Below are positions 1 through 64,000 of a DNA stretch of 64,000 bases, piece after piece. The stretch's first letter is position 1. Every line of letters starts with the position of its first letter. Source of the DNA: Marinobacter nitratireducens (GTDB lineage Bacteria > Pseudomonadota > Gammaproteobacteria > Pseudomonadales > Oleiphilaceae); contig NZ_ANIE01000007.1 of NCBI RefSeq assembly GCF_000708045.1, forward strand, positions 434,001 to 498,000, given 5' to 3'. The notes beneath the pieces were generated by a model. The model was given only the letters and a program-made list of their open reading frames with translations. It was not told the origin of the DNA and did not search any database. A program made the position numbers and the translations under genes.

Positions 1-30
1 AACAGCCTTTAAGAAATTCGCCCAACTCCC

Positions 31-48
31 TGTGAGATATATCCTACA
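31..48. promoter_or_regulatory. Putative GacA/UvrY upstream activating box
   Basis: The 18-base sequence TGTGAGATATATCCTACA is an imperfect palindrome matching the GacA box consensus TGTAAG-N6-CTTACA at 10 of 12 defined positions. A further CTTACA half-site lies at 61-66. It sits about 110-150 bases before the likely start of the GGA-rich RNA, a distance like that seen for activator boxes upstream of rsmZ/csrB genes. The match is seen in the sequence; binding by a GacA homologue is inferred. Confidence 0.6.
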
Positions 49-154
49 ACATTGTGCGAACTTACAGTCCTGAAGCGTGCGCGGGCTCAGCCTGCCCCCA
101 ATTGATTTCGCCTAACCTGTTGATACAGATATTTAATTGAGTAACTGACCATTT

Positions 155-448
155 ACCCACCGGAAACGACGTGCATACGTCACAAGTTTGTAAGGAATCG
201 GCTGGTATATTGTTTTCAGTCAAGGATGACAGGGAAAGGGACGACGCACTGGATGCACCCCGGCAAGGATTAGCAGGGAGAGGCAGGGACACAGGGACGC
301 CTCGCTTTAGGGACAATATTCGGATGGCCGGCTCGGAAGCCGGCACCAGGGAGCGGCATAGGGAACTCGCAACACGGCTGTTGCCCAATGCGCAAGGACG
401 CGCCGACCTGTTTCGATTAGGGTAGCCTCCGGGCTACCCTTTATTTTT
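155..448 (+). ncRNA. CsrB/RsmZ-like regulatory RNA (CsrA/RsmA sponge)
   Basis: Fifteen GGA triplets fall between 194 and 398 (first bases 194, 224, 233, 239, 251, 267, 277, 287, 295, 311, 322, 335, 350, 362, 396), several times more than chance at this base composition. Many are in AGGGA or AAGGA context. One is shown perfectly in a hairpin loop: GCCGGCT (327-333), CGGA (334-337), AGCCGGC (338-344). The stretch ends in a strong intrinsic terminator and has a GacA-like box upstream. RNAs of this family bind and sequester the translational repressor CsrA/RsmA through GGA loops. The 5' end is uncertain: a TTGATA at 120-125 could be a -35 element giving a start near 155, but a start up to about 185 is possible. 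No homology search was possible; the call rests on architecture. Confidence 0.72.
419..448 (+). terminator. Rho-independent terminator of the GGA-rich RNA
   Basis: A 9-bp stem (AGGGTAGCC at 419-427 with GGCTACCCT at 432-440) closes a TCCG tetraloop and is followed by TTTATTTTT. It marks the 3' end of the CsrB-like RNA and lies just beyond the end of the convergent methyltransferase gene. Confidence 0.9.
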
Positions 449-457
449 GCCCGGACC

Positions 458-1117
458 TCACGACGACTCCCCCGCCAGATAGATTCTCACCTGATTAAAT
501 TCCTCGAACTCATTCAGATCCGGCCAGGTACGGGCCTCGATAACGGTCTGCAGGGCGTACCGATCATCGTTCAGGTTTCGGACTCGCGAATCCGCCAACA
601 GCACCCTCGGGGCTGAGGATCGGAACTGCGCCAATAGCGGACGGTTTTCCGGGTCGTAAAGCACATCGGCGGCGGTAATGACGTCGAGATCGTCGGGACG
701 TTTACTCCAGTCTTCACAAAGAGTAACCCGCACACCATTCAGTTCGGCATTGGCGGCCACCGCATCCAGAGCCGCCAGATCGATATCGCAAGCAATCACT
801 TCCCGGGCTCCGGCCTTGGCAGCAGCAATAGCAACGATGCCTGACCCGGCACCGAAGTCCAGAACTGTTCGGCCAGAAACGGATTGAGGATTTTCCAGAA
901 TCCAGCGAGCCAGTACCTGACCACTGGCCCAGCAAAATGACCAATAGGCCGGTTCCGCCACCACCGCCTGGGCCTCATCGTGACTCAGCGGCCCTTCCAG
1001 AACCGAGGGATCAAACAGGTAGAGCGCCAACTGAGGGCAACCCGCCGGCCGGGATTCCGCAACCCGGCCCCGACTGAGGGTTTTCTGTAACTGGGCATCG
1101 AGGCGTTCAGGTGTCAC
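458..1117 (-). CDS. Class I SAM-dependent protein methyltransferase (ETFB/nicotinamide methyltransferase-like)
   Basis: A 219-residue cytosolic protein starting with GTG, preceded by GGAGA about 6 bases upstream. Glycine-rich motif [10 protein letters not shown], is at residues 85-93. An acidic residue ends the next strand (IACDID). The conserved segment [11 protein letters not shown] lies at about 56-66, before the Rossmann fold. That aromatic segment is typical of the COG3897 group, which includes the lysine methyltransferase acting on electron-transfer flavoprotein beta. Substrate is not deducible here. It diverges from selU, with the two starts about 140 bases apart, and ends against the terminator of the GGA-rich RNA. 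Confidence 0.82.
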
Positions 1118-1254
1118 GAGAATCTCCGGCTCATCAGAATGTCATTGGCGCGCCATTGTATCGGGCAATCCGGCGTCAATCAGCGCGTTTCGGGCAGAAA
1201 ACTGCCATTTCCGCTATACTGCCGCCTCATTCCGGCAACCAGTTATCCCACGAA

Positions 1255-2361
1255 ATGGCATCCAGACCCGACACCGACGACTACCTCTCGCTGTTCCTTA
1301 ACGACGTCCCGCTGATGGATGTACGAGCCCCGGTGGAGTTTACCAGGGGCAGCTTCCCAGAGGCACAGAATGCGCCGCTCATGAATGACGAGGAGCGTCA
1401 CCGTGTGGGCATCTGTTACAAGGAAAAGGGCCAGGACAAGGCGATTGAACTGGGCCACCAACTGGTGTCGGGCGACATCAAGGCCCAGCGCATCGAGGCC
1501 TGGAAGCGCTTTATTGCACAGCATCCCGATGGCTACCTGTTCTGCTTCCGGGGCGGCCTGCGCTCACGACTGACCCAACAGTGGATACGGGATGCCGGCA
1601 TTGACTACCCGCTGGTAAAGGGTGGATACAAGGCCCTTCGGCGTTTTCTCATCGACAGTTTGGAAGAGCAGATCGAGAGCAGCGAATTCCGCATCCTCAG
1701 CGGCAGAACGGGAACCGGCAAAACCCGGGTCCTGAAAAAGCTCCCCAACCCGGTAGACCTCGAAGGCCTCGCCAATCATCGGGGTTCGAGCTTCGGCCGA
1801 CGGGTATCTCCCCAACCGTCACAAATCGATTTTGAAAACCGTCTCGCCGTCGCCATGCTCAAATCAGCAAACCTGAAAGGTGGCCCCGTCTACCTGGAGG
1901 ATGAGAGCCGCCTGGTAGGGCGCTGCTGCCTTCCGGAAAGGCTGCGGGAACGGATGGCGGAAGCCCCCCTGATGGTGCTTGAACAGCCGCTCGCGGAACG
2001 AATCCGCATTATCCGTCAGGATTATGTGGAGGAGATGGTTCGGGACTATCAGGCGCGGGATGGTGAAGAGGCCGGCTGGCTCAATTTCCGCGATTACCTG
2101 CTCAGTGCCCTGGATCGCATCCAGAAGCGGCTTGGCGGTGAGCGCCACAAGCAACTGAGAGCCCTGATGGAACAGGCGCTGGAGCAACAGGAAAAGCAAG
2201 GCAATGTGGAGGGCCATCACGCCTGGATTCGGGCTCTGCTTGAGGACTACTACGACCCCATGTACGACTATCAGCTGAGCCGTAAACAAGGCACCATTCT
2301 GGTGCAGGGCGGTCCTGGCACCATTATTGATTGGGCCAACAGACCTGTTGCAAACAGGTAA
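1255..2361 (+). CDS. selU: tRNA 2-selenouridine synthase
   Basis: A 368-residue protein with an N-terminal rhodanese domain (active-site segment FCFRGGLRS, Cys97, the same position as in E. coli SelU/MnmH) followed by a P-loop (GRTGTGKT, residues 150-157). SelU replaces sulfur by selenium at the wobble 2-thiouridine of some tRNAs through a geranylated intermediate, using selenophosphate. The ATG at 1255 is chosen because the rhodanese domain starts directly after it and the length fits the family; the frame stays open upstream to 1111. A TATACT at 1214-1219 may be the -10 element. There is no clear ribosome binding site. No selD is in the window, so the selenium donor must come from elsewhere. 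Confidence 0.92.
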   Translation: MASRPDTDDYLSLFLNDVPLMDVRAPVEFTRGSFPEAQNAPLMNDEERHRVGICYKEKGQDKAIELGHQLVSGDIKAQRIEAWKRFIAQHPDGYLFCFRGGLRSRLTQQWIRDAGIDYPLVKGGYKALRRFLIDSLEEQIESSEFRILSGRTGTGKTRVLKKLPNPVDLEGLANHRGSSFGRRVSPQPSQIDFENRLAVAMLKSANLKGGPVYLEDESRLVGRCCLPERLRERMAEAPLMVLEQPLAERIRIIRQDYVEEMVRDYQARDGEEAGWLNFRDYLLSALDRIQKRLGGERHKQLRALMEQALEQQEKQGNVEGHHAWIRALLEDYYDPMYDYQLSRKQGTILVQGGPGTIIDWANRPVANR

Positions 2362-2485
2362 GCAGCGTCCGGGCTATACCACTGACACAATTGTCTGCTA
2401 TATAAAGTGGCAGAATGATCCAAGCGCCTCATAGAAGTCGTACCGCCCTATCCCCACGAAAATACTAATGAACAAGGAGTCCCTT

Positions 2486-3319
2486 ATGGAAAACCTGTTT
2501 GGAGAGAATGGAAATGCCTCCGAGCTGATAGACCAGGCAATCGCTCTGGTTATGACCTACGCCCCAAAAGTCGTGCTAGCCATCATCACCCTGGTCGTGG
2601 GCCTATGGCTGATCAATCGGTTTATTGCCGTATTGGACAAGAAGCTGAGCGCCAAGGACCCCACTCTCAATAAGTTCCTGTGTGGGCTTATCGGCGCTAT
2701 CCTGAAGATCCTGCTGCTGATCTCAGTTGCCTCAATGGTGGGCATTGCCACGACGTCCTTTGTCGCCCTGGTCGGTGCTGCAGGCTTGGCGGTTGGCCTG
2801 GCGCTGCAAGGCAGCCTGGCCAACTTCGCCGGTGGTGTGCTGATTCTTATTTTTAAGCCGTTCAAGGTTGGCGACACAATTGAGGCCCAGGGCTACCTGG
2901 GTGCCGTCGATGAGATCAGCATCCTCTACACCATCGTCAACACCTTTGATAACCGTCGAATCGTTATTCCCAATGGCAGCCTGTCAAACGCCACGCTGGT
3001 TAATGTGAGCATTTACGACAAACGTCGATGCGACATGACGTTTGGCATTGGCTATGGCGACGATATCGACAAAGCCAAATCCATTCTCAAACGCCTTATG
3101 GAAGAGGACGAGCGCTCGCTGCAGGATCCTGCCCCACGCATTTGTGTGGCTGGCCTCGGGGAAAGTTCGGTTGATCTGATGTTCCGGGTGTGGGTAGCAA
3201 CCGACAACCTGTGGCCGTATTACTGGGATATGCAGGAGAAGGTCAAGAAAGCATTTGATGCCGAAGGCATCAGCATCCCTTTCCCACAACGCGACGTGCA
3301 TATGATCAAAGACGAATAA
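2486..3319 (+). CDS. mscS: Small-conductance mechanosensitive channel
   Basis: A 277-residue inner-membrane protein close in length to E. coli MscS (286). Three helices are visible at about 25-47, 63-86 and 92-124. The last is the glycine/alanine-rich pore helix and runs into the family signature FKPFKVGDTIEAQGYLG, then the beta domain with VNTFDNRRIVIPNGSL. These channels release solutes during hypo-osmotic shock. The ATG at 2486 is preferred over 2468 because AAGGAG lies just upstream at the right spacing. It is a single gene, with a hairpin (3393-3417) in the following gap. Confidence 0.93.
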   Translation: MENLFGENGNASELIDQAIALVMTYAPKVVLAIITLVVGLWLINRFIAVLDKKLSAKDPTLNKFLCGLIGAILKILLLISVASMVGIATTSFVALVGAAGLAVGLALQGSLANFAGGVLILIFKPFKVGDTIEAQGYLGAVDEISILYTIVNTFDNRRIVIPNGSLSNATLVNVSIYDKRRCDMTFGIGYGDDIDKAKSILKRLMEEDERSLQDPAPRICVAGLGESSVDLMFRVWVATDNLWPYYWDMQEKVKKAFDAEGISIPFPQRDVHMIKDE

Positions 3320-3392
3320 GCGACGGAACCGTTTCTCATTGATACAAGCTGTTACTCGCAAACTGAGCATCCTCAACTAAGATAGGCAATTA

Positions 3393-3417
3393 AGGAGGGG
3401 CACAAATCGCCCCTCCT
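3393..3417. terminator. Strong hairpin between mscS and the YbaK-type gene
   Basis: A perfect 9-bp stem AGGAGGGGC / GCCCCTCCT with a 7-base loop. It has no U-tract, so it may be an mRNA 3'-end stabiliser, a weak terminator for mscS or a leader structure for the next gene. The left arm itself contains an anti-anti-Shine-Dalgarno-like AGGAGG. Confidence 0.4.
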
Positions 3418-3488
3418 GCCCGCGGGAGCCCGGCATACAACAATGAACGGCTCCGAAATGCTGTCATTGCTGGTAGGAGGTTGTCGCT

Positions 3489-4046
3489 ATGCCGGTACAG
3501 CAGTTGAAGGAATTTCTCGATCAGGCAGGTGTCGAGTACATGTGTCTGACCCACCCCCCGGCCTACACGGCTCAGGAACTGGCTCACCACGTTAAAATCG
3601 CAGGCGACCGTGTCGTCAAAACCGTCATTATCGAACTCGACGGCAAGATGGCCATGCTGGTGATGCCCGCCACCTGGCGCGTCCGCTGGGACCGGCTCTC
3701 CAACATTCTGGACACCGATTTCGTGGATCTTGCCGACGAACAGGAATTCCAGTCCCGTTTCCCCGACTGCGAGGTCGGCGCCATGCCCCCCTTCGGTGGC
3801 CTTTTCGACATGTCTGTTTTCTGTGCCGAAGCATTGACGGAACAGCCTGAGATTGCCTTTGCCGCCGGCAGTCACACGGAATCGGTACACATGAAAATGG
3901 CGGATTTCCTCGAACTGGTCCAGCCCATGGTTCTTAACCAGGGCTTTAACAAACCGGGGGCCCAGAAACCGGCCTGGCTTATGAAGAACCGCCAACGGCC
4001 GGAACATTCAGGCCGACAAAGAGCCTCGGGAATGGCGGGTTACTAG
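3489..4046 (+). CDS. YbaK/ProX-type aminoacyl-tRNA deacylase domain protein
   Basis: A 185-residue cytosolic protein with a single YbaK/EbsC domain (about residues 1-155). It shows the early lysine segment DRVVKTVIIELDGKMAMLVM and the GAMPPFGG loop characteristic of the family. Such proteins hydrolyse mischarged aminoacyl-tRNAs in trans; which amino acid is edited cannot be read from the sequence. AGGAGG at 3475-3480 is a strong ribosome binding site for this ATG. The last 30 residues are basic and low complexity. It stands alone between mscS and the ubiquinone hydroxylase. Confidence 0.85.
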   Translation: MPVQQLKEFLDQAGVEYMCLTHPPAYTAQELAHHVKIAGDRVVKTVIIELDGKMAMLVMPATWRVRWDRLSNILDTDFVDLADEQEFQSRFPDCEVGAMPPFGGLFDMSVFCAEALTEQPEIAFAAGSHTESVHMKMADFLELVQPMVLNQGFNKPGAQKPAWLMKNRQRPEHSGRQRASGMAGY

Positions 4047-4128
4047 GGACTTTCGCTGCGGCTTGATCCGGGTCGCTTGTCTGATGGCTGCCATCGCGTA
4101 AACTGTTGGCATCAGACAGGAACCCGAT

Positions 4129-5424
4129 ATGACGCAAGCATTCGATATTGTAGTTGTCGGCGCCGGCATGGTCGGCGCTGCCCTCGCAACCGGGCTGGGC
4201 CGCGACGGTTTCAAGATCGCCGTCGTTGACCGTGCCCCAGCTCCGGACAGTGCGCTCCCCTCCGCCCCCGACATCCGCGTCTCTGCCCTGAGCGCTGGCA
4301 GCGAACGCTACCTCCGGAGCCTTGGCGCCTGGGCCCCCATTATCGCCATGAGAGCCACCCCCTATCGGCGGCTCGCCGTATGGGACGGCACTGAACATCC
4401 CCTCAGCGGCCTGATTCCCAGAGGCATGACCCGGGTGGAATTCGATGCAGGCGAGCTTGCTGCCCTGCATCTCGGCCATATCGTTGAAAACTCGGTCACC
4501 CAGCGAGCCCTGTGGCAATGCGCCGAAGCCGAACAGAACGTGACGACGGTCAGTGGCCACGGGATCTCAGCGCTTAACCAGACGGCCGATCAGGCAACGC
4601 TGACCCTGGATGACGGCAGGGAGTTGCACGCCAGGCTGGTGATTGGTGCGGATGGTGCCATGTCCCGAACCCGGGATCTCGCCGGCATCGGCGTGTCACG
4701 GGACCAGTATGGTCAGCAGGCCATGGTGATTTCCGTTCGCTATCAGGGCCCGGTTCAGGACATTACCTGGCAGGGTTTTCAGCCATCCGGTCCAAGGGCG
4801 TTCCTGCCCCTGCACAGCGCCGCTCCCGATCACCCCGGTGAAAGTTGGGGATCGTTGGTGTGGTATGACTCACCAGAGCAGCTGGAGCGGCTCAAGGCCC
4901 TCCCTGCCCCGGAACTGATGGCAGAGATCCAGACCGCGTTCCCCACAGAGCTTCCCCCGCTCACCCATATCGACGCCGTCGCCAGCTTTCCAATCGCCCG
5001 CCAGCACGCCAAACACTACTATGCCGGTCGCGTCGTGCTGGCCGGAGACGCTGCTCACACCATCAACCCGCTGGCCGGACAGGGCGTTAACCTTGGTTTC
5101 CAGGATGCCCAGTGTCTGCAAGCCATACTCAGGGAAGCGAAGAGAGCCGGAGAAGACATCGGCTCCTCATCGCGTTTGGGCGAATACGAGCGTCGGCGTC
5201 GCCCCGCCAACCGCCGGATGATGCTGACCATGGATCTGTTTTACTATCTGTTCAGCAATCGGGTGCCACCCGCGCACCTGGTGCGAAACATCGGTTTGGG
5301 GGCTGCCCGGGCCCTGCCCTTTGCCCGCAACCGGGTCGCCCGCTATGCCATGGGTCTGGATTCGGAATTGCCGGCCTTAGTGCAACACATGATGACTCGA
5401 CTGCCCGGACTTAACCGTCTTTAA
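4129..5424 (+). CDS. FAD-dependent ubiquinone-biosynthesis hydroxylase (UbiH/UbiF/VisC family)
   Basis: A 431-residue flavoprotein. The dinucleotide-binding motif VVGAGMVGAALA lies at residues 9-20, DGAMSRTR follows in the middle, and the second FAD motif GDAAHTINPLAGQGVNLGF is at about 306-324. These are the signatures of the family that hydroxylates the benzoquinone ring of ubiquinone precursors at the membrane. Assignment to the C1, C5 or C6 hydroxylase (UbiH, UbiI, UbiF) is not safe from motifs alone. The gene is followed 16 bases later by hinT and probably shares its transcript. Confidence 0.87.
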   Translation: MTQAFDIVVVGAGMVGAALATGLGRDGFKIAVVDRAPAPDSALPSAPDIRVSALSAGSERYLRSLGAWAPIIAMRATPYRRLAVWDGTEHPLSGLIPRGMTRVEFDAGELAALHLGHIVENSVTQRALWQCAEAEQNVTTVSGHGISALNQTADQATLTLDDGRELHARLVIGADGAMSRTRDLAGIGVSRDQYGQQAMVISVRYQGPVQDITWQGFQPSGPRAFLPLHSAAPDHPGESWGSLVWYDSPEQLERLKALPAPELMAEIQTAFPTELPPLTHIDAVASFPIARQHAKHYYAGRVVLAGDAAHTINPLAGQGVNLGFQDAQCLQAILREAKRAGEDIGSSSRLGEYERRRRPANRRMMLTMDLFYYLFSNRVPPAHLVRNIGLGAARALPFARNRVARYAMGLDSELPALVQHMMTRLPGLNRL

Positions 5425-5440
5425 CCCACAAGGAGCGAAC

Positions 5441-5806
5441 ATGTCAGAAACGATTTTCACCAAGATCATCAACCGGGAGATTCCCGCAGAGATTCTCTAC
5501 GAGGACGACATCAGTCTGGCGTTCAGTGACATCAATCCTCAGGCACCGGTGCACTTCCTGGTGATCCCCAAGAAAGCCATTGCCACCATCAATGATATTG
5601 CCGAGGAAGACCGGGAACTGGTGGGCCACCTGTACCTTGTGGCTGCAAAAATTGCGAAGGAAAAAGGGTTTTCAGACGACGGTTACCGGGTCGTCATGAA
5701 CTGTGGCGAGAATTCAGGTCAGACGGTGTTTCACATCCACCTCCATGTTCTGGCAGGAAAGCCGCTGGGCTGGCCGCCCTATACGGACAAGATGAAACAG
5801 GCCTGA
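5441..5806 (+). CDS. hinT: Histidine-triad nucleotide-binding protein (HIT family)
   Basis: A 121-residue protein with the HIT motif HIHLHVLAG near residues 97-105, preceded by NCGENSGQTVFH, and the early segment FTKIINREIPAEILYEDD. These are typical of HinT/YcfF purine phosphoramidases, which hydrolyse adenosine 5'-phosphoramidates. AAGGAG lies about 7 bases before the ATG. It follows the ubiquinone hydroxylase by 16 bases and converges on phoU, with a shared hairpin between them. Confidence 0.93.
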   Translation: MSETIFTKIINREIPAEILYEDDISLAFSDINPQAPVHFLVIPKKAIATINDIAEEDRELVGHLYLVAAKIAKEKGFSDDGYRVVMNCGENSGQTVFHIHLHVLAGKPLGWPPYTDKMKQA

Positions 5807-5821
5807 TCGACGCAAAAGAAA

Positions 5822-5843
5822 AAGGGGGCCCAGAGGCCCCCTT
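5822..5843 (-). terminator. Terminator of the pst-phoU operon
   Basis: A perfect 9-bp stem (AAGGGGGCC / GGCCCCCTT) with a CAGA loop lies between the converging hinT and phoU genes. Read on the minus strand it is followed by TTTCTTTTG, a usable U-tract. On the plus strand only two T residues follow, so it should act mainly on the phoU transcript. Confidence 0.85.
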
Positions 5844-5859
5844 CTGATATTGATCGGGA

Positions 5860-6582
5860 TTACCCCCCAACCACTTTCTCGGCATCTTCCATGCTGGCGT
5901 GGCGAATATCCTCACCCTTTTCCATGAAAATGACGTTCTCTGCGATGTTGCAGGCGTGATCACCTACCCGTTCCAGTGACCGAAGCACCCACATCACGTT
6001 CATACAACGAGAGATATTGCGGGTGTCTTCCATCATGAAAGTCAGCAGCGTGCGCGCTGCGGCCTGGTACTCCTCATCAACGCGTTTGTCTTCTTTCTTG
6101 ACCCGAAGGGCCTGCTCAGAGTCCAGACGCGCAAAGGCATCCAACGCATCATGGAGCATGGTCAGCACATGTGTACCAATGTGACGGACTTCGACATAGC
6201 CCCGAGGAGCCTGCCCCTCTTCCGACAACTGAATCGCCAGCTTGGCAATTTTCTTGGCCTCATCACCGACCCGCTCAAGGTCAGAAACCATTTTGATCAC
6301 GGAGACAATCAGACGCAGGTCCCGCGCCGCCGGCTGACGCCGGGCAATGATCAGGGTCGCTTCCTCATCAAGCTCGACCTCCATCTGGTCGACCTTCTTG
6401 TCATTCGCTCGAATCTCGTCCGCGAGGTGACCGTCACCGTCGATCAGGGCCTGGATCGACTCTCCCAGCTGAGTCTCAACCATTCCACCCATTTTCAGGA
6501 ACTGGGCCTTCAGTTCCATCAATTCATCGTTGAATGCGTGGGACGTGTGATCCCCGTAAACATCGTCCTTCTTTGTAGGCAT
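5860..6582 (-). CDS. phoU: Phosphate signalling protein PhoU
   Basis: A 240-residue cytosolic protein, the usual PhoU length, made of two related three-helix bundles. Each carries an E/D-rich segment: KKVDQMEVELDEEATLIIAR in the first half and the matching KEDKRVDEEYQAAARTLL in the second. PhoU bridges the PstSCAB transporter and the PhoR kinase so that Pho genes stay off when phosphate is plentiful. It is the last gene of the pst operon, 33 bases after pstB, and is followed by the operon terminator. Confidence 0.96.
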   Translation of the reverse strand: MPTKKDDVYGDHTSHAFNDELMELKAQFLKMGGMVETQLGESIQALIDGDGHLADEIRANDKKVDQMEVELDEEATLIIARRQPAARDLRLIVSVIKMVSDLERVGDEAKKIAKLAIQLSEEGQAPRGYVEVRHIGTHVLTMLHDALDAFARLDSEQALRVKKEDKRVDEEYQAAARTLLTFMMEDTRNISRCMNVMWVLRSLERVGDHACNIAENVIFMEKGEDIRHASMEDAEKVVGG

Positions 6583-6615
6583 AGTGTGCTTCTCCAGAGT
6601 TCCTCGGGCCCGCGC

Positions 6616-7509
6616 TTAACCGAAGCGGCCAGTGATGTAGGATTCGGTCATTTCATGCTCCGGTGAGGTGAACACCTTATTGGTATCGTTCACTTCCACC
6701 AGGTGCCCCAGATGGAAATACGCCGTGCGGTGCGATACACGGGCAGCCTGCTGCATGGAATGAGTCACGATCACAATGGTGTAGCTCTCTGACAATTCTG
6801 CGATCAGCTCTTCCACCTTGGCCGTGGCAATGGGATCCAGTGCCGAGCAGGGCTCGTCCATCAACACCACTTCCGGGCTGACGGCAATGGCCCGGGCGAT
6901 ACAAAGCCGCTGCTGCTGGCCACCGGACATACCCGTCGCCGTGGCATCAAGGCGATCCTTCACCTCGTCCCAGAGGCCTGCCTTACGCAGACTGTTCTCC
7001 ACAATCTCATCAAGGTCGGACTTGCGATTGGCAAGCCCATGGATCCGGGGACCATAAGCAACATTGTCATAAATGGACTTCGGGAACGGGTTCGGCTTCT
7101 GGAATACCATGCCGACACGAGCCCTCAGCTCCACAACATCCCGCTTGGAGTTGTAGATATCATCCCCGTCAAGCTCGAGCGATCCCTTCACGCTACAGAT
7201 ATCGATACTGTCGTTCATCCGATTCAGGCAGCGTAAAAACGTTGACTTACCGCAGCCTGAAGGGCCAATGAAGGCAATCACTTCATTCTTGGCAATGTCG
7301 AGACTGATCTTCTTGATTGCCCGGGATTCTCCGTAGAACACCTCCACATCCCGAAGCCGGAATTTGGGGTCATCGACGTAGGGAACACCCACCGTTTTGC
7401 CTTCTTCCAACTCCGCCTGTTCAGGGCGCGGGTCTTCCACCGGTTGTGTTTTCTGCTCTTGCTCTTCCACAGCGACATCTCTGGTTGCAGTCGTGTTCAT
7501 AGTATTCAT
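6616..7509 (-). CDS. pstB: Phosphate ABC transporter ATP-binding protein
   Basis: A 297-residue ATPase with Walker [10 protein letters not shown] (82-90), signature MSGGQQQR (194-201), Walker [13 protein letters not shown] (about 215-226) and the switch histidine in [11 protein letters not shown]. It powers phosphate import through PstC/PstA. The first 45 residues form a hydrophilic, charged extension (rich in E, Q and P) not present in E. coli PstB. The start is nevertheless supported by AAGGAGT 6 bases upstream of the ATG. Nine bases separate it from pstA. Confidence 0.96.
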
Positions 7510-7518
7510 ATAGACTCC

Positions 7519-8796
7519 TTACCACCGGCGCTCAAGACGCTTGCGCAGCCAGATGGCCATGGCGTTCATGGTAATCATAAAGGTCAGCAGGATCATGATG
7601 CCGGCGGATGCCAGCTCCACAAAGCCCTGTTCTGCACTGCTGGCCCAAAGGTAAATCTGGACGGGAAGAACCGTAGCGGAACTGAAAAAGCCGTCCGGAA
7701 TTTCGACAATGAAGGCCACCATACCGATCAACAGCAACGGTGCGGTTTCACCCAGCGCCTGTGCCATACCGATGATGGAACCGGTCATCATGCCTGGCAT
7801 GGCCAGAGGCACCACATGGTGCAGAACCACCTGCATCTTGGAAGCACCCATGCCCTCAGCTGCTTCGCGAATTGACGGGGGAACACTCTTGATGGCGGCA
7901 CGGCTGGAAATGATGATGGTCGGCAACGTCATCAGCGCCAGCACCAGGCCACCCACCACGGGGACCGAGCGAGGCATACCGAACAGGCCAATAAACACTG
8001 CCAGACCCAACAGACCAAAGATAATCGACGGCACCGCTGCCAGGTTGTTGATGTTGACCTCGATGAAGTCTGTGAGCTTGTTCTGGGGCGCAAACTCCTC
8101 CAGATAGACTGCGGCGGCCACCCCCACCGGGAAAGCAATCGCAATGGTCACAACCATAGTGAACAGAGAGCCGACAATGGCGCCGAGAACACCCGCGTTG
8201 GACGGTTCACGGGAATCGCCCCGGCTGAAAAAGACATCGTTGAAAGCCGTTTCAACAACGCCTTTTTCTACCAACTCATCCACCCAGCGCTGTTGCTGCT
8301 CGGATAACCGGATGCTGTAGGCGTCACTGCCCGCATGCTTGACGTAAACCGATACCGTGTCGTGTACGAGGAACGTCATCGTCTGCGTCGTACCCAGCAA
8401 CTCCGGTTGCTCGGTCAGCAGATTGCGCACCCGGTTGCCGGCATAACTCCCCACCAGCCGCTTGAGCTCCCTTACATCCTTACGCCCGGTTGCTTCCGGA
8501 AAATATTCCTGTAGCGCCGAAATAATCGGCGCCTGGAAATCCGCCATCGACAGCTGATCCTTGTCCCTGGCATCTTCCAGGTACATCGCTTCACCATCCA
8601 GGCTCACATCCAGGGTGATGGTCGTTTTGATGAAGCCCGTATAGCCCTTACCCACGATGTCCGTGAACAGAATCAGCAATGACAGCAGTGCGACCGCGAT
8701 CGCAGCCATACCGTACAGCCGGAAACGGCGTTCCTTGCGGTAACGCACCTTGAGTGACTCGCGGACAATCTCCGCTTGTGAACGTTGATCAGTCAT
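7519..8796 (-). CDS. pstA: Phosphate ABC transporter permease PstA (long form)
   Basis: A 425-residue permease, about 130 residues longer than E. coli PstA (296). One N-terminal helix (about 27-48) is followed by a periplasmic segment of about 150 residues, then the membrane domain. The permease contact loop is SRAAIKSVPPSIREAAEGMGASK, with the core EGMGAS shared with other ABC permeases. The long form is common in marine gammaproteobacteria. Its start overlaps the end of pstC by 8 bases, indicating translational coupling. Confidence 0.94.
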   Translation of the reverse strand: MTDQRSQAEIVRESLKVRYRKERRFRLYGMAAIAVALLSLLILFTDIVGKGYTGFIKTTITLDVSLDGEAMYLEDARDKDQLSMADFQAPIISALQEYFPEATGRKDVRELKRLVGSYAGNRVRNLLTEQPELLGTTQTMTFLVHDTVSVYVKHAGSDAYSIRLSEQQQRWVDELVEKGVVETAFNDVFFSRGDSREPSNAGVLGAIVGSLFTMVVTIAIAFPVGVAAAVYLEEFAPQNKLTDFIEVNINNLAAVPSIIFGLLGLAVFIGLFGMPRSVPVVGGLVLALMTLPTIIISSRAAIKSVPPSIREAAEGMGASKMQVVLHHVVPLAMPGMMTGSIIGMAQALGETAPLLLIGMVAFIVEIPDGFFSSATVLPVQIYLWASSAEQGFVELASAGIMILLTFMITMNAMAIWLRKRLERRW

Positions 8797-10177
8797 ACTG
8801 TTCCCTATACTTGCGAACGATCTTCAGGGCCACGATGTTGAGGGCAAGTGTGACGATAAAGAGCATCATGCCCAGGGCGAAGGCCGAGAGTGTTTTCGCA
8901 CTGTCGAACTCCTGGTCACCGGTCAGCAACGTCACAATCTGTACCGTGACGGTTGTAACCGAGCTCAGCGGATTGGCAGTGAGATTTGCCGCCAGGCCCG
9001 CCGCCATGACCACGATCATGGTTTCACCAATAGCGCGCGAGGCTGCGAGCAGGATACCGCCCATAATACCCGGCAGGGCTGCAGGGAAAATCACATTCTT
9101 CATGGTCTCGGACTGGGTCGCCCCAAGCGCCAGGGAACCATCCCTCAGGGTTTGCGGAACTGCATTGATCACATCATCAGAGAGCGAGGAGACGAATGGA
9201 ATGATCATTACGCCCATTACCAGCCCTGCCGCCAGCGCGCTTTGTGCGGAGGCTTCCAGGCCGATGATGTCCGCCAGGTCACTGATGAATGGCGCCACGG
9301 TCAGGGCCGCGAAAAAGCCATAAACGACGGTCGGAACACCCGCCAGCATTTCCAGCAAGGGTTTGAGAATGGCCCTCCCACGCTTGGATGCGTATTCCGA
9401 GAGGTACACGGCAGACATCAGGCCAACCGGTACCGAGACCACCAATGCGATGAAAGAAATCAGCAATGTGCCGGTAAACAGGGGAATAACCCCGAAAGCG
9501 CCTTCCGAGCCTACCTGATCAGCACGCAAAGCTGTCTGTGGACTCCATGTCGTTCCGAACAGGAACTCGGTAATCGGTACCTTGCCAAAAAAGCGAACAG
9601 TCTCGAAAATCACCGAAAACACAATGCCGACGGTTGTCAGGATCGCGACACCCGCGCAGATGAAGAAAATCCAGCGCAAGGTCCGCTCAACGTTTTCCCG
9701 GGCATTGATGTGAGGCTGCACCCGCGACCAGGCAAACCCGCCGCCAAGCACCGCGATCAGAATGACCAGCATGGTCTTGAAGTTACTGCTGCGATCCCTG
9801 AGGTTTTCGAGTAGATCCGCGGCTCCAACCACCGGTTTCGGGACAAAGTTCGGATCCAGCTTTCCCGCCGCGACGTTGCTGATTTGAGACAGCACCAGGC
9901 TGGCCTCTCCTTCAGACTTGGGCGCAACATCCGCTGGCAGGGAGGAAACCACCACATTCTGGATAACCTTGCCTTCGAAGGCCGTCCAGGCACCAAGCAG
10001 AATCAACGCCGGGATAGCACACCACAGTGCGGCTCGGGCAGCGTAATAAAACGGCAACGCCTTGAGGTTGCGAATACCACCAAATGGTTCAGCCACGGTG
10101 CGTGACCTCATAAAGGCCAGCATGTAAGCAACCACGGCGATCACAAGAACCAGGGGAAGCAGGTTGGCCGTATGCAT
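8789..10177 (-). CDS. pstC: Phosphate ABC transporter permease PstC (long form)
   Basis: A 462-residue inner-membrane permease, longer than E. coli PstC (319). An N-terminal helix pair (about 8-60) and a periplasmic linker precede the membrane domain. The ABC-contact segment is DGSLALGATQSETMKNVIFP. The ATG at 10177 is chosen: 30 further codons are open upstream but are polar and lead away from the first helix. A small hairpin (TTCAGCC/GGCTGAA, 10218-10236) lies in the leader. It is the first permease gene after the pstS terminator and overlaps pstA. Confidence 0.93.
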   Translation of the reverse strand: MHTANLLPLVLVIAVVAYMLAFMRSRTVAEPFGGIRNLKALPFYYAARAALWCAIPALILLGAWTAFEGKVIQNVVVSSLPADVAPKSEGEASLVLSQISNVAAGKLDPNFVPKPVVGAADLLENLRDRSSNFKTMLVILIAVLGGGFAWSRVQPHINARENVERTLRWIFFICAGVAILTTVGIVFSVIFETVRFFGKVPITEFLFGTTWSPQTALRADQVGSEGAFGVIPLFTGTLLISFIALVVSVPVGLMSAVYLSEYASKRGRAILKPLLEMLAGVPTVVYGFFAALTVAPFISDLADIIGLEASAQSALAAGLVMGVMIIPFVSSLSDDVINAVPQTLRDGSLALGATQSETMKNVIFPAALPGIMGGILLAASRAIGETMIVVMAAGLAANLTANPLSSVTTVTVQIVTLLTGDQEFDSAKTLSAFALGMMLFIVTLALNIVALKIVRKYREQYD

Positions 10178-10278
10178 AGAGTTCTCTGTTTCGTGTGAAT
10201 GTCGAGTTCTAGAACCATTCAGCCCTGTCGGCTGAACGGGCCTGCGTATTGAGCCACTTGAGCCCATCCAGACGCAAC

Positions 10279-10312
10279 AAAAGAACGCGAACCTTCGGGC
10301 TCGCGTTCTTTT
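10279..10312 (-). terminator. Terminator/attenuator between pstS and pstC
   Basis: A 12-bp perfect stem (AAAAGAACGCGA at 10279-10290, TCGCGTTCTTTT at 10301-10312) extends into a CC-TTCG-GG cap. On the minus strand it reads into TTCTTTTGTTGC. Located 48 bases after the pstS stop, it should end most pstS transcripts, with partial read-through into pstC. This would explain high binding-protein and lower permease expression. Confidence 0.85.
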
Positions 10313-10360
10313 CTATCATCCCTGATAACCTTCTTTATTAATACTTCTGACCAGTCAGCC

Positions 10361-11419
10361 TTACAGCTCAGCAGCTGTCAGCGGGGTCAGGTTCTTGACG
10401 CGCTTGACCACTTCCATGCGAGTTTTGCGCGGGTTCGGGATCAGGCCTACATCAACCAGGTAGCCGTTGTCACCCCAAGCGCCTTCGCTGGTGAACTCGG
10501 CAACATACTCCTGGATACCAGGAACAACACCAACGTGAGCGTTCTTGATGTAGAAGTACAGGGAACGCGCTACCGGGTAGGCTTCGTCAGCAATGGTTTC
10601 CGGAGTCGGACCAACACCGTTGATGGTCGCAGCCTGGATCTTGCCGGAGTTTTCCATCAGGAAGCTGTAGCCAAAGATACCAAATGCGTGGTCATCCTGC
10701 TCCAGACGCTGAACGATCAGGTTGTCATTCTCACCAGCTTCAACGAAAGGACCGTCTTCACGCATGCTGTGGCAGATGGACTTGTACTTGGACTTGTCCT
10801 GCTTCTTGATCGCCTTGATCCAGTCATACTTCTTGCAACCACCTTCCATTGCGATTTCAACGAAGGCGTCACGGGTACCAGAGGTCGGAGGCGGACCCAT
10901 AACGAAAATCTCTTCGTTCGGCAGGCTGGAATCGATATCGCTCCACTTCTCGTACGGGTTGGCAACCAGTTTCTCGCCACCCTTCGGATCAGGAACTTCC
11001 TTGGCCAGGGCCAGGAAAATCTGCTTCAGGGACAGATCCACGGCAGGGCCGTTCTTGGAGTTGGCAATCACGATACCGTCAGAACCAATCTTCACTTCGG
11101 TGATGTCTTCAACGCCGTTGCTGGCACACAGCTCAACTTCGCTCTTCTTGATACGACGAGAGGCGTTGGTGATGTCAGGATGCTGGGTACCGATGCCAGC
11201 ACAGAACAGCTTCAGACCGCCGCCAGAACCGGTGGACTCGAGCTTCGGAGTCGGGAAGTCGGTGTTACGGCCAAAACGCTCGGCAACCACGGTAGCAAAC
11301 GGGTATACAGTGGAAGAACCCACGATGTTAATGGTATCACGAGCCATGGCCGGTGCGGACACCGCTGCAATGCTGCCAGCCAGGGCAACAGAGGCAACAA
11401 CTGATTTAAGCTTCATCAC
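10361..11419 (-). CDS. pstS: Periplasmic phosphate-binding protein
   Basis: A 352-residue exported protein with a Sec signal peptide (cleavage likely after ...VSAPAMA) followed directly by the phosphate-binding loop NIVGSSTVYPFA. STGSGGGLKLFC and a TSGTRDAF segment contribute further ligands. It captures phosphate for PstCAB. The first codon is GTG with an adjacent ATG (11414-11416); GGAGA at 11426-11430 fits either. Three cysteines are unusual for PstS and could form a disulfide. A Pho box lies about 80 bases upstream. The 352-residue form with an intact GSSTVYP motif matches marine PstS types rather than the shorter E. coli class. Confidence 0.96.
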   Translation of the reverse strand: MMKLKSVVASVALAGSIAAVSAPAMARDTINIVGSSTVYPFATVVAERFGRNTDFPTPKLESTGSGGGLKLFCAGIGTQHPDITNASRRIKKSEVELCASNGVEDITEVKIGSDGIVIANSKNGPAVDLSLKQIFLALAKEVPDPKGGEKLVANPYEKWSDIDSSLPNEEIFVMGPPPTSGTRDAFVEIAMEGGCKKYDWIKAIKKQDKSKYKSICHSMREDGPFVEAGENDNLIVQRLEQDDHAFGIFGYSFLMENSGKIQAATINGVGPTPETIADEAYPVARSLYFYIKNAHVGVVPGIQEYVAEFTSEGAWGDNGYLVDVGLIPNPRKTRMEVVKRVKNLTPLTAAEL

Positions 11420-11500
11420 GTCAAGTCTCCATTTATTTGGTTTGGACGTTGTCTTGATCTCGGATCTGCTTTACCGATGAGGGCAGACTAATGGCTCTGT

Positions 11501-11518
11501 GTGACAGCTTTGTTACAA
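11501..11518 (-). promoter_or_regulatory. Pho box upstream of pstS
   Basis: On the minus strand the bases read TTGTAAC-AAAG-CTGTCAC: two 7-mers spaced by four bases, matching the PhoB direct-repeat consensus CTGTCAT-N4-CTGTCAT. It replaces a -35 element; a weak CATTAG about 7-11 bases downstream could be the -10. This implies PhoB activation of the pst operon under phosphate limitation. phoB and phoR are not in the window. Confidence 0.82.
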
Positions 11519-11621
11519 CCACTGAAATAATAGTCACGTTTGCAGAAAACTGCTTGCAGCATGGCCTCAGGCCATTAACATGCGTGGATAAAACAATTCC
11601 AGGCTCAAAAAGGCAGAATCC

Positions 11622-12026
11622 ATGACAGCACTTGATGACGACAAACCCGCCCCACGCGGCGAATTGACCATCCAGGTTATCCCCCTCCCTTCTGACACCA
11701 ACGCAAACGGCGACGTATTCGCGGGCTGGCTGGTCAAGCAGATGGATATGGCCGCGGCCACCATGGCAGGACGCATTTCCCAGGGTCGAAATGCCACCGT
11801 TGCCATGGATCGCATGGAATTCCTGTCTCCGCTGCGGGTGGGTTCCCAGGTCGGGTGTTACTGCGAGCTGGTGGACATCGGTCGCAGCTCAATGAAAATC
11901 AAGGTAGAGGTCTGGACGCTGGACCGAACCGCCAAGCACCCGCGGAAAGTAACCGAAGGACTGTTTGTGTACGTGGCCATTGATGAGCACGGCCGCATTC
12001 GCGAGGTTCCCGAACAGAATCGCTGA
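11622..12026 (+). CDS. yciA: Acyl-CoA thioesterase, hotdog fold (YciA-like)
   Basis: A 134-residue single hotdog domain. The segment NANGDVFAGWLVKQMDMAAA contains the catalytic Asp and the hotdog helix, and RMEFLSPLRVGSQV follows, as in YciA. These cytosolic enzymes hydrolyse a broad range of acyl-CoAs. The gene stands alone on the plus strand, diverging from pstS and converging on the MFS gene with 16 bases between stops. Confidence 0.92.
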   Translation: MTALDDDKPAPRGELTIQVIPLPSDTNANGDVFAGWLVKQMDMAAATMAGRISQGRNATVAMDRMEFLSPLRVGSQVGCYCELVDIGRSSMKIKVEVWTLDRTAKHPRKVTEGLFVYVAIDEHGRIREVPEQNR

Positions 12027-12042
12027 TTGCCCTTCCCCCGGA

Positions 12043-13209
12043 TCAGCCAGCTCGTCTCAGGGACCACAGACCAAGCACTGGTCCGGGCACCAGAAGCAGG
12101 ACAACCCAGACACCAAACTGGCCCCACAGGCCACTGGTCAACCAAATCGCCGGCAAGGTCAGTCCAAACCCAACCGCGTTCATCACCGCCAGCGATGACC
12201 CAACCGACTCCCTGGGCGCCGCGGCGGACGCCAGCGCAGAAAACTGCGGCGAATCGGTCACCACGGCCACACCCCAGACCAGCAGCAAGAGCACCAGCAG
12301 AGCCGGCGACCATCCGCTCAGTAACGGGTAGACCAGGCACATGGTCCCTGAAACCCTGAGCGCCCACCCGGCGACCCACTCGCTGCCCCTGCCACGACTC
12401 AGCCATCCACCGACAAAGCAGCCAATGCCACCAATACCAATGATGGCAAACGAGAACCAGGGGATCAGGGTTTCCCCCCCTTCCATACGGGCCAGTTCTC
12501 GACCCACCAAAAGCGGCACCAGAGTCCAAAACGCGTATAGCTCCCACATGTGCCCGAAGTACCCCCCTGCGACCGCCCGGAACCGGGAAACACGTAATGC
12601 GGCCAAGCCCTGCTGCAGGGGAATCGCCCCCCGGCTTGTCGGCAGATGCGGACCATCACCCAGAAGGTAGATCAGGCCGCCCCCCAGCAACGCCAGCAAA
12701 GAGGCTCCCCAGAGCGGCCACTCCCAGGGCATCCCGGGTGTTGCGCCCCGCATGAGATGTGGCAACGCCGTTCCCAGGGTCAGCATACCAACCAGCCAGG
12801 CCAGCGCTGAGCCGGCATATTTTGGCGTCCAGGCAATCACCATTTTCATACCCAGGGGATAGATACCAGCGAGACATAGGCCGGTTATGAACCGGAACAG
12901 AAAAGCAGATGCCGGGTCATTGGCGACCAGAACGAAAACTCCGTTGGACAGAGCCCCGACAAGACTGGCCACCGCAAAAATCCGGCTGGCCCCAAAGCGA
13001 TCCGCCAGTCCGGTGACCGCCAGTGTCAGCGTCCCGGAAATAAAGCCTGCCTGAACCGCCAGCGTCAGACGACCAAGATCCACCTCCGTCAGCCCCAGCT
13101 CATGGGACAGCGACAACCAGACGCCATTGATACTGAACCAGAGCGAGGTCCCGAACAGTTGCGCCAGCACGATCACCAATAACGGATTTCGCCTGAGAAA
13201 GGTGTTCAT
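12043..13209 (-). CDS. MFS transporter of unknown substrate
   Basis: A 388-residue membrane protein with about 12 predicted helices and an MFS loop 2-3 motif (GLADRFGASRIFA, about 69-81). The N-terminus (LLVIVLAQLFGTSLWFS) is already helix 1, so there is no large soluble domain. It sits next to arsJ on the same strand, with a gap of about 98 bases that could hold its own promoter. It is not ArsJ itself, and no substrate can be named. Its position makes an organic arsenical or a related stress compound possible, but this is only neighbourhood inference. Confidence 0.75.
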   Translation of the reverse strand: MNTFLRRNPLLVIVLAQLFGTSLWFSINGVWLSLSHELGLTEVDLGRLTLAVQAGFISGTLTLAVTGLADRFGASRIFAVASLVGALSNGVFVLVANDPASAFLFRFITGLCLAGIYPLGMKMVIAWTPKYAGSALAWLVGMLTLGTALPHLMRGATPGMPWEWPLWGASLLALLGGGLIYLLGDGPHLPTSRGAIPLQQGLAALRVSRFRAVAGGYFGHMWELYAFWTLVPLLVGRELARMEGGETLIPWFSFAIIGIGGIGCFVGGWLSRGRGSEWVAGWALRVSGTMCLVYPLLSGWSPALLVLLLLVWGVAVVTDSPQFSALASAAAPRESVGSSLAVMNAVGFGLTLPAIWLTSGLWGQFGVWVVLLLVPGPVLGLWSLRRAG

Positions 13210-13307
13210 GATTGTTCTTCTTTTTCCGAGGGCATGACATCACTCTATATTCTGTGTGCCGGTAAAACCCATGCTACTTTGGTGCTTTCACCAGGTTTGG
13301 GAGTGCT

Positions 13308-14501
13308 TCATGCAGGCGCAGGATGCCTCTCGGGCAACATGACCGAGAGAAGGGAAGCCGTCGCCACCAGCAAGGTAGATATCCACAGGCAGGCTTCCAA
13401 CCCGTATACCTGATAGATCCAGCCGGAAAGCACCGTTCCCAGCAGCCGACCTGCCGCGTTGGACATGTAGTAGAAGCCCACGTCCAGTGACACACCATCG
13501 CCCCTGGCGTAGCTGACAATCAGATAGCTGTGCAGGGAGGAGTTGATCGCAAACAGAACCCCAAACAGCAATAGCCCGCCGACAACCACGAAATGCGGCG
13601 ATCCGCCGGCGGCCAATCCGACAGCAATGGCGGCAGGTACCAGAGCAAGAGAGACAGCCCACAGCACGACCGCCTGTTTGCCTTCACGGTGACCGGTCAG
13701 ACGTGGCGCAACAGTCTGCACAAAGCCATAACCAACGACCCAGATCGCCAGGAAGCCTCCGACTTTCCAGAAATCCCAGCCAAATACCGTGTGTAAATAG
13801 ACCGGCAACGCCACCACGAACCAAACGTCCCGGGCTCCAAACAGAAACAGGCGAGCGGCGGACAACACGTTGATGGCCCGGCTTTGGGAGAACATATCGG
13901 TGAACTTGGGCTTGGCCTTGCTCTTCCCCAGCTCCTGCCTGAGCAGGAACAGGCTGGCCAGCCAGACCAACCCAAGAGCCACGGCCATGGCTATGACTGC
14001 CCCCTTGAATTCCAGGGTCATCAACAAAACGCCACCGAGGAAAAAGCCCACACCTTTAAGCGTGTTCTTGGAGCCGGTCAGGATCGCGACCCATTTGTAG
14101 AGCCTCCCCTGCTGCTCATTCGGCACCAGTAGCTTGATGCCACTCTTCGCCGACATCTTGTTCAGGTCCTTGGCGATGCCAGACAATGCCTGGGCTGCCA
14201 TCACCCAGGGCACCGTGAGCATGGCGGCCGGCACCGCAAGCATCCCCAGCGCCACAATCTGGAGAAACAGTCCCAGATTCATGGTCCGGTTCAGCCCCAT
14301 GCGGGCACCCAGATACCCGCCCACCAAATTGGTCACCACCCCGAAAAACTCGTAGAAGATAAACAACAACGCGATTTCCAGCGGCGAGTAGCCCAGCTGG
14401 TGGAAATGCAGCACTACCAGCATACGCAGGGCGCCATCCGTCAGGGTAAAGGCCCAGTAATTGCCGGTGATCACAAGGTACTGACGGATGGCGGATGTCA
14501 T
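13308..14501 (-). CDS. arsJ: Organoarsenical (1-arseno-3-phosphoglycerate) efflux MFS transporter
   Basis: A 397-residue MFS protein with the ArsJ-like N-terminus MTSAIRQYLVITGNYWAFTL, then LTDGALRMLVVLHFHQLGY. In characterised systems a dedicated GAPDH makes 1-arseno-3-phosphoglycerate from arsenate, and ArsJ exports it, giving arsenate resistance without reduction. Here the GAPDH gene lies directly upstream, with only one base between its TGA and this ATG, so the two are translationally coupled. The ATG at 14501 is preferred over the open frame continuing 25 codons upstream into the GAPDH gene. About 12 helices are predicted. Confidence 0.92.
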   Translation of the reverse strand: MTSAIRQYLVITGNYWAFTLTDGALRMLVVLHFHQLGYSPLEIALLFIFYEFFGVVTNLVGGYLGARMGLNRTMNLGLFLQIVALGMLAVPAAMLTVPWVMAAQALSGIAKDLNKMSAKSGIKLLVPNEQQGRLYKWVAILTGSKNTLKGVGFFLGGVLLMTLEFKGAVIAMAVALGLVWLASLFLLRQELGKSKAKPKFTDMFSQSRAINVLSAARLFLFGARDVWFVVALPVYLHTVFGWDFWKVGGFLAIWVVGYGFVQTVAPRLTGHREGKQAVVLWAVSLALVPAAIAVGLAAGGSPHFVVVGGLLLFGVLFAINSSLHSYLIVSYARGDGVSLDVGFYYMSNAAGRLLGTVLSGWIYQVYGLEACLWISTLLVATASLLSVMLPERHPAPA

Positions 14502-14502
14502 A

Positions 14503-15507
14503 TCAGGCGAGACCCACCCTGAGCGCAAGCTCTGCTGTCCGGTTGGCATAGCCCCACTCGTTGTCGTACCAGGCATAGATTTTCACCTGGGTACCATTGA
14601 TCACGAGCGTCGACAGGGCATCGACAATGGACGACCGGGGGTCCGTCTTGTAATCAATTGACACCAGGGGGCGCTCCTCGTAGCCCAGAATACCGCTCAA
14701 CTCGCCCTCTGCGGCCTCTTTCAGCATTCGGTTCACCGCTTCCCGGTCCGTCGGCTGCTCCACTTCAAACACGCAGTCGGTCAGCGAAGCATTGGTCAGT
14801 GGCACCCGCACGGCATGGCCATCGAGGCGGCCTTTCAGCTCCGGGAAAATCTCGATGATTGCGGTTGCCGAACCGGTCGAGGTTGGTATCAGCGAACTGC
14901 CACACGACCTCGCCCGACGCAGGTCCTTGTGGGGGGCATCGATGATGGTCTGGGTATTGGTCAGACTGTGGATCGTAGTGATGGAGCCATGCCTGATACC
15001 CAGGTTCTCATGAATAACCTTCACAACCGGTGCGAGGCAGTTGGTGGTGCAGGAGGCGGCGGTCACAATCCGGTCAGTGGCCGGATCGAAAATGCCCTCA
15101 TTCACACCGAGCACGATGTTCTTGGCGCCCGCTTCCTTCACTGGGGCAGTCACCACAACCCGCTTCACGCCCTGATCCAGGTACGCCTGAAGGACATCCA
15201 CTTTCCGGTTCACACCACTGGCTTCGATCACCAGATCGCAAGCGGACCAGTCCGTCTCTGCAATGGAGCGGTTATGGGTCACCCGGATACGCTGGTCACC
15301 AATAGCGATTTCCTGGCCATGGGCGACCGCTTCATGGTCCCAGGTGCCATGCACACTGTCGAAATTCAGCAGGTGCGCGAGTGTGCCGGAGTCCGCGCCG
15401 GGATCATTGATGGCAACGAACTCCATTTCTGGCCAGCCCCAGGCCGCTCTCAGTGCCAGGCGACCAATACGACCAAACCCGTTGATTCCTACTTTGATCT
15501 TTTTCAT
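14503..15507 (-). CDS. ArsJ-associated glyceraldehyde-3-phosphate dehydrogenase
   Basis: A 334-residue GAPDH with NAD-binding GFGRIGR (10-16), catalytic SCTTNC (Cys153) and the active-site histidine in [10 protein letters not shown] (near 180). Complete and of normal length, it should oxidise glyceraldehyde 3-phosphate. In the arsenate pathway it uses arsenate in place of phosphate to make 1-arseno-3-phosphoglycerate for ArsJ. Placement between arsR and arsJ, rather than beside glycolytic genes, is the evidence for the arsenic role. It starts 46 bases after the end of arsR and is likely cotranscribed with it. Confidence 0.93.
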
Positions 15508-15553
15508 GACGTTCTCCCGTCAAACCTGTTCCTTGAATTAAACGCGCCGGACA

Positions 15554-15931
15554 TTACGAGCATGGGACACCGGAAAGCTCGTTCATCAGTCGTAACCGCT
15601 GCACCGGAATCTCAATAAGGTGACGACTGTTGTCCGCGGCCGCCTGAACAATCTGCTCAACCCAGGACGGTAGCTCCGGACGGAGCGAGTAATAGATCCA
15701 CTGCCCCCGACGTTCGGAATGCACCAACCCTGCTCCTCTGAGTGTAGCCAGCTGCCGGCTCACTTTCGGTTGCGGCACATCGAAAGCCTCGGTCAACTCG
15801 CACACGCACAAAGGGCCGTTATCAAGGATCAACAACAGCGCGCCAAGCCGGAAGTCATCCCCCAATGCCTTGAGTACTTTGACCGCGTCCTGATCAGCCG
15901 GTTTCGATCCGACACTTTTTGCCTGATTCAT
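15554..15931 (-). CDS. arsR: ArsR-family arsenic-responsive repressor
   Basis: A 125-residue winged-helix repressor. The metalloid-binding motif LCVCEL places Cys42 and Cys44 at the start of the DNA-binding helix, and the recognition helix is QPKVSRQLATL. As(III) binding releases the operator. The ATG at 15931 is chosen because GGAA lies 10 bases before it; the longer open frame back to 15997 would run through the operator palindrome and a TATAAA -10 element. It heads arsR-GAPDH-arsJ and diverges from acr3. Confidence 0.88.
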   Translation of the reverse strand: MNQAKSVGSKPADQDAVKVLKALGDDFRLGALLLILDNGPLCVCELTEAFDVPQPKVSRQLATLRGAGLVHSERRGQWIYYSLRPELPSWVEQIVQAAADNSRHLIEIPVQRLRLMNELSGVPCS

Positions 15932-15961
15932 CACAAGGGTTCCACTGACTGTACCGCTCGA

Positions 15962-15983
15962 CATATTCGATTTTTCGAATATG
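15962..15983. promoter_or_regulatory. Probable ArsR operator in the divergent ars promoter
   Basis: A perfect 9-bp inverted repeat, CATATTCGA-TTTT-TCGAATATG, lies between arsR and acr3. On the minus strand a TATAAA is immediately upstream of it, so the palindrome covers the arsR transcription start. On the plus strand TATACT (15988-15993) is a candidate -10 for acr3. One operator could therefore control both directions. Confidence 0.78.
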
Positions 15984-16039
15984 CCTTTATACTGCATACT
16001 AGTCAGCCCCGAACATCACGTAAAGGACAAGGCAACCAG

Positions 16040-16123
16040 ATGACCACCGCCAACCTTCCGAACGTCAACCCAGATCTGTTCAACGCTCAATCTGAGACTG
16101 GAAACACCCATGGGATTCTTTGA
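16040..16123 (+). CDS. 27-codon leader frame overlapping the start of acr3
   Basis: ATG at 16040 with AAAGGACAAGG upstream opens a 27-residue hydrophilic frame (MTTANLPNVNPDLFNAQSET... ending GIL) that stops 14 bases inside acr3 in another frame. acr3 itself has a poor ribosome binding site. Either this is a leader peptide coupling translation to acr3, or it is the displaced N-terminus of ACR3: removing one base near the CCC at 16107-16109 would join the two frames. Whether it is translated is unproven. Confidence 0.45.
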   Translation: MTTANLPNVNPDLFNAQSETGNTHGIL

Positions 16124-17132
16124 ACGTTATCTGTCGGTATGGGTGGCACTGGCCATCGTCGCAGGCGTGGCACTTGGCCAGTGGGCACCTGCAATACCGG
16201 AAACCCTCTCCCGCTTTGAATACGCCCAGGTTTCCATCCCCATCGCCATCCTGATCTGGGCGATGATTTTCCCGATGATGGCTCAGATCGACTTCAGTGC
16301 CGTGGTTGGTGTCCGGAAAGAGCCGAAGGGACTGGCCATTACCACCATCGTCAACTGGCTGATCAAGCCCTTCACCATGTTTGCCATTGCCTGGTTCTTC
16401 CTGATGGTGGTGTTCGAACCGTGGATATCCCGGGAGCTTGCCAGCGAGTACCTGGCCGGCGCGATCCTGCTCGGTGCGGCGCCCTGTACCGCCATGGTGT
16501 TTGTCTGGAGCTACCTGACCCGCGGCGATGCGGCCTACACCCTGGTTCAGGTCTCCCTGAATGACATCATCATGCTCTTCGCCTTCGCGCCGATTGTGGT
16601 CTTCCTGCTCGGCATTTCCGATATCCGGGTGCCCTGGGACACAGTGATTCTCTCCGTGGTTCTCTACATTGTGATTCCGCTAACCGCCGGCTATCTCACT
16701 CGCCGCATCCTGATTGCCCGCCACAACACGCAATGGTACGACGAGGTGTTCATGAAGCGGCTGGCCCCGGTCACACCCGCTGCATTGATCGTGACGCTGG
16801 TGCTGCTCTTCGCGTTTCAGGGTGAGGTCATCCTGAACAACCCGCTGCACATCGCCCTGATTGCCGTGCCGCTAATCGTACAAACGGTATTTATTTTCCT
16901 GTTGGCCTACGGCTGGGCCCGACTCTGGAAAGTCCGGCACTGCATCGCAGCCCCAGGTGCCATGATCGGCGCAAGCAACTTCTTTGAACTCGCCGTTGCC
17001 GCTGCGATCGCCCTGTTTGGCCTGCAGTCGGGCGCAGCACTGGCCACCGTGGTGGGCGTACTGGTAGAGGTGCCGTTGATGCTGGCGCTGGTCAGAATTG
17101 CCAACCGCACCCGGGATCATTTCCCTCAATAG
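16110..17132 (+). CDS. acr3: ACR3-family arsenite efflux permease
   Basis: A 340-residue inner-membrane carrier with 10 predicted helices. The conserved metalloid-binding cysteine lies in GAAPCTAMVFVWS (Cys126), and the conserved acidic residue in VGVLVEVPLML (about residue 322). It extrudes As(III) using the proton gradient. It diverges from arsR across a shared operator. No arsenate reductase (arsC) gene is next to it, so arsenite must be made by a reductase elsewhere or taken up as such. The start at 16110 lacks a clear Shine-Dalgarno and is overlapped by a short upstream frame. Confidence 0.93.
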   Translation: MGFFERYLSVWVALAIVAGVALGQWAPAIPETLSRFEYAQVSIPIAILIWAMIFPMMAQIDFSAVVGVRKEPKGLAITTIVNWLIKPFTMFAIAWFFLMVVFEPWISRELASEYLAGAILLGAAPCTAMVFVWSYLTRGDAAYTLVQVSLNDIIMLFAFAPIVVFLLGISDIRVPWDTVILSVVLYIVIPLTAGYLTRRILIARHNTQWYDEVFMKRLAPVTPAALIVTLVLLFAFQGEVILNNPLHIALIAVPLIVQTVFIFLLAYGWARLWKVRHCIAAPGAMIGASNFFELAVAAAIALFGLQSGAALATVVGVLVEVPLMLALVRIANRTRDHFPQ

Positions 17133-17139
17133 CGCTTCA

Positions 17140-17166
17140 AGCCCTCCCTCAATTTTGGGGAGGGCT
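17140..17166 (+). terminator. Hairpin after acr3
   Basis: A 9-bp stem AGCCCTCCC / GGGAGGGCT with a 9-base loop lies 8 bases after the acr3 stop. There is no U-tract on either strand, so termination here would be partial or Rho-assisted. Confidence 0.45.
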
Positions 17167-17262
17167 ACCGCCCTGTAACTGTTCAGCCCTGCGGCACCCT
17201 GCTAATATCCGACCCGGTTTTCTGAGCCGATACGCCAACCCACGGAATCGAATGGACTGATC

Positions 17263-18060
17263 ATGGATCTATTCCAGGCCCTTTTTCTTGGCCTTCTTCA
17301 AGGACTGACCGAATTCCTTCCCATTTCCAGCTCCGCACACCTGATCCTGACGCCGGCGTTTTTCGGCTGGACCGATCAGGGTGTCGGTTTTGACCTCTCC
17401 GTGCATGTAGGCACCCTGCTCGCCGTGGTGTTGTACTTCCGCCGGGACGTGTTCGGGATCGCAAAAGACGGCCTGGTTTCCATGGCCCAGCGCAAGATCG
17501 TCGGCCAGGGCGCCTTGGCCTGGTACCTGGTAATCGGCACCATCCCCGCAGGCCTTGCGGGGCTAGCGTTGATTGACATGATCGACAACGAACTCCGTGG
17601 TGCCGGGGTTATCTTCGTCACCACGCTGGTGTTCGGCATCCTCCTTGGTATTGCCGACTGGCTGCCAAGACGCGAACGCGCGCTCGATTCCCTGAACTGG
17701 AAAGACGCCCTGCTGGTGGGTATCGCTCAGGCCTTTGCCTTGGTACCCGGCACCTCCCGCTCCGGCGTCACCATCACCGCGGGCCTGTTCCTGGGCATGA
17801 GTCGCCAAACCGCTTCCCGGTTTTCTTTCCTGCTGGCGATTCCGATTATTGTGCTGGCGTCCGGGGTGAAGCTTCTGGAAGTAGCCTCGTCCGATGTCAT
17901 TGTCGATTGGAATGGGTTTCTGATTGGCGGGATAACGTCGTTCGTAATGGCGATTACAGCGATCCACTTCTTCCTGAAGTGGCTGAACACCGTTGGCATG
18001 TGGCCCTATGTTATTTACCGGATCGTTCTGGCGGCTGTGATATATGCTGTTTTGATGTGA
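17263..18060 (+). CDS. uppP: Undecaprenyl-diphosphatase
   Basis: A 265-residue integral membrane protein with the BacA/UppP signatures LTEFLPISSSAHL (about 15-27, catalytic Glu) and PGTSRSGVTIT (about 162-172, catalytic Ser/Arg). It recycles the undecaprenyl lipid carrier of cell-wall synthesis by removing one phosphate, and its overexpression is known to give bacitracin tolerance. Eight helices are expected. It ends 52 bases before the first GGA-loop inverted repeat and converges on uvrD. Confidence 0.96.
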   Translation: MDLFQALFLGLLQGLTEFLPISSSAHLILTPAFFGWTDQGVGFDLSVHVGTLLAVVLYFRRDVFGIAKDGLVSMAQRKIVGQGALAWYLVIGTIPAGLAGLALIDMIDNELRGAGVIFVTTLVFGILLGIADWLPRRERALDSLNWKDALLVGIAQAFALVPGTSRSGVTITAGLFLGMSRQTASRFSFLLAIPIIVLASGVKLLEVASSDVIVDWNGFLIGGITSFVMAITAIHFFLKWLNTVGMWPYVIYRIVLAAVIYAVLM

Positions 18061-18111
18061 TTGCCTGCGGGCTTGGTGCTAGAGGGGCCTGTTGGCTTTG
18101 GTGGTTTGGCC

Positions 18112-18216
18112 GGATTGGCTGGGGTGAGTTAAAAAACGCTCCTTCGGCACGTCCTTGTGACGCTTGGGCTCCGCCATCCATGGCTCCGCACATTTTTAAC
18201 TCACCCCAGCCAATCC
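18112..18216. repeat. Inverted-repeat element 1 with two GGA-loop hairpins
   Basis: Two perfectly complementary 24-base arms (18112-18135 and 18193-18216) enclose a 57-base loop. On the minus strand the loop folds into GCCA-TGGA-TGGC (18173-18184) and a CAC/GTG hairpin exposing AGGA (18148-18159). The loop is clearly related to those of the elements at 18337 and 20750, while the arms are unrelated. It lies in the 421-base gap between convergent uppP and uvrD, where no gene is credible. It may end transcription from both sides. Confidence 0.85.
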
Positions 18217-18336
18217 AGCCTTCTATCAATCGAATGACCTGACAGCACCTGCCCATGAAGCTCCTGGACAACCACGCCACATCCGAAGATTGAGATAACG
18301 GGGAAAATCTCACGGAAGGCACGCAAGGCGTCCGAA

Positions 18337-18450
18337 GTACAGGTTTTGTCGGGTCGTCCAAAACTGTGCGGAGCCATGGATGGCGTAGCTCAAGCGCCAC
18401 ATGGATGTGCCGCCAGGAGCGGGTTTTGGACGGCCCGACAAAACCTGTAC
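18337..18450. repeat. Inverted-repeat element 2 with two GGA-loop hairpins
   Basis: Arms of 27 bases (18337-18363 and 18424-18450) pair fully, with one G-T wobble. The 60-base loop on the plus strand folds into GCCA-TGGA-TGGC (18373-18384) and CACA-TGGA-TGTG (18398-18409). Its core starts with GTGCGGAGCCATGGATGGCG, nearly identical to the reverse complement of the core of element 1, so the two elements are inverted relative to each other. It ends 31 bases from the uvrD stop. Confidence 0.85.
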
Positions 18451-18481
18451 CAACGCCCGAACCTGCGAAAAACACCCAACA

Positions 18482-20647
18482 TCAGCAAGCTTCTAACGGA
18501 GCGTAAGCCAACACCAGCCACTTGGGCCCATCATCAAAGTTCACCTGAACCCGGGTATGATGCCCCGAACCTTCGCAGTTCATCACGATGCCCTCCCCGA
18601 ACTTGGGATGGCGAACCCGCTGCCCAAGGCTGAAACCAGCCTGCTGGGCCGAATCCTGGCTGAACATGCTTTCATTGGGACGCTCCACCATCGCCGGACG
18701 GGTCACGGTGTTCCGCAGCCTTACTTCCTGGACGCAGTCCGCCGGGATTTCCCGAACGAAGCGGGACAGGGCGTTAAATTTCTCCTGCCCGTACAAACGG
18801 CGGGATTCGGCGTAAGTAAGCACCAGCTTTTTCATGGCCCTTGTAATGCCGACGTAGGCCAACCGGCGCTCCTCTTCCATGCGCCCCGGCTCTTCCAGGG
18901 ACATGCCGTGCGGGAACAAGCCCTCTTCCACCCCGGCCAGGAAAACCATCGGAAATTCCAGCCCCTTGGCCGAGTGCAGGGTCATGAGCTGAACGCTGTC
19001 TTCATGGGCTTCGGCCTGGGACTCACCAGCATCGAGCGCCGCTTGGGCAATGAATTCGGAAAGCGGATCGACGCCGTCCTCCACTTCGAAGTCCGACAAT
19101 GCGTTCACCAGCTCTTCCAGGTTCTCGACCCGGGCCTGGCCTTTCTCACCTTTTTCGCTGGCGTGGTAGTCCTTCAAACCACTCATCTCGATGGTCTGTT
19201 TCATCAGGCCATGCAGTGAGGAATCATCCACCAGTTCCGACAGACTCTCGATCATGCCAATGAAAGACTGAAGCCCGGTCTTCGCCCGACCCTTAACCTG
19301 GCCGGCTTCCAGCAGCCGCTCCGCGGATTCCCACAGGGAAATACTCTGTGCGGTGGCGTACTCCCGCAGTTCGCCCAGGCTCTTGGCGCCAATGCCGCGA
19401 GTGGGCACATTAACCACCCGCTCGAAGGCCGCATCATCCCGGCGATAGTGCACCAACCGCAGGTAAGCCAGTGCGTTACGGATTTCCTGGCGGTCGTAGA
19501 AGCGCAGGCCACCATAAACGCGATAAGGAATGCCCTGGCGCATCAGGGCCTCTTCCAGCACCCGGGACTGGGCGTTGGAACGATAGAGGATCGCCGTTTC
19601 ACTGCGCAGATTGCCTTCCTGCACCCAGGCGGAGATGCTGTCTGCGATGTAGTTGGCTTCGTCCTGCTCGTTGAAGGCCGCGTAAAGGCTGATCGGCTCG
19701 CCCTCGGGACCGTCCGTCCAGAGCTGTTTTCCCAAACGCCCCTGATTGTTGGCGATGACCGCGTTGGCGGCTTTCAGGATGGTCTGTGTGGAACGGTAGT
19801 TCTGCTCAAGGCGCACCAGTCGGGCGTTGGGAAAATCCCGCTGGTACTGCTGGATGTTCTCGATTTTGGCGCCGCGCCAGCCGTAGATGGACTGATCGTC
19901 ATCGCCAACCACGGTCAGCGGCACCCGGTTGGACGCCAGCACCTGCAACCAGGCGTACTGGATGGTATTGGTGTCCTGGAACTCGTCCACCAGGATGTGC
20001 TGGAAACGTTTCTGGTAGTGGGCCAACAGTTCGGGGCGGTGCAACCAGAGTTCGTGGGAGCGCAACAACAGCTCACCAAAATCCACCAGCCCGCCCTGCT
20101 GACAGAGCTGCTCATACTGCCGGTAGATCTTCAGCATGGTTGATGTGAAGTGGTCTCCAGGGTTGTCCTGGATATGATCCGCCCGCAAACCTTCGTCTTT
20201 CTGGCTGTTGATAAACCACTGGGCCTGCTTTGGCGGCCAGCGGCTCTCGTCGATCTGATTCTCCCGCATCACCCGCTTGATCAGGCGAAGCTGGTCGTCG
20301 CTGTCCAGCACCTGAAAGTTCTCTGGCAATCCCGCGTCTTGCCAGTGGGATCTCAGCAATCGATGCGCGATCCCGTGAAAGGTCCCGAACCAGAGTCCCC
20401 GTGCCGGAATCTGCATCATCTGCTCGATCCGGTAACGCATCTCCTTGGCGGCCTTGTTGGTAAAGGTCACCGCCAGGATCCCGGTCGGCGGCACCCGATC
20501 CACCGTCATCAACCATGCAATTCGATGCACCAACACCCGGGTTTTACCACTGCCGGCACCGGCCAGTACCAAGAGGTGATCGTTCTGTGCCGTTACAGCC
20601 TCACGCTGGGCATCGTTAAGGGGATCGATGATGTGGGAGACGTCCAT
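18482..20647 (-). CDS. uvrD: DNA helicase II
   Basis: A 721-residue superfamily 1A helicase (E. coli UvrD is 720). Visible motifs are Walker A AGAGSGKT (29-36), Ia FTNKAAKEM, II DEFQDTN (about 220), III GDDDQSIYGWRGA (about 248-260), IV RLEQNYRST, V LMTLHSAKGLEF and VI YVGITRAMKK. It unwinds DNA 3' to 5' in nucleotide excision and mismatch repair. The C-terminal tail keeps the Tudor-like GQRVRHPKFGEG segment that contacts RNA polymerase. Repeat elements lie on both sides. Confidence 0.96.
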   Translation of the reverse strand: MDVSHIIDPLNDAQREAVTAQNDHLLVLAGAGSGKTRVLVHRIAWLMTVDRVPPTGILAVTFTNKAAKEMRYRIEQMMQIPARGLWFGTFHGIAHRLLRSHWQDAGLPENFQVLDSDDQLRLIKRVMRENQIDESRWPPKQAQWFINSQKDEGLRADHIQDNPGDHFTSTMLKIYRQYEQLCQQGGLVDFGELLLRSHELWLHRPELLAHYQKRFQHILVDEFQDTNTIQYAWLQVLASNRVPLTVVGDDDQSIYGWRGAKIENIQQYQRDFPNARLVRLEQNYRSTQTILKAANAVIANNQGRLGKQLWTDGPEGEPISLYAAFNEQDEANYIADSISAWVQEGNLRSETAILYRSNAQSRVLEEALMRQGIPYRVYGGLRFYDRQEIRNALAYLRLVHYRRDDAAFERVVNVPTRGIGAKSLGELREYATAQSISLWESAERLLEAGQVKGRAKTGLQSFIGMIESLSELVDDSSLHGLMKQTIEMSGLKDYHASEKGEKGQARVENLEELVNALSDFEVEDGVDPLSEFIAQAALDAGESQAEAHEDSVQLMTLHSAKGLEFPMVFLAGVEEGLFPHGMSLEEPGRMEEERRLAYVGITRAMKKLVLTYAESRRLYGQEKFNALSRFVREIPADCVQEVRLRNTVTRPAMVERPNESMFSQDSAQQAGFSLGQRVRHPKFGEGIVMNCEGSGHHTRVQVNFDDGPKWLVLAYAPLEAC

Positions 20648-20727
20648 AGGGATATAATTCGCTACTGGCTAAATAAACAGGGTTAGGAGTATAACAGGAC
20701 TTGGGAGGGGTTGTCGGGGGGTGGATA

Positions 20728-20875
20728 ACTCTCAAGTTCCGGAGTTAACGCACAGGGGAGGTGATGCTGTTCAGGACACGCTACGAGCACATCCGTGTGC
20801 ACTTGGGTGTGGCCTTCCCTGGCCACACCCAGTCCTGAACAGCATCACCTCCCCTGTGCTTTTAAGCTTGAGAGT
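20728..20875. repeat. Inverted-repeat element 3 with two GGA-loop hairpins
   Basis: Two perfect 28-base arms (20750-20777 and 20832-20859), plus an outer ACTCTCAAG / CTTGAGAGT pair (20728-20736, 20867-20875). On the minus strand the 54-base loop forms an 11-bp hairpin with loop AGGGAA (20804-20831) and GCACA-CGGA-TGTGC (20787-20800). The loop core aligns with the other two elements (CTTGGG, GCAC-TCC-TGTG), while arms and flanks do not. It lies 13 bases after the end of gabD and before uvrD, in a 241-base gap without any credible gene. Confidence 0.85.
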
Positions 20876-20888
20876 AGGTTTTTCTGAT

Positions 20889-22337
20889 TTAGAAGCCTCT
20901 CGGTACGGTTTGAGCTTCGACGAATTCAAACAAACCTTCGAGACCACCTTCGCGGCCGATACCGGAGGCTTTCATGCCGCCAAATGGCGCTTCTGGTGTT
21001 GGTCCAGTGCCGGTATTCCAGCCAACGTGGCCGAAACGAAGACCACCAGCGACGCGCTGGGCCCGCTCGGGGTCGGCGGTGAATACGTAAGAAGCCAGTC
21101 CGAATTCGGTGTCGTTGCCCGCCGCGATGACTTCTTCCTCTGAACTGAACAGTGCCATCGGTACCAGCGGGCCAAAGGTTTCTTCCTGGTAACAACACAT
21201 CTCGCGGTTCACACCAAGCACCACGGTGGGCGGGAAGAACAGGCCATCACCAAGTTCAGCTGGCTGCTTGCCCGCCACCAGGGTCGCACCCTTGCCCAGG
21301 GCATCTTCGAGATGGCGTTTGACCTTGTCAAAGCCCTGCTTGTTAACAAGAGGGCCGATATCCACACCTTCTTTCATGCCATCACCGACGGTCATCCTGT
21401 TAACTCGCTCCGCCAGTTTCTCACCAAAGGCCTCTGCAACCTTTTCATGGACAAATACCCGGTTGGCGCAGACGCAGGTCTGTCCGCCGCCACGGAATTT
21501 ATTGGCGATGAGGTTGTCTGCAGCAGCGTCCAGATCCGCATCGTCGAAGACGATGAACGGGGCGTTACCGCCCAGCTCGAGTGCGAGCTTTTTCACTTGC
21601 GGCGCGGAGTCCACATAGAGCTGACGACCGACCTCGGTAGACCCGGTAAAGCTGAGCATCGGAACGTCCGGATGTTCGCACAGAACCCGTCCGATCATGC
21701 TGGCCTTGCCCATGATCAGATTCACCATGCCGTCGGGCAGGTCAAGCTTGTCCATCAGGCTGAAGAGAGCAATCATCGTCAGCGGCGTTTCACTCGCCGG
21801 TTTGATCACCGAGGGACAACCAGCGGCCAGGGCCGCGGACAGTTTCTTGGCGATCATACCGATCGGGAAGTTCCAGGGCACAATCAGGCCGGTGACGCCA
21901 ATCGGGCGATAGTGAACGGTCCAGGTGCAGTCCTTGGGCTTCTCGGGAATGGTATGGGCGTCCAGCGCCTGAATATGCTTGGCGCAGTAGTCAAAGAAAC
22001 CGGCCGCATAATCCACTTCGCCCTGGGCTTCAGGCCATGGTTTCCCGTGTTCCATACACAGAATCCGGCCGACCTCTTCTTTGTTCGCTTTGAGGGCGTC
22101 GCGAATATCTTCCAGCCACTTCCGACGGGTTTCTATCGGGTATGGGGACGTCAACCGGAGCGCAGACTTGCCGGCCTCGACCGCCTTCTTCACCTCATCC
22201 TCGGTCATCGAGGCCGCTTGCGCGATCACCTCACCCGTTGCCGGGTTGTAGACGTCGAAAGTGTTTCCCTGCTCATTGCTTGTCCAGCGACCGTTGATAT
22301 AACCAGTCAGCTTTTCCAGCAGTGGTGACTCGATCAT
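20889..22337 (-). CDS. gabD: NADP-dependent succinate-semialdehyde dehydrogenase
   Basis: A 482-residue aldehyde dehydrogenase, exactly the length of E. coli GabD. The catalytic cysteine is in FRGGGQTCVCAN (Cys288, as in E. coli), the glutamate in LELGGNAPF, and the cofactor motif is SFTGSTEVGRQL. It oxidises succinate semialdehyde to succinate in GABA and polyamine breakdown. ATG at 22337 with GAGGAG upstream is chosen over a 45-codon upstream extension. No gabT is adjacent; the divergent neighbour is a polyamine-deacetylase-like gene, which fits a polyamine route. Confidence 0.92.
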   Translation of the reverse strand: MIESPLLEKLTGYINGRWTSNEQGNTFDVYNPATGEVIAQAASMTEDEVKKAVEAGKSALRLTSPYPIETRRKWLEDIRDALKANKEEVGRILCMEHGKPWPEAQGEVDYAAGFFDYCAKHIQALDAHTIPEKPKDCTWTVHYRPIGVTGLIVPWNFPIGMIAKKLSAALAAGCPSVIKPASETPLTMIALFSLMDKLDLPDGMVNLIMGKASMIGRVLCEHPDVPMLSFTGSTEVGRQLYVDSAPQVKKLALELGGNAPFIVFDDADLDAAADNLIANKFRGGGQTCVCANRVFVHEKVAEAFGEKLAERVNRMTVGDGMKEGVDIGPLVNKQGFDKVKRHLEDALGKGATLVAGKQPAELGDGLFFPPTVVLGVNREMCCYQEETFGPLVPMALFSSEEEVIAAGNDTEFGLASYVFTADPERAQRVAGGLRFGHVGWNTGTGPTPEAPFGGMKASGIGREGGLEGLFEFVEAQTVPRGF

Positions 22338-22510
22338 CTCGACTCCTCGTCTGTCTTGGCTGCATCCCCTCTGGGATCCGGTTTGCGTCAATGGATTCTG
22401 TCTTCCATAGTGGATGCAGAACCTCTGGCTGTAAAGTCGATAGCCACGCTTTTGACCATCACCGGACGACACCTATACTCGGAGAATCGGAAACTCAGGA
22501 GACCGGCTCA

Positions 22511-23524
22511 ATGAAAGCGTTTTTTCATCCCGCGCAGGATCAGCATATTCCCAAGACCTACTTCACCCGCGGCCAGATGCGCGAGCCTCAGGAAGTGCCG
22601 GACCGGACCGGCCACATGCTGGAAGGCCTGAAACAGATGGGCGTTCAGGTCTTGCAGCCGTCGGATCAGGGCGCCGGGCCGATCTCCAAGGTCCACGACC
22701 TGGGCTACCTGCGGTTTTTGGAGTCCGCACATCGGCGCTGGGCCGCGATGGGAGACTGGGGCGATGAGGTCATTTCGAACATTTTCGTCCGTTCGCCCAA
22801 CCACCTGACGGGCGTTCTGGCCGAAGCGGCGCGTTACCAGGCCGACGGCAGCTGTCCGATTGGCGAAAATACCTGGGATGCCGCTTACTGGTCGGCTCAA
22901 ACCGCACTGGGTGCGGCAGACGCACTAATCGCCGGTGACCGCACCGCCTACGCGGTATGCCGCCCGCCTGGTCACCACGCCAGGCGCGATGCCGCCGGCG
23001 GCTTCTGTTATTTGAACAATTGCGCCATCGCCGCCGAACACATGAAATCCCGATTCCCAAAAATAGCCATTCTCGACACGGACATGCACCACGGCCAGGG
23101 CATTCAGGAGATTTTCTACGATCGCAGTGACGTGCTCTATGTGTCGATTCATGGTGACCCCACCAACTTCTACCCGGTAGTGACCGGGTTCGAGAACGAG
23201 CGCGGCGAAGGCGACGGTTTCGGTTACAACATCAACCTGCCGATGCCACACGGCTCCACGGAGGACGACTTCTTCAACCGGCTGGATGAAGCCCTGGCGG
23301 CGCTCCGGCTCTTCCAGCCGGATGTGCTGATCCTTGCCCTGGGCTTCGATATCTACAAGAACGACCCTCAGGCCAAGGTGTCTGTCAGTTCGGAAGGTTT
23401 CTGTCGTCTGAGCACTGACATCCGCAGACTCGGGCTGCCGACACTGGTCGTTCAGGAAGGCGGGTATGACCTGGACGCCCTCAGCGAGAACGTCCAGCAA
23501 TTCTTCAAGGGACTGGCAGGCTGA
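22511..23524 (+). CDS. Histone deacetylase-family protein, probable acetylpolyamine amidohydrolase
   Basis: A 337-residue zinc hydrolase. It shows RPPGHHARRDAAGGFCYLNN (catalytic His pair at 155-156), the zinc site DTDMHHGQG (Asp191, His193) and a second Asp ligand in GFDIYKNDP (Asp280). The long N-terminal region with FFHPAQDQHIPKTYF matches the acetylpolyamine amidohydrolase branch rather than acetoin utilisation proteins. It would free polyamines from acetylated forms. CAGGAGA precedes the ATG. It diverges from gabD (173-base promoter region) and ends one base before the end of thiI. Confidence 0.88.
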   Translation: MKAFFHPAQDQHIPKTYFTRGQMREPQEVPDRTGHMLEGLKQMGVQVLQPSDQGAGPISKVHDLGYLRFLESAHRRWAAMGDWGDEVISNIFVRSPNHLTGVLAEAARYQADGSCPIGENTWDAAYWSAQTALGAADALIAGDRTAYAVCRPPGHHARRDAAGGFCYLNNCAIAAEHMKSRFPKIAILDTDMHHGQGIQEIFYDRSDVLYVSIHGDPTNFYPVVTGFENERGEGDGFGYNINLPMPHGSTEDDFFNRLDEALAALRLFQPDVLILALGFDIYKNDPQAKVSVSSEGFCRLSTDIRRLGLPTLVVQEGGYDLDALSENVQQFFKGLAG

Positions 23525-23525
23525 A

Positions 23526-24980
23526 TCAGGAGGCGGGCGCGTACACCTTGATGTTGCTGTGCCCTTCCGCTTTCAGGTGAACGGCGTGCATACGACTCAT
23601 GGTGCCCCGATCACAGTAGAGCAGATACTGCCGGTTCGCCGGCAGGTCTCCAATTTTCTGATTCAACTCGTAGAACGGGATCTGGAGGATATCGTTGTTG
23701 GTCAGTGTCAGAGGTGACTGTTCGCCCTCACTGGGATGCCGGACATCAATGACGACGTCATCCACGCCCGGCGTCTGAACCAGTTCGACTTCCTCCGGCG
23801 TGACCGTGGTGTCCATCAGTTTGGTCAGGGGAGTCTCTTCCCGGCTCTCAATCGCCCTGGCCAGCACCTCAGGGTCCATCTGGGCCTCATCGTGCTCGAC
23901 CCGATGCAGTTTGGCCCGGGTCGCCGGCTTCTGGGAAATCACACCACAATATTCCGGCATGGTCCGCGCAAACGGCTCGGTGCCGATTTCCTTGGCGGTG
24001 GCGATGATGGTTTCCTTGTCCATTGAAATCAGCGGGCGTAACACCACTTCGTCACTGGCGCGGTCCACCACGTTCAGATTGGTCAGGGTCTGGCTCGACA
24101 CCTGGGCCACCGCATCCCCGGTTACCAGGCCATTGGCGTTGTTGGTCTGGGAAATCTCACAGGCCGCTTTCAGCATCTGGCGCTTCAGCACTACGCCCCA
24201 ATGACGGTGGTTTACCGATTTCATGATTTCGGCAATCACACCATCAAACGGTACAGAAATGAACTTGGCGTTGTGGGACGAGCCGTAGCGCTCCCAGAGG
24301 TAATGCACAACCTGACGCACACCCACTTCATGGGCGGTTCCACCGAGGTTGAAGAACAGGAAGTGAGTACGCAGACCACGGCGCATCATCAGATAAGCCG
24401 CCACGGTGGAGTCGTAACCACCTGAAATCAGTGTCATCACATTCTCGACACTGCCGAGCGGAAAACCGCCCAGGCCACGGTGTCGGCGGTGAGCAATGTG
24501 AAACTGGTTGTCCTGAACCGCGATGTTGACTTCTACCTGCGGGGACTTGAGATCCACGCCGGCAGGATGGGCTTTCATGAACAACGCCGCTCCGACGGCC
24601 CGCTCCAGGTCAATGGAGCGGAAATCGTGATCGCCCTGACGCTTGACGCGGACCGCAAAGGTTTTACCCTCAATCCGATCGGCAAACGCATCAACGGCCT
24701 TGTCTGCCACATCGTCCACGTCAATGAACGGAAAGACACCGATTTCCTGGATGCCGGAAATACCGGGAATTCGGGTCAATTCATCAATGACCGCGCCCGC
24801 CAGGCCACGACCTTCTGGAACCTCAACATTCACCCGGTCCCAGGTGCCTTCCACCACAATCTCCGGATCCAGGCGGATCAGAATCTTGCGGATATTCTGG
24901 CGCAGATGGCGCATCTGCTGACGACGAACGGGCTTACTTTTGATAGCGACCTCAGCGGCCGGGCGGATAAGAAGTTTCAT
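23526..24980 (-). CDS. thiI: tRNA 4-thiouridine synthase / thiamine sulfurtransferase
   Basis: A 484-residue protein with an N-terminal ferredoxin-like and THUMP region (about 1-165), the PP-loop SGGYDSTVA (about 180-190), MPEYCGVISQKP (Cys near 344) and a C-terminal rhodanese domain with YLLYCDRGTMSR (Cys456, the E. coli position). It makes 4-thiouridine at tRNA position 8, and the rhodanese domain carries the persulfide also used for the thiamine thiazole. All catalytic residues are kept. Its stop is separated from the convergent deacetylase stop by a single base. Confidence 0.96.
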   Translation of the reverse strand: MKLLIRPAAEVAIKSKPVRRQQMRHLRQNIRKILIRLDPEIVVEGTWDRVNVEVPEGRGLAGAVIDELTRIPGISGIQEIGVFPFIDVDDVADKAVDAFADRIEGKTFAVRVKRQGDHDFRSIDLERAVGAALFMKAHPAGVDLKSPQVEVNIAVQDNQFHIAHRRHRGLGGFPLGSVENVMTLISGGYDSTVAAYLMMRRGLRTHFLFFNLGGTAHEVGVRQVVHYLWERYGSSHNAKFISVPFDGVIAEIMKSVNHRHWGVVLKRQMLKAACEISQTNNANGLVTGDAVAQVSSQTLTNLNVVDRASDEVVLRPLISMDKETIIATAKEIGTEPFARTMPEYCGVISQKPATRAKLHRVEHDEAQMDPEVLARAIESREETPLTKLMDTTVTPEEVELVQTPGVDDVVIDVRHPSEGEQSPLTLTNNDILQIPFYELNQKIGDLPANRQYLLYCDRGTMSRMHAVHLKAEGHSNIKVYAPAS

Positions 24981-25131
24981 AAAATCGGAATAATGTCGGC
25001 TGGCGTGTAGGGCGGAAAGCGCCTAGTGTACCTTTTTGCACCAGTGCCTCAAAATCAGGCTTTGCCGAAACAATAATCAGGCCTGTGGCCAAGCCGGCAC
25101 ACCCAGCAACAATTCAGGAGCACCACCGTTC

Positions 25132-26514
25132 ATGCAGGAACCCACCATCAATGCCCTGGTCTCTCCCGAGGGCAGCCTTGAGATCCTCTCCAACTACGAG
25201 GTGAACCGCCTTAAGGACCGCAGCGAAGGCGGCTTGTATCGACTGTTCCGCCAATGCGCCCTGGCGGTACTGAACACGGGCGTCGAAACCGACGACTGCA
25301 AGGATCTGATGGAATCTCACGCGGATTTTGATGTTCGCCTGGTTCCGCAGCCCCGCGGCCTCAAGCTGGAGCTGATCAACGCACCGGCCCATGCCTTTGT
25401 CGACGGAGAAATGCTGCGTGCCATCCGCGAGCATCTGTTTTCCGTGCTCCGGGACATCGTTTACTCCAACACGATTCCCCAGAGCCTGACCGGTTTCCGC
25501 CGGGACAATCCGGAGGATCTGACCAACCTGGTTTTTCATATTCTCCGCAATGCGGGCGTTCTCGAGGCCGGTCGACAGCCAGACCTGGTAGTTTGTTGGG
25601 GCGGCCATTCCATCAGTCAGGACGAATACCAGTACAGCAAGGAAGTGGGACACCAGCTCGGGTTGCGAGCACTAAGTATCATCACAGGATGTGGTCCCGG
25701 CGCCATGAAAGGCCCCATGAAGGGCGCAACCATCGGTCACGCCAAGCAGCGTGTGAGAAACGGACGGTACATCGGCATTACCGAGCCGGGCATTATCGGT
25801 GCCGAGGCTCCCAATCCGATTGTGAACGAGCTGGTGATCCTGCCGGACATCGAGAAGCGTCTGGAGGCGTTCATCCGTTGTGGCCATGGTGTGATTGTGT
25901 TCCCCGGCGGTGTCGGAACAGCGGAAGAGATCCTTTACCTGCTGGGCATCCTGCTGCATCCGGATAACTCGGACCTGCCCTTCCCGGTTGTGTTCACCGG
26001 TACCCGGGAGAACGCGGACTATTTTGGAATGATCGACAAGTTCATCCGCAATGCCCTCGGTGACGAGGCCGCCAGCAAGTACGAGATCATCATTGACGAT
26101 CCGGCGCGAGTGGCCCAGACCATGAGGAAAGGGATGAAAGAGGTGGAGACCTTCAGGCGCGCCATGCAGGACGCGTATTACTTCAACTGGATGCTGAAGA
26201 TCGATCCCGTGTTCCAATTACCGTTCGAACCGGATCACGACAACATGCGGGCGCTCGAACTGCACAGAGACCAGCCGGCGCACCTGATTGCTGCCAATCT
26301 GCGCAAGGCATTCAGTGGAATTGTCGCGGGTAACGTCAAAGAGGCGGGCATTCGCCGCGTGCAGGAGAAGGGCCCCTTCGAGATTGCGGGCGATCCGACG
26401 TTGATCAAACCGCTGGAAGCGATGTTGGAGCAATTTGTTGCACAGAACCGGATGAAACTGCCCGGTAGCTCGGCCTATCGCCCGAGTTATCGAATCGTCA
26501 GCGGAGCGGCTTGA
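25132..26514 (+). CDS. ppnN: Pyrimidine/purine nucleotide 5'-monophosphate nucleosidase
   Basis: A 460-residue protein (E. coli PpnN/YgdH 454) with an N-terminal regulatory domain, a central LOG domain and a C-terminal domain. The LOG domain shows CWGGHSI, TGCGPGAMKGPMKGA and FPGGVGTAEE (about 257-266). It splits nucleotide monophosphates into base and ribose 5-phosphate and in E. coli is stimulated by (p)ppGpp. The ATG at 25132 is preferred to the frame open from 25036 because CAGGAG lies 11 bases upstream and it matches the family N-terminus. A hairpin covers its stop codon. Confidence 0.94.
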   Translation: MQEPTINALVSPEGSLEILSNYEVNRLKDRSEGGLYRLFRQCALAVLNTGVETDDCKDLMESHADFDVRLVPQPRGLKLELINAPAHAFVDGEMLRAIREHLFSVLRDIVYSNTIPQSLTGFRRDNPEDLTNLVFHILRNAGVLEAGRQPDLVVCWGGHSISQDEYQYSKEVGHQLGLRALSIITGCGPGAMKGPMKGATIGHAKQRVRNGRYIGITEPGIIGAEAPNPIVNELVILPDIEKRLEAFIRCGHGVIVFPGGVGTAEEILYLLGILLHPDNSDLPFPVVFTGTRENADYFGMIDKFIRNALGDEAASKYEIIIDDPARVAQTMRKGMKEVETFRRAMQDAYYFNWMLKIDPVFQLPFEPDHDNMRALELHRDQPAHLIAANLRKAFSGIVAGNVKEAGIRRVQEKGPFEIAGDPTLIKPLEAMLEQFVAQNRMKLPGSSAYRPSYRIVSGAA

Positions 26515-26527
26515 ACGCCGCTCCGCT
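26500..26527. terminator. Hairpin across the ppnN stop codon
   Basis: An 11-bp perfect stem, AGCGGAGCGGC (26500-26510) and GCCGCTCCGCT (26517-26527), with loop TTGAAC that contains the TGA stop. It lies between convergent ppnN and the cytochrome gene and lacks a U-tract on both sides, so it may stabilise 3' ends or give partial termination. Confidence 0.45.
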
Positions 26528-26541
26528 GAGGTCGGGCTTGC

Positions 26542-26880
26542 TTACTTGCCACCAGCAGGGAGGCTGGAGAAGTAGGCCGCCAGGTTGGCAATGTCGTCAT
26601 CGCTCAACGCAGCCGCCTGACCTTGCATGATGGCAGCCTGGCCGCCGTTACGCTGTTTGGCCTTGTAGGCTTTCAGGGCAGACACCAGGTACTGCTCGTT
26701 CTGCCCGGCCAGGTTGGGGTAGGTAGGAATTTGCGCAATACCGTTCTGGCCATGACAGGCCGCGCAGACAGCGGCCTTGGCTTTGCCCGCAGCGGCATCG
26801 GCGGCAGAAGCAGCCATCGGAACCGCAGCACTCAGTGCAAAAATACCCGCGACAGCATAGTGTTTCAGACTCATGGACAT
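26542..26880 (-). CDS. Small periplasmic c-type cytochrome
   Basis: A 112-residue class I cytochrome c with a Sec signal peptide (cleavage after ...PMAASA), heme site CAACH (39-43) and a likely axial methionine at Met85 (AAIMQG). It resembles the cytochrome c4/c553 single-heme electron carriers feeding terminal oxidases. ATG at 26880 is chosen because GAGAGG precedes it; the frame is open 11 codons further. It is monocistronic, convergent with ppnN. Confidence 0.92.
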
Positions 26881-27107
26881 TAACCTCTCATCATCGTTTT
26901 TTAGCATTTGCAAACCGGCCCGTTTAGCCGGACAGTAACCTGTTTTGCACTTATAGCACAGCAGTGGCCTGACTCAAATGTGATTGATCAAGGCTTTTTG
27001 TTCGACGTTTGTCCTCTTTTAATCGTCCAAGTATAGACGGAGAGTACGAATACGCCCGCGCCCCAGATTAGCTGATTTGTCGGAAAGACACTTGGAGAAA
27101 CACGTTC

Positions 27108-28211
27108 ATGTCCATCGAGGTCCAGGAACTTGCCTGCCGGGAAGGCCATATCGGTCTGTTGACACTTGATTCACCCAAAACCCTGAATGCCCTGACCGAA
27201 TCCATGGTCCGTGATGCCCAGGACGCCCTCGACAGATGGGCCGAAGACGATCGCATCTGTCTCGTAGTTCTGCAGGGGCGTGGTGAAAAGGCCTTCTGTG
27301 CCGGCGGCAATATCCGCCAGATGTACGGTGCCATGACGGGTGACGGCGATACCGAGGCGCCCGATCGCTTCTTTACCCGGGAATACCGCCTGGACTATAC
27401 CCTGCACGGCTTCCCCAAACCCGTGCTCGGCATTGCCCACGGAGTGATTATGGGGGGTGGCATGGGTCTTTTGGCCGGCTGCCGCTATCGTCTGGTTACG
27501 CCGGACATCACCATGGCCATGCCGGAAATATCCATTGGGCTGTTTCCGGATGTGGGGGCCAGCTGGTTTCTCAACCGCCTGCCCGGGCGCATCGGCCTGT
27601 TCATGGGATTGACCGGCGCCCGCCTGAATGTGACTGACGCCATCCGGATTGGTCTGGCGGATATGGTCCTGCTACCGGAGGACCGGGATGCCCTGCTTGC
27701 GCAGTTACAGGAACAACGCTGGACCGGTGAAGCCGCTGCCGACGACAACCGTCTGTTCAGGCTTCTGAACCAGATGCATTCCCCCGATTACCGATCCCTG
27801 GAAACCAGTCATCTGGCCCAGCACGAGCAGCAGATTGCCCGTCTGAGCGCCGGTGACGACCTGTCGGTGATTGTGGATCAATTGCTGTCAGCCGATATCA
27901 GCAGCCCCTGGTGGCAGGCGTGCATGGACAGCCTTCGCTCCGGCTGCCCGGTCACCGCCTGGCTGGTGTGGACCCAGCTCAAGAAAGCCCAGCAGATGTC
28001 CCTGAAGGATGTGTTCCGGATGGAACTGGCCATGGCCCGGGAGTGTGTGCGCCGACCCGACCTGGCAGAGGGCATCCGGGCCAGACTGGTCGATAAGGAT
28101 CAGAATCCGGCCTGGAGCTACAACAGCGTTGCGGATGTTCCTGCGGACGTCATTGAGGCCCACTTCCAGCCGGAATGGGACGATGAGACCGACCCCATGC
28201 AACTGGGCTGA
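27108..28211 (+). CDS. 3-hydroxyisobutyryl-CoA hydrolase-like enoyl-CoA hydratase family protein
   Basis: A 367-residue crotonase-fold protein. It shows GEKAFCAGGNIRQMYG (about 59-74, oxyanion hole), GGGMGL (about 116-121) and AMPEISIGLFPDVGASW, with catalytic Glu140 and Asp148. The HIBCH-type C-terminal extension (about 200-367) distinguishes it from simple hydratases. Such enzymes cleave 3-hydroxyisobutyryl-CoA in valine breakdown. GGAGA lies upstream of the ATG. No other valine gene is adjacent, so the substrate remains an inference. It ends three bases before the convergent ankyrin gene. Confidence 0.86.
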   Translation: MSIEVQELACREGHIGLLTLDSPKTLNALTESMVRDAQDALDRWAEDDRICLVVLQGRGEKAFCAGGNIRQMYGAMTGDGDTEAPDRFFTREYRLDYTLHGFPKPVLGIAHGVIMGGGMGLLAGCRYRLVTPDITMAMPEISIGLFPDVGASWFLNRLPGRIGLFMGLTGARLNVTDAIRIGLADMVLLPEDRDALLAQLQEQRWTGEAAADDNRLFRLLNQMHSPDYRSLETSHLAQHEQQIARLSAGDDLSVIVDQLLSADISSPWWQACMDSLRSGCPVTAWLVWTQLKKAQQMSLKDVFRMELAMARECVRRPDLAEGIRARLVDKDQNPAWSYNSVADVPADVIEAHFQPEWDDETDPMQLG

Positions 28212-28214
28212 GCC

Positions 28215-28910
28215 TTACAGCTCGGCTCCAGCCTGGACCAGCAGCATTTCCAGATCCCGGTGATTGTGCGCCCGGGCCACGTCCAGGGCGGTACGGCCGT
28301 CCGCGGACCGGAAGTTCACGTCGGCACCGGCTGCCAGCAGCATTTCCGCAGTCAGCAAATCGCCGTTGCCGACAATCTTCATCAGCAGCGAATCACCACC
28401 CTGGCTGACGTTCACATTGGCACCCGCTGTGAGCAGAAGCTTGACCACCGAAAGGTTGCCTTTCTCGGCCGCCCGGATGACCGGCGTGTAGCCGTCACGA
28501 TCGGCGGCATTCACATCAGCACCAGCAGACAGCAGCAACTGAACAAGGCGACGACTGCCTGTCGCTGAGGCCACCATCAACGGTGTTTCAGCATTGGCTC
28601 CCGCGAGATCAGGATTCGCGCCTTCGGAAAGCAGGTACCAGGCGACCCGGTCCTCGCCTGCCGCAACGGCCGCCATGAGGGGTGAGCCTTTCTCCGTCAG
28701 GGTGTTCAGAGAGGCTCCCGCCTTTGCCAATGCCATGACCCCATCAAGATCACCCGCCCGGGCGGCTTCGAAGAGAGGGGTACCGGCCGCCGTGCCGGAT
28801 TCTCGGGAGAGGTTACTCGGTTCCGAACTGGTCGCACAGCCGGACATTTCGGGCAGTATCAGTACAAACGCAGTCAGTATCAGGGGGTAGACGCCGGATC
28901 CCTTGGCCAT
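28215..28910 (-). CDS. Ankyrin-repeat lipoprotein
   Basis: A 231-residue protein with a lipoprotein signal (lipobox MSGC, Cys about 25) followed by a short Ser-rich linker. About five ankyrin repeats follow, with units such as GETPLM, DGYTPVIRAAEKGNL and DGRTALDVARAHNH. It is probably anchored in the outer or inner membrane facing the periplasm and used for protein binding; no partner can be named. It lies downstream of tmcA on the same strand after an 83-base gap, and its function is unknown. Confidence 0.85.
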   Translation of the reverse strand: MAKGSGVYPLILTAFVLILPEMSGCATSSEPSNLSRESGTAAGTPLFEAARAGDLDGVMALAKAGASLNTLTEKGSPLMAAVAAGEDRVAWYLLSEGANPDLAGANAETPLMVASATGSRRLVQLLLSAGADVNAADRDGYTPVIRAAEKGNLSVVKLLLTAGANVNVSQGGDSLLMKIVGNGDLLTAEMLLAAGADVNFRSADGRTALDVARAHNHRDLEMLLVQAGAEL

Positions 28911-28993
28911 AGTGTAAGGTCTCTGTTTTTTTAGTTTGGCCTATTCTGGGCAGCCGGCGACGAGAATTAAATCGAGCGGTTCACAACTCCGGT

Positions 28994-31141
28994 TCATTCT
29001 CCCGCGCCCGGCTCGAGCAGTTTCCGGGTCAATGCCCGCAGACGGTCCTCCCCATCGCGCTGCCCTGTGCACAGGCCGGCCTTTTGCAGTCTGGACCACT
29101 TCCATTGCAGGAGCACCGCAGCGCACCACAGTGCCGCATCCCCCTGATCCAGAATCTGTTCCATTCGCCCTGGTGTCAGGCACAGTTTTTTCAGTACCGG
29201 CAAGCTGAGCAGGTAGCCCCGATGCCCGTCCGCAAAACTCCCGGCATCACGAATATCGTCCTCGCCAAGCTCGACACTCACGGGCAGAGCGGCCGTCAAG
29301 CGGCCCAGCAAGCCAGGCTCCATCGCCGCCCAGGCCAGTGGCACCAGGGTCAGCCAGTGCTCTGTCAGTCGCGATTGCAGGCGTTCCGCAAGGTCTACCC
29401 CGGCAGAATCCAGGCCAGCCATCATCTGTACCGGGTATTCGCCACTGGTTGCCTCCCGTTGAAGTCCCACCCGAACCAACCGAAAACCGCAGCTCTGCCA
29501 GAAGTCCAACAGGTCACAACTGCCACCAAAACTGGTGCCAATGGCATTCAGCCCCTCATCGACCATGGCATCCCGTGCGGCAGCCACCAGCCGTTGCCCG
29601 ATTCGCTGACGCCGGGCATGGTCGGCCACAGCAATGCGTACCACACGAAAACAACGCTGACAGGCTGCCTCCGGGAAGCCACTGTGGCTGGCCAGGGACT
29701 GGGGCAACAGATGCCCGCGCAACCGTCGATTTCCGAGCATGACCTGCTGTGCAAGTTCCGTATCCAGCCCCCCTTCCACGGCCCCCCAAAGCAAACCGAC
29801 AACGTGATGGCCAATCCTCGCCCGCCAGGTCCTGGCGCTCGGATCATCGAGCCACTGCCGGAGATCCGCCGGCGTGGTTCGGTAATGAGCCTCCACCAGC
29901 AAGCCAAAGGCCTGGGACAGTTCCGTTTCGGGCGCACCAGCCGGGCTCCAGGGTTCGATGATCAGCTCTTCCGTGTCCGGGGCGAGTTCGGGCGTCTGGT
30001 CACTGTCTGAGGCAAGCAGAAACAGGTTCGAAATCACTCGTTCCAGTGGATCGCCCTCTGCCCAGCGTATGGGGCGCACCATGGATACCGCACGCCATTG
30101 GGGGGTTTCCTGCTCCAGTACCCGACGGAACCGGATGGAAAATCCCCGACCCGCCCCCTCATAACCGTGAACCGTGGATGCAAAGGCAACGCGGGGCCAC
30201 CCCTGCAGTATCTGCTTGAGTAAAAAAGCAGGAATGGCTGCTGCCTCGTCCACCAGTATCGCCTCGGCAGAAGGGCTTTGGGCGATTAACTCCTGAACCG
30301 GGAGATACTCAAGAACGGCACCATTGGCGCTTTCCAGCCTGTTCTCGTCCACTGAAACCGCACTGTGACCAAGCGACTGCCGGGCATGGCGGAACAGGGT
30401 GGTGACATTATCCCGGTTGGGGGAGGTAACGAGGATATGCTTCCGCCCCTTGCGCAACAGCTCAGCCGCAGCCATTCCCAGGGCAGCGGATTTCCCACGC
30501 CCACGATCGGCGGTAATCACCAGCGGGCGCTTGCGCCGACCAAGACCAAAGCCAACGAGTTGCTCGACCACCTGCCGCTGATCTTCGGTGGTCTGAATGG
30601 CAAAGGTGCATTCAGGCTTGGGCAATGTCGGGCAGCCTTCCCCATCGGACACAGGCACGTGGATCACATCCGGGTCCGCCGCCAGGATGTCCGCCATCCG
30701 GGCAGCAAACGAGTGCCCCTCAGCCTCATCCAGCCCGGTTCGCCGATAATCCGGGTCCTCGAATTGCCGCCACTGGGCAAGCGGCGGCATCAGCCAGAAC
30801 AACAAGCCGCCTGCCATCAGGGTGCCGGACAAAGCCGCAAAAGCGTCCGGTGGATTGCCCCACCAGCCATCCCAGACGGCAAGCGATAACTCGCTGCCCA
30901 GTAACGACCTCGCCTTTGACGATGGGATTTCGGTGAGGCGTGAATCCGGGGACTCGCCGCTGGCACCAACCCAGACTCCATGCTCTACCCGAAGCGACGG
31001 CAACAAACGCTGCAACCAGATCAGACTCTGTTCCCGCTCCCCATCAAGCAATACCAGCCGGCGTTCACCCCGGCGTGCCAGCTGCTGCTGAAACTGCGCC
31101 CATTGCTCAATATCGGGTGTGGCCGTCGTGGCGTCGGTCAT
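28994..31141 (-). CDS. tmcA: tRNA(Met) cytidine acetyltransferase
   Basis: A 715-residue protein (E. coli 671). The N-terminal domain is followed by a helicase-like ATPase with Walker A ADRGRGKS (211-218) and Walker B ILVDEAAAIP (about 303-312). A GNAT acetyltransferase domain with the acetyl-CoA loop RQRIGQRLVAAA (about 520-535) follows, then a C-terminal tRNA-binding tail. It makes N4-acetylcytidine at the wobble position of elongator tRNA-Met. It diverges from the helicase gene at 31227 across 85 bases. Confidence 0.94.
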   Translation of the reverse strand: MTDATTATPDIEQWAQFQQQLARRGERRLVLLDGEREQSLIWLQRLLPSLRVEHGVWVGASGESPDSRLTEIPSSKARSLLGSELSLAVWDGWWGNPPDAFAALSGTLMAGGLLFWLMPPLAQWRQFEDPDYRRTGLDEAEGHSFAARMADILAADPDVIHVPVSDGEGCPTLPKPECTFAIQTTEDQRQVVEQLVGFGLGRRKRPLVITADRGRGKSAALGMAAAELLRKGRKHILVTSPNRDNVTTLFRHARQSLGHSAVSVDENRLESANGAVLEYLPVQELIAQSPSAEAILVDEAAAIPAFLLKQILQGWPRVAFASTVHGYEGAGRGFSIRFRRVLEQETPQWRAVSMVRPIRWAEGDPLERVISNLFLLASDSDQTPELAPDTEELIIEPWSPAGAPETELSQAFGLLVEAHYRTTPADLRQWLDDPSARTWRARIGHHVVGLLWGAVEGGLDTELAQQVMLGNRRLRGHLLPQSLASHSGFPEAACQRCFRVVRIAVADHARRQRIGQRLVAAARDAMVDEGLNAIGTSFGGSCDLLDFWQSCGFRLVRVGLQREATSGEYPVQMMAGLDSAGVDLAERLQSRLTEHWLTLVPLAWAAMEPGLLGRLTAALPVSVELGEDDIRDAGSFADGHRGYLLSLPVLKKLCLTPGRMEQILDQGDAALWCAAVLLQWKWSRLQKAGLCTGQRDGEDRLRALTRKLLEPGAGE

Positions 31142-31226
31142 GATGTCAGATCCGTAACAGAATTCGCTGCGGGCAATTATGCGGGACTGCTATCGGCACT
31201 ACCAGTTGGCCGTTACAATACCCGCC

Positions 31227-33500
31227 ATGCCTTCTAACGCCCCCACCACCCCAGACAGTGACCTGCCCGGATTCCTCACCGATGAGCAGCGCGCCATCAT
31301 TACCGCCGGTTTTGAACATGCCTTGATTACGGCGGTGGCGGGCAGCGGCAAGACCTCGACGCTTGCCTGGCGCATTCGTTACCTGCTCCAGCAGGGGCAC
31401 GATCCGGACCGGATACTGGTGCTGATGTTCAACCGCAGCGCGCGGGTTGACTTCGAGCGTAAACTGCAGGAAATCTGCCTCCCGACAGGACTCGCCGCAC
31501 CGGAAGTCCGCACCTATCACGCCATGGGATTCAGACTCTACAAGCGCTTTGTCCGGGAGGGCTATCTTCCGGCCTTCTCGGAAAAGATCCTGACCGAGCA
31601 GGAAATCAGCTTCCAGGCCTGGCAATTGACCCGCCGCCTGGCGCCAGCAGACCTGGCTGACGACATCCGGCGCAACAAAAAGGATTTCGTGGAAACCGCA
31701 ACGGGGTTTATCGATCTGGTCAAAACCACGCTATCCCCCGCCGAGATCGTGTTTGAGGAACTGGGCTATGGCGACAAACACCGTTACCTGGTTGATCTTT
31801 TCCATGCCTTCGAGCAATGGCGTAAGGGCCAGAGCCGGATCAGTTACGCCGACATGCTCTACGAACCGGTCATGGCCATCCACCAGAATCCGCCGCTGCA
31901 GCGACTGGTCGGCAATAAAATGGACCTGGTCCTGGTGGATGAGTATCAGGACACCAATGAAATCCAGCACCTTCTCCTGCGCTACGTCGCCGGTGACCGG
32001 GCCCGGGTGACCGTTGTCGGCGATCCGGACCAGACCATCTATGAATTCCGGGGGGCCAAACCCGAGTTTATCCTAAAGCGTTTCAGCGACGAGTTCGAAA
32101 GCCCGCTGGAACAGACCCTCAGCTACACCTTCCGGTACGGGCACCAGGTGGCCCTCCTCGCCAACCATCTGATCTGCCGCAACACCGGTCGGAAGGACGT
32201 ACTTTGCCATTCCCACCCATCAACGCCGGCCACACTGGCCGAGCTGCACCGTACCAACAATGATAGCGAGGTCATCCTCAGCATCCTTGATCAGCCATCG
32301 CAACTCACTCCGAATGACACCGCTATCCTGTTTCGGGTCTGGAGCCAGAGCGTCCCCATCGAGCTGAAGTTGCTGGCACGGCAAATCCCCTACCGCATTG
32401 ACTCAGGAAAAGGCGCCCTGTTCAGCCGCGAGGTCCAGTCGATCACGGCGCTGCTGATGGTTATCACCGGGAGACTCGGACACGTGTCCGATGAGGATCG
32501 CCTGGACATTGCCCGGCACCTGCTACGGTTTCCCCACGTCGGCCTGAAAGAAGCGGAACTGGAACAGCTTGCTCGCAATCTCGCGGGCAGAACCGAACGC
32601 TGGGCCGAGTTTCTGCTGGCGATGGATTTCGATGCCCTGCCACCGATGGCCGGCCGCAAGTTGAAAAAGCTGGGCGAAGTGCTTGCCCAGGTCCACGGAT
32701 ACGCCGGTGCCGTTGCCGGCCTGATTACGGTCTACGCCGAACACACCGATTTGTACGAGGGTGTGCGAAGCCTCGCCCTCACCCACGAGAGTGCTGAAGA
32801 ACGTATCGACACGATTCATGGCTTCAGGGAGTACCTCAAGAGCCTGGGGGTCAGCCCGGATCAGGCTCTGGACCATCTGAAAGCCTTGAAGCAGCAGGCC
32901 GGCGAATCCCGGGAGGATGGCGTCTTGCTGTCCACCATTCACCGAACCAAGGGTCTGGAATGGCCCCGAGTGATTATTCCCGGGCTACAGGAAAAATACC
33001 TGCCCTACAGCCCTAGGAAGCAGGACGATGTCCGGGCCTTTCTGGAAAGCGAGCGCAGGCTTCTGTATGTGGGCATGACCCGGGCAAAAGAGGAACTCCA
33101 CCTGATCAGCCGCCCGGCCAGCCGTCAGCCTCACCTTGATGGGGACCAGGGCCCCAGCCGGTTTGTTGAAGAGAGTTGCGTGGACCTGTCACGGGAATTC
33201 GGCCATTGGCTCGATACCCGGATTCCCGACCAGGACACTATGATCCGACTCAGCGCTCCGCGAACCCCGGTCAGCCAACGCTATGGTCAAAGGGAAGGCG
33301 TCACCCTCGAAGACAACGGCATCAAGTCCTCTAATGACAAGGAACCTATTTGGCACCAGCAACGTGTCAGCCATGTGATCTTCGGTGCTGGTGATGTGGT
33401 GGCTGAGGATGAGCGCTCTTTTGAGGTCCGCTTCGACAACGGCGACACCCTGAACTTCAGCAAACAGAGTGCTCACCTCTACTTCACCCAACTGGCCTGA
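31227..33500 (+). CDS. UvrD/Rep-like superfamily 1 helicase (second copy, divergent)
   Basis: A 757-residue helicase with Walker A AVAGSGKT (36-43), DEYQDTNEIQ (about 236), GDPDQTIYEFRGAKP, STIHRTKGLEW and YVGMTRAKEE. It differs from the uvrD in this window: the lid segment is EFRGA instead of GWRGA, and motif V is IHRTKGLEW. Its C-terminal 60 residues repeat the GAGDVVAEDERSFEVRFDNG type of SH3-like tail. ATG at 31227 is chosen because homology begins soon after; TACAAT ends only 7 bases before it. Substrate and pathway are unknown, though DNA repair is likely. Confidence 0.86.
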   Translation: MPSNAPTTPDSDLPGFLTDEQRAIITAGFEHALITAVAGSGKTSTLAWRIRYLLQQGHDPDRILVLMFNRSARVDFERKLQEICLPTGLAAPEVRTYHAMGFRLYKRFVREGYLPAFSEKILTEQEISFQAWQLTRRLAPADLADDIRRNKKDFVETATGFIDLVKTTLSPAEIVFEELGYGDKHRYLVDLFHAFEQWRKGQSRISYADMLYEPVMAIHQNPPLQRLVGNKMDLVLVDEYQDTNEIQHLLLRYVAGDRARVTVVGDPDQTIYEFRGAKPEFILKRFSDEFESPLEQTLSYTFRYGHQVALLANHLICRNTGRKDVLCHSHPSTPATLAELHRTNNDSEVILSILDQPSQLTPNDTAILFRVWSQSVPIELKLLARQIPYRIDSGKGALFSREVQSITALLMVITGRLGHVSDEDRLDIARHLLRFPHVGLKEAELEQLARNLAGRTERWAEFLLAMDFDALPPMAGRKLKKLGEVLAQVHGYAGAVAGLITVYAEHTDLYEGVRSLALTHESAEERIDTIHGFREYLKSLGVSPDQALDHLKALKQQAGESREDGVLLSTIHRTKGLEWPRVIIPGLQEKYLPYSPRKQDDVRAFLESERRLLYVGMTRAKEELHLISRPASRQPHLDGDQGPSRFVEESCVDLSREFGHWLDTRIPDQDTMIRLSAPRTPVSQRYGQREGVTLEDNGIKSSNDKEPIWHQQRVSHVIFGAGDVVAEDERSFEVRFDNGDTLNFSKQSAHLYFTQLA

Positions 33501-33657
33501 CCGGACTGCGCACGGTCTCCGGTGATCGAAGTACACTGTTTAACGTAACGGTAAGTATCAAAGTTTTGTCTTTTGTGGACATTTAGCCTAGATTCCCCGT
33601 GTATACACGGGTTTAACCCATCCCGTATCCAAACGAACTACGAACAGGAGGTTCCGC

Positions 33658-34869
33658 ATGAGCATCATGCGTCCGCTCGCGATGGCTACCATCGCTACAA
33701 CTCTGGCAGCCCCGGTGGTTGCGGCCGAGCGCCAGGAAACCATCTACATCAACCCATTCGCTGCCTACCAGCTGTTTGACGACAAGCGCGACTTGAGCGA
33801 GACAGGAACCTTCGGTGTCGGCGTTGAGTACCGCTTCCTGCCGAACTGGGCTGTTGAAGCCCTCTACTCCCGAGCAGATGCCGACCGCAAGTATGTGCCT
33901 GGCGCATCCGAGTTTGATGAAATTCGGGTTGATGGCACCTATTACTTTGCCGGCCCGGAAGAGACCTGGAACCCGTATGTGTCTGTTGGTGCTGGCCATG
34001 CAGATTTCGGTACAGATGCCAACGGTCCGTTCACCGCCGGCAGCAATCACGATGAAACCCGAGTCAACGTTGGCACCGGTTTCCGGTACAACCTGAGCGA
34101 CAGCGTCTCCCTGCGCGGCGACCTTCGCGAATTCCACGGAATCGACGAGAGCACCTTTGACACCCAGGTATCTCTGGGCCTGAGCTTCGCCTTCGCCCGA
34201 ACCGTGTCTGATGCCGCTCCGATGCAATCAGAGCCGATGGACACCGACGGTGACGGTGTCGCCAACGGTCAGGACCAGTGCCCGGGGACCACTGCCGGCG
34301 CCATGGTCGACAGCAGCGGCTGCGAGCCAGATGCGGATATGGACAGCGTTGCGGACGCCCGTGACGCCTGCCCGAACACGCCCCGTGGTGCTGAGGTCAA
34401 CAGCCGCGGCTGTGAGCTCGACAGCGACAACGACGGCGTCGTGAACAGTGCCGACCAGTGCCCGAATACAACCGCAGGCGCGGATGTCGATGCCACTGGC
34501 TGCGAAGGTATCACCGAGACCATCCAGACATTCGAAATCGAAGTGCAATTCCCGACCAACAGCTCGGTCATCGGCGATACCTACGACGACGAAATCCGTC
34601 GCGTGGCCGATTTCCTGAAAGAGAACCCGGGAACCTCTGTTGAAATCGCCGGTCACTCTGATAGCCGTGGCGCTGCCGACTACAACCAGTCTCTGTCCCA
34701 GCGTCGTGCGGAAGCCGTCGCCACGCGCCTGACCGATGCACTGGGTGTGGATGCTGACCGCGTCAGTGCAATGGGTTACGGTGAAGAGCAGCCGGTAGCC
34801 TCCAACGACACTGCCGCTGGCCGCGCCGAAAACCGCCGAGTTGAGGCCCGTATTCAGGTTCAGCGCTGA
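33658..34869 (+). CDS. OmpA-family outer membrane protein with calcium-type repeats
   Basis: A 403-residue protein with a signal peptide (cleavage after ...PVVAA) and an eight-strand-like barrel (about 25-180). Three thrombospondin type-3 acidic repeats (about 195-290) with DTDGDGVANGQDQCP and DADMDSVADARDACP follow, with pairs of cysteines. A C-terminal OmpA peptidoglycan-binding domain (about 300-403) contains GHSDSRGAADYNQSLSQRRA. It links the outer membrane to the wall. ACAGGAGG lies 8 bases before the ATG. It ends at a strong terminator. Confidence 0.93.
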   Translation: MSIMRPLAMATIATTLAAPVVAAERQETIYINPFAAYQLFDDKRDLSETGTFGVGVEYRFLPNWAVEALYSRADADRKYVPGASEFDEIRVDGTYYFAGPEETWNPYVSVGAGHADFGTDANGPFTAGSNHDETRVNVGTGFRYNLSDSVSLRGDLREFHGIDESTFDTQVSLGLSFAFARTVSDAAPMQSEPMDTDGDGVANGQDQCPGTTAGAMVDSSGCEPDADMDSVADARDACPNTPRGAEVNSRGCELDSDNDGVVNSADQCPNTTAGADVDATGCEGITETIQTFEIEVQFPTNSSVIGDTYDDEIRRVADFLKENPGTSVEIAGHSDSRGAADYNQSLSQRRAEAVATRLTDALGVDADRVSAMGYGEEQPVASNDTAAGRAENRRVEARIQVQR

Positions 34870-34895
34870 TCGTTAGCTCTGTCTCTGAATAAGTG

Positions 34896-34922
34896 AAAAG
34901 GCGCCCTCGGGCGCCTTTTTTA
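34896..34922 (+). terminator. Terminator after the OmpA gene
   Basis: Stem AAAAGGCGCC / GGCGCCTTTT with a CTCG loop and TTTTTTATT directly after. The next gene begins only 13 bases beyond, so its transcription depends on read-through or on a promoter in the terminator region. Confidence 0.9.
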
Positions 34923-34934
34923 TTGGACATGTCC

Positions 34935-35420
34935 ATGATCCGGATATTACTGATAACAGCAGCCCTGAGTCTGGCCGCCCTTGCACATCCTGCGGATGTT
35001 TTTCGATGCGAGGGGCCGGATGGGGTGATGTATTCAGACCATCCCTGTGGTGATAGTGCGGAAACGGTCCAGGTGATCGATAACCGGATCGGCGGAAGTC
35101 TGGACCGGAACCTGCCCCCACCCCGGCAGAAGGAACAAACCGCCGAGTCCCAGCTTGATAAACACGAAGCCCAGAGCCGGGAAGAGGCCTGCCGATTTAT
35201 CAATTCAACGGACCTGAGGCGCTACATCATCAAGGAACAGGTGGTGAAAGGAATGACCCGGGATCACGTCAGACGGGCTTTCGGCAACCCGCCAGAAACC
35301 TACACCGACCCGCAGGAAGTCTGGATCTACCAGACCCGCTACTATGGTGCTCTGTACGAACTGACTTACGTGTATTTCCGGGACGGATGCGTCGAACGCG
35401 TGGTCTACCGCAAGCCCTGA
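34935..35420 (+). CDS. Secreted DUF4124-like protein with a BamE/SmpA-like C-terminal segment
   Basis: A 161-residue exported protein. Its signal peptide (IRILLITAALSLAALAHPAD) leads into FRCEGPDGVMYSDHPCG, a DUF4124-type motif with two cysteines. A charged coiled region (about 60-95) follows, then VVKGMTRDHVRRAFGNPP, the start of a BamE/SmpA-like fold ending in YVYFRDGCVERVVY. The combination of the two modules is unusual and its function is unknown. The start is uncertain: 34929 or 34935, with only GGA as a ribosome binding site. It ends 16 bases inside the convergent methyltransferase gene. Confidence 0.78.
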   Translation: MIRILLITAALSLAALAHPADVFRCEGPDGVMYSDHPCGDSAETVQVIDNRIGGSLDRNLPPPRQKEQTAESQLDKHEAQSREEACRFINSTDLRRYIIKEQVVKGMTRDHVRRAFGNPPETYTDPQEVWIYQTRYYGALYELTYVYFRDGCVERVVYRKP

Positions 35421-36640
35421 TACTCGGCATCAATCAGCAGGTTTCTCGGTGTCAGCTCGCGGGCACAGAACTCACCGACCCGGACCCGGTATCCCTGTTC
35501 TTCCAGGTAAACCGCGTAATCCAGCACCATCCACAACTCTAACGGGCGACGGAACAGGTGGCGGACCAGCTCATAGCGCCGAACTCGCTGCAAGCGTTCC
35601 ATTCCGAAGGCCAGCCAACGTGAAGAGTCAATGGAATCCGGCAATGAAATCCCTTTTTTCGCTGCAGCCCAACGACAGAACGATTCGAACCCCTCCTGAA
35701 GTAACCGGGGTGGATAGGACGGCACGGGCAGATACTCATCCACGCCCCGGATTTCCCTCTGCAAACCATCAAACGCCAGCCGCCACTGGCTTACCCGGCG
35801 CGTTTGCGCTCGCACCCGAGCAGGGGCCGTTACCGTTTCCTGAACGGCGAGCCGGAGATCCGCAACGCGTACCCGAAGCCTCCCGACATGCTGCTCAGCC
35901 TTCCGGGAAATGGACCGGTAATCGCTGTCCGCGGAGAGGTGATAACAGCAGGGCGAAAAGCTCAGCCTCGGCATGCGACTCCCGGCGCCACGTCGCAGGA
36001 GCTGTCGATGTAAATCCCCGCAGGCATGCAGAGCCACGCCGTGCACCCCTTCGGGCAAGCTGAGATCCGTAGCCATCACATCCTGGCACCGCACCGCCAC
36101 CCTTTCGCCATACTTGTCCGCCATCCGGTTGCCATCGCGGACCAGCTCGGAGTTCCACTCGAAGCCTGTTACAGGTTGCGAACAACTGGCCGCCAGCGTC
36201 CGGGACAGATGCCCTTTACCGCTACACCAGTCCAGCACAGGTAGCGACAATGGGCTGACAGATGCCGTGAAAGCGCCAGCCTGCAGCCGCTTGCGACCTG
36301 GCATATCCTTAGCCCGAACCTCAGGCAGGGTTTCCGAGACCACCACAGATTCGTCAGGTGCCAGATCTGGCACCTGAATCAAATACTCGTAGTCAGCAAG
36401 CGAGGGCAATGCCTCAGCTGCCAGCACAGCAAACGCGACTGAATCATGCTCCAGTCGCTCGCATTGTTCCTCGGTCAGGCCGGAAACCAATCGCGCCAGT
36501 TCGGGACAAAGCGAGACCCACGCGGGCTCAGGTTCAGTAAACGGAACCGATTGCCAAAATGCGCGATGCCGGACCAGCCAATCATTGAGGCGGCACCAAC
36601 GAGCATCGAAGCCATCAATCGTATCGCGATAACTACTCAC
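35405..36640 (-). CDS. SAM-dependent methyltransferase of the Methyltransf_32 type
   Basis: A 411-residue cytosolic protein. The SAM-binding motif LDWCSGKGHLSRTLA (about 155) is followed by GFEWNSELV, a catalytic-type SFSPCCYHL and a cysteine-rich loop, as in the TRM13/METTL25-like methyltransferases (PF13679). Substrate is unknown; tRNA or protein modification is possible. The start is uncertain: GTG at 36640 overlaps dadA by 8 bases (chosen), and ATG at 36664 is also in frame. It follows dadA and likely shares its transcript. Confidence 0.75.
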   Translation of the reverse strand: MSSYRDTIDGFDARWCRLNDWLVRHRAFWQSVPFTEPEPAWVSLCPELARLVSGLTEEQCERLEHDSVAFAVLAAEALPSLADYEYLIQVPDLAPDESVVVSETLPEVRAKDMPGRKRLQAGAFTASVSPLSLPVLDWCSGKGHLSRTLAASCSQPVTGFEWNSELVRDGNRMADKYGERVAVRCQDVMATDLSLPEGVHGVALHACGDLHRQLLRRGAGSRMPRLSFSPCCYHLSADSDYRSISRKAEQHVGRLRVRVADLRLAVQETVTAPARVRAQTRRVSQWRLAFDGLQREIRGVDEYLPVPSYPPRLLQEGFESFCRWAAAKKGISLPDSIDSSRWLAFGMERLQRVRRYELVRHLFRRPLELWMVLDYAVYLEEQGYRVRVGEFCARELTPRNLLIDAEYQGLR

Positions 36641-37904
36641 TGAAACGCCCCGGTCGGAAGGCATCCAGGCAGACGGCGGGCGTACTCCCCTCAATCACGT
36701 CCGCAATGACACTGGCGCTGCCGGCTGAGAGCGTCCAGCCAAAGGTGCCATGGCCAGTATTAAGAAACAGGTTTTCCCGGGGGCCTTTGCCGATAATCGC
36801 CGGTCCGTCCGGCGTCATGGGCCGAAATCCGGTCCAGGTTTCCGCAGTATCGAGATCGGCACATCCGGGAAACCGGGATTCCACGGATTTTCGGATCGTA
36901 GCCAGGCGAGCGTCGGGAATATCGCGATTGAAATCGGTCAGTTCCACAAACCCGGTGGCCCGCAGGCGATCACCCAGCCGCGTCGACACCACCTTGTAGT
37001 TGTCATCATGGATCGTGGACGTTGGCGCGCGGGCGCTATCGGTCAGGGTCGCAGTCAAACTGTACCCCTTGACCGGGTAGATGGGCAGATCCAGCCCCAG
37101 CGGCTTCACCAGTTGCCCGGACCAGCACCCGGCACTGACCACAAAGACATCACCACAGATCCTCTCCAACTGCCCATCCACACCCCGGATGGCAAGCGCC
37201 CGCACCCGATCCGGGTCCGCCTCCAGGCTCTCGACTTCAACGTTATAGCGGAAATCGACACCCGCCCTCTCACACGCCTGCGCCAACTCTCGTGAGAACA
37301 AGTGGCAGTCACCGGTGCCGTCGGTGTCGTAACTGAGCGCGCCATAGAGCGGGCCATCACCCACCATGCCCGGCTCGGCCTCCCTGACCTGATCCGGCGT
37401 CAACACGCGAGACGGGATACCAAGCTCCGCCAGCAGCCGATGAACCTCCTGATAACCGTCCAGAGCTGCGGGCGTGCTGGCCAGATGCAGCAAGCCGCGG
37501 TGTTGACCGTCAAACGGCAGGTCCAACTCGTCTTCCAGGGCCAGAAAACGTTCCCGGCTGTGAATACCCAGGCGCAGCATGGCCCTCCGGTTCAGTCCAA
37601 AAAGCCCCGGTGACCAGGCATAGCGCAGGGTTGAGAGCATGAAGCGGAGGGTTTCCAGCGAGGGCGGCACACGCATTTTCAGCGGGCCGTCCTGTTTGAC
37701 AAGCCAGGGCAGGGCCTTGAACACCATGGCCGGATCCGCCCATGGGTACACCACGCCATAGGATCGCTGGGCAGCGTTGCCCTTGCTGGTCTCGTTACCA
37801 GCCCGGTCATGGCGCTCCAGCACCATAACGTCGTGTCCACGACGATTCAGCTCCCAGGCTGTTGTTACCCCCACGACACCGCCACCAACGACTGCAATGC
37901 GCAT
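36633..37904 (-). CDS. dadA: D-amino acid dehydrogenase
   Basis: A 423-residue flavoprotein with FAD motif VVGGGVVGVTTAWEL (5-19), the family segment ETSKGNAAQRSYGVVYPWADP (core ETSKGNAAQ) and the C-terminal FRPMTPDGPAIIGKGPRENLFLNTGHGTFGWT block (key residues G, H and W near 380-400). It oxidises D-alanine and related amino acids, passing electrons to the respiratory chain. GGGAGG lies 6 bases before the ATG. No dadX racemase gene is adjacent. The start of the next gene overlaps its end. Confidence 0.93.
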   Translation of the reverse strand: MRIAVVGGGVVGVTTAWELNRRGHDVMVLERHDRAGNETSKGNAAQRSYGVVYPWADPAMVFKALPWLVKQDGPLKMRVPPSLETLRFMLSTLRYAWSPGLFGLNRRAMLRLGIHSRERFLALEDELDLPFDGQHRGLLHLASTPAALDGYQEVHRLLAELGIPSRVLTPDQVREAEPGMVGDGPLYGALSYDTDGTGDCHLFSRELAQACERAGVDFRYNVEVESLEADPDRVRALAIRGVDGQLERICGDVFVVSAGCWSGQLVKPLGLDLPIYPVKGYSLTATLTDSARAPTSTIHDDNYKVVSTRLGDRLRATGFVELTDFNRDIPDARLATIRKSVESRFPGCADLDTAETWTGFRPMTPDGPAIIGKGPRENLFLNTGHGTFGWTLSAGSASVIADVIEGSTPAVCLDAFRPGRFSE

Positions 37905-37946
37905 GTATGCCTCCCTGTCTTCAACCGAGTTTTGAATTCCGGATGC

Positions 37947-38777
37947 CTACTTCACTCCATTCCGGGCCAGTATACGCCGGTACTCATCCAGCACCTCCTG
38001 ATCCTCCCGGGGATACTCCGGCGCCAGTTCCTGCAACTGGTCCGCCAGAATGGCCGCGACAATTGCCCGGGCCTGAGGCTTGTCATCCCCCGGCACGATC
38101 ATCCAGGGTGCCTCGGGCGTGTGAGTGCTGGCCAGAGCCTCTTCCGCATAAGACTCATAGTGCTGACGTTTTGCCCAGCCATCTATATCGGATTGATCGA
38201 ATTTCCATCGTTTCCGAGGTTTGTCCAGGCGCTTGAGCAGGCGTTGGCGATGTTCGTCTTCCGACAGGTTCAGCCAGAATTTCAGGACGGTGGTGCCCTC
38301 CTCCGTCAGATGTTGTTCAAAGTTCCGGATAGAGCGGTACCGGTTGTCCCAGTTGTATTGTTCGGCCGCAAGCACTGGCCAGACTCGCTCACCGATCACG
38401 GCCTCATGATGGCTGCGATTGAACGCAACCATCTCCCCGAACGCCGGTAGAAACGGGACAACCCGCCAGAGAAAGTCATGCCTGGCTTCTGCCCCCTGGG
38501 GCCGGGAGAAGGACCAGGCGTGGAATCCGGCCGGATCAGCGTAAGTGGCCAGGGTACGAATCAGGCTGTCCTTGCCGCTCGTATCCGGACCGTGAATAAC
38601 CACCAGCAGCGCCCGGCGGCGATTGGCCCATAGCCGTCTCTGGTATTCCCCGATCAGATCGAGGCTTTCCTCCAGATCCCGTAATTTGGTGTCTTTATCA
38701 AGTCGGGTTGAGTACTCACCGAACCGCTTTCGTGCGGGATCGTAACACCATCGTCTGGCGAACTCGGACAACTGCAT
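37947..38777 (-). CDS. Polyphosphate kinase 2 family protein
   Basis: A 276-residue single-domain PPK2 with Walker A GPDTSGKDS (63-71). The lid region around SRPQGAEARHDFLWR (about 94-108) carries the conserved acidic and aromatic residues, and RNFEQHLTEEG follows. PPK2 enzymes phosphorylate nucleoside mono- or diphosphates with polyphosphate; the class cannot be set from this sequence alone. AAGGAG lies 8 bases before the ATG. It is a single gene in the dadA direction, 42 bases before it, possibly cotranscribed. Confidence 0.9.
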   Translation of the reverse strand: MQLSEFARRWCYDPARKRFGEYSTRLDKDTKLRDLEESLDLIGEYQRRLWANRRRALLVVIHGPDTSGKDSLIRTLATYADPAGFHAWSFSRPQGAEARHDFLWRVVPFLPAFGEMVAFNRSHHEAVIGERVWPVLAAEQYNWDNRYRSIRNFEQHLTEEGTTVLKFWLNLSEDEHRQRLLKRLDKPRKRWKFDQSDIDGWAKRQHYESYAEEALASTHTPEAPWMIVPGDDKPQARAIVAAILADQLQELAPEYPREDQEVLDEYRRILARNGVK

Positions 38778-38896
38778 GCAAGAAACTCCTTATCGCGTAC
38801 ACCTGGGGTGGCGGTGGCTCAAGATGGTAAACTGACGCCAGTAAATTTTCAGGATAGCAGCACCCGTGGTGCTGCGATGGAGTTGACCCCCTGCCC

Positions 38897-39706
38897 ATGA
38901 GCAAGAAACGTCGCGAAATTCCGGTCTTCGATCAGCCGATCATCGAAACCCACTGCCACCTTGATTACCTCAAGGATCGGCCCCTGGATGAAACCCTCTC
39001 CCTATCCCGGGATGTGAACATTGAGAGGGTGATTACCATTGCGGTGTCACCAGACAATCTCGCCCGGGTTCGCGAACTCAGCCAGGTAGCCCCGTGGGTC
39101 TATGGCACCCAGGGAATCCATCCACACGATGCCGAAAGCTACTCTGATGCCGTGGAAGCCGAAATTCGCGCTCACGTGGGAGACGACAAGATTGTCGCCG
39201 TCGGTGAGATCGGCCTGGACTACTTCTATGACAATTCAGACCGGGAGGTGCAGCGCTCGGTCTTCCGCCGGCAATTGCAGATCGCCTGCGATACCGATCG
39301 TCCGGTCGTTATCCACAGCCGTGAAGCCGATGAAGACACCATCGATATTCTTCGCGAATTCGAAAATACACTCACCCGGCGCGGTGTCATCCACAGCTTC
39401 ACATCCGGCCCCGGTCTTGCCAGATACGCACTGGACAACGGCTGGTGCCTTGGCTTCAATGGCATTACGACCTTTAACAAAGCCGAGAATGTGCGCGACA
39501 TTGTCCGGATGACGCCCATTGACCAGATACTGCTGGAAACGGATTCGCCATTTCTCACGCCCGTTCCCTATCGGGGACGCGAAAACGCGCCGTTCTACCT
39601 TCCCTTTGTGGCGGAGCAGATCGCTGAGGTCAAAGGGCTCGATCTGGCAGAAGTCCTGACCAAGACCTATAGCAACAGTCTGAGGACGTTTTTCCCGGAA
39701 CGATGA
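38897..39706 (+). CDS. TatD-family metal-dependent deoxyribonuclease
   Basis: A 269-residue TIM-barrel hydrolase with metal ligands ETHCHLDYL (His19, His21), the GEIGLDYFYD motif (Glu about 99), VVIHSREADED, and the last ligand in ETDSPFLTP (Asp about 216). TatD/YcfH enzymes have 3'-5' DNase activity. Three paralogues are common in enterobacteria and exact orthology is not assigned. It diverges from ppk2 and overlaps the next gene by ATGA. Confidence 0.9.
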   Translation: MSKKRREIPVFDQPIIETHCHLDYLKDRPLDETLSLSRDVNIERVITIAVSPDNLARVRELSQVAPWVYGTQGIHPHDAESYSDAVEAEIRAHVGDDKIVAVGEIGLDYFYDNSDREVQRSVFRRQLQIACDTDRPVVIHSREADEDTIDILREFENTLTRRGVIHSFTSGPGLARYALDNGWCLGFNGITTFNKAENVRDIVRMTPIDQILLETDSPFLTPVPYRGRENAPFYLPFVAEQIAEVKGLDLAEVLTKTYSNSLRTFFPER

Positions 39707-40911
39707 TCAAACGCATCCCCATCTCCGAACTCAAGGTCGGCATGTACATCACCGACCTGAACAACGACTGGATTCCTCATAATACCCGTCGCAAACGCGG
39801 TGTGATCAAAAAAGAGGAAACCATCGCCAAGGTTCGTGATATGGGGGTCAAATTCGTCTATATCGACGTATCAAAAGGGCTCGACTGCCAGGACGGCGAA
39901 CCCGTGGCCGATGTTGACAGACGCAACGAATCGGCGCTGATGGAGGCTGGCGAGGCTCCGCCCGGTCTGCAGCAACACGTCCCGATGGCGGAAGAAATCG
40001 TGAGGGCTCAACAGATTCACAACCAGGCCCAGGGGCTGGTGGGTGAATTCATGAACAACATCAAGATCGGTGGTGCCATGGATGTGGCGCCCATCCACCA
40101 ACTGGCCGACGAACTGCAGAACTCCGTTCTCCGCAACGCTAACGCCCTGAGTTGCCTGGGGCGAATCCGCGAGAAAGACAATTATCTGATGGAACACTCG
40201 GTCAACCTGAGTGTTCTGATGTCCCTGTTCGGCAACTATCGCAAATTATCAACCGACGTCATGCACCAGATCATTGTCGGTGCCCTGCTACACGATCTCG
40301 GTAAAATTCTGACCCCGGACGAAATCCTCAACAAACCCGGACGACTAAGCCCCGAAGAGTTCGAGGTCATGAAGCTGCATGCCCGGAACTCGCGAGACAT
40401 CCTGGCTACGACGGAAGGCATTGGCGAACTGACGGTCATGACGGCCGCTCAGCACCACGAGCGGATGGACGGCAGCGGCTATCCCGCAGGCCTCAAAGGC
40501 GAGGAAATCTCGGTGTATGGACGAATGGTCGCCATTACCGACGTCTACGATGCCATCACGGCTGACCGGGTCTACCACAAGGGCATGACACCGACGCAGG
40601 GGCTGAAAAAACTGCTGGAATGGAGCGGCGATCATCTCGATCCGGTTCTGGTCAAACAATTCATTCGCTGTATCGGCCTTTACCCGGTAGGCTCTCTCGT
40701 GCTTTTGGAAAGCGGTCGACTGGCCGCAGTCGTGGAAGCCAACGAGCACGACCAGCGGCTGCCTGTGGTCAGGGTGATGTACAACACCAAATTTCGATTG
40801 CCGATTCCGGTGGAGACCATCGATCTCGCCAGGCCCGGCACCCAGGACCGCATTCTTCGCTCGGTCGATCCGGACGACTACAAGATCGACATACGCAAGT
40901 TCATGACCTGA
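39703..40911 (+). CDS. HD-GYP-domain cyclic-di-GMP phosphodiesterase
   Basis: A 402-residue protein with an N-terminal DUF3391-like region (about 1-110, IPISELKVGMYITDL at the start) and an HD-GYP domain. The latter has HDLGK (197-201), HARNSRDIL, HHERMDGSGYPAGLKG (252-267) and TDVYDAITADRVYHK. HD-GYP enzymes degrade c-di-GMP. No membrane segment is present. Start ATG overlaps the tatD stop. All metal-binding residues of the family are visible, so the enzyme should be active. Confidence 0.93.
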   Translation: MIKRIPISELKVGMYITDLNNDWIPHNTRRKRGVIKKEETIAKVRDMGVKFVYIDVSKGLDCQDGEPVADVDRRNESALMEAGEAPPGLQQHVPMAEEIVRAQQIHNQAQGLVGEFMNNIKIGGAMDVAPIHQLADELQNSVLRNANALSCLGRIREKDNYLMEHSVNLSVLMSLFGNYRKLSTDVMHQIIVGALLHDLGKILTPDEILNKPGRLSPEEFEVMKLHARNSRDILATTEGIGELTVMTAAQHHERMDGSGYPAGLKGEEISVYGRMVAITDVYDAITADRVYHKGMTPTQGLKKLLEWSGDHLDPVLVKQFIRCIGLYPVGSLVLLESGRLAAVVEANEHDQRLPVVRVMYNTKFRLPIPVETIDLARPGTQDRILRSVDPDDYKIDIRKFMT

Positions 40912-40924
40912 AGAGCCGGCCACC

Positions 40925-42505
40925 ATGACAGAGTCCATATTCCAGGTATTAGGTGGCCTCGCACTGTTCCTGCTGGCCATGGAGATGATGACCGACGGGC
41001 TCAAGAGCGCCGCCGGCCACCACCTGCGACATCTGCTTGGCACCTGGACCCGCACACCGCTCCGGGGCTTTGCCGCCGGGGTACTGATCACCGGCATCGT
41101 TCAGTCCTCAAGCGCGGTAACGGTAGCCACCATCGGCTTCGTCAATGCCGGTCTGCTCAACCTGGGGCACTCCCTGGGTGTGGTTTTTGGCGCCAACGTC
41201 GGCACTACCATGACGGGCTGGCTGGTCAGCCTTGTTGGCTTCGGGTTCAAAATTGAAGCCTTTGCCATGCCCATGCTTGCCTTTGGCATGGCCCTGCGCC
41301 TGATGGCTTCAGAGCATCGGATAAAGTCCATTGGCCAGGCCCTTGCTGGCTTTGCCCTCTTCTTTCTCGCCCTGGCACTGCTCAAGGATTCTCTCCAGGG
41401 ATTGACCGGAGGAGTGGACAGCACTGTGCTCTCTGCCCGGCACTATGGTCTGCCCCTGTTCGTCCTGGCCGGTTTCCTTGCCACCGTGCTGACACAGTCA
41501 TCCAGTGCAGCTCTGGCCATCATTCTCAGCGCGGCAGCCGGCGGTTTGCTTCCGCTGGAAGATGCTGCAGCAGCGGTCATCGGCGCCAACCTGGGCACCA
41601 CGTCCACCGCCGCCATTGCGGTGATGAGCGCAACCGCCAATGCCCGTCGATTGGCTCTGGGGCATGTGCTGTTTAACCTCGTTACCGGAGCCATCGCGCT
41701 CATCATCCTGCCATTGATGCTCTGGGCCATCGCCGCGGTCACCCACTGGCTGGAACTGGATACCAACGAGGCGGTTTCTCTCGCACTGTTCCACACCCTC
41801 TTCAACCTCCTGGGTGCTATGATCATGCTGCCACTGGCGCCCCGTTTCGGGCATTTTCTGAGTCGCCGCTTCCGCAGCAAGGAAGAGGACCACGCCGAAC
41901 CCAAATATCTCGACAGCACGCTGGTGACAACCCCGGCACTGGCCGCAAGCGCAGTCGATCAGGAAATGAAACGCCTCATTGGCCACGTGCGGGGACTGCT
42001 ACGGGTCTGCATTGATCGGGAGGGACTCAAACCCGAACATATCCGGGCAAAAATCGAGGCCGCCACGGCTCTGAATCAGTCAATCAATGACTATGTATCC
42101 AGAGTCCGTGCAGAAGAGATGCATCCGAGCATCGTGGACAGCCTGAGCCTCAGCATCCGTACCTGTCGGTACCTGGCCGAAGTCACAACGCTGACCCCTT
42201 CATTGATCGGTCTGAAAGCCAGCAGGCATCGAACGGAGCTACACGCGGTCGCGGAAATCATAGATCAATACCTGACAACCCTGAGGGTGCTGTTCTCCGG
42301 GGAGAAGCCGTTGTCGGCCACGCTTGAGCAAACGGAGCTGGAGTATCACCAGTTGAAAGCCCGATTGCTCGACATGGTGGTCCGAACAGACATTCCCACC
42401 TCTCTGGGCGAAAGACTTCTGGATGAGCTAAGCGGGGTTCGCAGGTTGACGGATCAATGGTTCAAGTCGCTACAATGGTATACGGCCAGCCCCAATGGCA
42501 ACTGA
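40925..42505 (+). CDS. Na+/phosphate cotransporter family protein with a PhoU-like tail
   Basis: A 526-residue membrane protein of the NptA/YjbB type. Two QSSS repeats, IVQSSSAVTVATIGFVNAG (about 59-77) and TVLTQSSSAALAIILSAAAGG, mark the inverted halves. The C-terminal 180 residues (about 345-526) form a PhoU-like helical domain. In E. coli YjbB is a phosphate exporter. It starts 13 bases after the HD-GYP gene and may be cotranscribed, which could link phosphate flux to c-di-GMP, though this is only neighbourhood inference. Confidence 0.88.
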   Translation: MTESIFQVLGGLALFLLAMEMMTDGLKSAAGHHLRHLLGTWTRTPLRGFAAGVLITGIVQSSSAVTVATIGFVNAGLLNLGHSLGVVFGANVGTTMTGWLVSLVGFGFKIEAFAMPMLAFGMALRLMASEHRIKSIGQALAGFALFFLALALLKDSLQGLTGGVDSTVLSARHYGLPLFVLAGFLATVLTQSSSAALAIILSAAAGGLLPLEDAAAAVIGANLGTTSTAAIAVMSATANARRLALGHVLFNLVTGAIALIILPLMLWAIAAVTHWLELDTNEAVSLALFHTLFNLLGAMIMLPLAPRFGHFLSRRFRSKEEDHAEPKYLDSTLVTTPALAASAVDQEMKRLIGHVRGLLRVCIDREGLKPEHIRAKIEAATALNQSINDYVSRVRAEEMHPSIVDSLSLSIRTCRYLAEVTTLTPSLIGLKASRHRTELHAVAEIIDQYLTTLRVLFSGEKPLSATLEQTELEYHQLKARLLDMVVRTDIPTSLGERLLDELSGVRRLTDQWFKSLQWYTASPNGN

Positions 42506-42515
42506 AGACTTCCGT

Positions 42516-44816
42516 TCAGACCTTACCCTCACTGAAACGGCAGGATTGATTCTTACCCAGATGCTTGGCCCTGTACATGGCCTGATCTGCCTGTCGGAGT
42601 AGCTGATCACCATCCAGATCCGTACCGTCTTGCGGGTACAGGGTGTAACCCACGCTGACCGACACTTCAACGCTATGATTGCTGACCCACACAGGTGCCG
42701 AAACCATTTCCAACAACCGTGACAGCAGGCTCTCCAGGGCAGCCTCATCGCCGACATTCACCACGATGGCAGAGAACTCATCACCGCCCAGGCGGGCCAG
42801 AGTATCCTCCTCCCGGAGGGCCTGGCGCATCCGTTTTGCCACTTCCACCAGAAGGCGATCGCCAGCCTCATGACCGAAGGCGTCGTTGACCGGCTTGAAC
42901 TCGTCCAGGTCAATATAGAGAACGGCAAGCCGGAAACCCTGGCGCCGGGCATGGGACATCGATTGCTGGAGACGGTCCGCAAACAGCACCCGATTCGGCA
43001 GGCCAGTCAGGGCGTCGAAATGGGCCATCAGGCGCAGTTTGCGCTCCTGTTCTTTGGATTTTGTGATATCGCTGAACACCCCGACAAAGTGCCCGATGTC
43101 TCCATGCTCATCCCGCACACCGCTGATGGTCAAGGTAAGCACGATGGTCTCGCCCGTCTCCCGACGTGCCTCAAATTCGCCGCTCCAGAACCCATCCTGG
43201 CGGGCGCTCTGGAACACGCCGCTTCCCTCTTCCATTGGCAATGGTGGCGTACTGCCAATGGCGGACTCCCGGGAACGCCCGGTGATGCCAGCATAGGCAT
43301 CATTGACATCAATCACCGTACCGTGGGCATCGGTAATGAAAATGGCTTCACGAGCATGATCAAAGACGCTGGCTGCGAGACGCTGGCGCTGCTCGGCATT
43401 CCGGCGCCGGGTAATGTCGTACCAGGAACAAAGTATCAGTGGCTCCGGTTCCCCTTTCTCATGAATCGGCGCAAGGGTCATATCCACCCACACCTCCGAG
43501 CCATCGGAGCGCGCCAGCTTCCATTCACAAGCCTGAACCTCACCATGAACCGCACGTCCGATCAGGGTGTGGAGCTTCTGCTGGGATATTCGGCCGTCTG
43601 GCTGGACCTGGGGCGAAAACGCGGAGACGTCTTTCCCAATCAGGGAATTCCGGGAGGTATACCGTAACAAATCCACCGCCGCCCGGTTGCTGTCAACAAA
43701 CACCCCGTCCCGGATCACCAGCATGGGTTGGGGCCAGCCCAGAATCATTCGCCGCTGCCGTCGTTGCTCAACGCCAATCATCCGCTTGCGACGCCCCAGC
43801 CATAGTGATGAGGCGATCAGCAGAATGACCAGCACGACAATCGTGAACACCCACAGCCGATACTGATGGATCACATCCACCCAGGTCACCATCGGAACCT
43901 GGTCATAAGGCGGGATACGAAGGGTGCGCGCCAGATCTTCAACTGACTGGTAATCCATTGGCGGAGCAAAGCCCGCGATGCCGGCAGCGACCGCCGCAGG
44001 GTCAGTTCGTTCCAACGCAAACAGCGCAGAAGCCACCTTGCGCACAACAGCGCTATCCACATGCGGCAAGGCCGCCAGTGGCCATTCCGGATAAAGCCGG
44101 GTTGAGACCCGGAACGGAAACCCGGAAAGGTTCTGCGGATGAATAACCTTCAACCGATTCGGCAAATCCGGATCCTCAAGGGCCATCTGCTCGATGATCC
44201 CGGTCCGGACAAATCCCGCATCCACATCACCGGACAGAACCGCCTGGATAACCCGGTCATGGCGACTCAGCTGTTTAACTCTGCGAATATCCCTGGCACG
44301 GACGCCGGCCTCACGAAGTTCCAGCATCTGCGCCTGGTACCCCCCCAGGAAAAATATGCCCGGCGACGCAATTGTCTGACCGGCGAGGTCCTCCAGGGTG
44401 GCGATATCCTCTCTTTCGGCAAGCGTAACCACCACACCACCGAGACTGGCAGTCTGGTTCTGCTCCCAGCGGCGCACCAGGGTTGCCAGGACCCCGGTCA
44501 GACTGCGTTCACTGCGGATGACCAAAAAGTGGCTTGGATTGGTCAGCACGAAATCCAGACGATTCGATGCCAGAGCCTGATTGAGGTCCGGCTGATCCAG
44601 AATTTCCAGCTCAATCGGTACACCCACTTCCCTCGACAGGTACTCCGCCATGGGTTTGTACTCTTCCTCCATGACGGCATCCGGGCGATAGGCAAACACC
44701 CCGAACGTCAGCGCATGATCAGCAGAGACCGGAATAGGAAAAACACTGGATAACAGGAAAAAAAGGAGCAGGAACGACCTCAAGCAACACTCCTGGGCAA
44801 AAAGGAGGCATCGCAA
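42516..44816 (-). CDS. PhnD-type periplasmic-binding-domain sensor diguanylate cyclase
   Basis: A 766-residue membrane sensor. A signal/anchor segment (about 13-32) precedes a PhnD-like phosphonate-binding domain (about 33-290), a transmembrane helix (about 327-348), two PAS domains (about 360-590) and a GGDEF domain. The GGDEF core is intact (LARLGGDEF, about 672-680) with an RxxD inhibitory site (REED) five residues before it. So it should make c-di-GMP in response to a periplasmic ligand, with product feedback. Its start overlaps the solute-binding lipoprotein gene by 37 bases. Ligand identity is unknown. Confidence 0.9.
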   Translation of the reverse strand: MRCLLFAQECCLRSFLLLFFLLSSVFPIPVSADHALTFGVFAYRPDAVMEEEYKPMAEYLSREVGVPIELEILDQPDLNQALASNRLDFVLTNPSHFLVIRSERSLTGVLATLVRRWEQNQTASLGGVVVTLAEREDIATLEDLAGQTIASPGIFFLGGYQAQMLELREAGVRARDIRRVKQLSRHDRVIQAVLSGDVDAGFVRTGIIEQMALEDPDLPNRLKVIHPQNLSGFPFRVSTRLYPEWPLAALPHVDSAVVRKVASALFALERTDPAAVAAGIAGFAPPMDYQSVEDLARTLRIPPYDQVPMVTWVDVIHQYRLWVFTIVVLVILLIASSLWLGRRKRMIGVEQRRQRRMILGWPQPMLVIRDGVFVDSNRAAVDLLRYTSRNSLIGKDVSAFSPQVQPDGRISQQKLHTLIGRAVHGEVQACEWKLARSDGSEVWVDMTLAPIHEKGEPEPLILCSWYDITRRRNAEQRQRLAASVFDHAREAIFITDAHGTVIDVNDAYAGITGRSRESAIGSTPPLPMEEGSGVFQSARQDGFWSGEFEARRETGETIVLTLTISGVRDEHGDIGHFVGVFSDITKSKEQERKLRLMAHFDALTGLPNRVLFADRLQQSMSHARRQGFRLAVLYIDLDEFKPVNDAFGHEAGDRLLVEVAKRMRQALREEDTLARLGGDEFSAIVVNVGDEAALESLLSRLLEMVSAPVWVSNHSVEVSVSVGYTLYPQDGTDLDGDQLLRQADQAMYRAKHLGKNQSCRFSEGKV

Positions 44817-45739
44817 AAACGATAATTCAGGGGAACCTCCGAAATCAGTCCTTCAGACGACATGATATGGGCAAGTTTCAGTACCACGGCCTCCAGGCGA
44901 CCGGTGGGCGCAAGGTAACGCTGATTAGCCGTCAGGTCCGGCAAGGCAACGGTGGCCAGAGCTCTGCGTACCGCATCCACCGAGATATTCTGACGGGTCG
45001 CCACTCGATAAATCGCATCATGCTGATTGCGAACCAGGTGATTAAGGCCTGCAAAGTGCGCCTGCAGCAGATCCTTTACCGCAGCTTTACGACTACGAGC
45101 TTTTTCCTGTCGGACTACGAGAACATCGAAAATCGTTTCGGGCAACTGCCGACTGTCAAACAGGCGATTGGCTCCCAGACCTTCAAGCGCAGACGCCGTT
45201 GGCTCATAGCAGATGGAAACATCCACTTCACCGCGGCGCCAGGCTTCAGGATGTTCATTGACCGGAAGATTGATTTCAACGATGTCGTTTCTCTCTAACC
45301 CCGCTCTCTGAAGCAGTTCCACCAGCATGACGCCAGAAACGCCCGAAAGTTCCACGGCGACTCTCTTGCCCCTGATATCTCGCAGTGTCTGAATGGCGGG
45401 GTCTGCCATCACCACATCGGCCCCGACAGAGACATCAGCCACGCCCACCACGACCACATTGACCCCGTGATCATGCAATCTCAGTGTTTCATCCAGTGTC
45501 AGGGCGGCGCCGTCGAGACTTCCATCCATCAAACCCTGCAATGAATCAGTCGATGACTGCCCCTTAACCAGCCGCACCGAGTCGGCAAGCCAGCCGAACT
45601 CCTCCGCCAGGTAGAGCGGCTCGTATCCTATCCACGGGTGGATGCCAATGCGCAAAGGCGTGCCAGGTTGACAGCCCGTCAACCCGCCCAGTGACAACCC
45701 GGCTGCGATAGAGAGTCCCAGGAATTGACGGCGGTGCAT
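44780..45739 (-). CDS. SsuA/NMT1-like solute-binding lipoprotein without a transporter
   Basis: A 319-residue protein with a Tat-like HRRQFLG and a lipobox GLTGC (Cys about 23). The mature region, with IGIHPWIGYEPLYLAEEFGW and the loop DGAALTLDETL, is typical of NMT1/SsuA (aliphatic sulfonate, nitrate, thiamine precursor) binding proteins. No permease or ATPase is near. The diguanylate cyclase gene overlaps its end, and lysO precedes it by 100 bases. It more likely serves the cyclase as a sensory partner, which is inference. Confidence 0.85.
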   Translation of the reverse strand: MHRRQFLGLSIAAGLSLGGLTGCQPGTPLRIGIHPWIGYEPLYLAEEFGWLADSVRLVKGQSSTDSLQGLMDGSLDGAALTLDETLRLHDHGVNVVVVGVADVSVGADVVMADPAIQTLRDIRGKRVAVELSGVSGVMLVELLQRAGLERNDIVEINLPVNEHPEAWRRGEVDVSICYEPTASALEGLGANRLFDSRQLPETIFDVLVVRQEKARSRKAAVKDLLQAHFAGLNHLVRNQHDAIYRVATRQNISVDAVRRALATVALPDLTANQRYLAPTGRLEAVVLKLAHIMSSEGLISEVPLNYRFCDASFLPRSVA

Positions 45740-45839
45740 TAAGGATCCTACGCCAGAAAAGGTTAACTTCCGTTAATAAAACATACTACTCACTACAATG
45801 GTAGCTAAAAACGGGCCTTTGGTATTGCACGGGATCAAT

Positions 45840-46748
45840 TTATCCCAGGGACAGGAAGACACCCATCAGTACCGGTGAGAGGAAGGACAACAGGAAACCA
45901 GAGGCAATTGCGACAGGAACACATTCAAGCCCGCCGCTACTACGGATAACCGGCAAGGTGAAATCCATGGCAGTGGCCCCGCCATAGCCAATCGCAACGG
46001 CGGGACGCGCAGCGATCACCAGAGGAATGATCGCCAGGGCAATGATTTCCCGGAGCACGTCATTCATGAAAGCAACGCCGCCCCAGGCTGGTCCGAGGGC
46101 ATCCCCAATAACAATACCCGAGAGCGAGTACCAACCGAATCCCGAGGCCAGTGCCAAAACATCATGCCAGGGCAGGGCCAGGAAAGGGATCAGGACACAG
46201 CCGGCAACCAGCGACGTGGCGACCAGCGTCAACGCAATGCCCAACCCCTGTCGATTCATCAGCAGTCGCCGCAGGGACAGGCCGGCGTTACGTAGTTGAA
46301 GTCCAATCAGAAACAGCAGCAGCATCAATGACCAGGTCGCAAGCTGCTCTGTCATGGGCAACTTCGGCAACACATAGTAGCCAGCCAACAGTCCCGCCAC
46401 CACCGCAAGTAACGGTTTGAGGCCCGCTAGAAATAACCGTTGATAACCCGTGTCGCACTCGCCATTCTGCGCCTGCAGAACCATTGGCAGACACCGATGG
46501 AAGGTCCACAGCCCCAACACATTGAATACAAAAAGAACCAGGACAAGCAGCAGCACCTGAACGGCCATGCCTCCAAGCTGCTCCGCCAGCCCATCCATCT
46601 GCCCCAGGCCCAGCCCCAGCAGGGCAAGGATGAAATACACCAGAAGCTCCACGCCATGGTGAATCGCCGTCATGATTCGACGATTTTCAAGTGGCAGTGC
46701 AAAACCCAGGAACAATGGCGCAAGAATGAGCAGCGCTCCGGTCAGCAT
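45840..46748 (-). CDS. lysO: Lysine exporter LysO-family protein (YbjE-like)
   Basis: A 302-residue membrane protein with about eight helices and the LysO/YbjE signature region ASGFGWYSLSGIVIGDALGP (about 199-218). E. coli LysO exports L-lysine. The length and motif match the family, which often carries an additional small domain absent here. AAGGAC precedes the ATG at a good distance. It lies on the minus strand between DUF2288 and the solute-binding lipoprotein. Function beyond lysine export is not implied by the neighbours. Confidence 0.85.
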   Translation of the reverse strand: MLTGALLILAPLFLGFALPLENRRIMTAIHHGVELLVYFILALLGLGLGQMDGLAEQLGGMAVQVLLLVLVLFVFNVLGLWTFHRCLPMVLQAQNGECDTGYQRLFLAGLKPLLAVVAGLLAGYYVLPKLPMTEQLATWSLMLLLFLIGLQLRNAGLSLRRLLMNRQGLGIALTLVATSLVAGCVLIPFLALPWHDVLALASGFGWYSLSGIVIGDALGPAWGGVAFMNDVLREIIALAIIPLVIAARPAVAIGYGGATAMDFTLPVIRSSGGLECVPVAIASGFLLSFLSPVLMGVFLSLG

Positions 46749-46793
46749 GGGAGTCCTTGATACATCAGGGAGGCTAGGCGTATCGACGCTGCA

Positions 46794-47114
46794 TCAGTGA
46801 AGTTTCTGGTCGTGACGATCCTGAACCAGTACCCAGGGAGCAATAACGACCGCCCAGAGTTCGGTGTTCTGATCGAACCAGGATTGCGCCAGGTCGGGCG
46901 GCACGTCCCCCACCTGGCCGGAAGACATCCACTGCTCAAACTGGGCTTTATTGTCTGCAGCGAGCTCGGAGGCAACGCCAATGAGATCCAGCTCCGAGGC
47001 CACACGAACAACCTGACCACGCGCAAAGTAGGTCTGCAACTCGTGCCAGCGTATGCGGGAGGTCTCCAGATTCAGCTTGGATTTCAGATCATCGGGGGAA
47101 TGACTGGACAACAT
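46794..47114 (-). CDS. DUF2288 protein
   Basis: A 106-residue cytosolic protein with the DUF2288 pattern: NLETSRIRWHELQTYFARGQ (about 14-33), then LDLIGVASELAADNKAQFEQW, ending in WAVVIAPWVLVQDR. Function unknown. ATG at 47114 is chosen for GAGG about 7 bases upstream; the open frame extends four more codons. It sits between the receiver gene and lysO and may belong to the same transcript. There is no signal peptide or membrane segment. Confidence 0.75.
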   Translation of the reverse strand: MLSSHSPDDLKSKLNLETSRIRWHELQTYFARGQVVRVASELDLIGVASELAADNKAQFEQWMSSGQVGDVPPDLAQSWFDQNTELWAVVIAPWVLVQDRHDQKLH

Positions 47115-47190
47115 GGGAAGCCTCAACTCAACTATTCAGGCCGCGTAGGGTAACCGAATCACCAACGCCGAGGCCAGCGTCCGCCTCCGG

Positions 47191-47586
47191 TCATGCCAGC
47201 CCTTCCCAGATTTCCCGGATACGATCCGAGAGTGTCATGGGGTCAAAAGGCTTGGGAATGACCGCTACGGCCCCCAGAGACAGATATTCATTGACCTCCT
47301 CCGGCTGCACTTTGGCGGTCATGAAAATCGCCGGAACGTCTGCAAAGTCGCCGGTCTCCTTGATGGCTCTGAGCGTCGAGGGGCCATCCATCTCCGGCAT
47401 CATGACATCCAGCAATATCAATTGCGGGGAGAATTCGGCCAGCTGTTCAAGCGCTTTTCGGCCCGAATCACAGGTTCTGAGGTTAAACCCACCAACGGCT
47501 TCCAGGGCCAGTTCGGCAACGGCCCGGATATCCTCTTCATCCTCAACCAGCATAATACGCTGTAACGCCGATACTGCGTCAGACAT
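47191..47586 (-). CDS. Single-domain response regulator (CheY-like)
   Basis: A 131-residue receiver with the acidic pocket LVEDEED (about 13-19), phospho-acceptor Asp60 in LLDVMMPEMDG, a Thr in IFMTAKV and Lys in VIPKPFD. All catalytic residues are present. It has no output domain, so it would act by protein contact or as a phosphate shuttle. Its ATG overlaps the REC-HDOD stop by 8 bases, strongly suggesting coupled translation. Confidence 0.92.
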   Translation of the reverse strand: MSDAVSALQRIMLVEDEEDIRAVAELALEAVGGFNLRTCDSGRKALEQLAEFSPQLILLDVMMPEMDGPSTLRAIKETGDFADVPAIFMTAKVQPEEVNEYLSLGAVAVIPKPFDPMTLSDRIREIWEGLA

Positions 47587-48757
47587 TGTTCTGTTCCTCA
47601 TTACGGGCCTGCTCTGCCACGGAGTTCTTGTACCACTCTTCAAGCCCCAGATGCCGCATAATCTTTGAACAGTCTGGGTGCTTGTCACCGGGCCCAGCCA
47701 TTAAACCTGCGGCCCGCATCACCATGTGGTTCTGGGTCACATTCTCCCGCGACAGTGCGTGAACCGCCCCAATCATCTGCCTCAGTTCCAGGGGCAACCT
47801 CCACTGCACCTTGAGCTGGTTTCCGTAGCGCTGGGACCATTCCTTGAGTGCCGTTTCAAGCTCATCTTCACCAACCGAGCCGCCACCATCCTGCATAAAC
47901 TGGTCCACAACTTTCAGCACCGCCAGTTCCCCCACCCGACTCAACAGGCCCGCGGTCTGGAACTCGGGGCCTCGCTTTCCCATGGCAAGGGCAATCTTCT
48001 GGGCTTCCGCGGCAACGGCCTCTGCCTGCGACTGGAATCGGGCAGCGCAGTCCCGCAATGAATCGGTGGTGAAATCGGAGGCGACGTTCAGGGCCATGGC
48101 CAATGCCTGGCTCAGCGCCATCGGCACCCCCATCACCGAGATTGCATCACGAACACTGCTCACCGGCTCCCCGGTGCGGCGGAACGACGACCGGTTTGCC
48201 ACTTCCAGCAGCCGGGCGCACAGTGCGACCTCCTTCTGCCAGCGGTCTGCCAACTGGGCCCCGGAGATGTCCGACGCACGCTCAAGCAAAGCGAGAATCC
48301 CACCAACATCCAGGCGCCCCGAAACGTGAATTCCGGACTCAAGCCCCTCCGAAAGACTCTCGGCGAGCGTTCTGTTCGACGTTTCGGGTGGCAGCTTGTC
48401 CCCGATCATGCCCAGTAGCCGATTGTGCAGCATCTCGACATCAAAGGGTTTACTGATATAGCCGCTGATACCGTAGTGGGCCGCTTTGAGAATCGACTCC
48501 CGGTCCGCCCGGGCGGTGATCATCACCACAGGCACCTGCTTGTCCACAGCACGTATATCCCGCAACAGAGCCAGGCCCGAACCATCTGGTAGCGTCCAGT
48601 CGATAATATAGAGCTCCGGATTCTGGGACTCCCACAGCTGGTGGGCGTCGCTGACGGTAGGCGCCTGGAATATCCTCAAAGCCGGGTGAAGACCGGCAAC
48701 AACGGTCTCCAGCAGATCCGCCATCAGGTCGTCGTCTTCAACGATCAGGACGTGCAC
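47579..48757 (-). CDS. Response regulator with HDOD output domain
   Basis: A 392-residue protein starting with GTG, with AAGGTTG upstream. Receiver domain at 1-120 with Asp53 in YIIDWTLPDGSG and Lys in YISKPFDVE. An HDOD domain follows (about 140-340) with LARLLEVANRSSFRRTGEPVSSVRDAISVMGV; the core NRSSFRRTG matches the conserved HDOD loop. HDOD proteins lack HD catalytic pairs and act as signalling modules, often near c-di-GMP enzymes. The C-terminal 80 residues are unassigned. It is the second gene of the minus operon, overlapping its neighbours. Confidence 0.88.
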   Translation of the reverse strand: MHVLIVEDDDLMADLLETVVAGLHPALRIFQAPTVSDAHQLWESQNPELYIIDWTLPDGSGLALLRDIRAVDKQVPVVMITARADRESILKAAHYGISGYISKPFDVEMLHNRLLGMIGDKLPPETSNRTLAESLSEGLESGIHVSGRLDVGGILALLERASDISGAQLADRWQKEVALCARLLEVANRSSFRRTGEPVSSVRDAISVMGVPMALSQALAMALNVASDFTTDSLRDCAARFQSQAEAVAAEAQKIALAMGKRGPEFQTAGLLSRVGELAVLKVVDQFMQDGGGSVGEDELETALKEWSQRYGNQLKVQWRLPLELRQMIGAVHALSRENVTQNHMVMRAAGLMAGPGDKHPDCSKIMRHLGLEEWYKNSVAEQARNEEQNNV

Positions 48758-50427
48758 TGGACAACCTTCCCTGCTGAGCCAATGTCCGCTTCGCCAAATA
48801 CCGACACGCCATTACGCCCTCTGGACTTTTGAACGTACAGCGCCTGATCGGCGGCTTCAATGGCCTCTTCCCCATTCTCAAACGCTGCCAGCGGCGCCAG
48901 GCCGATGCTCACGGTCACAAAAAACTCCTGGCCCTTTGAGGTGTAACTGATTCTGCGCATCTGCTCACAAACCGCCTGTAATGCCTCAACGGCATTCTCC
49001 AGAGAACAATCCGGCATCACCACGAGGAACTCTTCGCCTCCATACCGGCCAATCACATCGGTCTTGCGCAGGCGATGTCGAAGCAGGTTCGCCAGTCCCT
49101 TGATGACAAGGTCGCCAGTTCGATGCCCGAAGCGGTCATTGACCAGCTTGAAGTGGTCCAGATCCAGCATTGCGACGACGGAATCCTGTCCAAACCGGCG
49201 ACAACGCGAATGCTCCTTGCCCACTTCCTGTTTTACCAACGAATGTTTGAGCAGCCCGGTAAGACTGTCTCTCGATGCCAGTTTAGCCAGCTGTCTGGCC
49301 CTGTTGCATTTTACCCTGACCGCCCGAAGCAGGAAGCTGTCAGAAATCGGTTTGGTAAGAAATACATCGCCACCTTTGGACAGAGCATCAACCTGAAACT
49401 CACGATCATCTTCGGAGGAGAGAAAAATGATATGCAGCCCGACCCACTCCGGATCAAAACGAAGCATTCTCGCCAGCGTCGGGCCACTGTAATGCCCCAT
49501 CTGCACATCCATCAGCACCAGATCCGGCTGAAATTCCGAGAGAGCGCCCAACAGTTCAGAGGGTGACCGGACCTTGTGAACGTTCATGCCCCCGTCTTCC
49601 AGCACCAGACCATAATGCTCCAACAACTCCGGATCATCATCGACGATCAGCACACGTCCCTTACCCAGTTCAAGACGCTCGCCGATCAGGCGCTCGATGT
49701 AATCCGCGAGCAGCGGTACATCGACAGGCTCTGGAAAAAAGCCATCGGCGCCATTCTCCGCCAGCTTGTAGCGGTCATCAAAACCGTCAACTGAGCCAAC
49801 GCAGATAATGGGGGGAAGCGTGACGTCGGTTCCGAACGTGTTACCGCCTGCAGAAAACAGACTGTCTCGCACCAGCACGGCCGAGGCATCAACAAGGACC
49901 CTTTCCGGCACATCCAACAGTCCAGAGTAACTGTGAATGATAAAACCATGATGGGTCAGTGCCGAGGCCAGGGAGCGCGCCCTGTCTGGCTCCGGCTCAA
50001 CGAGGACAACCATTGGCTCGGCAACGTCTCTTAGCCCTTCTTCCAACGCTGAACCGGTCGGAGTGCTCTCTGATCCACCGCCGGAAACCATGTCCGACAA
50101 ACCCTCAACACGGCGCATGAACGACTGGTCCAGAAACTGGCTGACATCATCATGGGTACCAGGCGCCTTCTCGACAAAGGGCTTTATGATCTGCTCCAGT
50201 TCCCGTGCTTCCCGCCCCAGCGCCGAATACCCAAAGGTACCCGCAGAACCCGCCAGACGGTGCAAGGATTGGTAAGCCGAGAGTATTTCACCGGAATCCA
50301 CTCCGGAAGAATGCACCCGACTCAACGATTGTTGCAGCGAACTCAGCGCGCAAAGCGCCTTCTCTCTGAACCGCATTTTCAGCAGAGCCAGCTTCCTTGC
50401 CACATCCGCGCTGTTTTGATCTGCCAT
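48745..50427 (-). CDS. Hpt-pseudoreceiver-receiver-GGDEF protein
   Basis: A 560-residue protein with four modules. The Hpt domain (about 15-110) has SLHRLAGSAGTFGY, His56. A degenerate receiver (about 140-250) has the pocket replaced by EPEPD and the lysine position by PEPVD. The true receiver (about 257-375) has VLIVDDDPE and Asp307 in VLMDVQMG. The GGDEF domain (about 390-545) has RYGGEEF with an RxxD (RKTD) inhibitory site. It should accept and pass phosphoryl groups and make c-di-GMP. It heads the minus operon, facing the three-kinase operon across a short promoter region. Confidence 0.9.
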   Translation of the reverse strand: MADQNSADVARKLALLKMRFREKALCALSSLQQSLSRVHSSGVDSGEILSAYQSLHRLAGSAGTFGYSALGREARELEQIIKPFVEKAPGTHDDVSQFLDQSFMRRVEGLSDMVSGGGSESTPTGSALEEGLRDVAEPMVVLVEPEPDRARSLASALTHHGFIIHSYSGLLDVPERVLVDASAVLVRDSLFSAGGNTFGTDVTLPPIICVGSVDGFDDRYKLAENGADGFFPEPVDVPLLADYIERLIGERLELGKGRVLIVDDDPELLEHYGLVLEDGGMNVHKVRSPSELLGALSEFQPDLVLMDVQMGHYSGPTLARMLRFDPEWVGLHIIFLSSEDDREFQVDALSKGGDVFLTKPISDSFLLRAVRVKCNRARQLAKLASRDSLTGLLKHSLVKQEVGKEHSRCRRFGQDSVVAMLDLDHFKLVNDRFGHRTGDLVIKGLANLLRHRLRKTDVIGRYGGEEFLVVMPDCSLENAVEALQAVCEQMRRISYTSKGQEFFVTVSIGLAPLAAFENGEEAIEAADQALYVQKSRGRNGVSVFGEADIGSAGKVVQCTS

Positions 50428-50453
50428 AACTGCTCAATCCGGATAAGGGACTA

Positions 50454-50461
50454 AGTATAAT
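50454..50461. promoter_or_regulatory. Overlapping divergent -10 elements of the signalling locus
   Basis: TATAAT on the plus strand (50456-50461) and TATACT on the minus strand (complement of 50454-50459) overlap by four bases in the 96-base gap between the Hpt-GGDEF gene and the first kinase. One polymerase would occlude the other, giving either/or expression. No good -35 is visible. The call rests on the -10 match alone. Confidence 0.45.
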
Positions 50462-50523
50462 TGTGCCATACTGCCCCTTAAAAAGTTCGTCTTTCAAACC
50501 AAAGTACCATCAAGGAAGCCGCT

Positions 50524-52308
50524 TTGCCCTCATTCTCACTAGGCACACGCCTCGCTCTCGTCATTCTGCTGGGAACGATTGCGACCGTCGGATCTGTGCT
50601 TCTGGTGGCCTACAACGCTCTGGTGGAGGACTTTGAAACGCTTCTGACCCAACAGCAACTGGCCGAAACCCGACGCATCTCAGCCGAGGTGGATCAGCGT
50701 CTGCAATTAAAACTAGACGTTCTGGCTGAATCCGCCAGCCTCCTCAACGACGGCAAGACGCTCCATTCCCTTTCAGAAATCAGTGCCCAACTGAACCGGC
50801 AAGCCCTTCTCCAATCCCTGTTTCCCGATGGTATCCTCGTCCTGGACGAGCATGCGACGGCCATCTATGAGAGCTTCCATGTGCCGGGGCGGCTTGGCAC
50901 CAACTACGCGGACCGTCGACATTTCCGGCGCGCTCTGCAAACCCGGGAACCGGTGATCAGCCGGCCCATTATCGGAAGAACCACAGGTGTCCCGCTGTTG
51001 TCATTTCTTGCGCCGATTGAGTCAGACGAGGGCGATTTGCTCGGATTCATTGCGGGCACGATCAAAGTGGGACAAACCAGCCTGATACCACCAGGACTTC
51101 TGCGAAGTATTCGAGACAGCGACGCCAGCTTCAAGGTCGTCGACATGGACAATTTTCTCTTCATTGAGGGGGGCCCGTCCGATCAGCGCGACATTGAGTC
51201 GCTCCCGCCTCCCGGACAGGATCCACTCATCGATGCAGCGCTTTCAGGCACCGGTTTTGGTCGGGTTATTGACAATAACGGCCATGAACTGATTTTTGCG
51301 GCCAGCCATCTGCAGAGGCTTGGCTGGCTGTTTGTAAGGGCCGTGCCTTACGAGAGAGCCTCCGCGCCGGCAAAGAAATCATTTTCCCGCTTTCTAGGGA
51401 TCAGCCTGGGCATCGGGTTGATGATTGCGCTACTAAGCTTCATCGCCAGTCGCTCCATCACACGACCGCTGGATCGCATGACACGTGCGATCAAAAGCAT
51501 GGTCAGAAAGCCTGAAAAGGCGGTCCGGTTGTCCCTTAATGGCCCCCGGGAAGTTCAGAACCTGGCCTCCGCCTTCAACCGTCTTATGGATGAACGTGAC
51601 GCCATGAGCGAGATGAAGGAGCACTTTGTCTCCAACGTCAGTCACGAACTTCGAACCCCCCTCACCTCGATCAACGGTGCCTTACGTTTGCTCGAGTCGG
51701 GAGCTGCCGGTGAATTGCCGGAGAAAGCCCAGCAAATGAGCACACTAGCACTGCGTAATGGGGAACGATTGCAGATGCTGATTTCGGACCTTCTGGATTT
51801 CAGCAAGCTAACCGCGGGGCAAATGTCGGTCTCGCTGAGGACACAAGCGCTTGATCCGATTATCGAAGCGGCCATTGCCAGCAACCAGTCGATGGCCTCC
51901 GAGTATCAAGTGCGCCTGGAGAAGCATGAGGACTCCAACTTCCAGATCGTTGCAGACAATCACCGACTTCGACAGGTACTCGATAACTACATCAGTAATG
52001 CCATAAAGTTTTCACCGGCTGAGCAATGTGTCCGGGTCACCGCCGAGGAGGCCGACCACGACTTCGTCCGGATCGTGGTAAGCGATCGCGGCGACGGTGT
52101 ACCGAAGAACTTCATTCCCAAACTTTTCGAGCGCTTTTCACAGGCGGAGGAGGGCACCACTCGATCGGTCAAAGGAACGGGACTTGGGCTTGCCATTTGT
52201 GCTGAGCTCGCACAACTGATGCATGGGCGCGTCGGTTATTACTTTGATCGGGGCGCTCATTTCTGGATTGAAATACCACGCGACGGCAAGCCCCGGGGAG
52301 AACCATGA
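50524..52308 (+). CDS. Membrane sensor histidine kinase 1 (dCACHE-HAMP-HisKA-HATPase)
   Basis: A 594-residue kinase with TTG start (AAGGAAG upstream). One helix (about 9-31), an extracytoplasmic dCACHE-like region (about 35-275), a second helix (about 288-310) and HAMP (about 312-365) are followed by HisKA with [10 protein letters not shown] (His374) and HATPase with NYISNAIKFS, GDGVPKNF and GTGLGLAIC. No receiver domain follows. Its stop overlaps the start of kinase 2 (ATGA). The ligand is unknown, and a soluble metabolite sensed in the periplasm is likely. Confidence 0.9.
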   Translation: MPSFSLGTRLALVILLGTIATVGSVLLVAYNALVEDFETLLTQQQLAETRRISAEVDQRLQLKLDVLAESASLLNDGKTLHSLSEISAQLNRQALLQSLFPDGILVLDEHATAIYESFHVPGRLGTNYADRRHFRRALQTREPVISRPIIGRTTGVPLLSFLAPIESDEGDLLGFIAGTIKVGQTSLIPPGLLRSIRDSDASFKVVDMDNFLFIEGGPSDQRDIESLPPPGQDPLIDAALSGTGFGRVIDNNGHELIFAASHLQRLGWLFVRAVPYERASAPAKKSFSRFLGISLGIGLMIALLSFIASRSITRPLDRMTRAIKSMVRKPEKAVRLSLNGPREVQNLASAFNRLMDERDAMSEMKEHFVSNVSHELRTPLTSINGALRLLESGAAGELPEKAQQMSTLALRNGERLQMLISDLLDFSKLTAGQMSVSLRTQALDPIIEAAIASNQSMASEYQVRLEKHEDSNFQIVADNHRLRQVLDNYISNAIKFSPAEQCVRVTAEEADHDFVRIVVSDRGDGVPKNFIPKLFERFSQAEEGTTRSVKGTGLGLAICAELAQLMHGRVGYYFDRGAHFWIEIPRDGKPRGEP

Positions 52309-54719
52309 CAACACCTAACACCCCCACGGAAGCTAATGGCCCCGTGACAGAGCGAGAATCTGAAGTCTACCGCGAACTCAAGCAAAGCGAGCGGCGGGCG
52401 CGATCCGTTATTGAGGGCACCAATGTTGGTACGTGGGAATGGAATATCCAGACCGGGGAAACCATCGTCAACGCACGCTGGGCTCAAATCTGCGGGTATC
52501 GACTGGAGGAGCTGGAGCCGGTCAGCATCCAGACCTGGCTTGACCTGACCCATCCCGAAGATTTGAAAGAGGCAGAGCTAAGGCTCAACGCACACTTCAA
52601 CCAAACCGAATCTGTGTACGATTTCCGGGGCCGGATGCGCCACAAAGACGGGCACTGGATATGGGTGCATACCCGGGGCCAGGTCTTTGAGTGGACGCAA
52701 GACGGCGCTCCGCTGATGATGTACGGCACCCAGGCCGACGTCACTCAGGAAACGCATAATCTGCAGCGGATCCAGCAGCAGAACACCGCGCTTGGCATAC
52801 TCAATGAGCTTGCCCTGGACCCCGAAACCGACGATACCGCAAGGATCCAGAAAGCCCTGCGACTTGGTTCGGAATACCTGACGTTGCCGCTTGCGATCGT
52901 CAGCGAGATTACCAGTGAGGTCTATACCATACGATGGTTCCACGCGCCGGACGATGCCGGCCTGGAGATCGGTGCCCATTTTCCACTCAGCCAGACCTAC
53001 TGCTCTATCCTGATTGAAGAAACGCAAGGGCAAAGCCTGGCCATCGACCACATGGGCAGGTCTCGGCACTGCTCTCATGACTGCTATGAGGCGTTCGGCC
53101 TCGAAAGCTATATTGCCGCACCCATCATGGTTCGGGACCGGCTGTTCGGCACCCTCAACTTTTCATCATCGGAGCCACGCCACACGGCCTTCTCCGATAC
53201 CGAGATTACGTTTGTGACTTTGCTGGCGCGCTGGATCGCAGGTGTCATCGAGCGGAAAATAAGTACCGAGTTGCAGACAAAGTTGATAGAACAAGTCCCC
53301 GGTGTACTCTACCAATACCGACTCTGGCCGGATGGCCATTCCGCTTTTCCTTTCGCCAGTCCGCACCTCGAGCACATCTACGGCGTAGAGCCAGCAGATG
53401 TCCTTAATGACGCGTCCGCCGTGTTCAAAAGCATCCACCCCGACGACCAGCGGGACGTGGAAAACTCCATTTCAGAGTCCGCCGCCAACGTGGCGATCTG
53501 GCAGCATCAGTACCGTGTCAAGCAAGGCTCTCACGCCTGGCGCTGGGTTGAGGGGCAAGCATCACCAGAGGTGCTGCCCGATCAGAGCATCATGTGGCAT
53601 GGCTATATTGCAGACATTGACGACAAAAAACGCATTGAGCTCGCGCTCAAGGAGAGCGAGGCACAGCTGCGTCGGCTCTATGAACTCTCTCCCATCGGTA
53701 TCGCACTGAATGACTACCATTCCGGCGACTTTCTCGATGCCAATGAGTCTCTGATGGCCCCAACCGGCTACACCGGCAAGGAACTCACATCATCGACGTT
53801 TCGGCGGCTTCTGCCCTCCAGTGCTGCCACGCTGATCGAGAGGATTATCGCTGAACTTCGCGAAACCGGGCGCTACGGTCCGTACGAACTGGATATCCTT
53901 CGCAAAGACGGGACAACCTACCCGGCGCAGGTTCGCGGTATGCGCATTACCAACGCGTCAGGGCGAGCGCTTGTGTGGAGCCTGGTCGAAGATATCTCGG
54001 AACGGCGCAAAATTGACCGGATGAAGAGCGAGTTTATCTCGACCGTGAGCCATGAACTTCGGACGCCTTTGACCTCCATAGCAGGTTCTCTCGGCTTGGT
54101 GTCGAGCGGCACCCTCGGGAAACTGCCGGATCAGGTCACGAGACTCATTTCGATTGCGCATCGAAACAGTGAACAACTTAAAGCGCTTGTTGATGATCTA
54201 CTGGACATGGAAAAACTGATGTCCGGACGGATGACCATGCACCTTTCCGACGAGCAACTGCTCCCAATTGTCCAAGAGGCTTCAGACCGTCTCCGGACCT
54301 ACGCCATCGACAGCGGGGTTTCTGTCGTCATTGAAAACGCAGACCCCGACGCAACGGCAACCATCGACCGGGCCCGGCTGGACCAGGCGGTCACCAACCT
54401 GCTTTCCAACGCCATCAAATTCTCGCCGAACCATGGCACCGTCAACGTGGCAATACAGACGGATGGGCAGCAGGCTCATATTCGGGTATCTGACGAAGGA
54501 CCGGGGGTACCCAACAATTTTCGGCCCCGAATTTTCCAGAAGTTTGCCCAGGCGGACAGTTCCGACACCCGCGGCAAGCGAGGGACAGGACTGGGGCTCG
54601 CAATTACTAAAGAGATCATGACCCAGATGGGCGGCAACGTGGATTTCACGTCTGTTGAGGGTAACGGAGCCACCTTCTGGTTGTCGATGCCAATGACCGG
54701 GCCTCAGGGCGAATCATGA
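52305..54719 (+). CDS. Soluble sensor histidine kinase 2 (PAS-GAF-PAS-PAS-HisKA-HATPase)
   Basis: An 804-residue cytosolic kinase with no membrane helix. PAS (about 26-150), GAF (about 155-310), two PAS domains (about 320-555) and HisKA with [11 protein letters not shown] (His583) are followed by HATPase with [10 protein letters not shown] and GTGLGLAI. A short Cys-containing stretch in GAF (SQTYCSILIEETQG) could bind a cofactor, but this is not proven. Start ATG follows GGGGAG at good spacing and overlaps kinase 1. Kinase core sequences of kinases 1-3 are close paralogues. Confidence 0.9.
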   Translation: MTTPNTPTEANGPVTERESEVYRELKQSERRARSVIEGTNVGTWEWNIQTGETIVNARWAQICGYRLEELEPVSIQTWLDLTHPEDLKEAELRLNAHFNQTESVYDFRGRMRHKDGHWIWVHTRGQVFEWTQDGAPLMMYGTQADVTQETHNLQRIQQQNTALGILNELALDPETDDTARIQKALRLGSEYLTLPLAIVSEITSEVYTIRWFHAPDDAGLEIGAHFPLSQTYCSILIEETQGQSLAIDHMGRSRHCSHDCYEAFGLESYIAAPIMVRDRLFGTLNFSSSEPRHTAFSDTEITFVTLLARWIAGVIERKISTELQTKLIEQVPGVLYQYRLWPDGHSAFPFASPHLEHIYGVEPADVLNDASAVFKSIHPDDQRDVENSISESAANVAIWQHQYRVKQGSHAWRWVEGQASPEVLPDQSIMWHGYIADIDDKKRIELALKESEAQLRRLYELSPIGIALNDYHSGDFLDANESLMAPTGYTGKELTSSTFRRLLPSSAATLIERIIAELRETGRYGPYELDILRKDGTTYPAQVRGMRITNASGRALVWSLVEDISERRKIDRMKSEFISTVSHELRTPLTSIAGSLGLVSSGTLGKLPDQVTRLISIAHRNSEQLKALVDDLLDMEKLMSGRMTMHLSDEQLLPIVQEASDRLRTYAIDSGVSVVIENADPDATATIDRARLDQAVTNLLSNAIKFSPNHGTVNVAIQTDGQQAHIRVSDEGPGVPNNFRPRIFQKFAQADSSDTRGKRGTGLGLAITKEIMTQMGGNVDFTSVEGNGATFWLSMPMTGPQGES

Positions 54720-56641
54720 TGCTTCACCAGAAAGATCGACTATTCCATACTCTGATCTGGGCTGCTCGGGTAGCCATGATCACGCTGATGTTCGCGGTCG
54801 CGTTGATACTCGACACGGCCAGCACCGAACGCTTCCGCACGGAGATGCGTCAGCATTGGCAGCAAAAAGCCGCTGACGTCAGCCTGCAACTTCGGAAAGC
54901 CATTTTACAGAACGTTCAAACGGTATGGGGACTGGCCGCCAGCGTCTCTGTGGAGCCCGAGCTTGCGGGGACGCGTTTTCAAGACCTCGCCAGCGTCATT
55001 TTCAGGCTAGCACCAGAGTTGAGAAATATTGGACTCGCCCCGGACTTTGTGATTCGACATATCTATCCACTTGAGGGTAATGAGGCCGCTCTCGGACTGG
55101 ATCTCACGGACCAAAGTCTTTCACCACAGCAGATTGAAACTTTACTGGAATCCGAGAGAGCGCTGTTCAGCGGGCCGATCGATCTGGTTCAGGGTGGGCA
55201 GGGACTTGCCGCCAGAATTCCCGTCTTTGAGAGTCGCAATGGCGAGTTCTGGGGCCTCATTTCGGTCATCCTCGACCTCCCCCGGCTCTACAGAACGGTC
55301 AATTTGTCACAAGCGGCAGATGATGGCGTATTCGCGCTGTCCACTTCGGATGATCCCGAGGATTCGGCCAGTGTTTTCTACCTCAGCGCAAGAACCACCT
55401 GGGACCAACCGGTTATTGCCAAACTTCAAATGCCAGGCACCACCTGGACACTGTTCGCCCAGCCCAGAGGTGGCTGGCCATCCCACCCCAAATCGCCGGG
55501 GCTGACTCGAGGTATCCTTTTTGTGATGGGACTTCTGGTTGCCGGCGCCACATTCTGGCTGACCCAGTTGCTGCTGAAAGATCGGGAAATGCAGAAACGG
55601 TTCTGGGGTCTGTTTGAGCTGGCGCCAGTCGGCATCGGTCTATACGGAGCAAACCGCCGGACATTGCTGCGGGCCAACCAGAGCTTTGACCGGATCGTTG
55701 GAAACAACGCTGACTCCATCGATTATTTTGAATCCGCCTATGACCAGAACGGCGCTAAACTTGAATCCGGCCTGAACATTACCCAATTACTGAAAGGCCA
55801 GTTCCGCTTCAGCGGTCTGGAAACGACTATCCCGACAAAGGACGGTACGCTCAGACCGGTCCTGCTGCACGGCTTGAAGTTAGAGACCAGGGACAGCGAG
55901 CCCGTGATCTGGCTGATCGCTGAGGACATCAGCGAGCGCCAGAAAGCAGACAGAATGAAAAACGAGTTTGTCTCGACCGTCAGTCACGAACTCCGCACGC
56001 CTCTGACGTCGATCTCGGGATCGCTCGGGCTGCTTGCCAACGGCGCTGCTGGTGAACTTCCGGAACAGGCCGCCCGGCTGGCATCTATCGCTTACAGAAA
56101 CAGCAAACAGCTGACGTTCCTGATCAATGACTTACTTGATATTGAAAAGCTGGTCGCGGGAAAGATGATCTTCCAGATGGAACCACACCACCTACCTGGT
56201 ATAGTTCTGGAGTGCATTGAGGAGATAGAGCATTTTGCCGGCGAAAAGAACGTTACCCTCAAGCCTTCCGAGCTCGGTGACGTCGTTGTCGAGATAGACC
56301 GCCGACGATTCTCCCAGGCTCTACACAACCTTCTTTCAAACGCCATCAAGTTTTCACCGGAAGGCGCGGTGGTGGACATCTACACAGAACGTCACGATCA
56401 GCAGGTCAGGGTTTGCGTCAAGGATCAGGGTGATGGCGTGTCAGCGGATTTCCAGGATCTCATTTTCCAGAAGTTTTCGCAGGCCGACGCATCAGACCGA
56501 CGAGCCAAGGGTGGCACCGGTCTCGGTCTTGCCATCACGCGGGAACTGATGACGCACATGGGCGGGGTTGTCGACTATGCGTCGCCCCCCGGGCAGGGGG
56601 CGACCTTCTGGCTAGAGCTACCAGTCATCAAGCCGACTTGA
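54716..56641 (+). CDS. Membrane sensor histidine kinase 3 (CHASE-like-PAS-HisKA-HATPase)
   Basis: A 641-residue kinase with an N-terminal helix (about 13-35), a CHASE-like periplasmic region (about 40-250), a second helix (about 263-285), PAS (about 295-405) and HisKA with [11 protein letters not shown] (His424). HATPase with [10 protein letters not shown] and GTGLGLAIT follows. It has no receiver. ATG overlaps the kinase 2 stop. Its last 14 bases overlap the end of acnA, tail to tail. Of the three it is the most similar to kinase 2 in the core (SGSLGL..GELPEQ), which suggests tandem duplication. Confidence 0.9.
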
Positions 56642-59387
56642 GCATCTCTCTCACCACGTAGTGAAGAATGCCGCCATGCCGGAAGTACACAGCCTCGTTA
56701 GCGGTATCTATCCGGGACTTGACCTCACAGCTATCCGTCGAGCCATCTTTGTAGGTCACGGTCAGGGTCAGACTCTGGCCCGGCTTGATGTCTCCTGACA
56801 ATCCTTCGATGGTGATCGTTTCCTCGCCGGTCAGTTTCAGGCTATTGCGGTCCACTCCCTCGGGGAACTGCAATGGCATTACCCCCATGCCAATCAGGTT
56901 GGACCGGTGAATCCGCTCATAAGATTCCGCCACGACCGCTTTCACGCCCAACAAGCGTGTGCCCTTGGCAGCCCAGTCACGACTGGAGCCGGTACCGTAT
57001 TCCTTGCCGGCAATCACCACCAGCGGCGTACCCTGCTCCTGATACTTCATGGCCGCATCGTAGATGGCCATCTGCTCGCCACTAGGGACAAATTTTGTGA
57101 AACCACCTTCAACGTCATCCAGCATTTCGTTCCTGATGCGCACGTTGGCAAAGGTACCGCGCATCATGACTTCGTGGTTACCCCGGCGGGAGCCATAGGA
57201 GTTGAAATCTTTCGGCTCGACGCCGTTATCCTGCAGGTATTTGCCCGCCGGTGTATCGGGTTTGAAGGAGCCGGCCGGAGAAATATGGTCCGTCGTGACG
57301 GAATCACCCAGCAATGCAAGGATGTTGGCGTCCCGAATATCTTCAATGGCCTCAGGTTCCTCGCCCATGCCCTCAAAGAAGGGAGGATGCTGGATGTAGG
57401 TGGATTGATCAGACCACTCGTAGACTTTGCTCTCAGGCACCTTGATCGATTGCCAGGTCTCATCGCCGTCGAACACCTCGCCGTATTCCTTGCGGAACAT
57501 GCCGGTCTTCACCTTCTCCACAGCGTCGGCAATTTCCTGCTGGCTGGGCCAGAGATCCTTGAGGTAAACCGGATGTCCGTCCTGGTCCGTGCCCAGAGGA
57601 TCCTCGCTGAGGTCCAGCCGGACATTCCCCGCCAGAGCATAGGCCACCACCAGGGGCGGCGAGGCCAACCAGTTGGTTTTCACCAGCGGATGCACCCGGC
57701 CCTCAAAGTTGCGATTTCCCGACAACACAGAGGCAACCGTCAGGTCACCGTCATTAATGGCCTTCTCCACCGGTTCCGGCAGAGGACCTGAGTTGCCGAT
57801 ACAGGTGGTGCAGCCGTAACCGACCAGGTTGAAGCCAAGCTTGTCCAGGTCGTCCTGCAGGCCGGCCACCTCAAGATACTCGGTGACAACCTTGGACCCC
57901 GGGGCCAGCGATGTTTTCACCCATGGCTTGGTTTTCAGGCCCCTGGCCAGGGCTTTCTGTGCAATCAGCCCCGCCGCCATCATGACGCTGGGATTAGAGG
58001 TATTGGTACAGGATGTAATCGCCGCGATAACCACCGCACCGGGATCCAGCCGGAACGTCTCACCGTTCATTTCGACCTGCTGACTGGCCCGGTGTTCGTA
58101 GCTGTCTTCAATGCCGACAGCGGTTTGTCCGCCCTCCGACTCCAACTTCGCCTCAGGCTCGTCAGCCGGCCCCTCAGCAGTTTCCATCAGCAACTCGAAG
58201 GCGGACTTCATGTTTTTCAGGGCAACCCGGTCCTGCGGCCGCTTCGGTCCGGCGAGACTGGCTTCCACGTCCCCCATATCCAGTTCCAGGGTATCGGTGT
58301 ACACCGGTTCATGACCTGGCTCACGCCAGAGCCCCTGGGCTTTTGCGTAGGCCTCCACCAGTGCCAGTTGTGCCTCATCCCGTCCGGTCAGGCGCATGTA
58401 GTTAATGGTCTGCTCATCCACCGGGAAAAAACCGCAGGTGGCACCATATTCCGGGGCCATATTGGCGATGGTGGCGCGATCCGCAACCGGCATGTCCTTG
58501 AGACCATCGCCATAAAACTCCACAAACTTGCCAACCACACCCTTCTTACGCAGCATTTCAGTGACTGTGAGTACCAGATCCGTGGCGGTAATGCCTTCGC
58601 GAAGCTTGCCGGTGATCCGGAAACCGATAACTTCCGGAATCAGCATCGACACTGGTTGCCCAAGCATGGCTGCTTCCGCCTCGATACCGCCAACCCCCCA
58701 GCCCAGAATGCCGAGACCATTGATCATGGTGGTGTGGGAATCGGTGCCAACCAGTGTGTCAGGGTAGGCAATGGTTTTGTCGCCAACCTCTTTCTGCCAG
58801 ACCGTCTTGCCCAGATACTCCAGGTTGACCTGATGGCAGATCCCGGTGCCCGGCGGCACCACCCGGAAATTGTCAAAGGCCTGCTGCCCCCAACGCAGGA
58901 ACTCATAGCGTTCCTGATTGCGCTCCATCTCAATGGCGACGTTTTCCTTGAACGCGGACGGGTTACCGTACTTGTCCACCATTACCGAGTGATCTATCAC
59001 CAGATCCACCGGTGACAGCGGATTAATCAGGGCCGGGTCCTTGCCGGCTTTTTTGACCGCTTCCCGCATGGCCGCGAGATCAACGACCCCGGGTACGCCA
59101 GTAAAGTCCTGCATCAGCACACGGGCGGGACGATACTGGATCTCGGTATCCGAATGGCGGTCTTTCAGCCACCGCACCATGGCGTCAATGTGGCTTCGAT
59201 CGACCGTAGCGTCGTCTTCGTTTCGCAGCAGATTCTCCATCAGCACTTTCAGGGAAAACGGCAGGCAATTCAGATCGCCCACGGATTCGGCTGCCTTGGG
59301 CAGGCTGTAGTACTGGAAGGTCTGACCTCCAGCCTCCAGTGTAGAGAGAGTATTCAGGCTGTCTTTGCTCAGGGATGACGTAGACAT
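56628..59387 (-). CDS. acnA: Aconitate hydratase A
   Basis: A 919-residue enzyme (E. coli AcnA 891). The 4Fe-4S cysteines are in [10 protein letters not shown] and [14 protein letters not shown], and the swivelling domain carries the substrate loop [10 protein letters not shown]. It interconverts citrate and isocitrate. ATG at 59387 with GAGGAGG 6 bases upstream is chosen over nine more upstream codons. It diverges from the MHYT kinase gene across 307 bases and overlaps the end of kinase 3 by 14 bases. Confidence 0.96.
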
Positions 59388-59694
59388 GGGTTGCCTCCTC
59401 TTCGAAACCTCCAATAACTATTGCAGCCACAAGCGAGACTTCAACCAAAGGATGGTGAATAACCGGAATTCCCTGGCTGAATAGTCTCCGTTACTCCCGT
59501 CAACAGAGCCGATCACGCTCCGTGGGAAACGGATCATACGCACTTTCCAACGTTGACAATCGAGCACCAAATAAACAATCCTTCGCGTTCCAGGAAGGTG
59601 ATACCACGAAACAGATAACGGAAGAATGTTTCACACAGTGCAAACCATCGCGCTTTAATCCATTTGTTCACACCGGATTCTTCTGAGTATTACC
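59388..59694. promoter_or_regulatory. Divergent promoter region acnA / MHYT kinase
   Basis: A 307-base gap without a credible gene. For acnA (minus) a TTGTCA (59554-59559 complement) and TATGAT (59533-59538 complement) are separated by only 15 bases, so this is a weak promoter candidate. On the plus strand TTGACA at 59553-59558 is a perfect -35, but no good -10 follows at 17 bases. I see no repeat or terminator here. Confidence 0.4.
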
Positions 59695-62598
59695 TTGCTG
59701 CCATTCGACTCCTTTTTCGTGCTCTCAGCGATACCCACCGGGAAATTGATCCAGGGCGAGTATAACCTCGCTCTGGTTGCCCTCTCGTTGCTGATTGCTG
59801 CTGCGGCCTCCTTCATGGCGCTAACGCTGGCCGGCGCTGCCCGACGCAGCAACAGCCGCTTCATGGAACGCTTTCACCTGGTGACCGGCTCAACGGCACT
59901 GGGTTTCGGCATATGGTCCATGCACTTTATCGGCATGCTGGCCTTCCAGATGCCCGGGCAAACTCGTTACCACCTCGGTCTGACCGCATTGTCTGCCGTT
60001 CCCAGCCTGTTGGCATCGTGGGTCGCCCTGAGCCTGCTCGCCCGCAAAGAGCTGACTGGCTGGCGTCTGGTGAGGGGTGGGGTTACCGTCGGGTCCGGCA
60101 TCGGAACCATGCACTACATGGGTATGGCCGCCATGGAAATGGGGCCGGACCTGAAATACGACCCTCTGCTGTTTGCGGCCTCCATTGTGGTTGCTGTCCT
60201 GCTCGGCACGCTCGCACTCTGGGTCAACTTCGGCCTGCGCCAAAAAAGGCGGGTGCGCGGGTTTAAACGACGTTTGCTGGCTGGCAGCATCATGGGGCTG
60301 GCCATTGCCGGCATGCACTACACGGCCATGGAAGCCGCCCGCTTTATTGGCGGCACTGGCCAGATTCCGGAATCGGGTACTGACAGCCAGGCTCTGCTGG
60401 CCATCGCCGTCGCGGTGATCGCCGTCACCCTGGGATCGATGGCCGGAGGTATCAATGCATTGGCCCGCTACCGGGGTATGATGCACCGCAGTCAGGAAAC
60501 CGCGAGCGAATTGCAGGCGATCATCGACGCAGCCGTTGACGGCATCATCAAAATCTCCGATCGCGGGATTGTGCTCTCCTTCAACAGTTCGGCCGAGCGT
60601 ATCTTTGGTTATTCAGCAGGCGAAGTGATCGGTCGTAACGTAAACATGCTGATGCCTAATCCTCATCAGGATGCCCACGACAGCTATCTGAAGAACTACC
60701 TGCGCACTGGTGAACGCAAGATCCTGGGATCCGGCAGAGAGGTCATGGCCCAACACAAGGATGGCCGACAGATACCTGTTCGTCTGGCTATTGGTGAATC
60801 TCGCCTCGGCGGCATCAGTACGTTCGTCGGTTTCGTGACCGATTTTTCGGAACGTCATCGCATGGAAACCGATCTGCGCAGGGCCAAAGAGGAAGCCGAA
60901 CAGGCGGCCGAGGCCAAAAGTGCTTTCCTGGCCAACATGAGCCATGAAATTCGCACGCCAATGAACGCCATCCTCGGGTTCACCGATCTGGTGCTCGACA
61001 CCAAACTGGGCGATTCCCAGGCCAAGCATCTTTCCATTGTCAAAAACTCGGCCCGCTCGCTGCTGGCGCTGCTCAATGACATCCTGGACACCGCGAAACT
61101 CGACAGCGGTAACACAGAACTGGAGCACCGGGATTTCAACCTGCGGTTACTGTGCGAACAGATCATTGCGACCCAGTCCCTGGCAGCGGATAAAAAAGGC
61201 CTTACCCTGAGTCTTGATTACCAGGCAGGCAAACATTTCCGGGGCGACCCGCTCCGGATCCAGCAGGTCGCCCTGAACCTGGTCAGCAATGCCGTCAAGT
61301 TCACCGAAAAGGGTGGCGTCACGCTCACCGTCCGGCAATCCGGGCCAAACGTTGTCACGCTATCGGTTGCGGACACCGGTATCGGCATCCCCGCTGACCG
61401 GATTGACTCTATCTTTGAGCCGTTCACCCAGGCAGACGCCAGCACCACCCGACGTTTCGGCGGCACCGGCCTGGGCACCACCATTGCCCGCCAGCTGGTC
61501 GAGTTAATGGGCGGGAATATCAGCGTTACCAGTACCGTGGGTCAGGGCTCTGTATTCGAAGTCAACCTGCCATTGAACGAAGGCGAGGAGGTCGATGACG
61601 GTTACAGTGAACAGGAAACGCCATTACCTGCCCTGAAAATTCTCGTCGCAGACGATGTTCCCCAAAATCTGGAGTTGCTCCGCAATCTGCTGGGCCAGCG
61701 TAAGCACGATGTGGTATGCGCCAGCGACGGCCACGAGGCAGTCGAGCACTTCCGGGTTCAGGCTTTTGATCTGGTGCTCATGGATATCCAGATGGCCGGC
61801 ATGAACGGGCACGAGGCAACTCAATCCATCCGCCAGCTGGAGAAGTCTCAGAAGCGCCGGCACACCCCGGTGATTGCCTTGACTGCGGGCGTCCTGGAAG
61901 CGGACCGGCGGGAAGCGCTGAGCTCCGGTATGGATGGGTTTGCGGTAAAGCCCATTGATTTGCCACAACTGACTGCGGAAATCGCCAGCGTTCTGGATCT
62001 CAGGGTAAAAACAACCTCACCATCGACACCGCCATCCGCGAAACCAATAGTGGACCCTGCCACCGTCAAGCAGCTGTGGCCAGATGCCGAAAAACACGAT
62101 CAGGCACTGACGGAGTTTCTGTCAGCACCGGGCAACCAGCCGGGCAACCTGAGACACTTAGCCAATGCCGAGTCAGCCGCCGCTGTCCACCGGCTACGTG
62201 GTCTTGCGGGCAATCTGGGATTGGCTCAGCTGTCGTATACCCTGGGCGAGCTGGAGCAGGGACTTCGCTCGGACCAGACACCCGGACAGGATTTGTGGGA
62301 TGAAGCCGCGCGCAGATTCGGGGACGTCAGCCAGTGGCTGGCCGACCATTCTCCGGAACCCGGAGGCGCCAGGAAACGCGCATCCGTCCCTGCAGAAAGC
62401 GCGGTTGACGCCACCACGCTCGACCAGCTAATCAAGTTACTGAATCAGGGCGAAATCCCCGACCAGGCCTTTGCCCGGATCAAATCCGTGCTGCCCGAGT
62501 CAGTCGCCTCGGCGGCTAGCCAAGCGATGGACGATTTCGATCCCCAGAAGGCAGCAAGCATTCTCGCCACCTTCAGCCAGAGCCCGGAGGAATCCTGA
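59695..62598 (+). CDS. MHYT-domain hybrid histidine kinase with REC and Hpt
   Basis: A 967-residue protein. The MHYT membrane sensor (about 20-240) repeats the motif in MHFIGM, MHYMGM and MHYTAM. PAS (about 265-385), HisKA with ANMSHEIRTPMNA (His417), HATPase, a receiver with VLMDIQMAGMNG (Asp697) and an Hpt domain with VHRLRGLAGNLGL (His832) follow. MHYT domains are proposed to bind copper and sense a gas or redox signal. The start is uncertain: the first codon is TTG with no clear ribosome binding site. It overlaps the next gene, its likely partner. Confidence 0.9.
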   Translation: MLPFDSFFVLSAIPTGKLIQGEYNLALVALSLLIAAAASFMALTLAGAARRSNSRFMERFHLVTGSTALGFGIWSMHFIGMLAFQMPGQTRYHLGLTALSAVPSLLASWVALSLLARKELTGWRLVRGGVTVGSGIGTMHYMGMAAMEMGPDLKYDPLLFAASIVVAVLLGTLALWVNFGLRQKRRVRGFKRRLLAGSIMGLAIAGMHYTAMEAARFIGGTGQIPESGTDSQALLAIAVAVIAVTLGSMAGGINALARYRGMMHRSQETASELQAIIDAAVDGIIKISDRGIVLSFNSSAERIFGYSAGEVIGRNVNMLMPNPHQDAHDSYLKNYLRTGERKILGSGREVMAQHKDGRQIPVRLAIGESRLGGISTFVGFVTDFSERHRMETDLRRAKEEAEQAAEAKSAFLANMSHEIRTPMNAILGFTDLVLDTKLGDSQAKHLSIVKNSARSLLALLNDILDTAKLDSGNTELEHRDFNLRLLCEQIIATQSLAADKKGLTLSLDYQAGKHFRGDPLRIQQVALNLVSNAVKFTEKGGVTLTVRQSGPNVVTLSVADTGIGIPADRIDSIFEPFTQADASTTRRFGGTGLGTTIARQLVELMGGNISVTSTVGQGSVFEVNLPLNEGEEVDDGYSEQETPLPALKILVADDVPQNLELLRNLLGQRKHDVVCASDGHEAVEHFRVQAFDLVLMDIQMAGMNGHEATQSIRQLEKSQKRRHTPVIALTAGVLEADRREALSSGMDGFAVKPIDLPQLTAEIASVLDLRVKTTSPSTPPSAKPIVDPATVKQLWPDAEKHDQALTEFLSAPGNQPGNLRHLANAESAAAVHRLRGLAGNLGLAQLSYTLGELEQGLRSDQTPGQDLWDEAARRFGDVSQWLADHSPEPGGARKRASVPAESAVDATTLDQLIKLLNQGEIPDQAFARIKSVLPESVASAASQAMDDFDPQKAASILATFSQSPEES

Positions 62599-63590
62599 TG
62601 TTGTCTGATACCAAAACCCTGTTGCTGGTGGACGACGAGCCGGCCAACCTTCAGGTTCTCCGAAACATTCTCGGCGATGATTATCGATTGCTCTTTGCCA
62701 AGGATGGAGACCGGGCCCTTGAGTTGGCACACAAAGAATCGCCGGACCTGATCCTGCTGGATGTCATGATGCCGGGAAAATCTGGCCACGCGGTCTGCGC
62801 AGCCCTCAAGGCCGACCCAACCACCCGCAAGATTCCGGTGATTTTCGTAACCGCCCTGGCAGACGCGGAAAATGAAGCCAGAGGATTCCAACTGGGGGCT
62901 GTGGATTATGTCACCAAGCCCATCAGCGCTCCGGTGGTGCGCGCCAGGGTGAAGAATCACCTGTCCCTGGTGCGGGTGGACGAACTGGTCGAATCCCGAC
63001 TGGCTGTTGTGCAGCGCCTCGGTCGGGCCGCCGAGTACAAGGACAACGAAACCGGGCTTCACGTCATCCGGATGAGCTATTTCTCGCGCCTGATTGCCCT
63101 GGAGGCTGGCATGAGCAACGCCTGGGCAGACACGCTGCTCAACGCGGCTCCGATGCACGACATTGGCAAGATCGGCATTCCCGACGCGGTGCTCCAGAAA
63201 CCGGGGAAACTCAACCCCGAAGAGTGGGCGGTGATGCAGAAACACGCAGAGATCGGGGCCGAGATCATTGGTGAGGACGGCTCCGACCTGCTCCAGATGG
63301 CCCGGGAAGTCGCCCTTCACCATCATGAAAAGTGGGATGGCAGTGGCTACCCCAAGGGATTGAAAGGTAAAGACATCCCGTTATCCGCGCGCATTGTGGC
63401 GCTGGCCGACGTGTTCGATGCGCTCACCAGCGAACGACCATACAAGAAGGCATGGTCAATTGAGCAAGCCACCGATCTGTTGAAGGAGCAAAGTGGTCAG
63501 CATTTCGATCCCGAGCTGGTAGAGGCTTTTTTCAGAAGCCTGCCGGATATCCTGGACGTCCGGGAGCGCTGGCAGGAAAGCCAGATCTAA
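62598..63590 (+). CDS. RpfG-like response regulator with HD-GYP domain
   Basis: A 330-residue protein. Receiver (1-120) with LVDDEPAN and Asp55 in LILLDVMMPGKSG, then HD-GYP with HDIGK (187-191), HHEKWDGSGYPKGLKG (about 240-255) and DVFDALTSERPYKK. It should hydrolyse c-di-GMP when phosphorylated. Its ATG overlaps the TGA of the hybrid kinase, so the two form a phosphorelay: kinase, receiver, Hpt, then this receiver. All HD-GYP metal ligands appear kept. Confidence 0.93.
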   Translation: MLSDTKTLLLVDDEPANLQVLRNILGDDYRLLFAKDGDRALELAHKESPDLILLDVMMPGKSGHAVCAALKADPTTRKIPVIFVTALADAENEARGFQLGAVDYVTKPISAPVVRARVKNHLSLVRVDELVESRLAVVQRLGRAAEYKDNETGLHVIRMSYFSRLIALEAGMSNAWADTLLNAAPMHDIGKIGIPDAVLQKPGKLNPEEWAVMQKHAEIGAEIIGEDGSDLLQMAREVALHHHEKWDGSGYPKGLKGKDIPLSARIVALADVFDALTSERPYKKAWSIEQATDLLKEQSGQHFDPELVEAFFRSLPDILDVRERWQESQI

Positions 63591-63649
63591 TGTGAACGGG
63601 TCTGATGCGAGGCGACCCCAGTTCTGTCATCATAAGTGGCTGATTTCTG

Positions 63650-64000
63650 ATGGATCAGGAAACCACTGTGAAACACGATTGCCATTACCATCCCGGGGCG
63701 CCTGCCAAGTGGCACTGCGGCGAGTGCCAGCTGCACTACTGTAGCCGGTGCATGCCCGATGCAGACGCCCGCCAGCGCCGGGCGCTCTGCCCTCATTGCA
63801 GTAAGGCCATGCGCTACCTCGGCGCGGCAACCGAGGTTGTGCCCTTCTGGAATCGGATTGGCGCCTTCTTCCGATATCCCTTCCATACGGATCCGCTGAT
63901 CGTTATCGCCATCTGCACGCTGGTACCACTGCTCGCTCCAGCGAACCTGCTGGGGGTCCTGATTTGGCTGGTACTGGCGCTGGCGCTGTTCAAGTACACC
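63650..64000 (+). CDS. B-box-like zinc-finger membrane protein (partial, runs off the window)
   Basis: An open frame with at least 117 codons and no stop before the window edge. Residues 10-56 have paired Cys/His in a B-box-like pattern (HDCHYHPG, CGECQLHYCSRC, CPHC), followed by a hydrophobic segment (about 87-117) that should be a membrane helix. ATG at 63650 or GTG at 63668, the latter with AGGA at 63658-63661, could be the start. It is 59 bases after the HD-GYP stop, same strand. Function unknown; the C-terminus lies outside. Confidence 0.7.
   Translation, partial: MDQETTVKHDCHYHPGAPAKWHCGECQLHYCSRCMPDADARQRRALCPHCSKAMRYLGAATEVVPFWNRIGAFFRYPFHTDPLIVIAICTLVPLLAPANLLGVLIWLVLALALFKYT

Follow-up and report, generated by a model that had tools for sequence, protein, structure and literature searches.

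The locus at the start of the window, by which we mean the whole 64,000-nucleotide stretch analysed, part of contig C7 of the 3.89-Mb Marinobacter nitratireducens genome, reads as the gene for a CsrB/RsmZ-type small RNA that would soak up CsrA/RsmA under a GacA-type switch, and we put the probability of this reading at about 93%. The candidate sponge RNA gene, with what appears to be a csrB/rsmZ-type promoter layout, is conserved throughout the family of Marinobacter, a family of marine bacteria, and would belong to an RNA type that is already well known. The sequence-level features of Csr/Rsm sponge RNAs are present: repeated, conserved GGA motifs, many of them in hairpin loops; a gene that, as far as sequence can tell, is non-coding and has a promoter and a terminator to itself; an upstream palindrome of the GacA/UvrY/SirA type; and csrA/rsmA, gacA/uvrY and gacS/barA in the genome (Table 1). 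The Gac/Rsm-type architecture proposed in the earlier note is supported by the retention of the GGA motifs, compensatory changes in hairpins, a position-locked palindrome, the terminator and the lack of a coding pattern. From the span given there (31-448), the part from about 219 onward stands as the RNA proper, and 31-218 is promoter region, not RNA.

Table 1. Predicted features of the sponge RNA locus (window coordinates) and of a second, sponge-like RNA.
Feature	Position	Strand	Remarks
18-bp palindrome TGTGAGATATATCCTACA, predicted GacA/UvrY-type regulator site	31-48	+	centre about -180 from predicted start
Half-site TGTGCGA	53-59	+	just 3' of palindrome; G54, T55 and G58 ≥90%, A59 ≥80% conserved (56 rows)
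IHF-like site TAACCTGTTGATA	113-125	-	reverse complement fits WATCARNNNNTTR; between box and promoter
Extended -10-like element TGGTATATT, consensus TTGGTATAGT	203-211	+	conserved columns in aligned loci
Predicted CsrA/RsmA-sequestering RNA	219-446 (end ~446)	+	~228 nt, 14 GGA; genus DNA matches, family model R1, alignment A1
Hairpin 1, GUCA-AGGA-UGAC, loop GGA	219-230	+	87.7% of cells paired; no both-side changes
Hairpin 2, GCA-CUGGA-UGC, weakest of seven	246-256	+	81.5% of cells paired; no both-side changes
Hairpin 3, loop GGA	259-278	+	87.8% of cells paired; four pairs with both-side changes
Helix 4, AGGC/GCUU around two GGA	281-307	+	100% of cells paired; one-sided changes only
Hairpin 5, GCCGGC stem, loop GGA	327-344	+	99.1% of cells paired; three pairs with both-side changes
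Hairpin 6, GCAACA/UGUUGC	369-384	+	92.1% of cells paired; two pairs with both-side changes
Hairpin 7, GCGC-AAGGAC-GCGC, loop GGA	390-403	+	93.2% of cells paired; one pair with both-side changes
Intrinsic terminator	419-448	+	9-bp stem 419-440, then U-run TTATTTTT
Second GGA-rich, sponge-like RNA	L073:1766-~1560; G000:C4 from ~154265 downwards	-	box TGTAGGAGATTTCGCACA 74 bp upstream

The first line of evidence is the density and retention of GGA. Positions 160-418 hold 16 GGA, whereas dinucleotide-preserving shuffles average 8.5; since none of 2000 shuffles reaches 16, chance density is rejected. Of all 210-nt stretches in the 64-kb window, both strands considered, the densest lies at this locus (15 GGA), the runner-up being a minus-strand stretch with 13. 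The 15 motifs in about 205 bases that were originally counted do exist, as the GGAs from 194 to 396; the RNA itself carries 14 of them, spanning 224 to 396, and GGA 194 is upstream and unconserved. Twelve of the 14 keep their alignment column exactly in 47-55 of 55 loci; the other two, at 267 and 362, do so in 36 and 31 loci, respectively. GGA 162 and GGA 194, both 5' of the predicted start, hold theirs in 2 of the 55 loci apiece. Relatives have 13-16 GGA before the terminator stem across these 55 loci (counted over the first 200 nt for the two without a terminator).

An extra GGA-loop hairpin precedes the terminator in 11 of the 55 loci (L023, L030, L031, L032, L034, L035, L038, L041, L049, L055 and L056), with the terminator reported beyond the added hairpin for four of them; in these arrangements a hairpin that is likely a CsrA site has been gained or lost as a module. 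In one genome (G026; L053:1197-1510) the RNA is shortened to four GGA and the box at -188 is retained, with neighbours of the same kind as elsewhere (VanZ-like and MnmH matches). This locus is possibly a natural mini-sponge, and two further genomes (G119 and G134) give similarly low scores with our covariance model R1.

Structure was assessed in alignment A1, whose 55 loci underlie the counts above and exclude both the duplicate of the window locus (L057) and the shortened RNA. A structure of seven helices and 33 pairs was set by hand from the aligned sequences and replaces RNAalifold's own structure, which recovered only part of it on A1 (29 pairs, covariation term -1.7). In the hand-set structure 92.2% of cells are paired across the 55 sequences, as compared with 26-51% in a slid-partner control, a comparison that leans toward this structure because it was drawn from the same sequences. 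Ten pairs show changes on both sides; the mean in shuffles is 5.0, and none of 500 shuffles reaches ten. The covariation is mostly in helices 3, 5 and 6, with one such pair in helix 7 and none in helices 1, 2 and 4. In hairpin 3 one of the six pairs is non-standard in 29 of 55 sequences, that of M. nitratireducens included, and the loop of hairpin 6 is CGGC in M. nitratireducens and GGA in some relatives. The perfect 7-bp hairpin with a CGGA loop noticed earlier is present at 327-344 (GCCGGCT-CGGA-AGCCGGC), but its closing T-A pair is unconserved and the other six pairs are kept. Folded singly, the M. nitratireducens sequence has a lowest-energy structure that barely beats shuffles (z -1.55; 15 of 200 shuffles do as well) and differs from the modular one. 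The terminator noted earlier is present, and our script's rule finds one in 53 of 55 loci. The terminator scan means little by itself, since it returns two sites in 1-2000 versus 2.3 expected in shuffles.

The region upstream of the predicted start is organised around the palindrome, which the earlier note had spotted as TGTGAG-N6-CCTACA and which proves to be both conserved and locked in position. The pattern TGTNNGN6CNNACA is exact in 49 of 55 loci, and allowing a single mismatch raises the count to 54. Of these, 53 have it starting between -186 and -190 (about -188 in the window) and one at -199. Another 18 loci were compared, 16 of them from 12 other genera, and the pattern is exact in 17; L204 was left out of these 18, being the same locus as L054. 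The narrower pattern TGTRAGN6CYTACA has its sole match on either strand of the window at this site. The loose pattern is not enriched genome-wide (51 matches vs. 46 in a backwards control), so the box is telling only through its conservation and place. The stop codon of a VanZ-like ORF (window 31-35) falls inside the palindrome, and hence the box overlaps coding sequence. The IHF-like site was added by the present analysis. The IHF consensus, WATCARNNNNTTR, is matched exactly in 22 of 55 loci, with 19 of the matches at -105/-106, against a single-base shuffle mean of 0.66 of 55; an exact match is absent in 33 of the 55 loci and in 16 of the 18 further loci. Among those 18 the IHF-like element has two exact matches as compared with 17 for the box, which is thus far better conserved. 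A simple sigma-70 scan of 1-2000 found no promoter.

The palindrome is assigned by resemblance, and one could therefore suppose that a sponge RNA is indeed encoded but that some other regulator uses this element. We consider this very improbable, as the sequence and spacing of the palindrome fit the UvrY site of E. coli csrB, its sequence also resembles the GacA site, and the genome encodes an equivalog of the UvrY/SirA/GacA family (302.7 bits, cut-off 280). The other partners are present as well: there is one CsrA, an NCBIfam equivalog, and a BarA/GacS-type sensor domain in a 973-aa frame, a domain that among the control genomes only E. coli matches. A receiver-domain match lies 1.5 kb beyond the sensor domain, in a frame likewise of 973 aa.

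The gene neighbourhood is shared between loci. We examined 74 of them, which amount to 73 places because L054 and L204 overlap, and in every one the fetched stretch contains a match to a VanZ-like protein, a methyltransferase or MnmH, or to more than one of these neighbours; this count includes 16 loci from 12 other genera. The VanZ-like protein and the methyltransferase are both present in 51 of 74 loci, and the VanZ-like protein occurs with either the methyltransferase or MnmH in 65. VanZ was named via Pfam (33.0 bits, cut-off 30.1) and MnmH via NCBIfam. This common neighbourhood argues for orthology of the RNA across the family. Alternatively, the GGA-rich segment could be a CsrA-bound 3' UTR belonging to the VanZ-like gene and not an independent sponge, given that the strand is the same and the ORF has its end at window 35. 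We see little room for this explanation: the RNA is framed by a conserved -10-like element, a palindrome at fixed distance and a terminator, the next downstream gene is on the opposite strand, and the VanZ-like match is missing in 7 of 74 loci within the fetched stretch, although a missing match is no proof of absence.

A further rival, in which a small protein is encoded by the 84-aa frame at 171-425 and its codon content accounts for the GGA motifs, has next to no chance of being right. The frame is open from a GTG start, and 27 of 54 relatives show a start codon in the corresponding position, but all 54 carry within it an indel of a length not divisible by three, 51 are interrupted by a stop, 292 of 299 indels shift the reading frame, and the codon positions of this plus-strand frame are about equally conserved (0.82/0.81/0.79). 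With the frame broken in relatives and its codon positions evenly conserved, the small-protein reading is rejected and the frame is best explained as chance, as had been proposed; a coding pattern conserved across relatives, which the earlier note had named as evidence against an RNA, is absent from the alignment.

Having weighed these alternatives, we return to the sponge RNA gene and its distribution. A DNA search with window 1-460 as query gave matches in 56 of 61 genus genomes; we retrieved and aligned the loci from all 56, and 55 loci were kept for counts. The matches fall into two blocks, one at about 8-68 that covers the palindrome and half-site, the other beginning in most genomes at 158-220 and running to about 448; between them the sequence is divergent, yet keeps the TTGGTATAGT-like element (202-211) and the IHF-like site. 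A pattern made from the 5' end of the RNA has 43 matching stretches in the genome collection, 41 of them in Marinobacter, and we took the other two, in an Erysipelotrichaceae MAG and a Lachnospiraceae MAG, as chance. The covariance model R1 comprises 30 sequences and 186 positions; left out of the model alignment A2 were L043, L045, L049 and L054, along with rows at least 90% identical to a kept row. Under stricter filters, which lose weak matches in both the family and the order searches, R1 matches 153 of 163 family genomes, representing 14 of 16 genera, and among 244 order genomes it matches ten of the Marinobacter family and, weakly, one outside it (E 1.2e-4). With these strict filters three genus genomes (G004, G033 and G094) and seven other family genomes have no R1 match. 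G004 is a near-complete, single-contig genome with neither an R1 match nor a DNA match to the second RNA described below.

Three places in the genome carry the AT-core box (the window locus, C4:154320 and an ORF on C9), and the backwards control gives none. The third (G000:C9:132023) was rejected as a sponge promoter, since it lies inside the ORF with at most eight GGA per 210 nt nearby. The second marks the other GGA-rich RNA of Table 1, which is new relative to the earlier note, as is its box at -74. This RNA has 13 GGA in 200 nt, adjoins a gene for a helix-hairpin-helix, ComEA-like protein and is matched by DNA search in 51 of 61 genus genomes; in 30 aligned loci from those 51 genomes the box is exact in 20, and GGA number 11-14. 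We saw no clear U-run terminator there, and R1 scores the second RNA at 21.4 bits, so common descent with the first RNA is possible but not established.

RsmX, RsmY and CsrC, like CsrB and PrrB_RsmZ, have Rfam models. The Rfam search proposed in the earlier note (CsrB and RsmX/Y/Z models) came out negative for the window: cmscan with all 4227 families of release 15 gave no match in the whole window at gathering thresholds and none on the RNA in 1-1200 at E up to 10; RsmX, RsmY and CsrC are covered by this, none of them reaching its gathering score. Nor did Rfam match the loci of six relatives or the second RNA. Permissive matches to RT-3 (window) and rli22 (second RNA) are far below gathering and off the RNAs, and were rejected as known Rfam RNAs. 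CsrB (RF00018) matches none of 19 genomes, M. nitratireducens among them, and does match the E. coli positive control. PrrB_RsmZ (RF00166) stays below gathering and has no match in the M. nitratireducens genome; 15 of 115 order genomes match it at E ≤0.001, three of them over the cut-off, and two control genomes match it below the cut-off. The description CsrB/RsmZ-like thus holds for the kind of RNA and not for a match to those Rfam families. Among the literature matches listed we found no report of a Marinobacter sponge RNA. A 2006 study, which reportedly predicted CsrA-regulating sRNAs, was outside the scope of this search, and we therefore claim no priority for the Marinobacter RNA. The main text of a 2017 prediction paper does not contain the word Marinobacter (PMC5568370).

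We infer the function of the candidate sponge RNA from its anatomy and conservation, and likewise its transcription from a start near 219, CsrA binding, GacA control, binding of the regulator and IHF, and any physiological effect. In the mechanism we propose, the BarA/GacS-type sensor would phosphorylate the GacA/UvrY-type regulator, which would then bind the palindrome, and IHF may bend the DNA between palindrome and promoter. Transcription would start near 218-219 and end at the terminator, yielding an RNA of about 228 nt that could display GGA in hairpin loops and linkers, bind several CsrA/RsmA dimers and, by sequestering them, relieve CsrA control of target mRNAs. The first RNA probably works beside the second. 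Taken further, the Marinobacter group may possess a sponge pair with two promoter designs, a far box with an IHF-like site (-188) and a near box (-74), that parallel csrB/rsmZ and rsmY, with RNA bodies diverged beyond recognition by Rfam; we offer this tentatively, at somewhat less than even odds. If true, the promoter logic of the circuit would predate the sequence of the RNA, and evolution would adjust sponge capacity via gain and loss of GGA hairpin modules, as in the 11 extended loci and the four-GGA miniature. Marinobacter and allied genera include oil-degrading, wax-ester-storing and algae-associated bacteria, and the RNA provides an entry point to Gac/Csr control in these marine genera. 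An alignment and a covariance model are now supplied for an RNA unmatched by Rfam release 15, and the two promoter layouts and natural hairpin gains and losses make the evolution of sponge capacity testable.

How does the Marinobacter RNA compare with known systems, as these are described in the cited passages? Repeated GGA also characterise Csr-type sponges of other marine gammaproteobacteria, Aln1a-c of Alteromonas and Pf1-3 of Pseudoalteromonas (PMC5864184, PMC11882849). Those RNAs have transcriptome or mutant data, whereas the Marinobacter RNA is known from sequence and is likened to them by description; Aln1a-c share one intergenic region, and the Marinobacter pair is on two contigs. With CsrB of E. 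coli and Salmonella the Marinobacter RNA shares many GGA and a far 18-bp palindrome. In E. coli csrB the UvrY palindrome TGTGAGAGATCTCTTACA is centred at -183/-182, close to its predicted place in Marinobacter; a partial repeat lies 5 bp downstream of the inverted repeat and a putative IHF site precedes the promoter (PMC4682653), and Marinobacter likewise has a partial repeat a few bp past the palindrome and an IHF-like site before the promoter. Unlike CsrB with its 22 GGA (PMC11882849), the Marinobacter RNA has 14 and goes unmatched by the Rfam CsrB model. From Pseudomonas RsmZ it differs in that the PrrB_RsmZ model finds no match in M. nitratireducens, and from RsmY, which has 7 GGA, in its larger number of motifs (PMC4950607). 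With RsmZ and RsmY the Marinobacter RNA would share a sponge role and a GacA site, its predicted site resembling the GacA sequence TGTAAG-N6-CTTACA (PMC4950607). The GacA sites of P. aeruginosa lie at -75 for rsmY and -196 for rsmZ, and IHF binds the rsmZ promoter of P. protegens (PMC4950607); the two Marinobacter boxes, one starting at -188 and accompanied by an IHF-like site, the other at -74, resemble the rsmZ and rsmY layouts, respectively.
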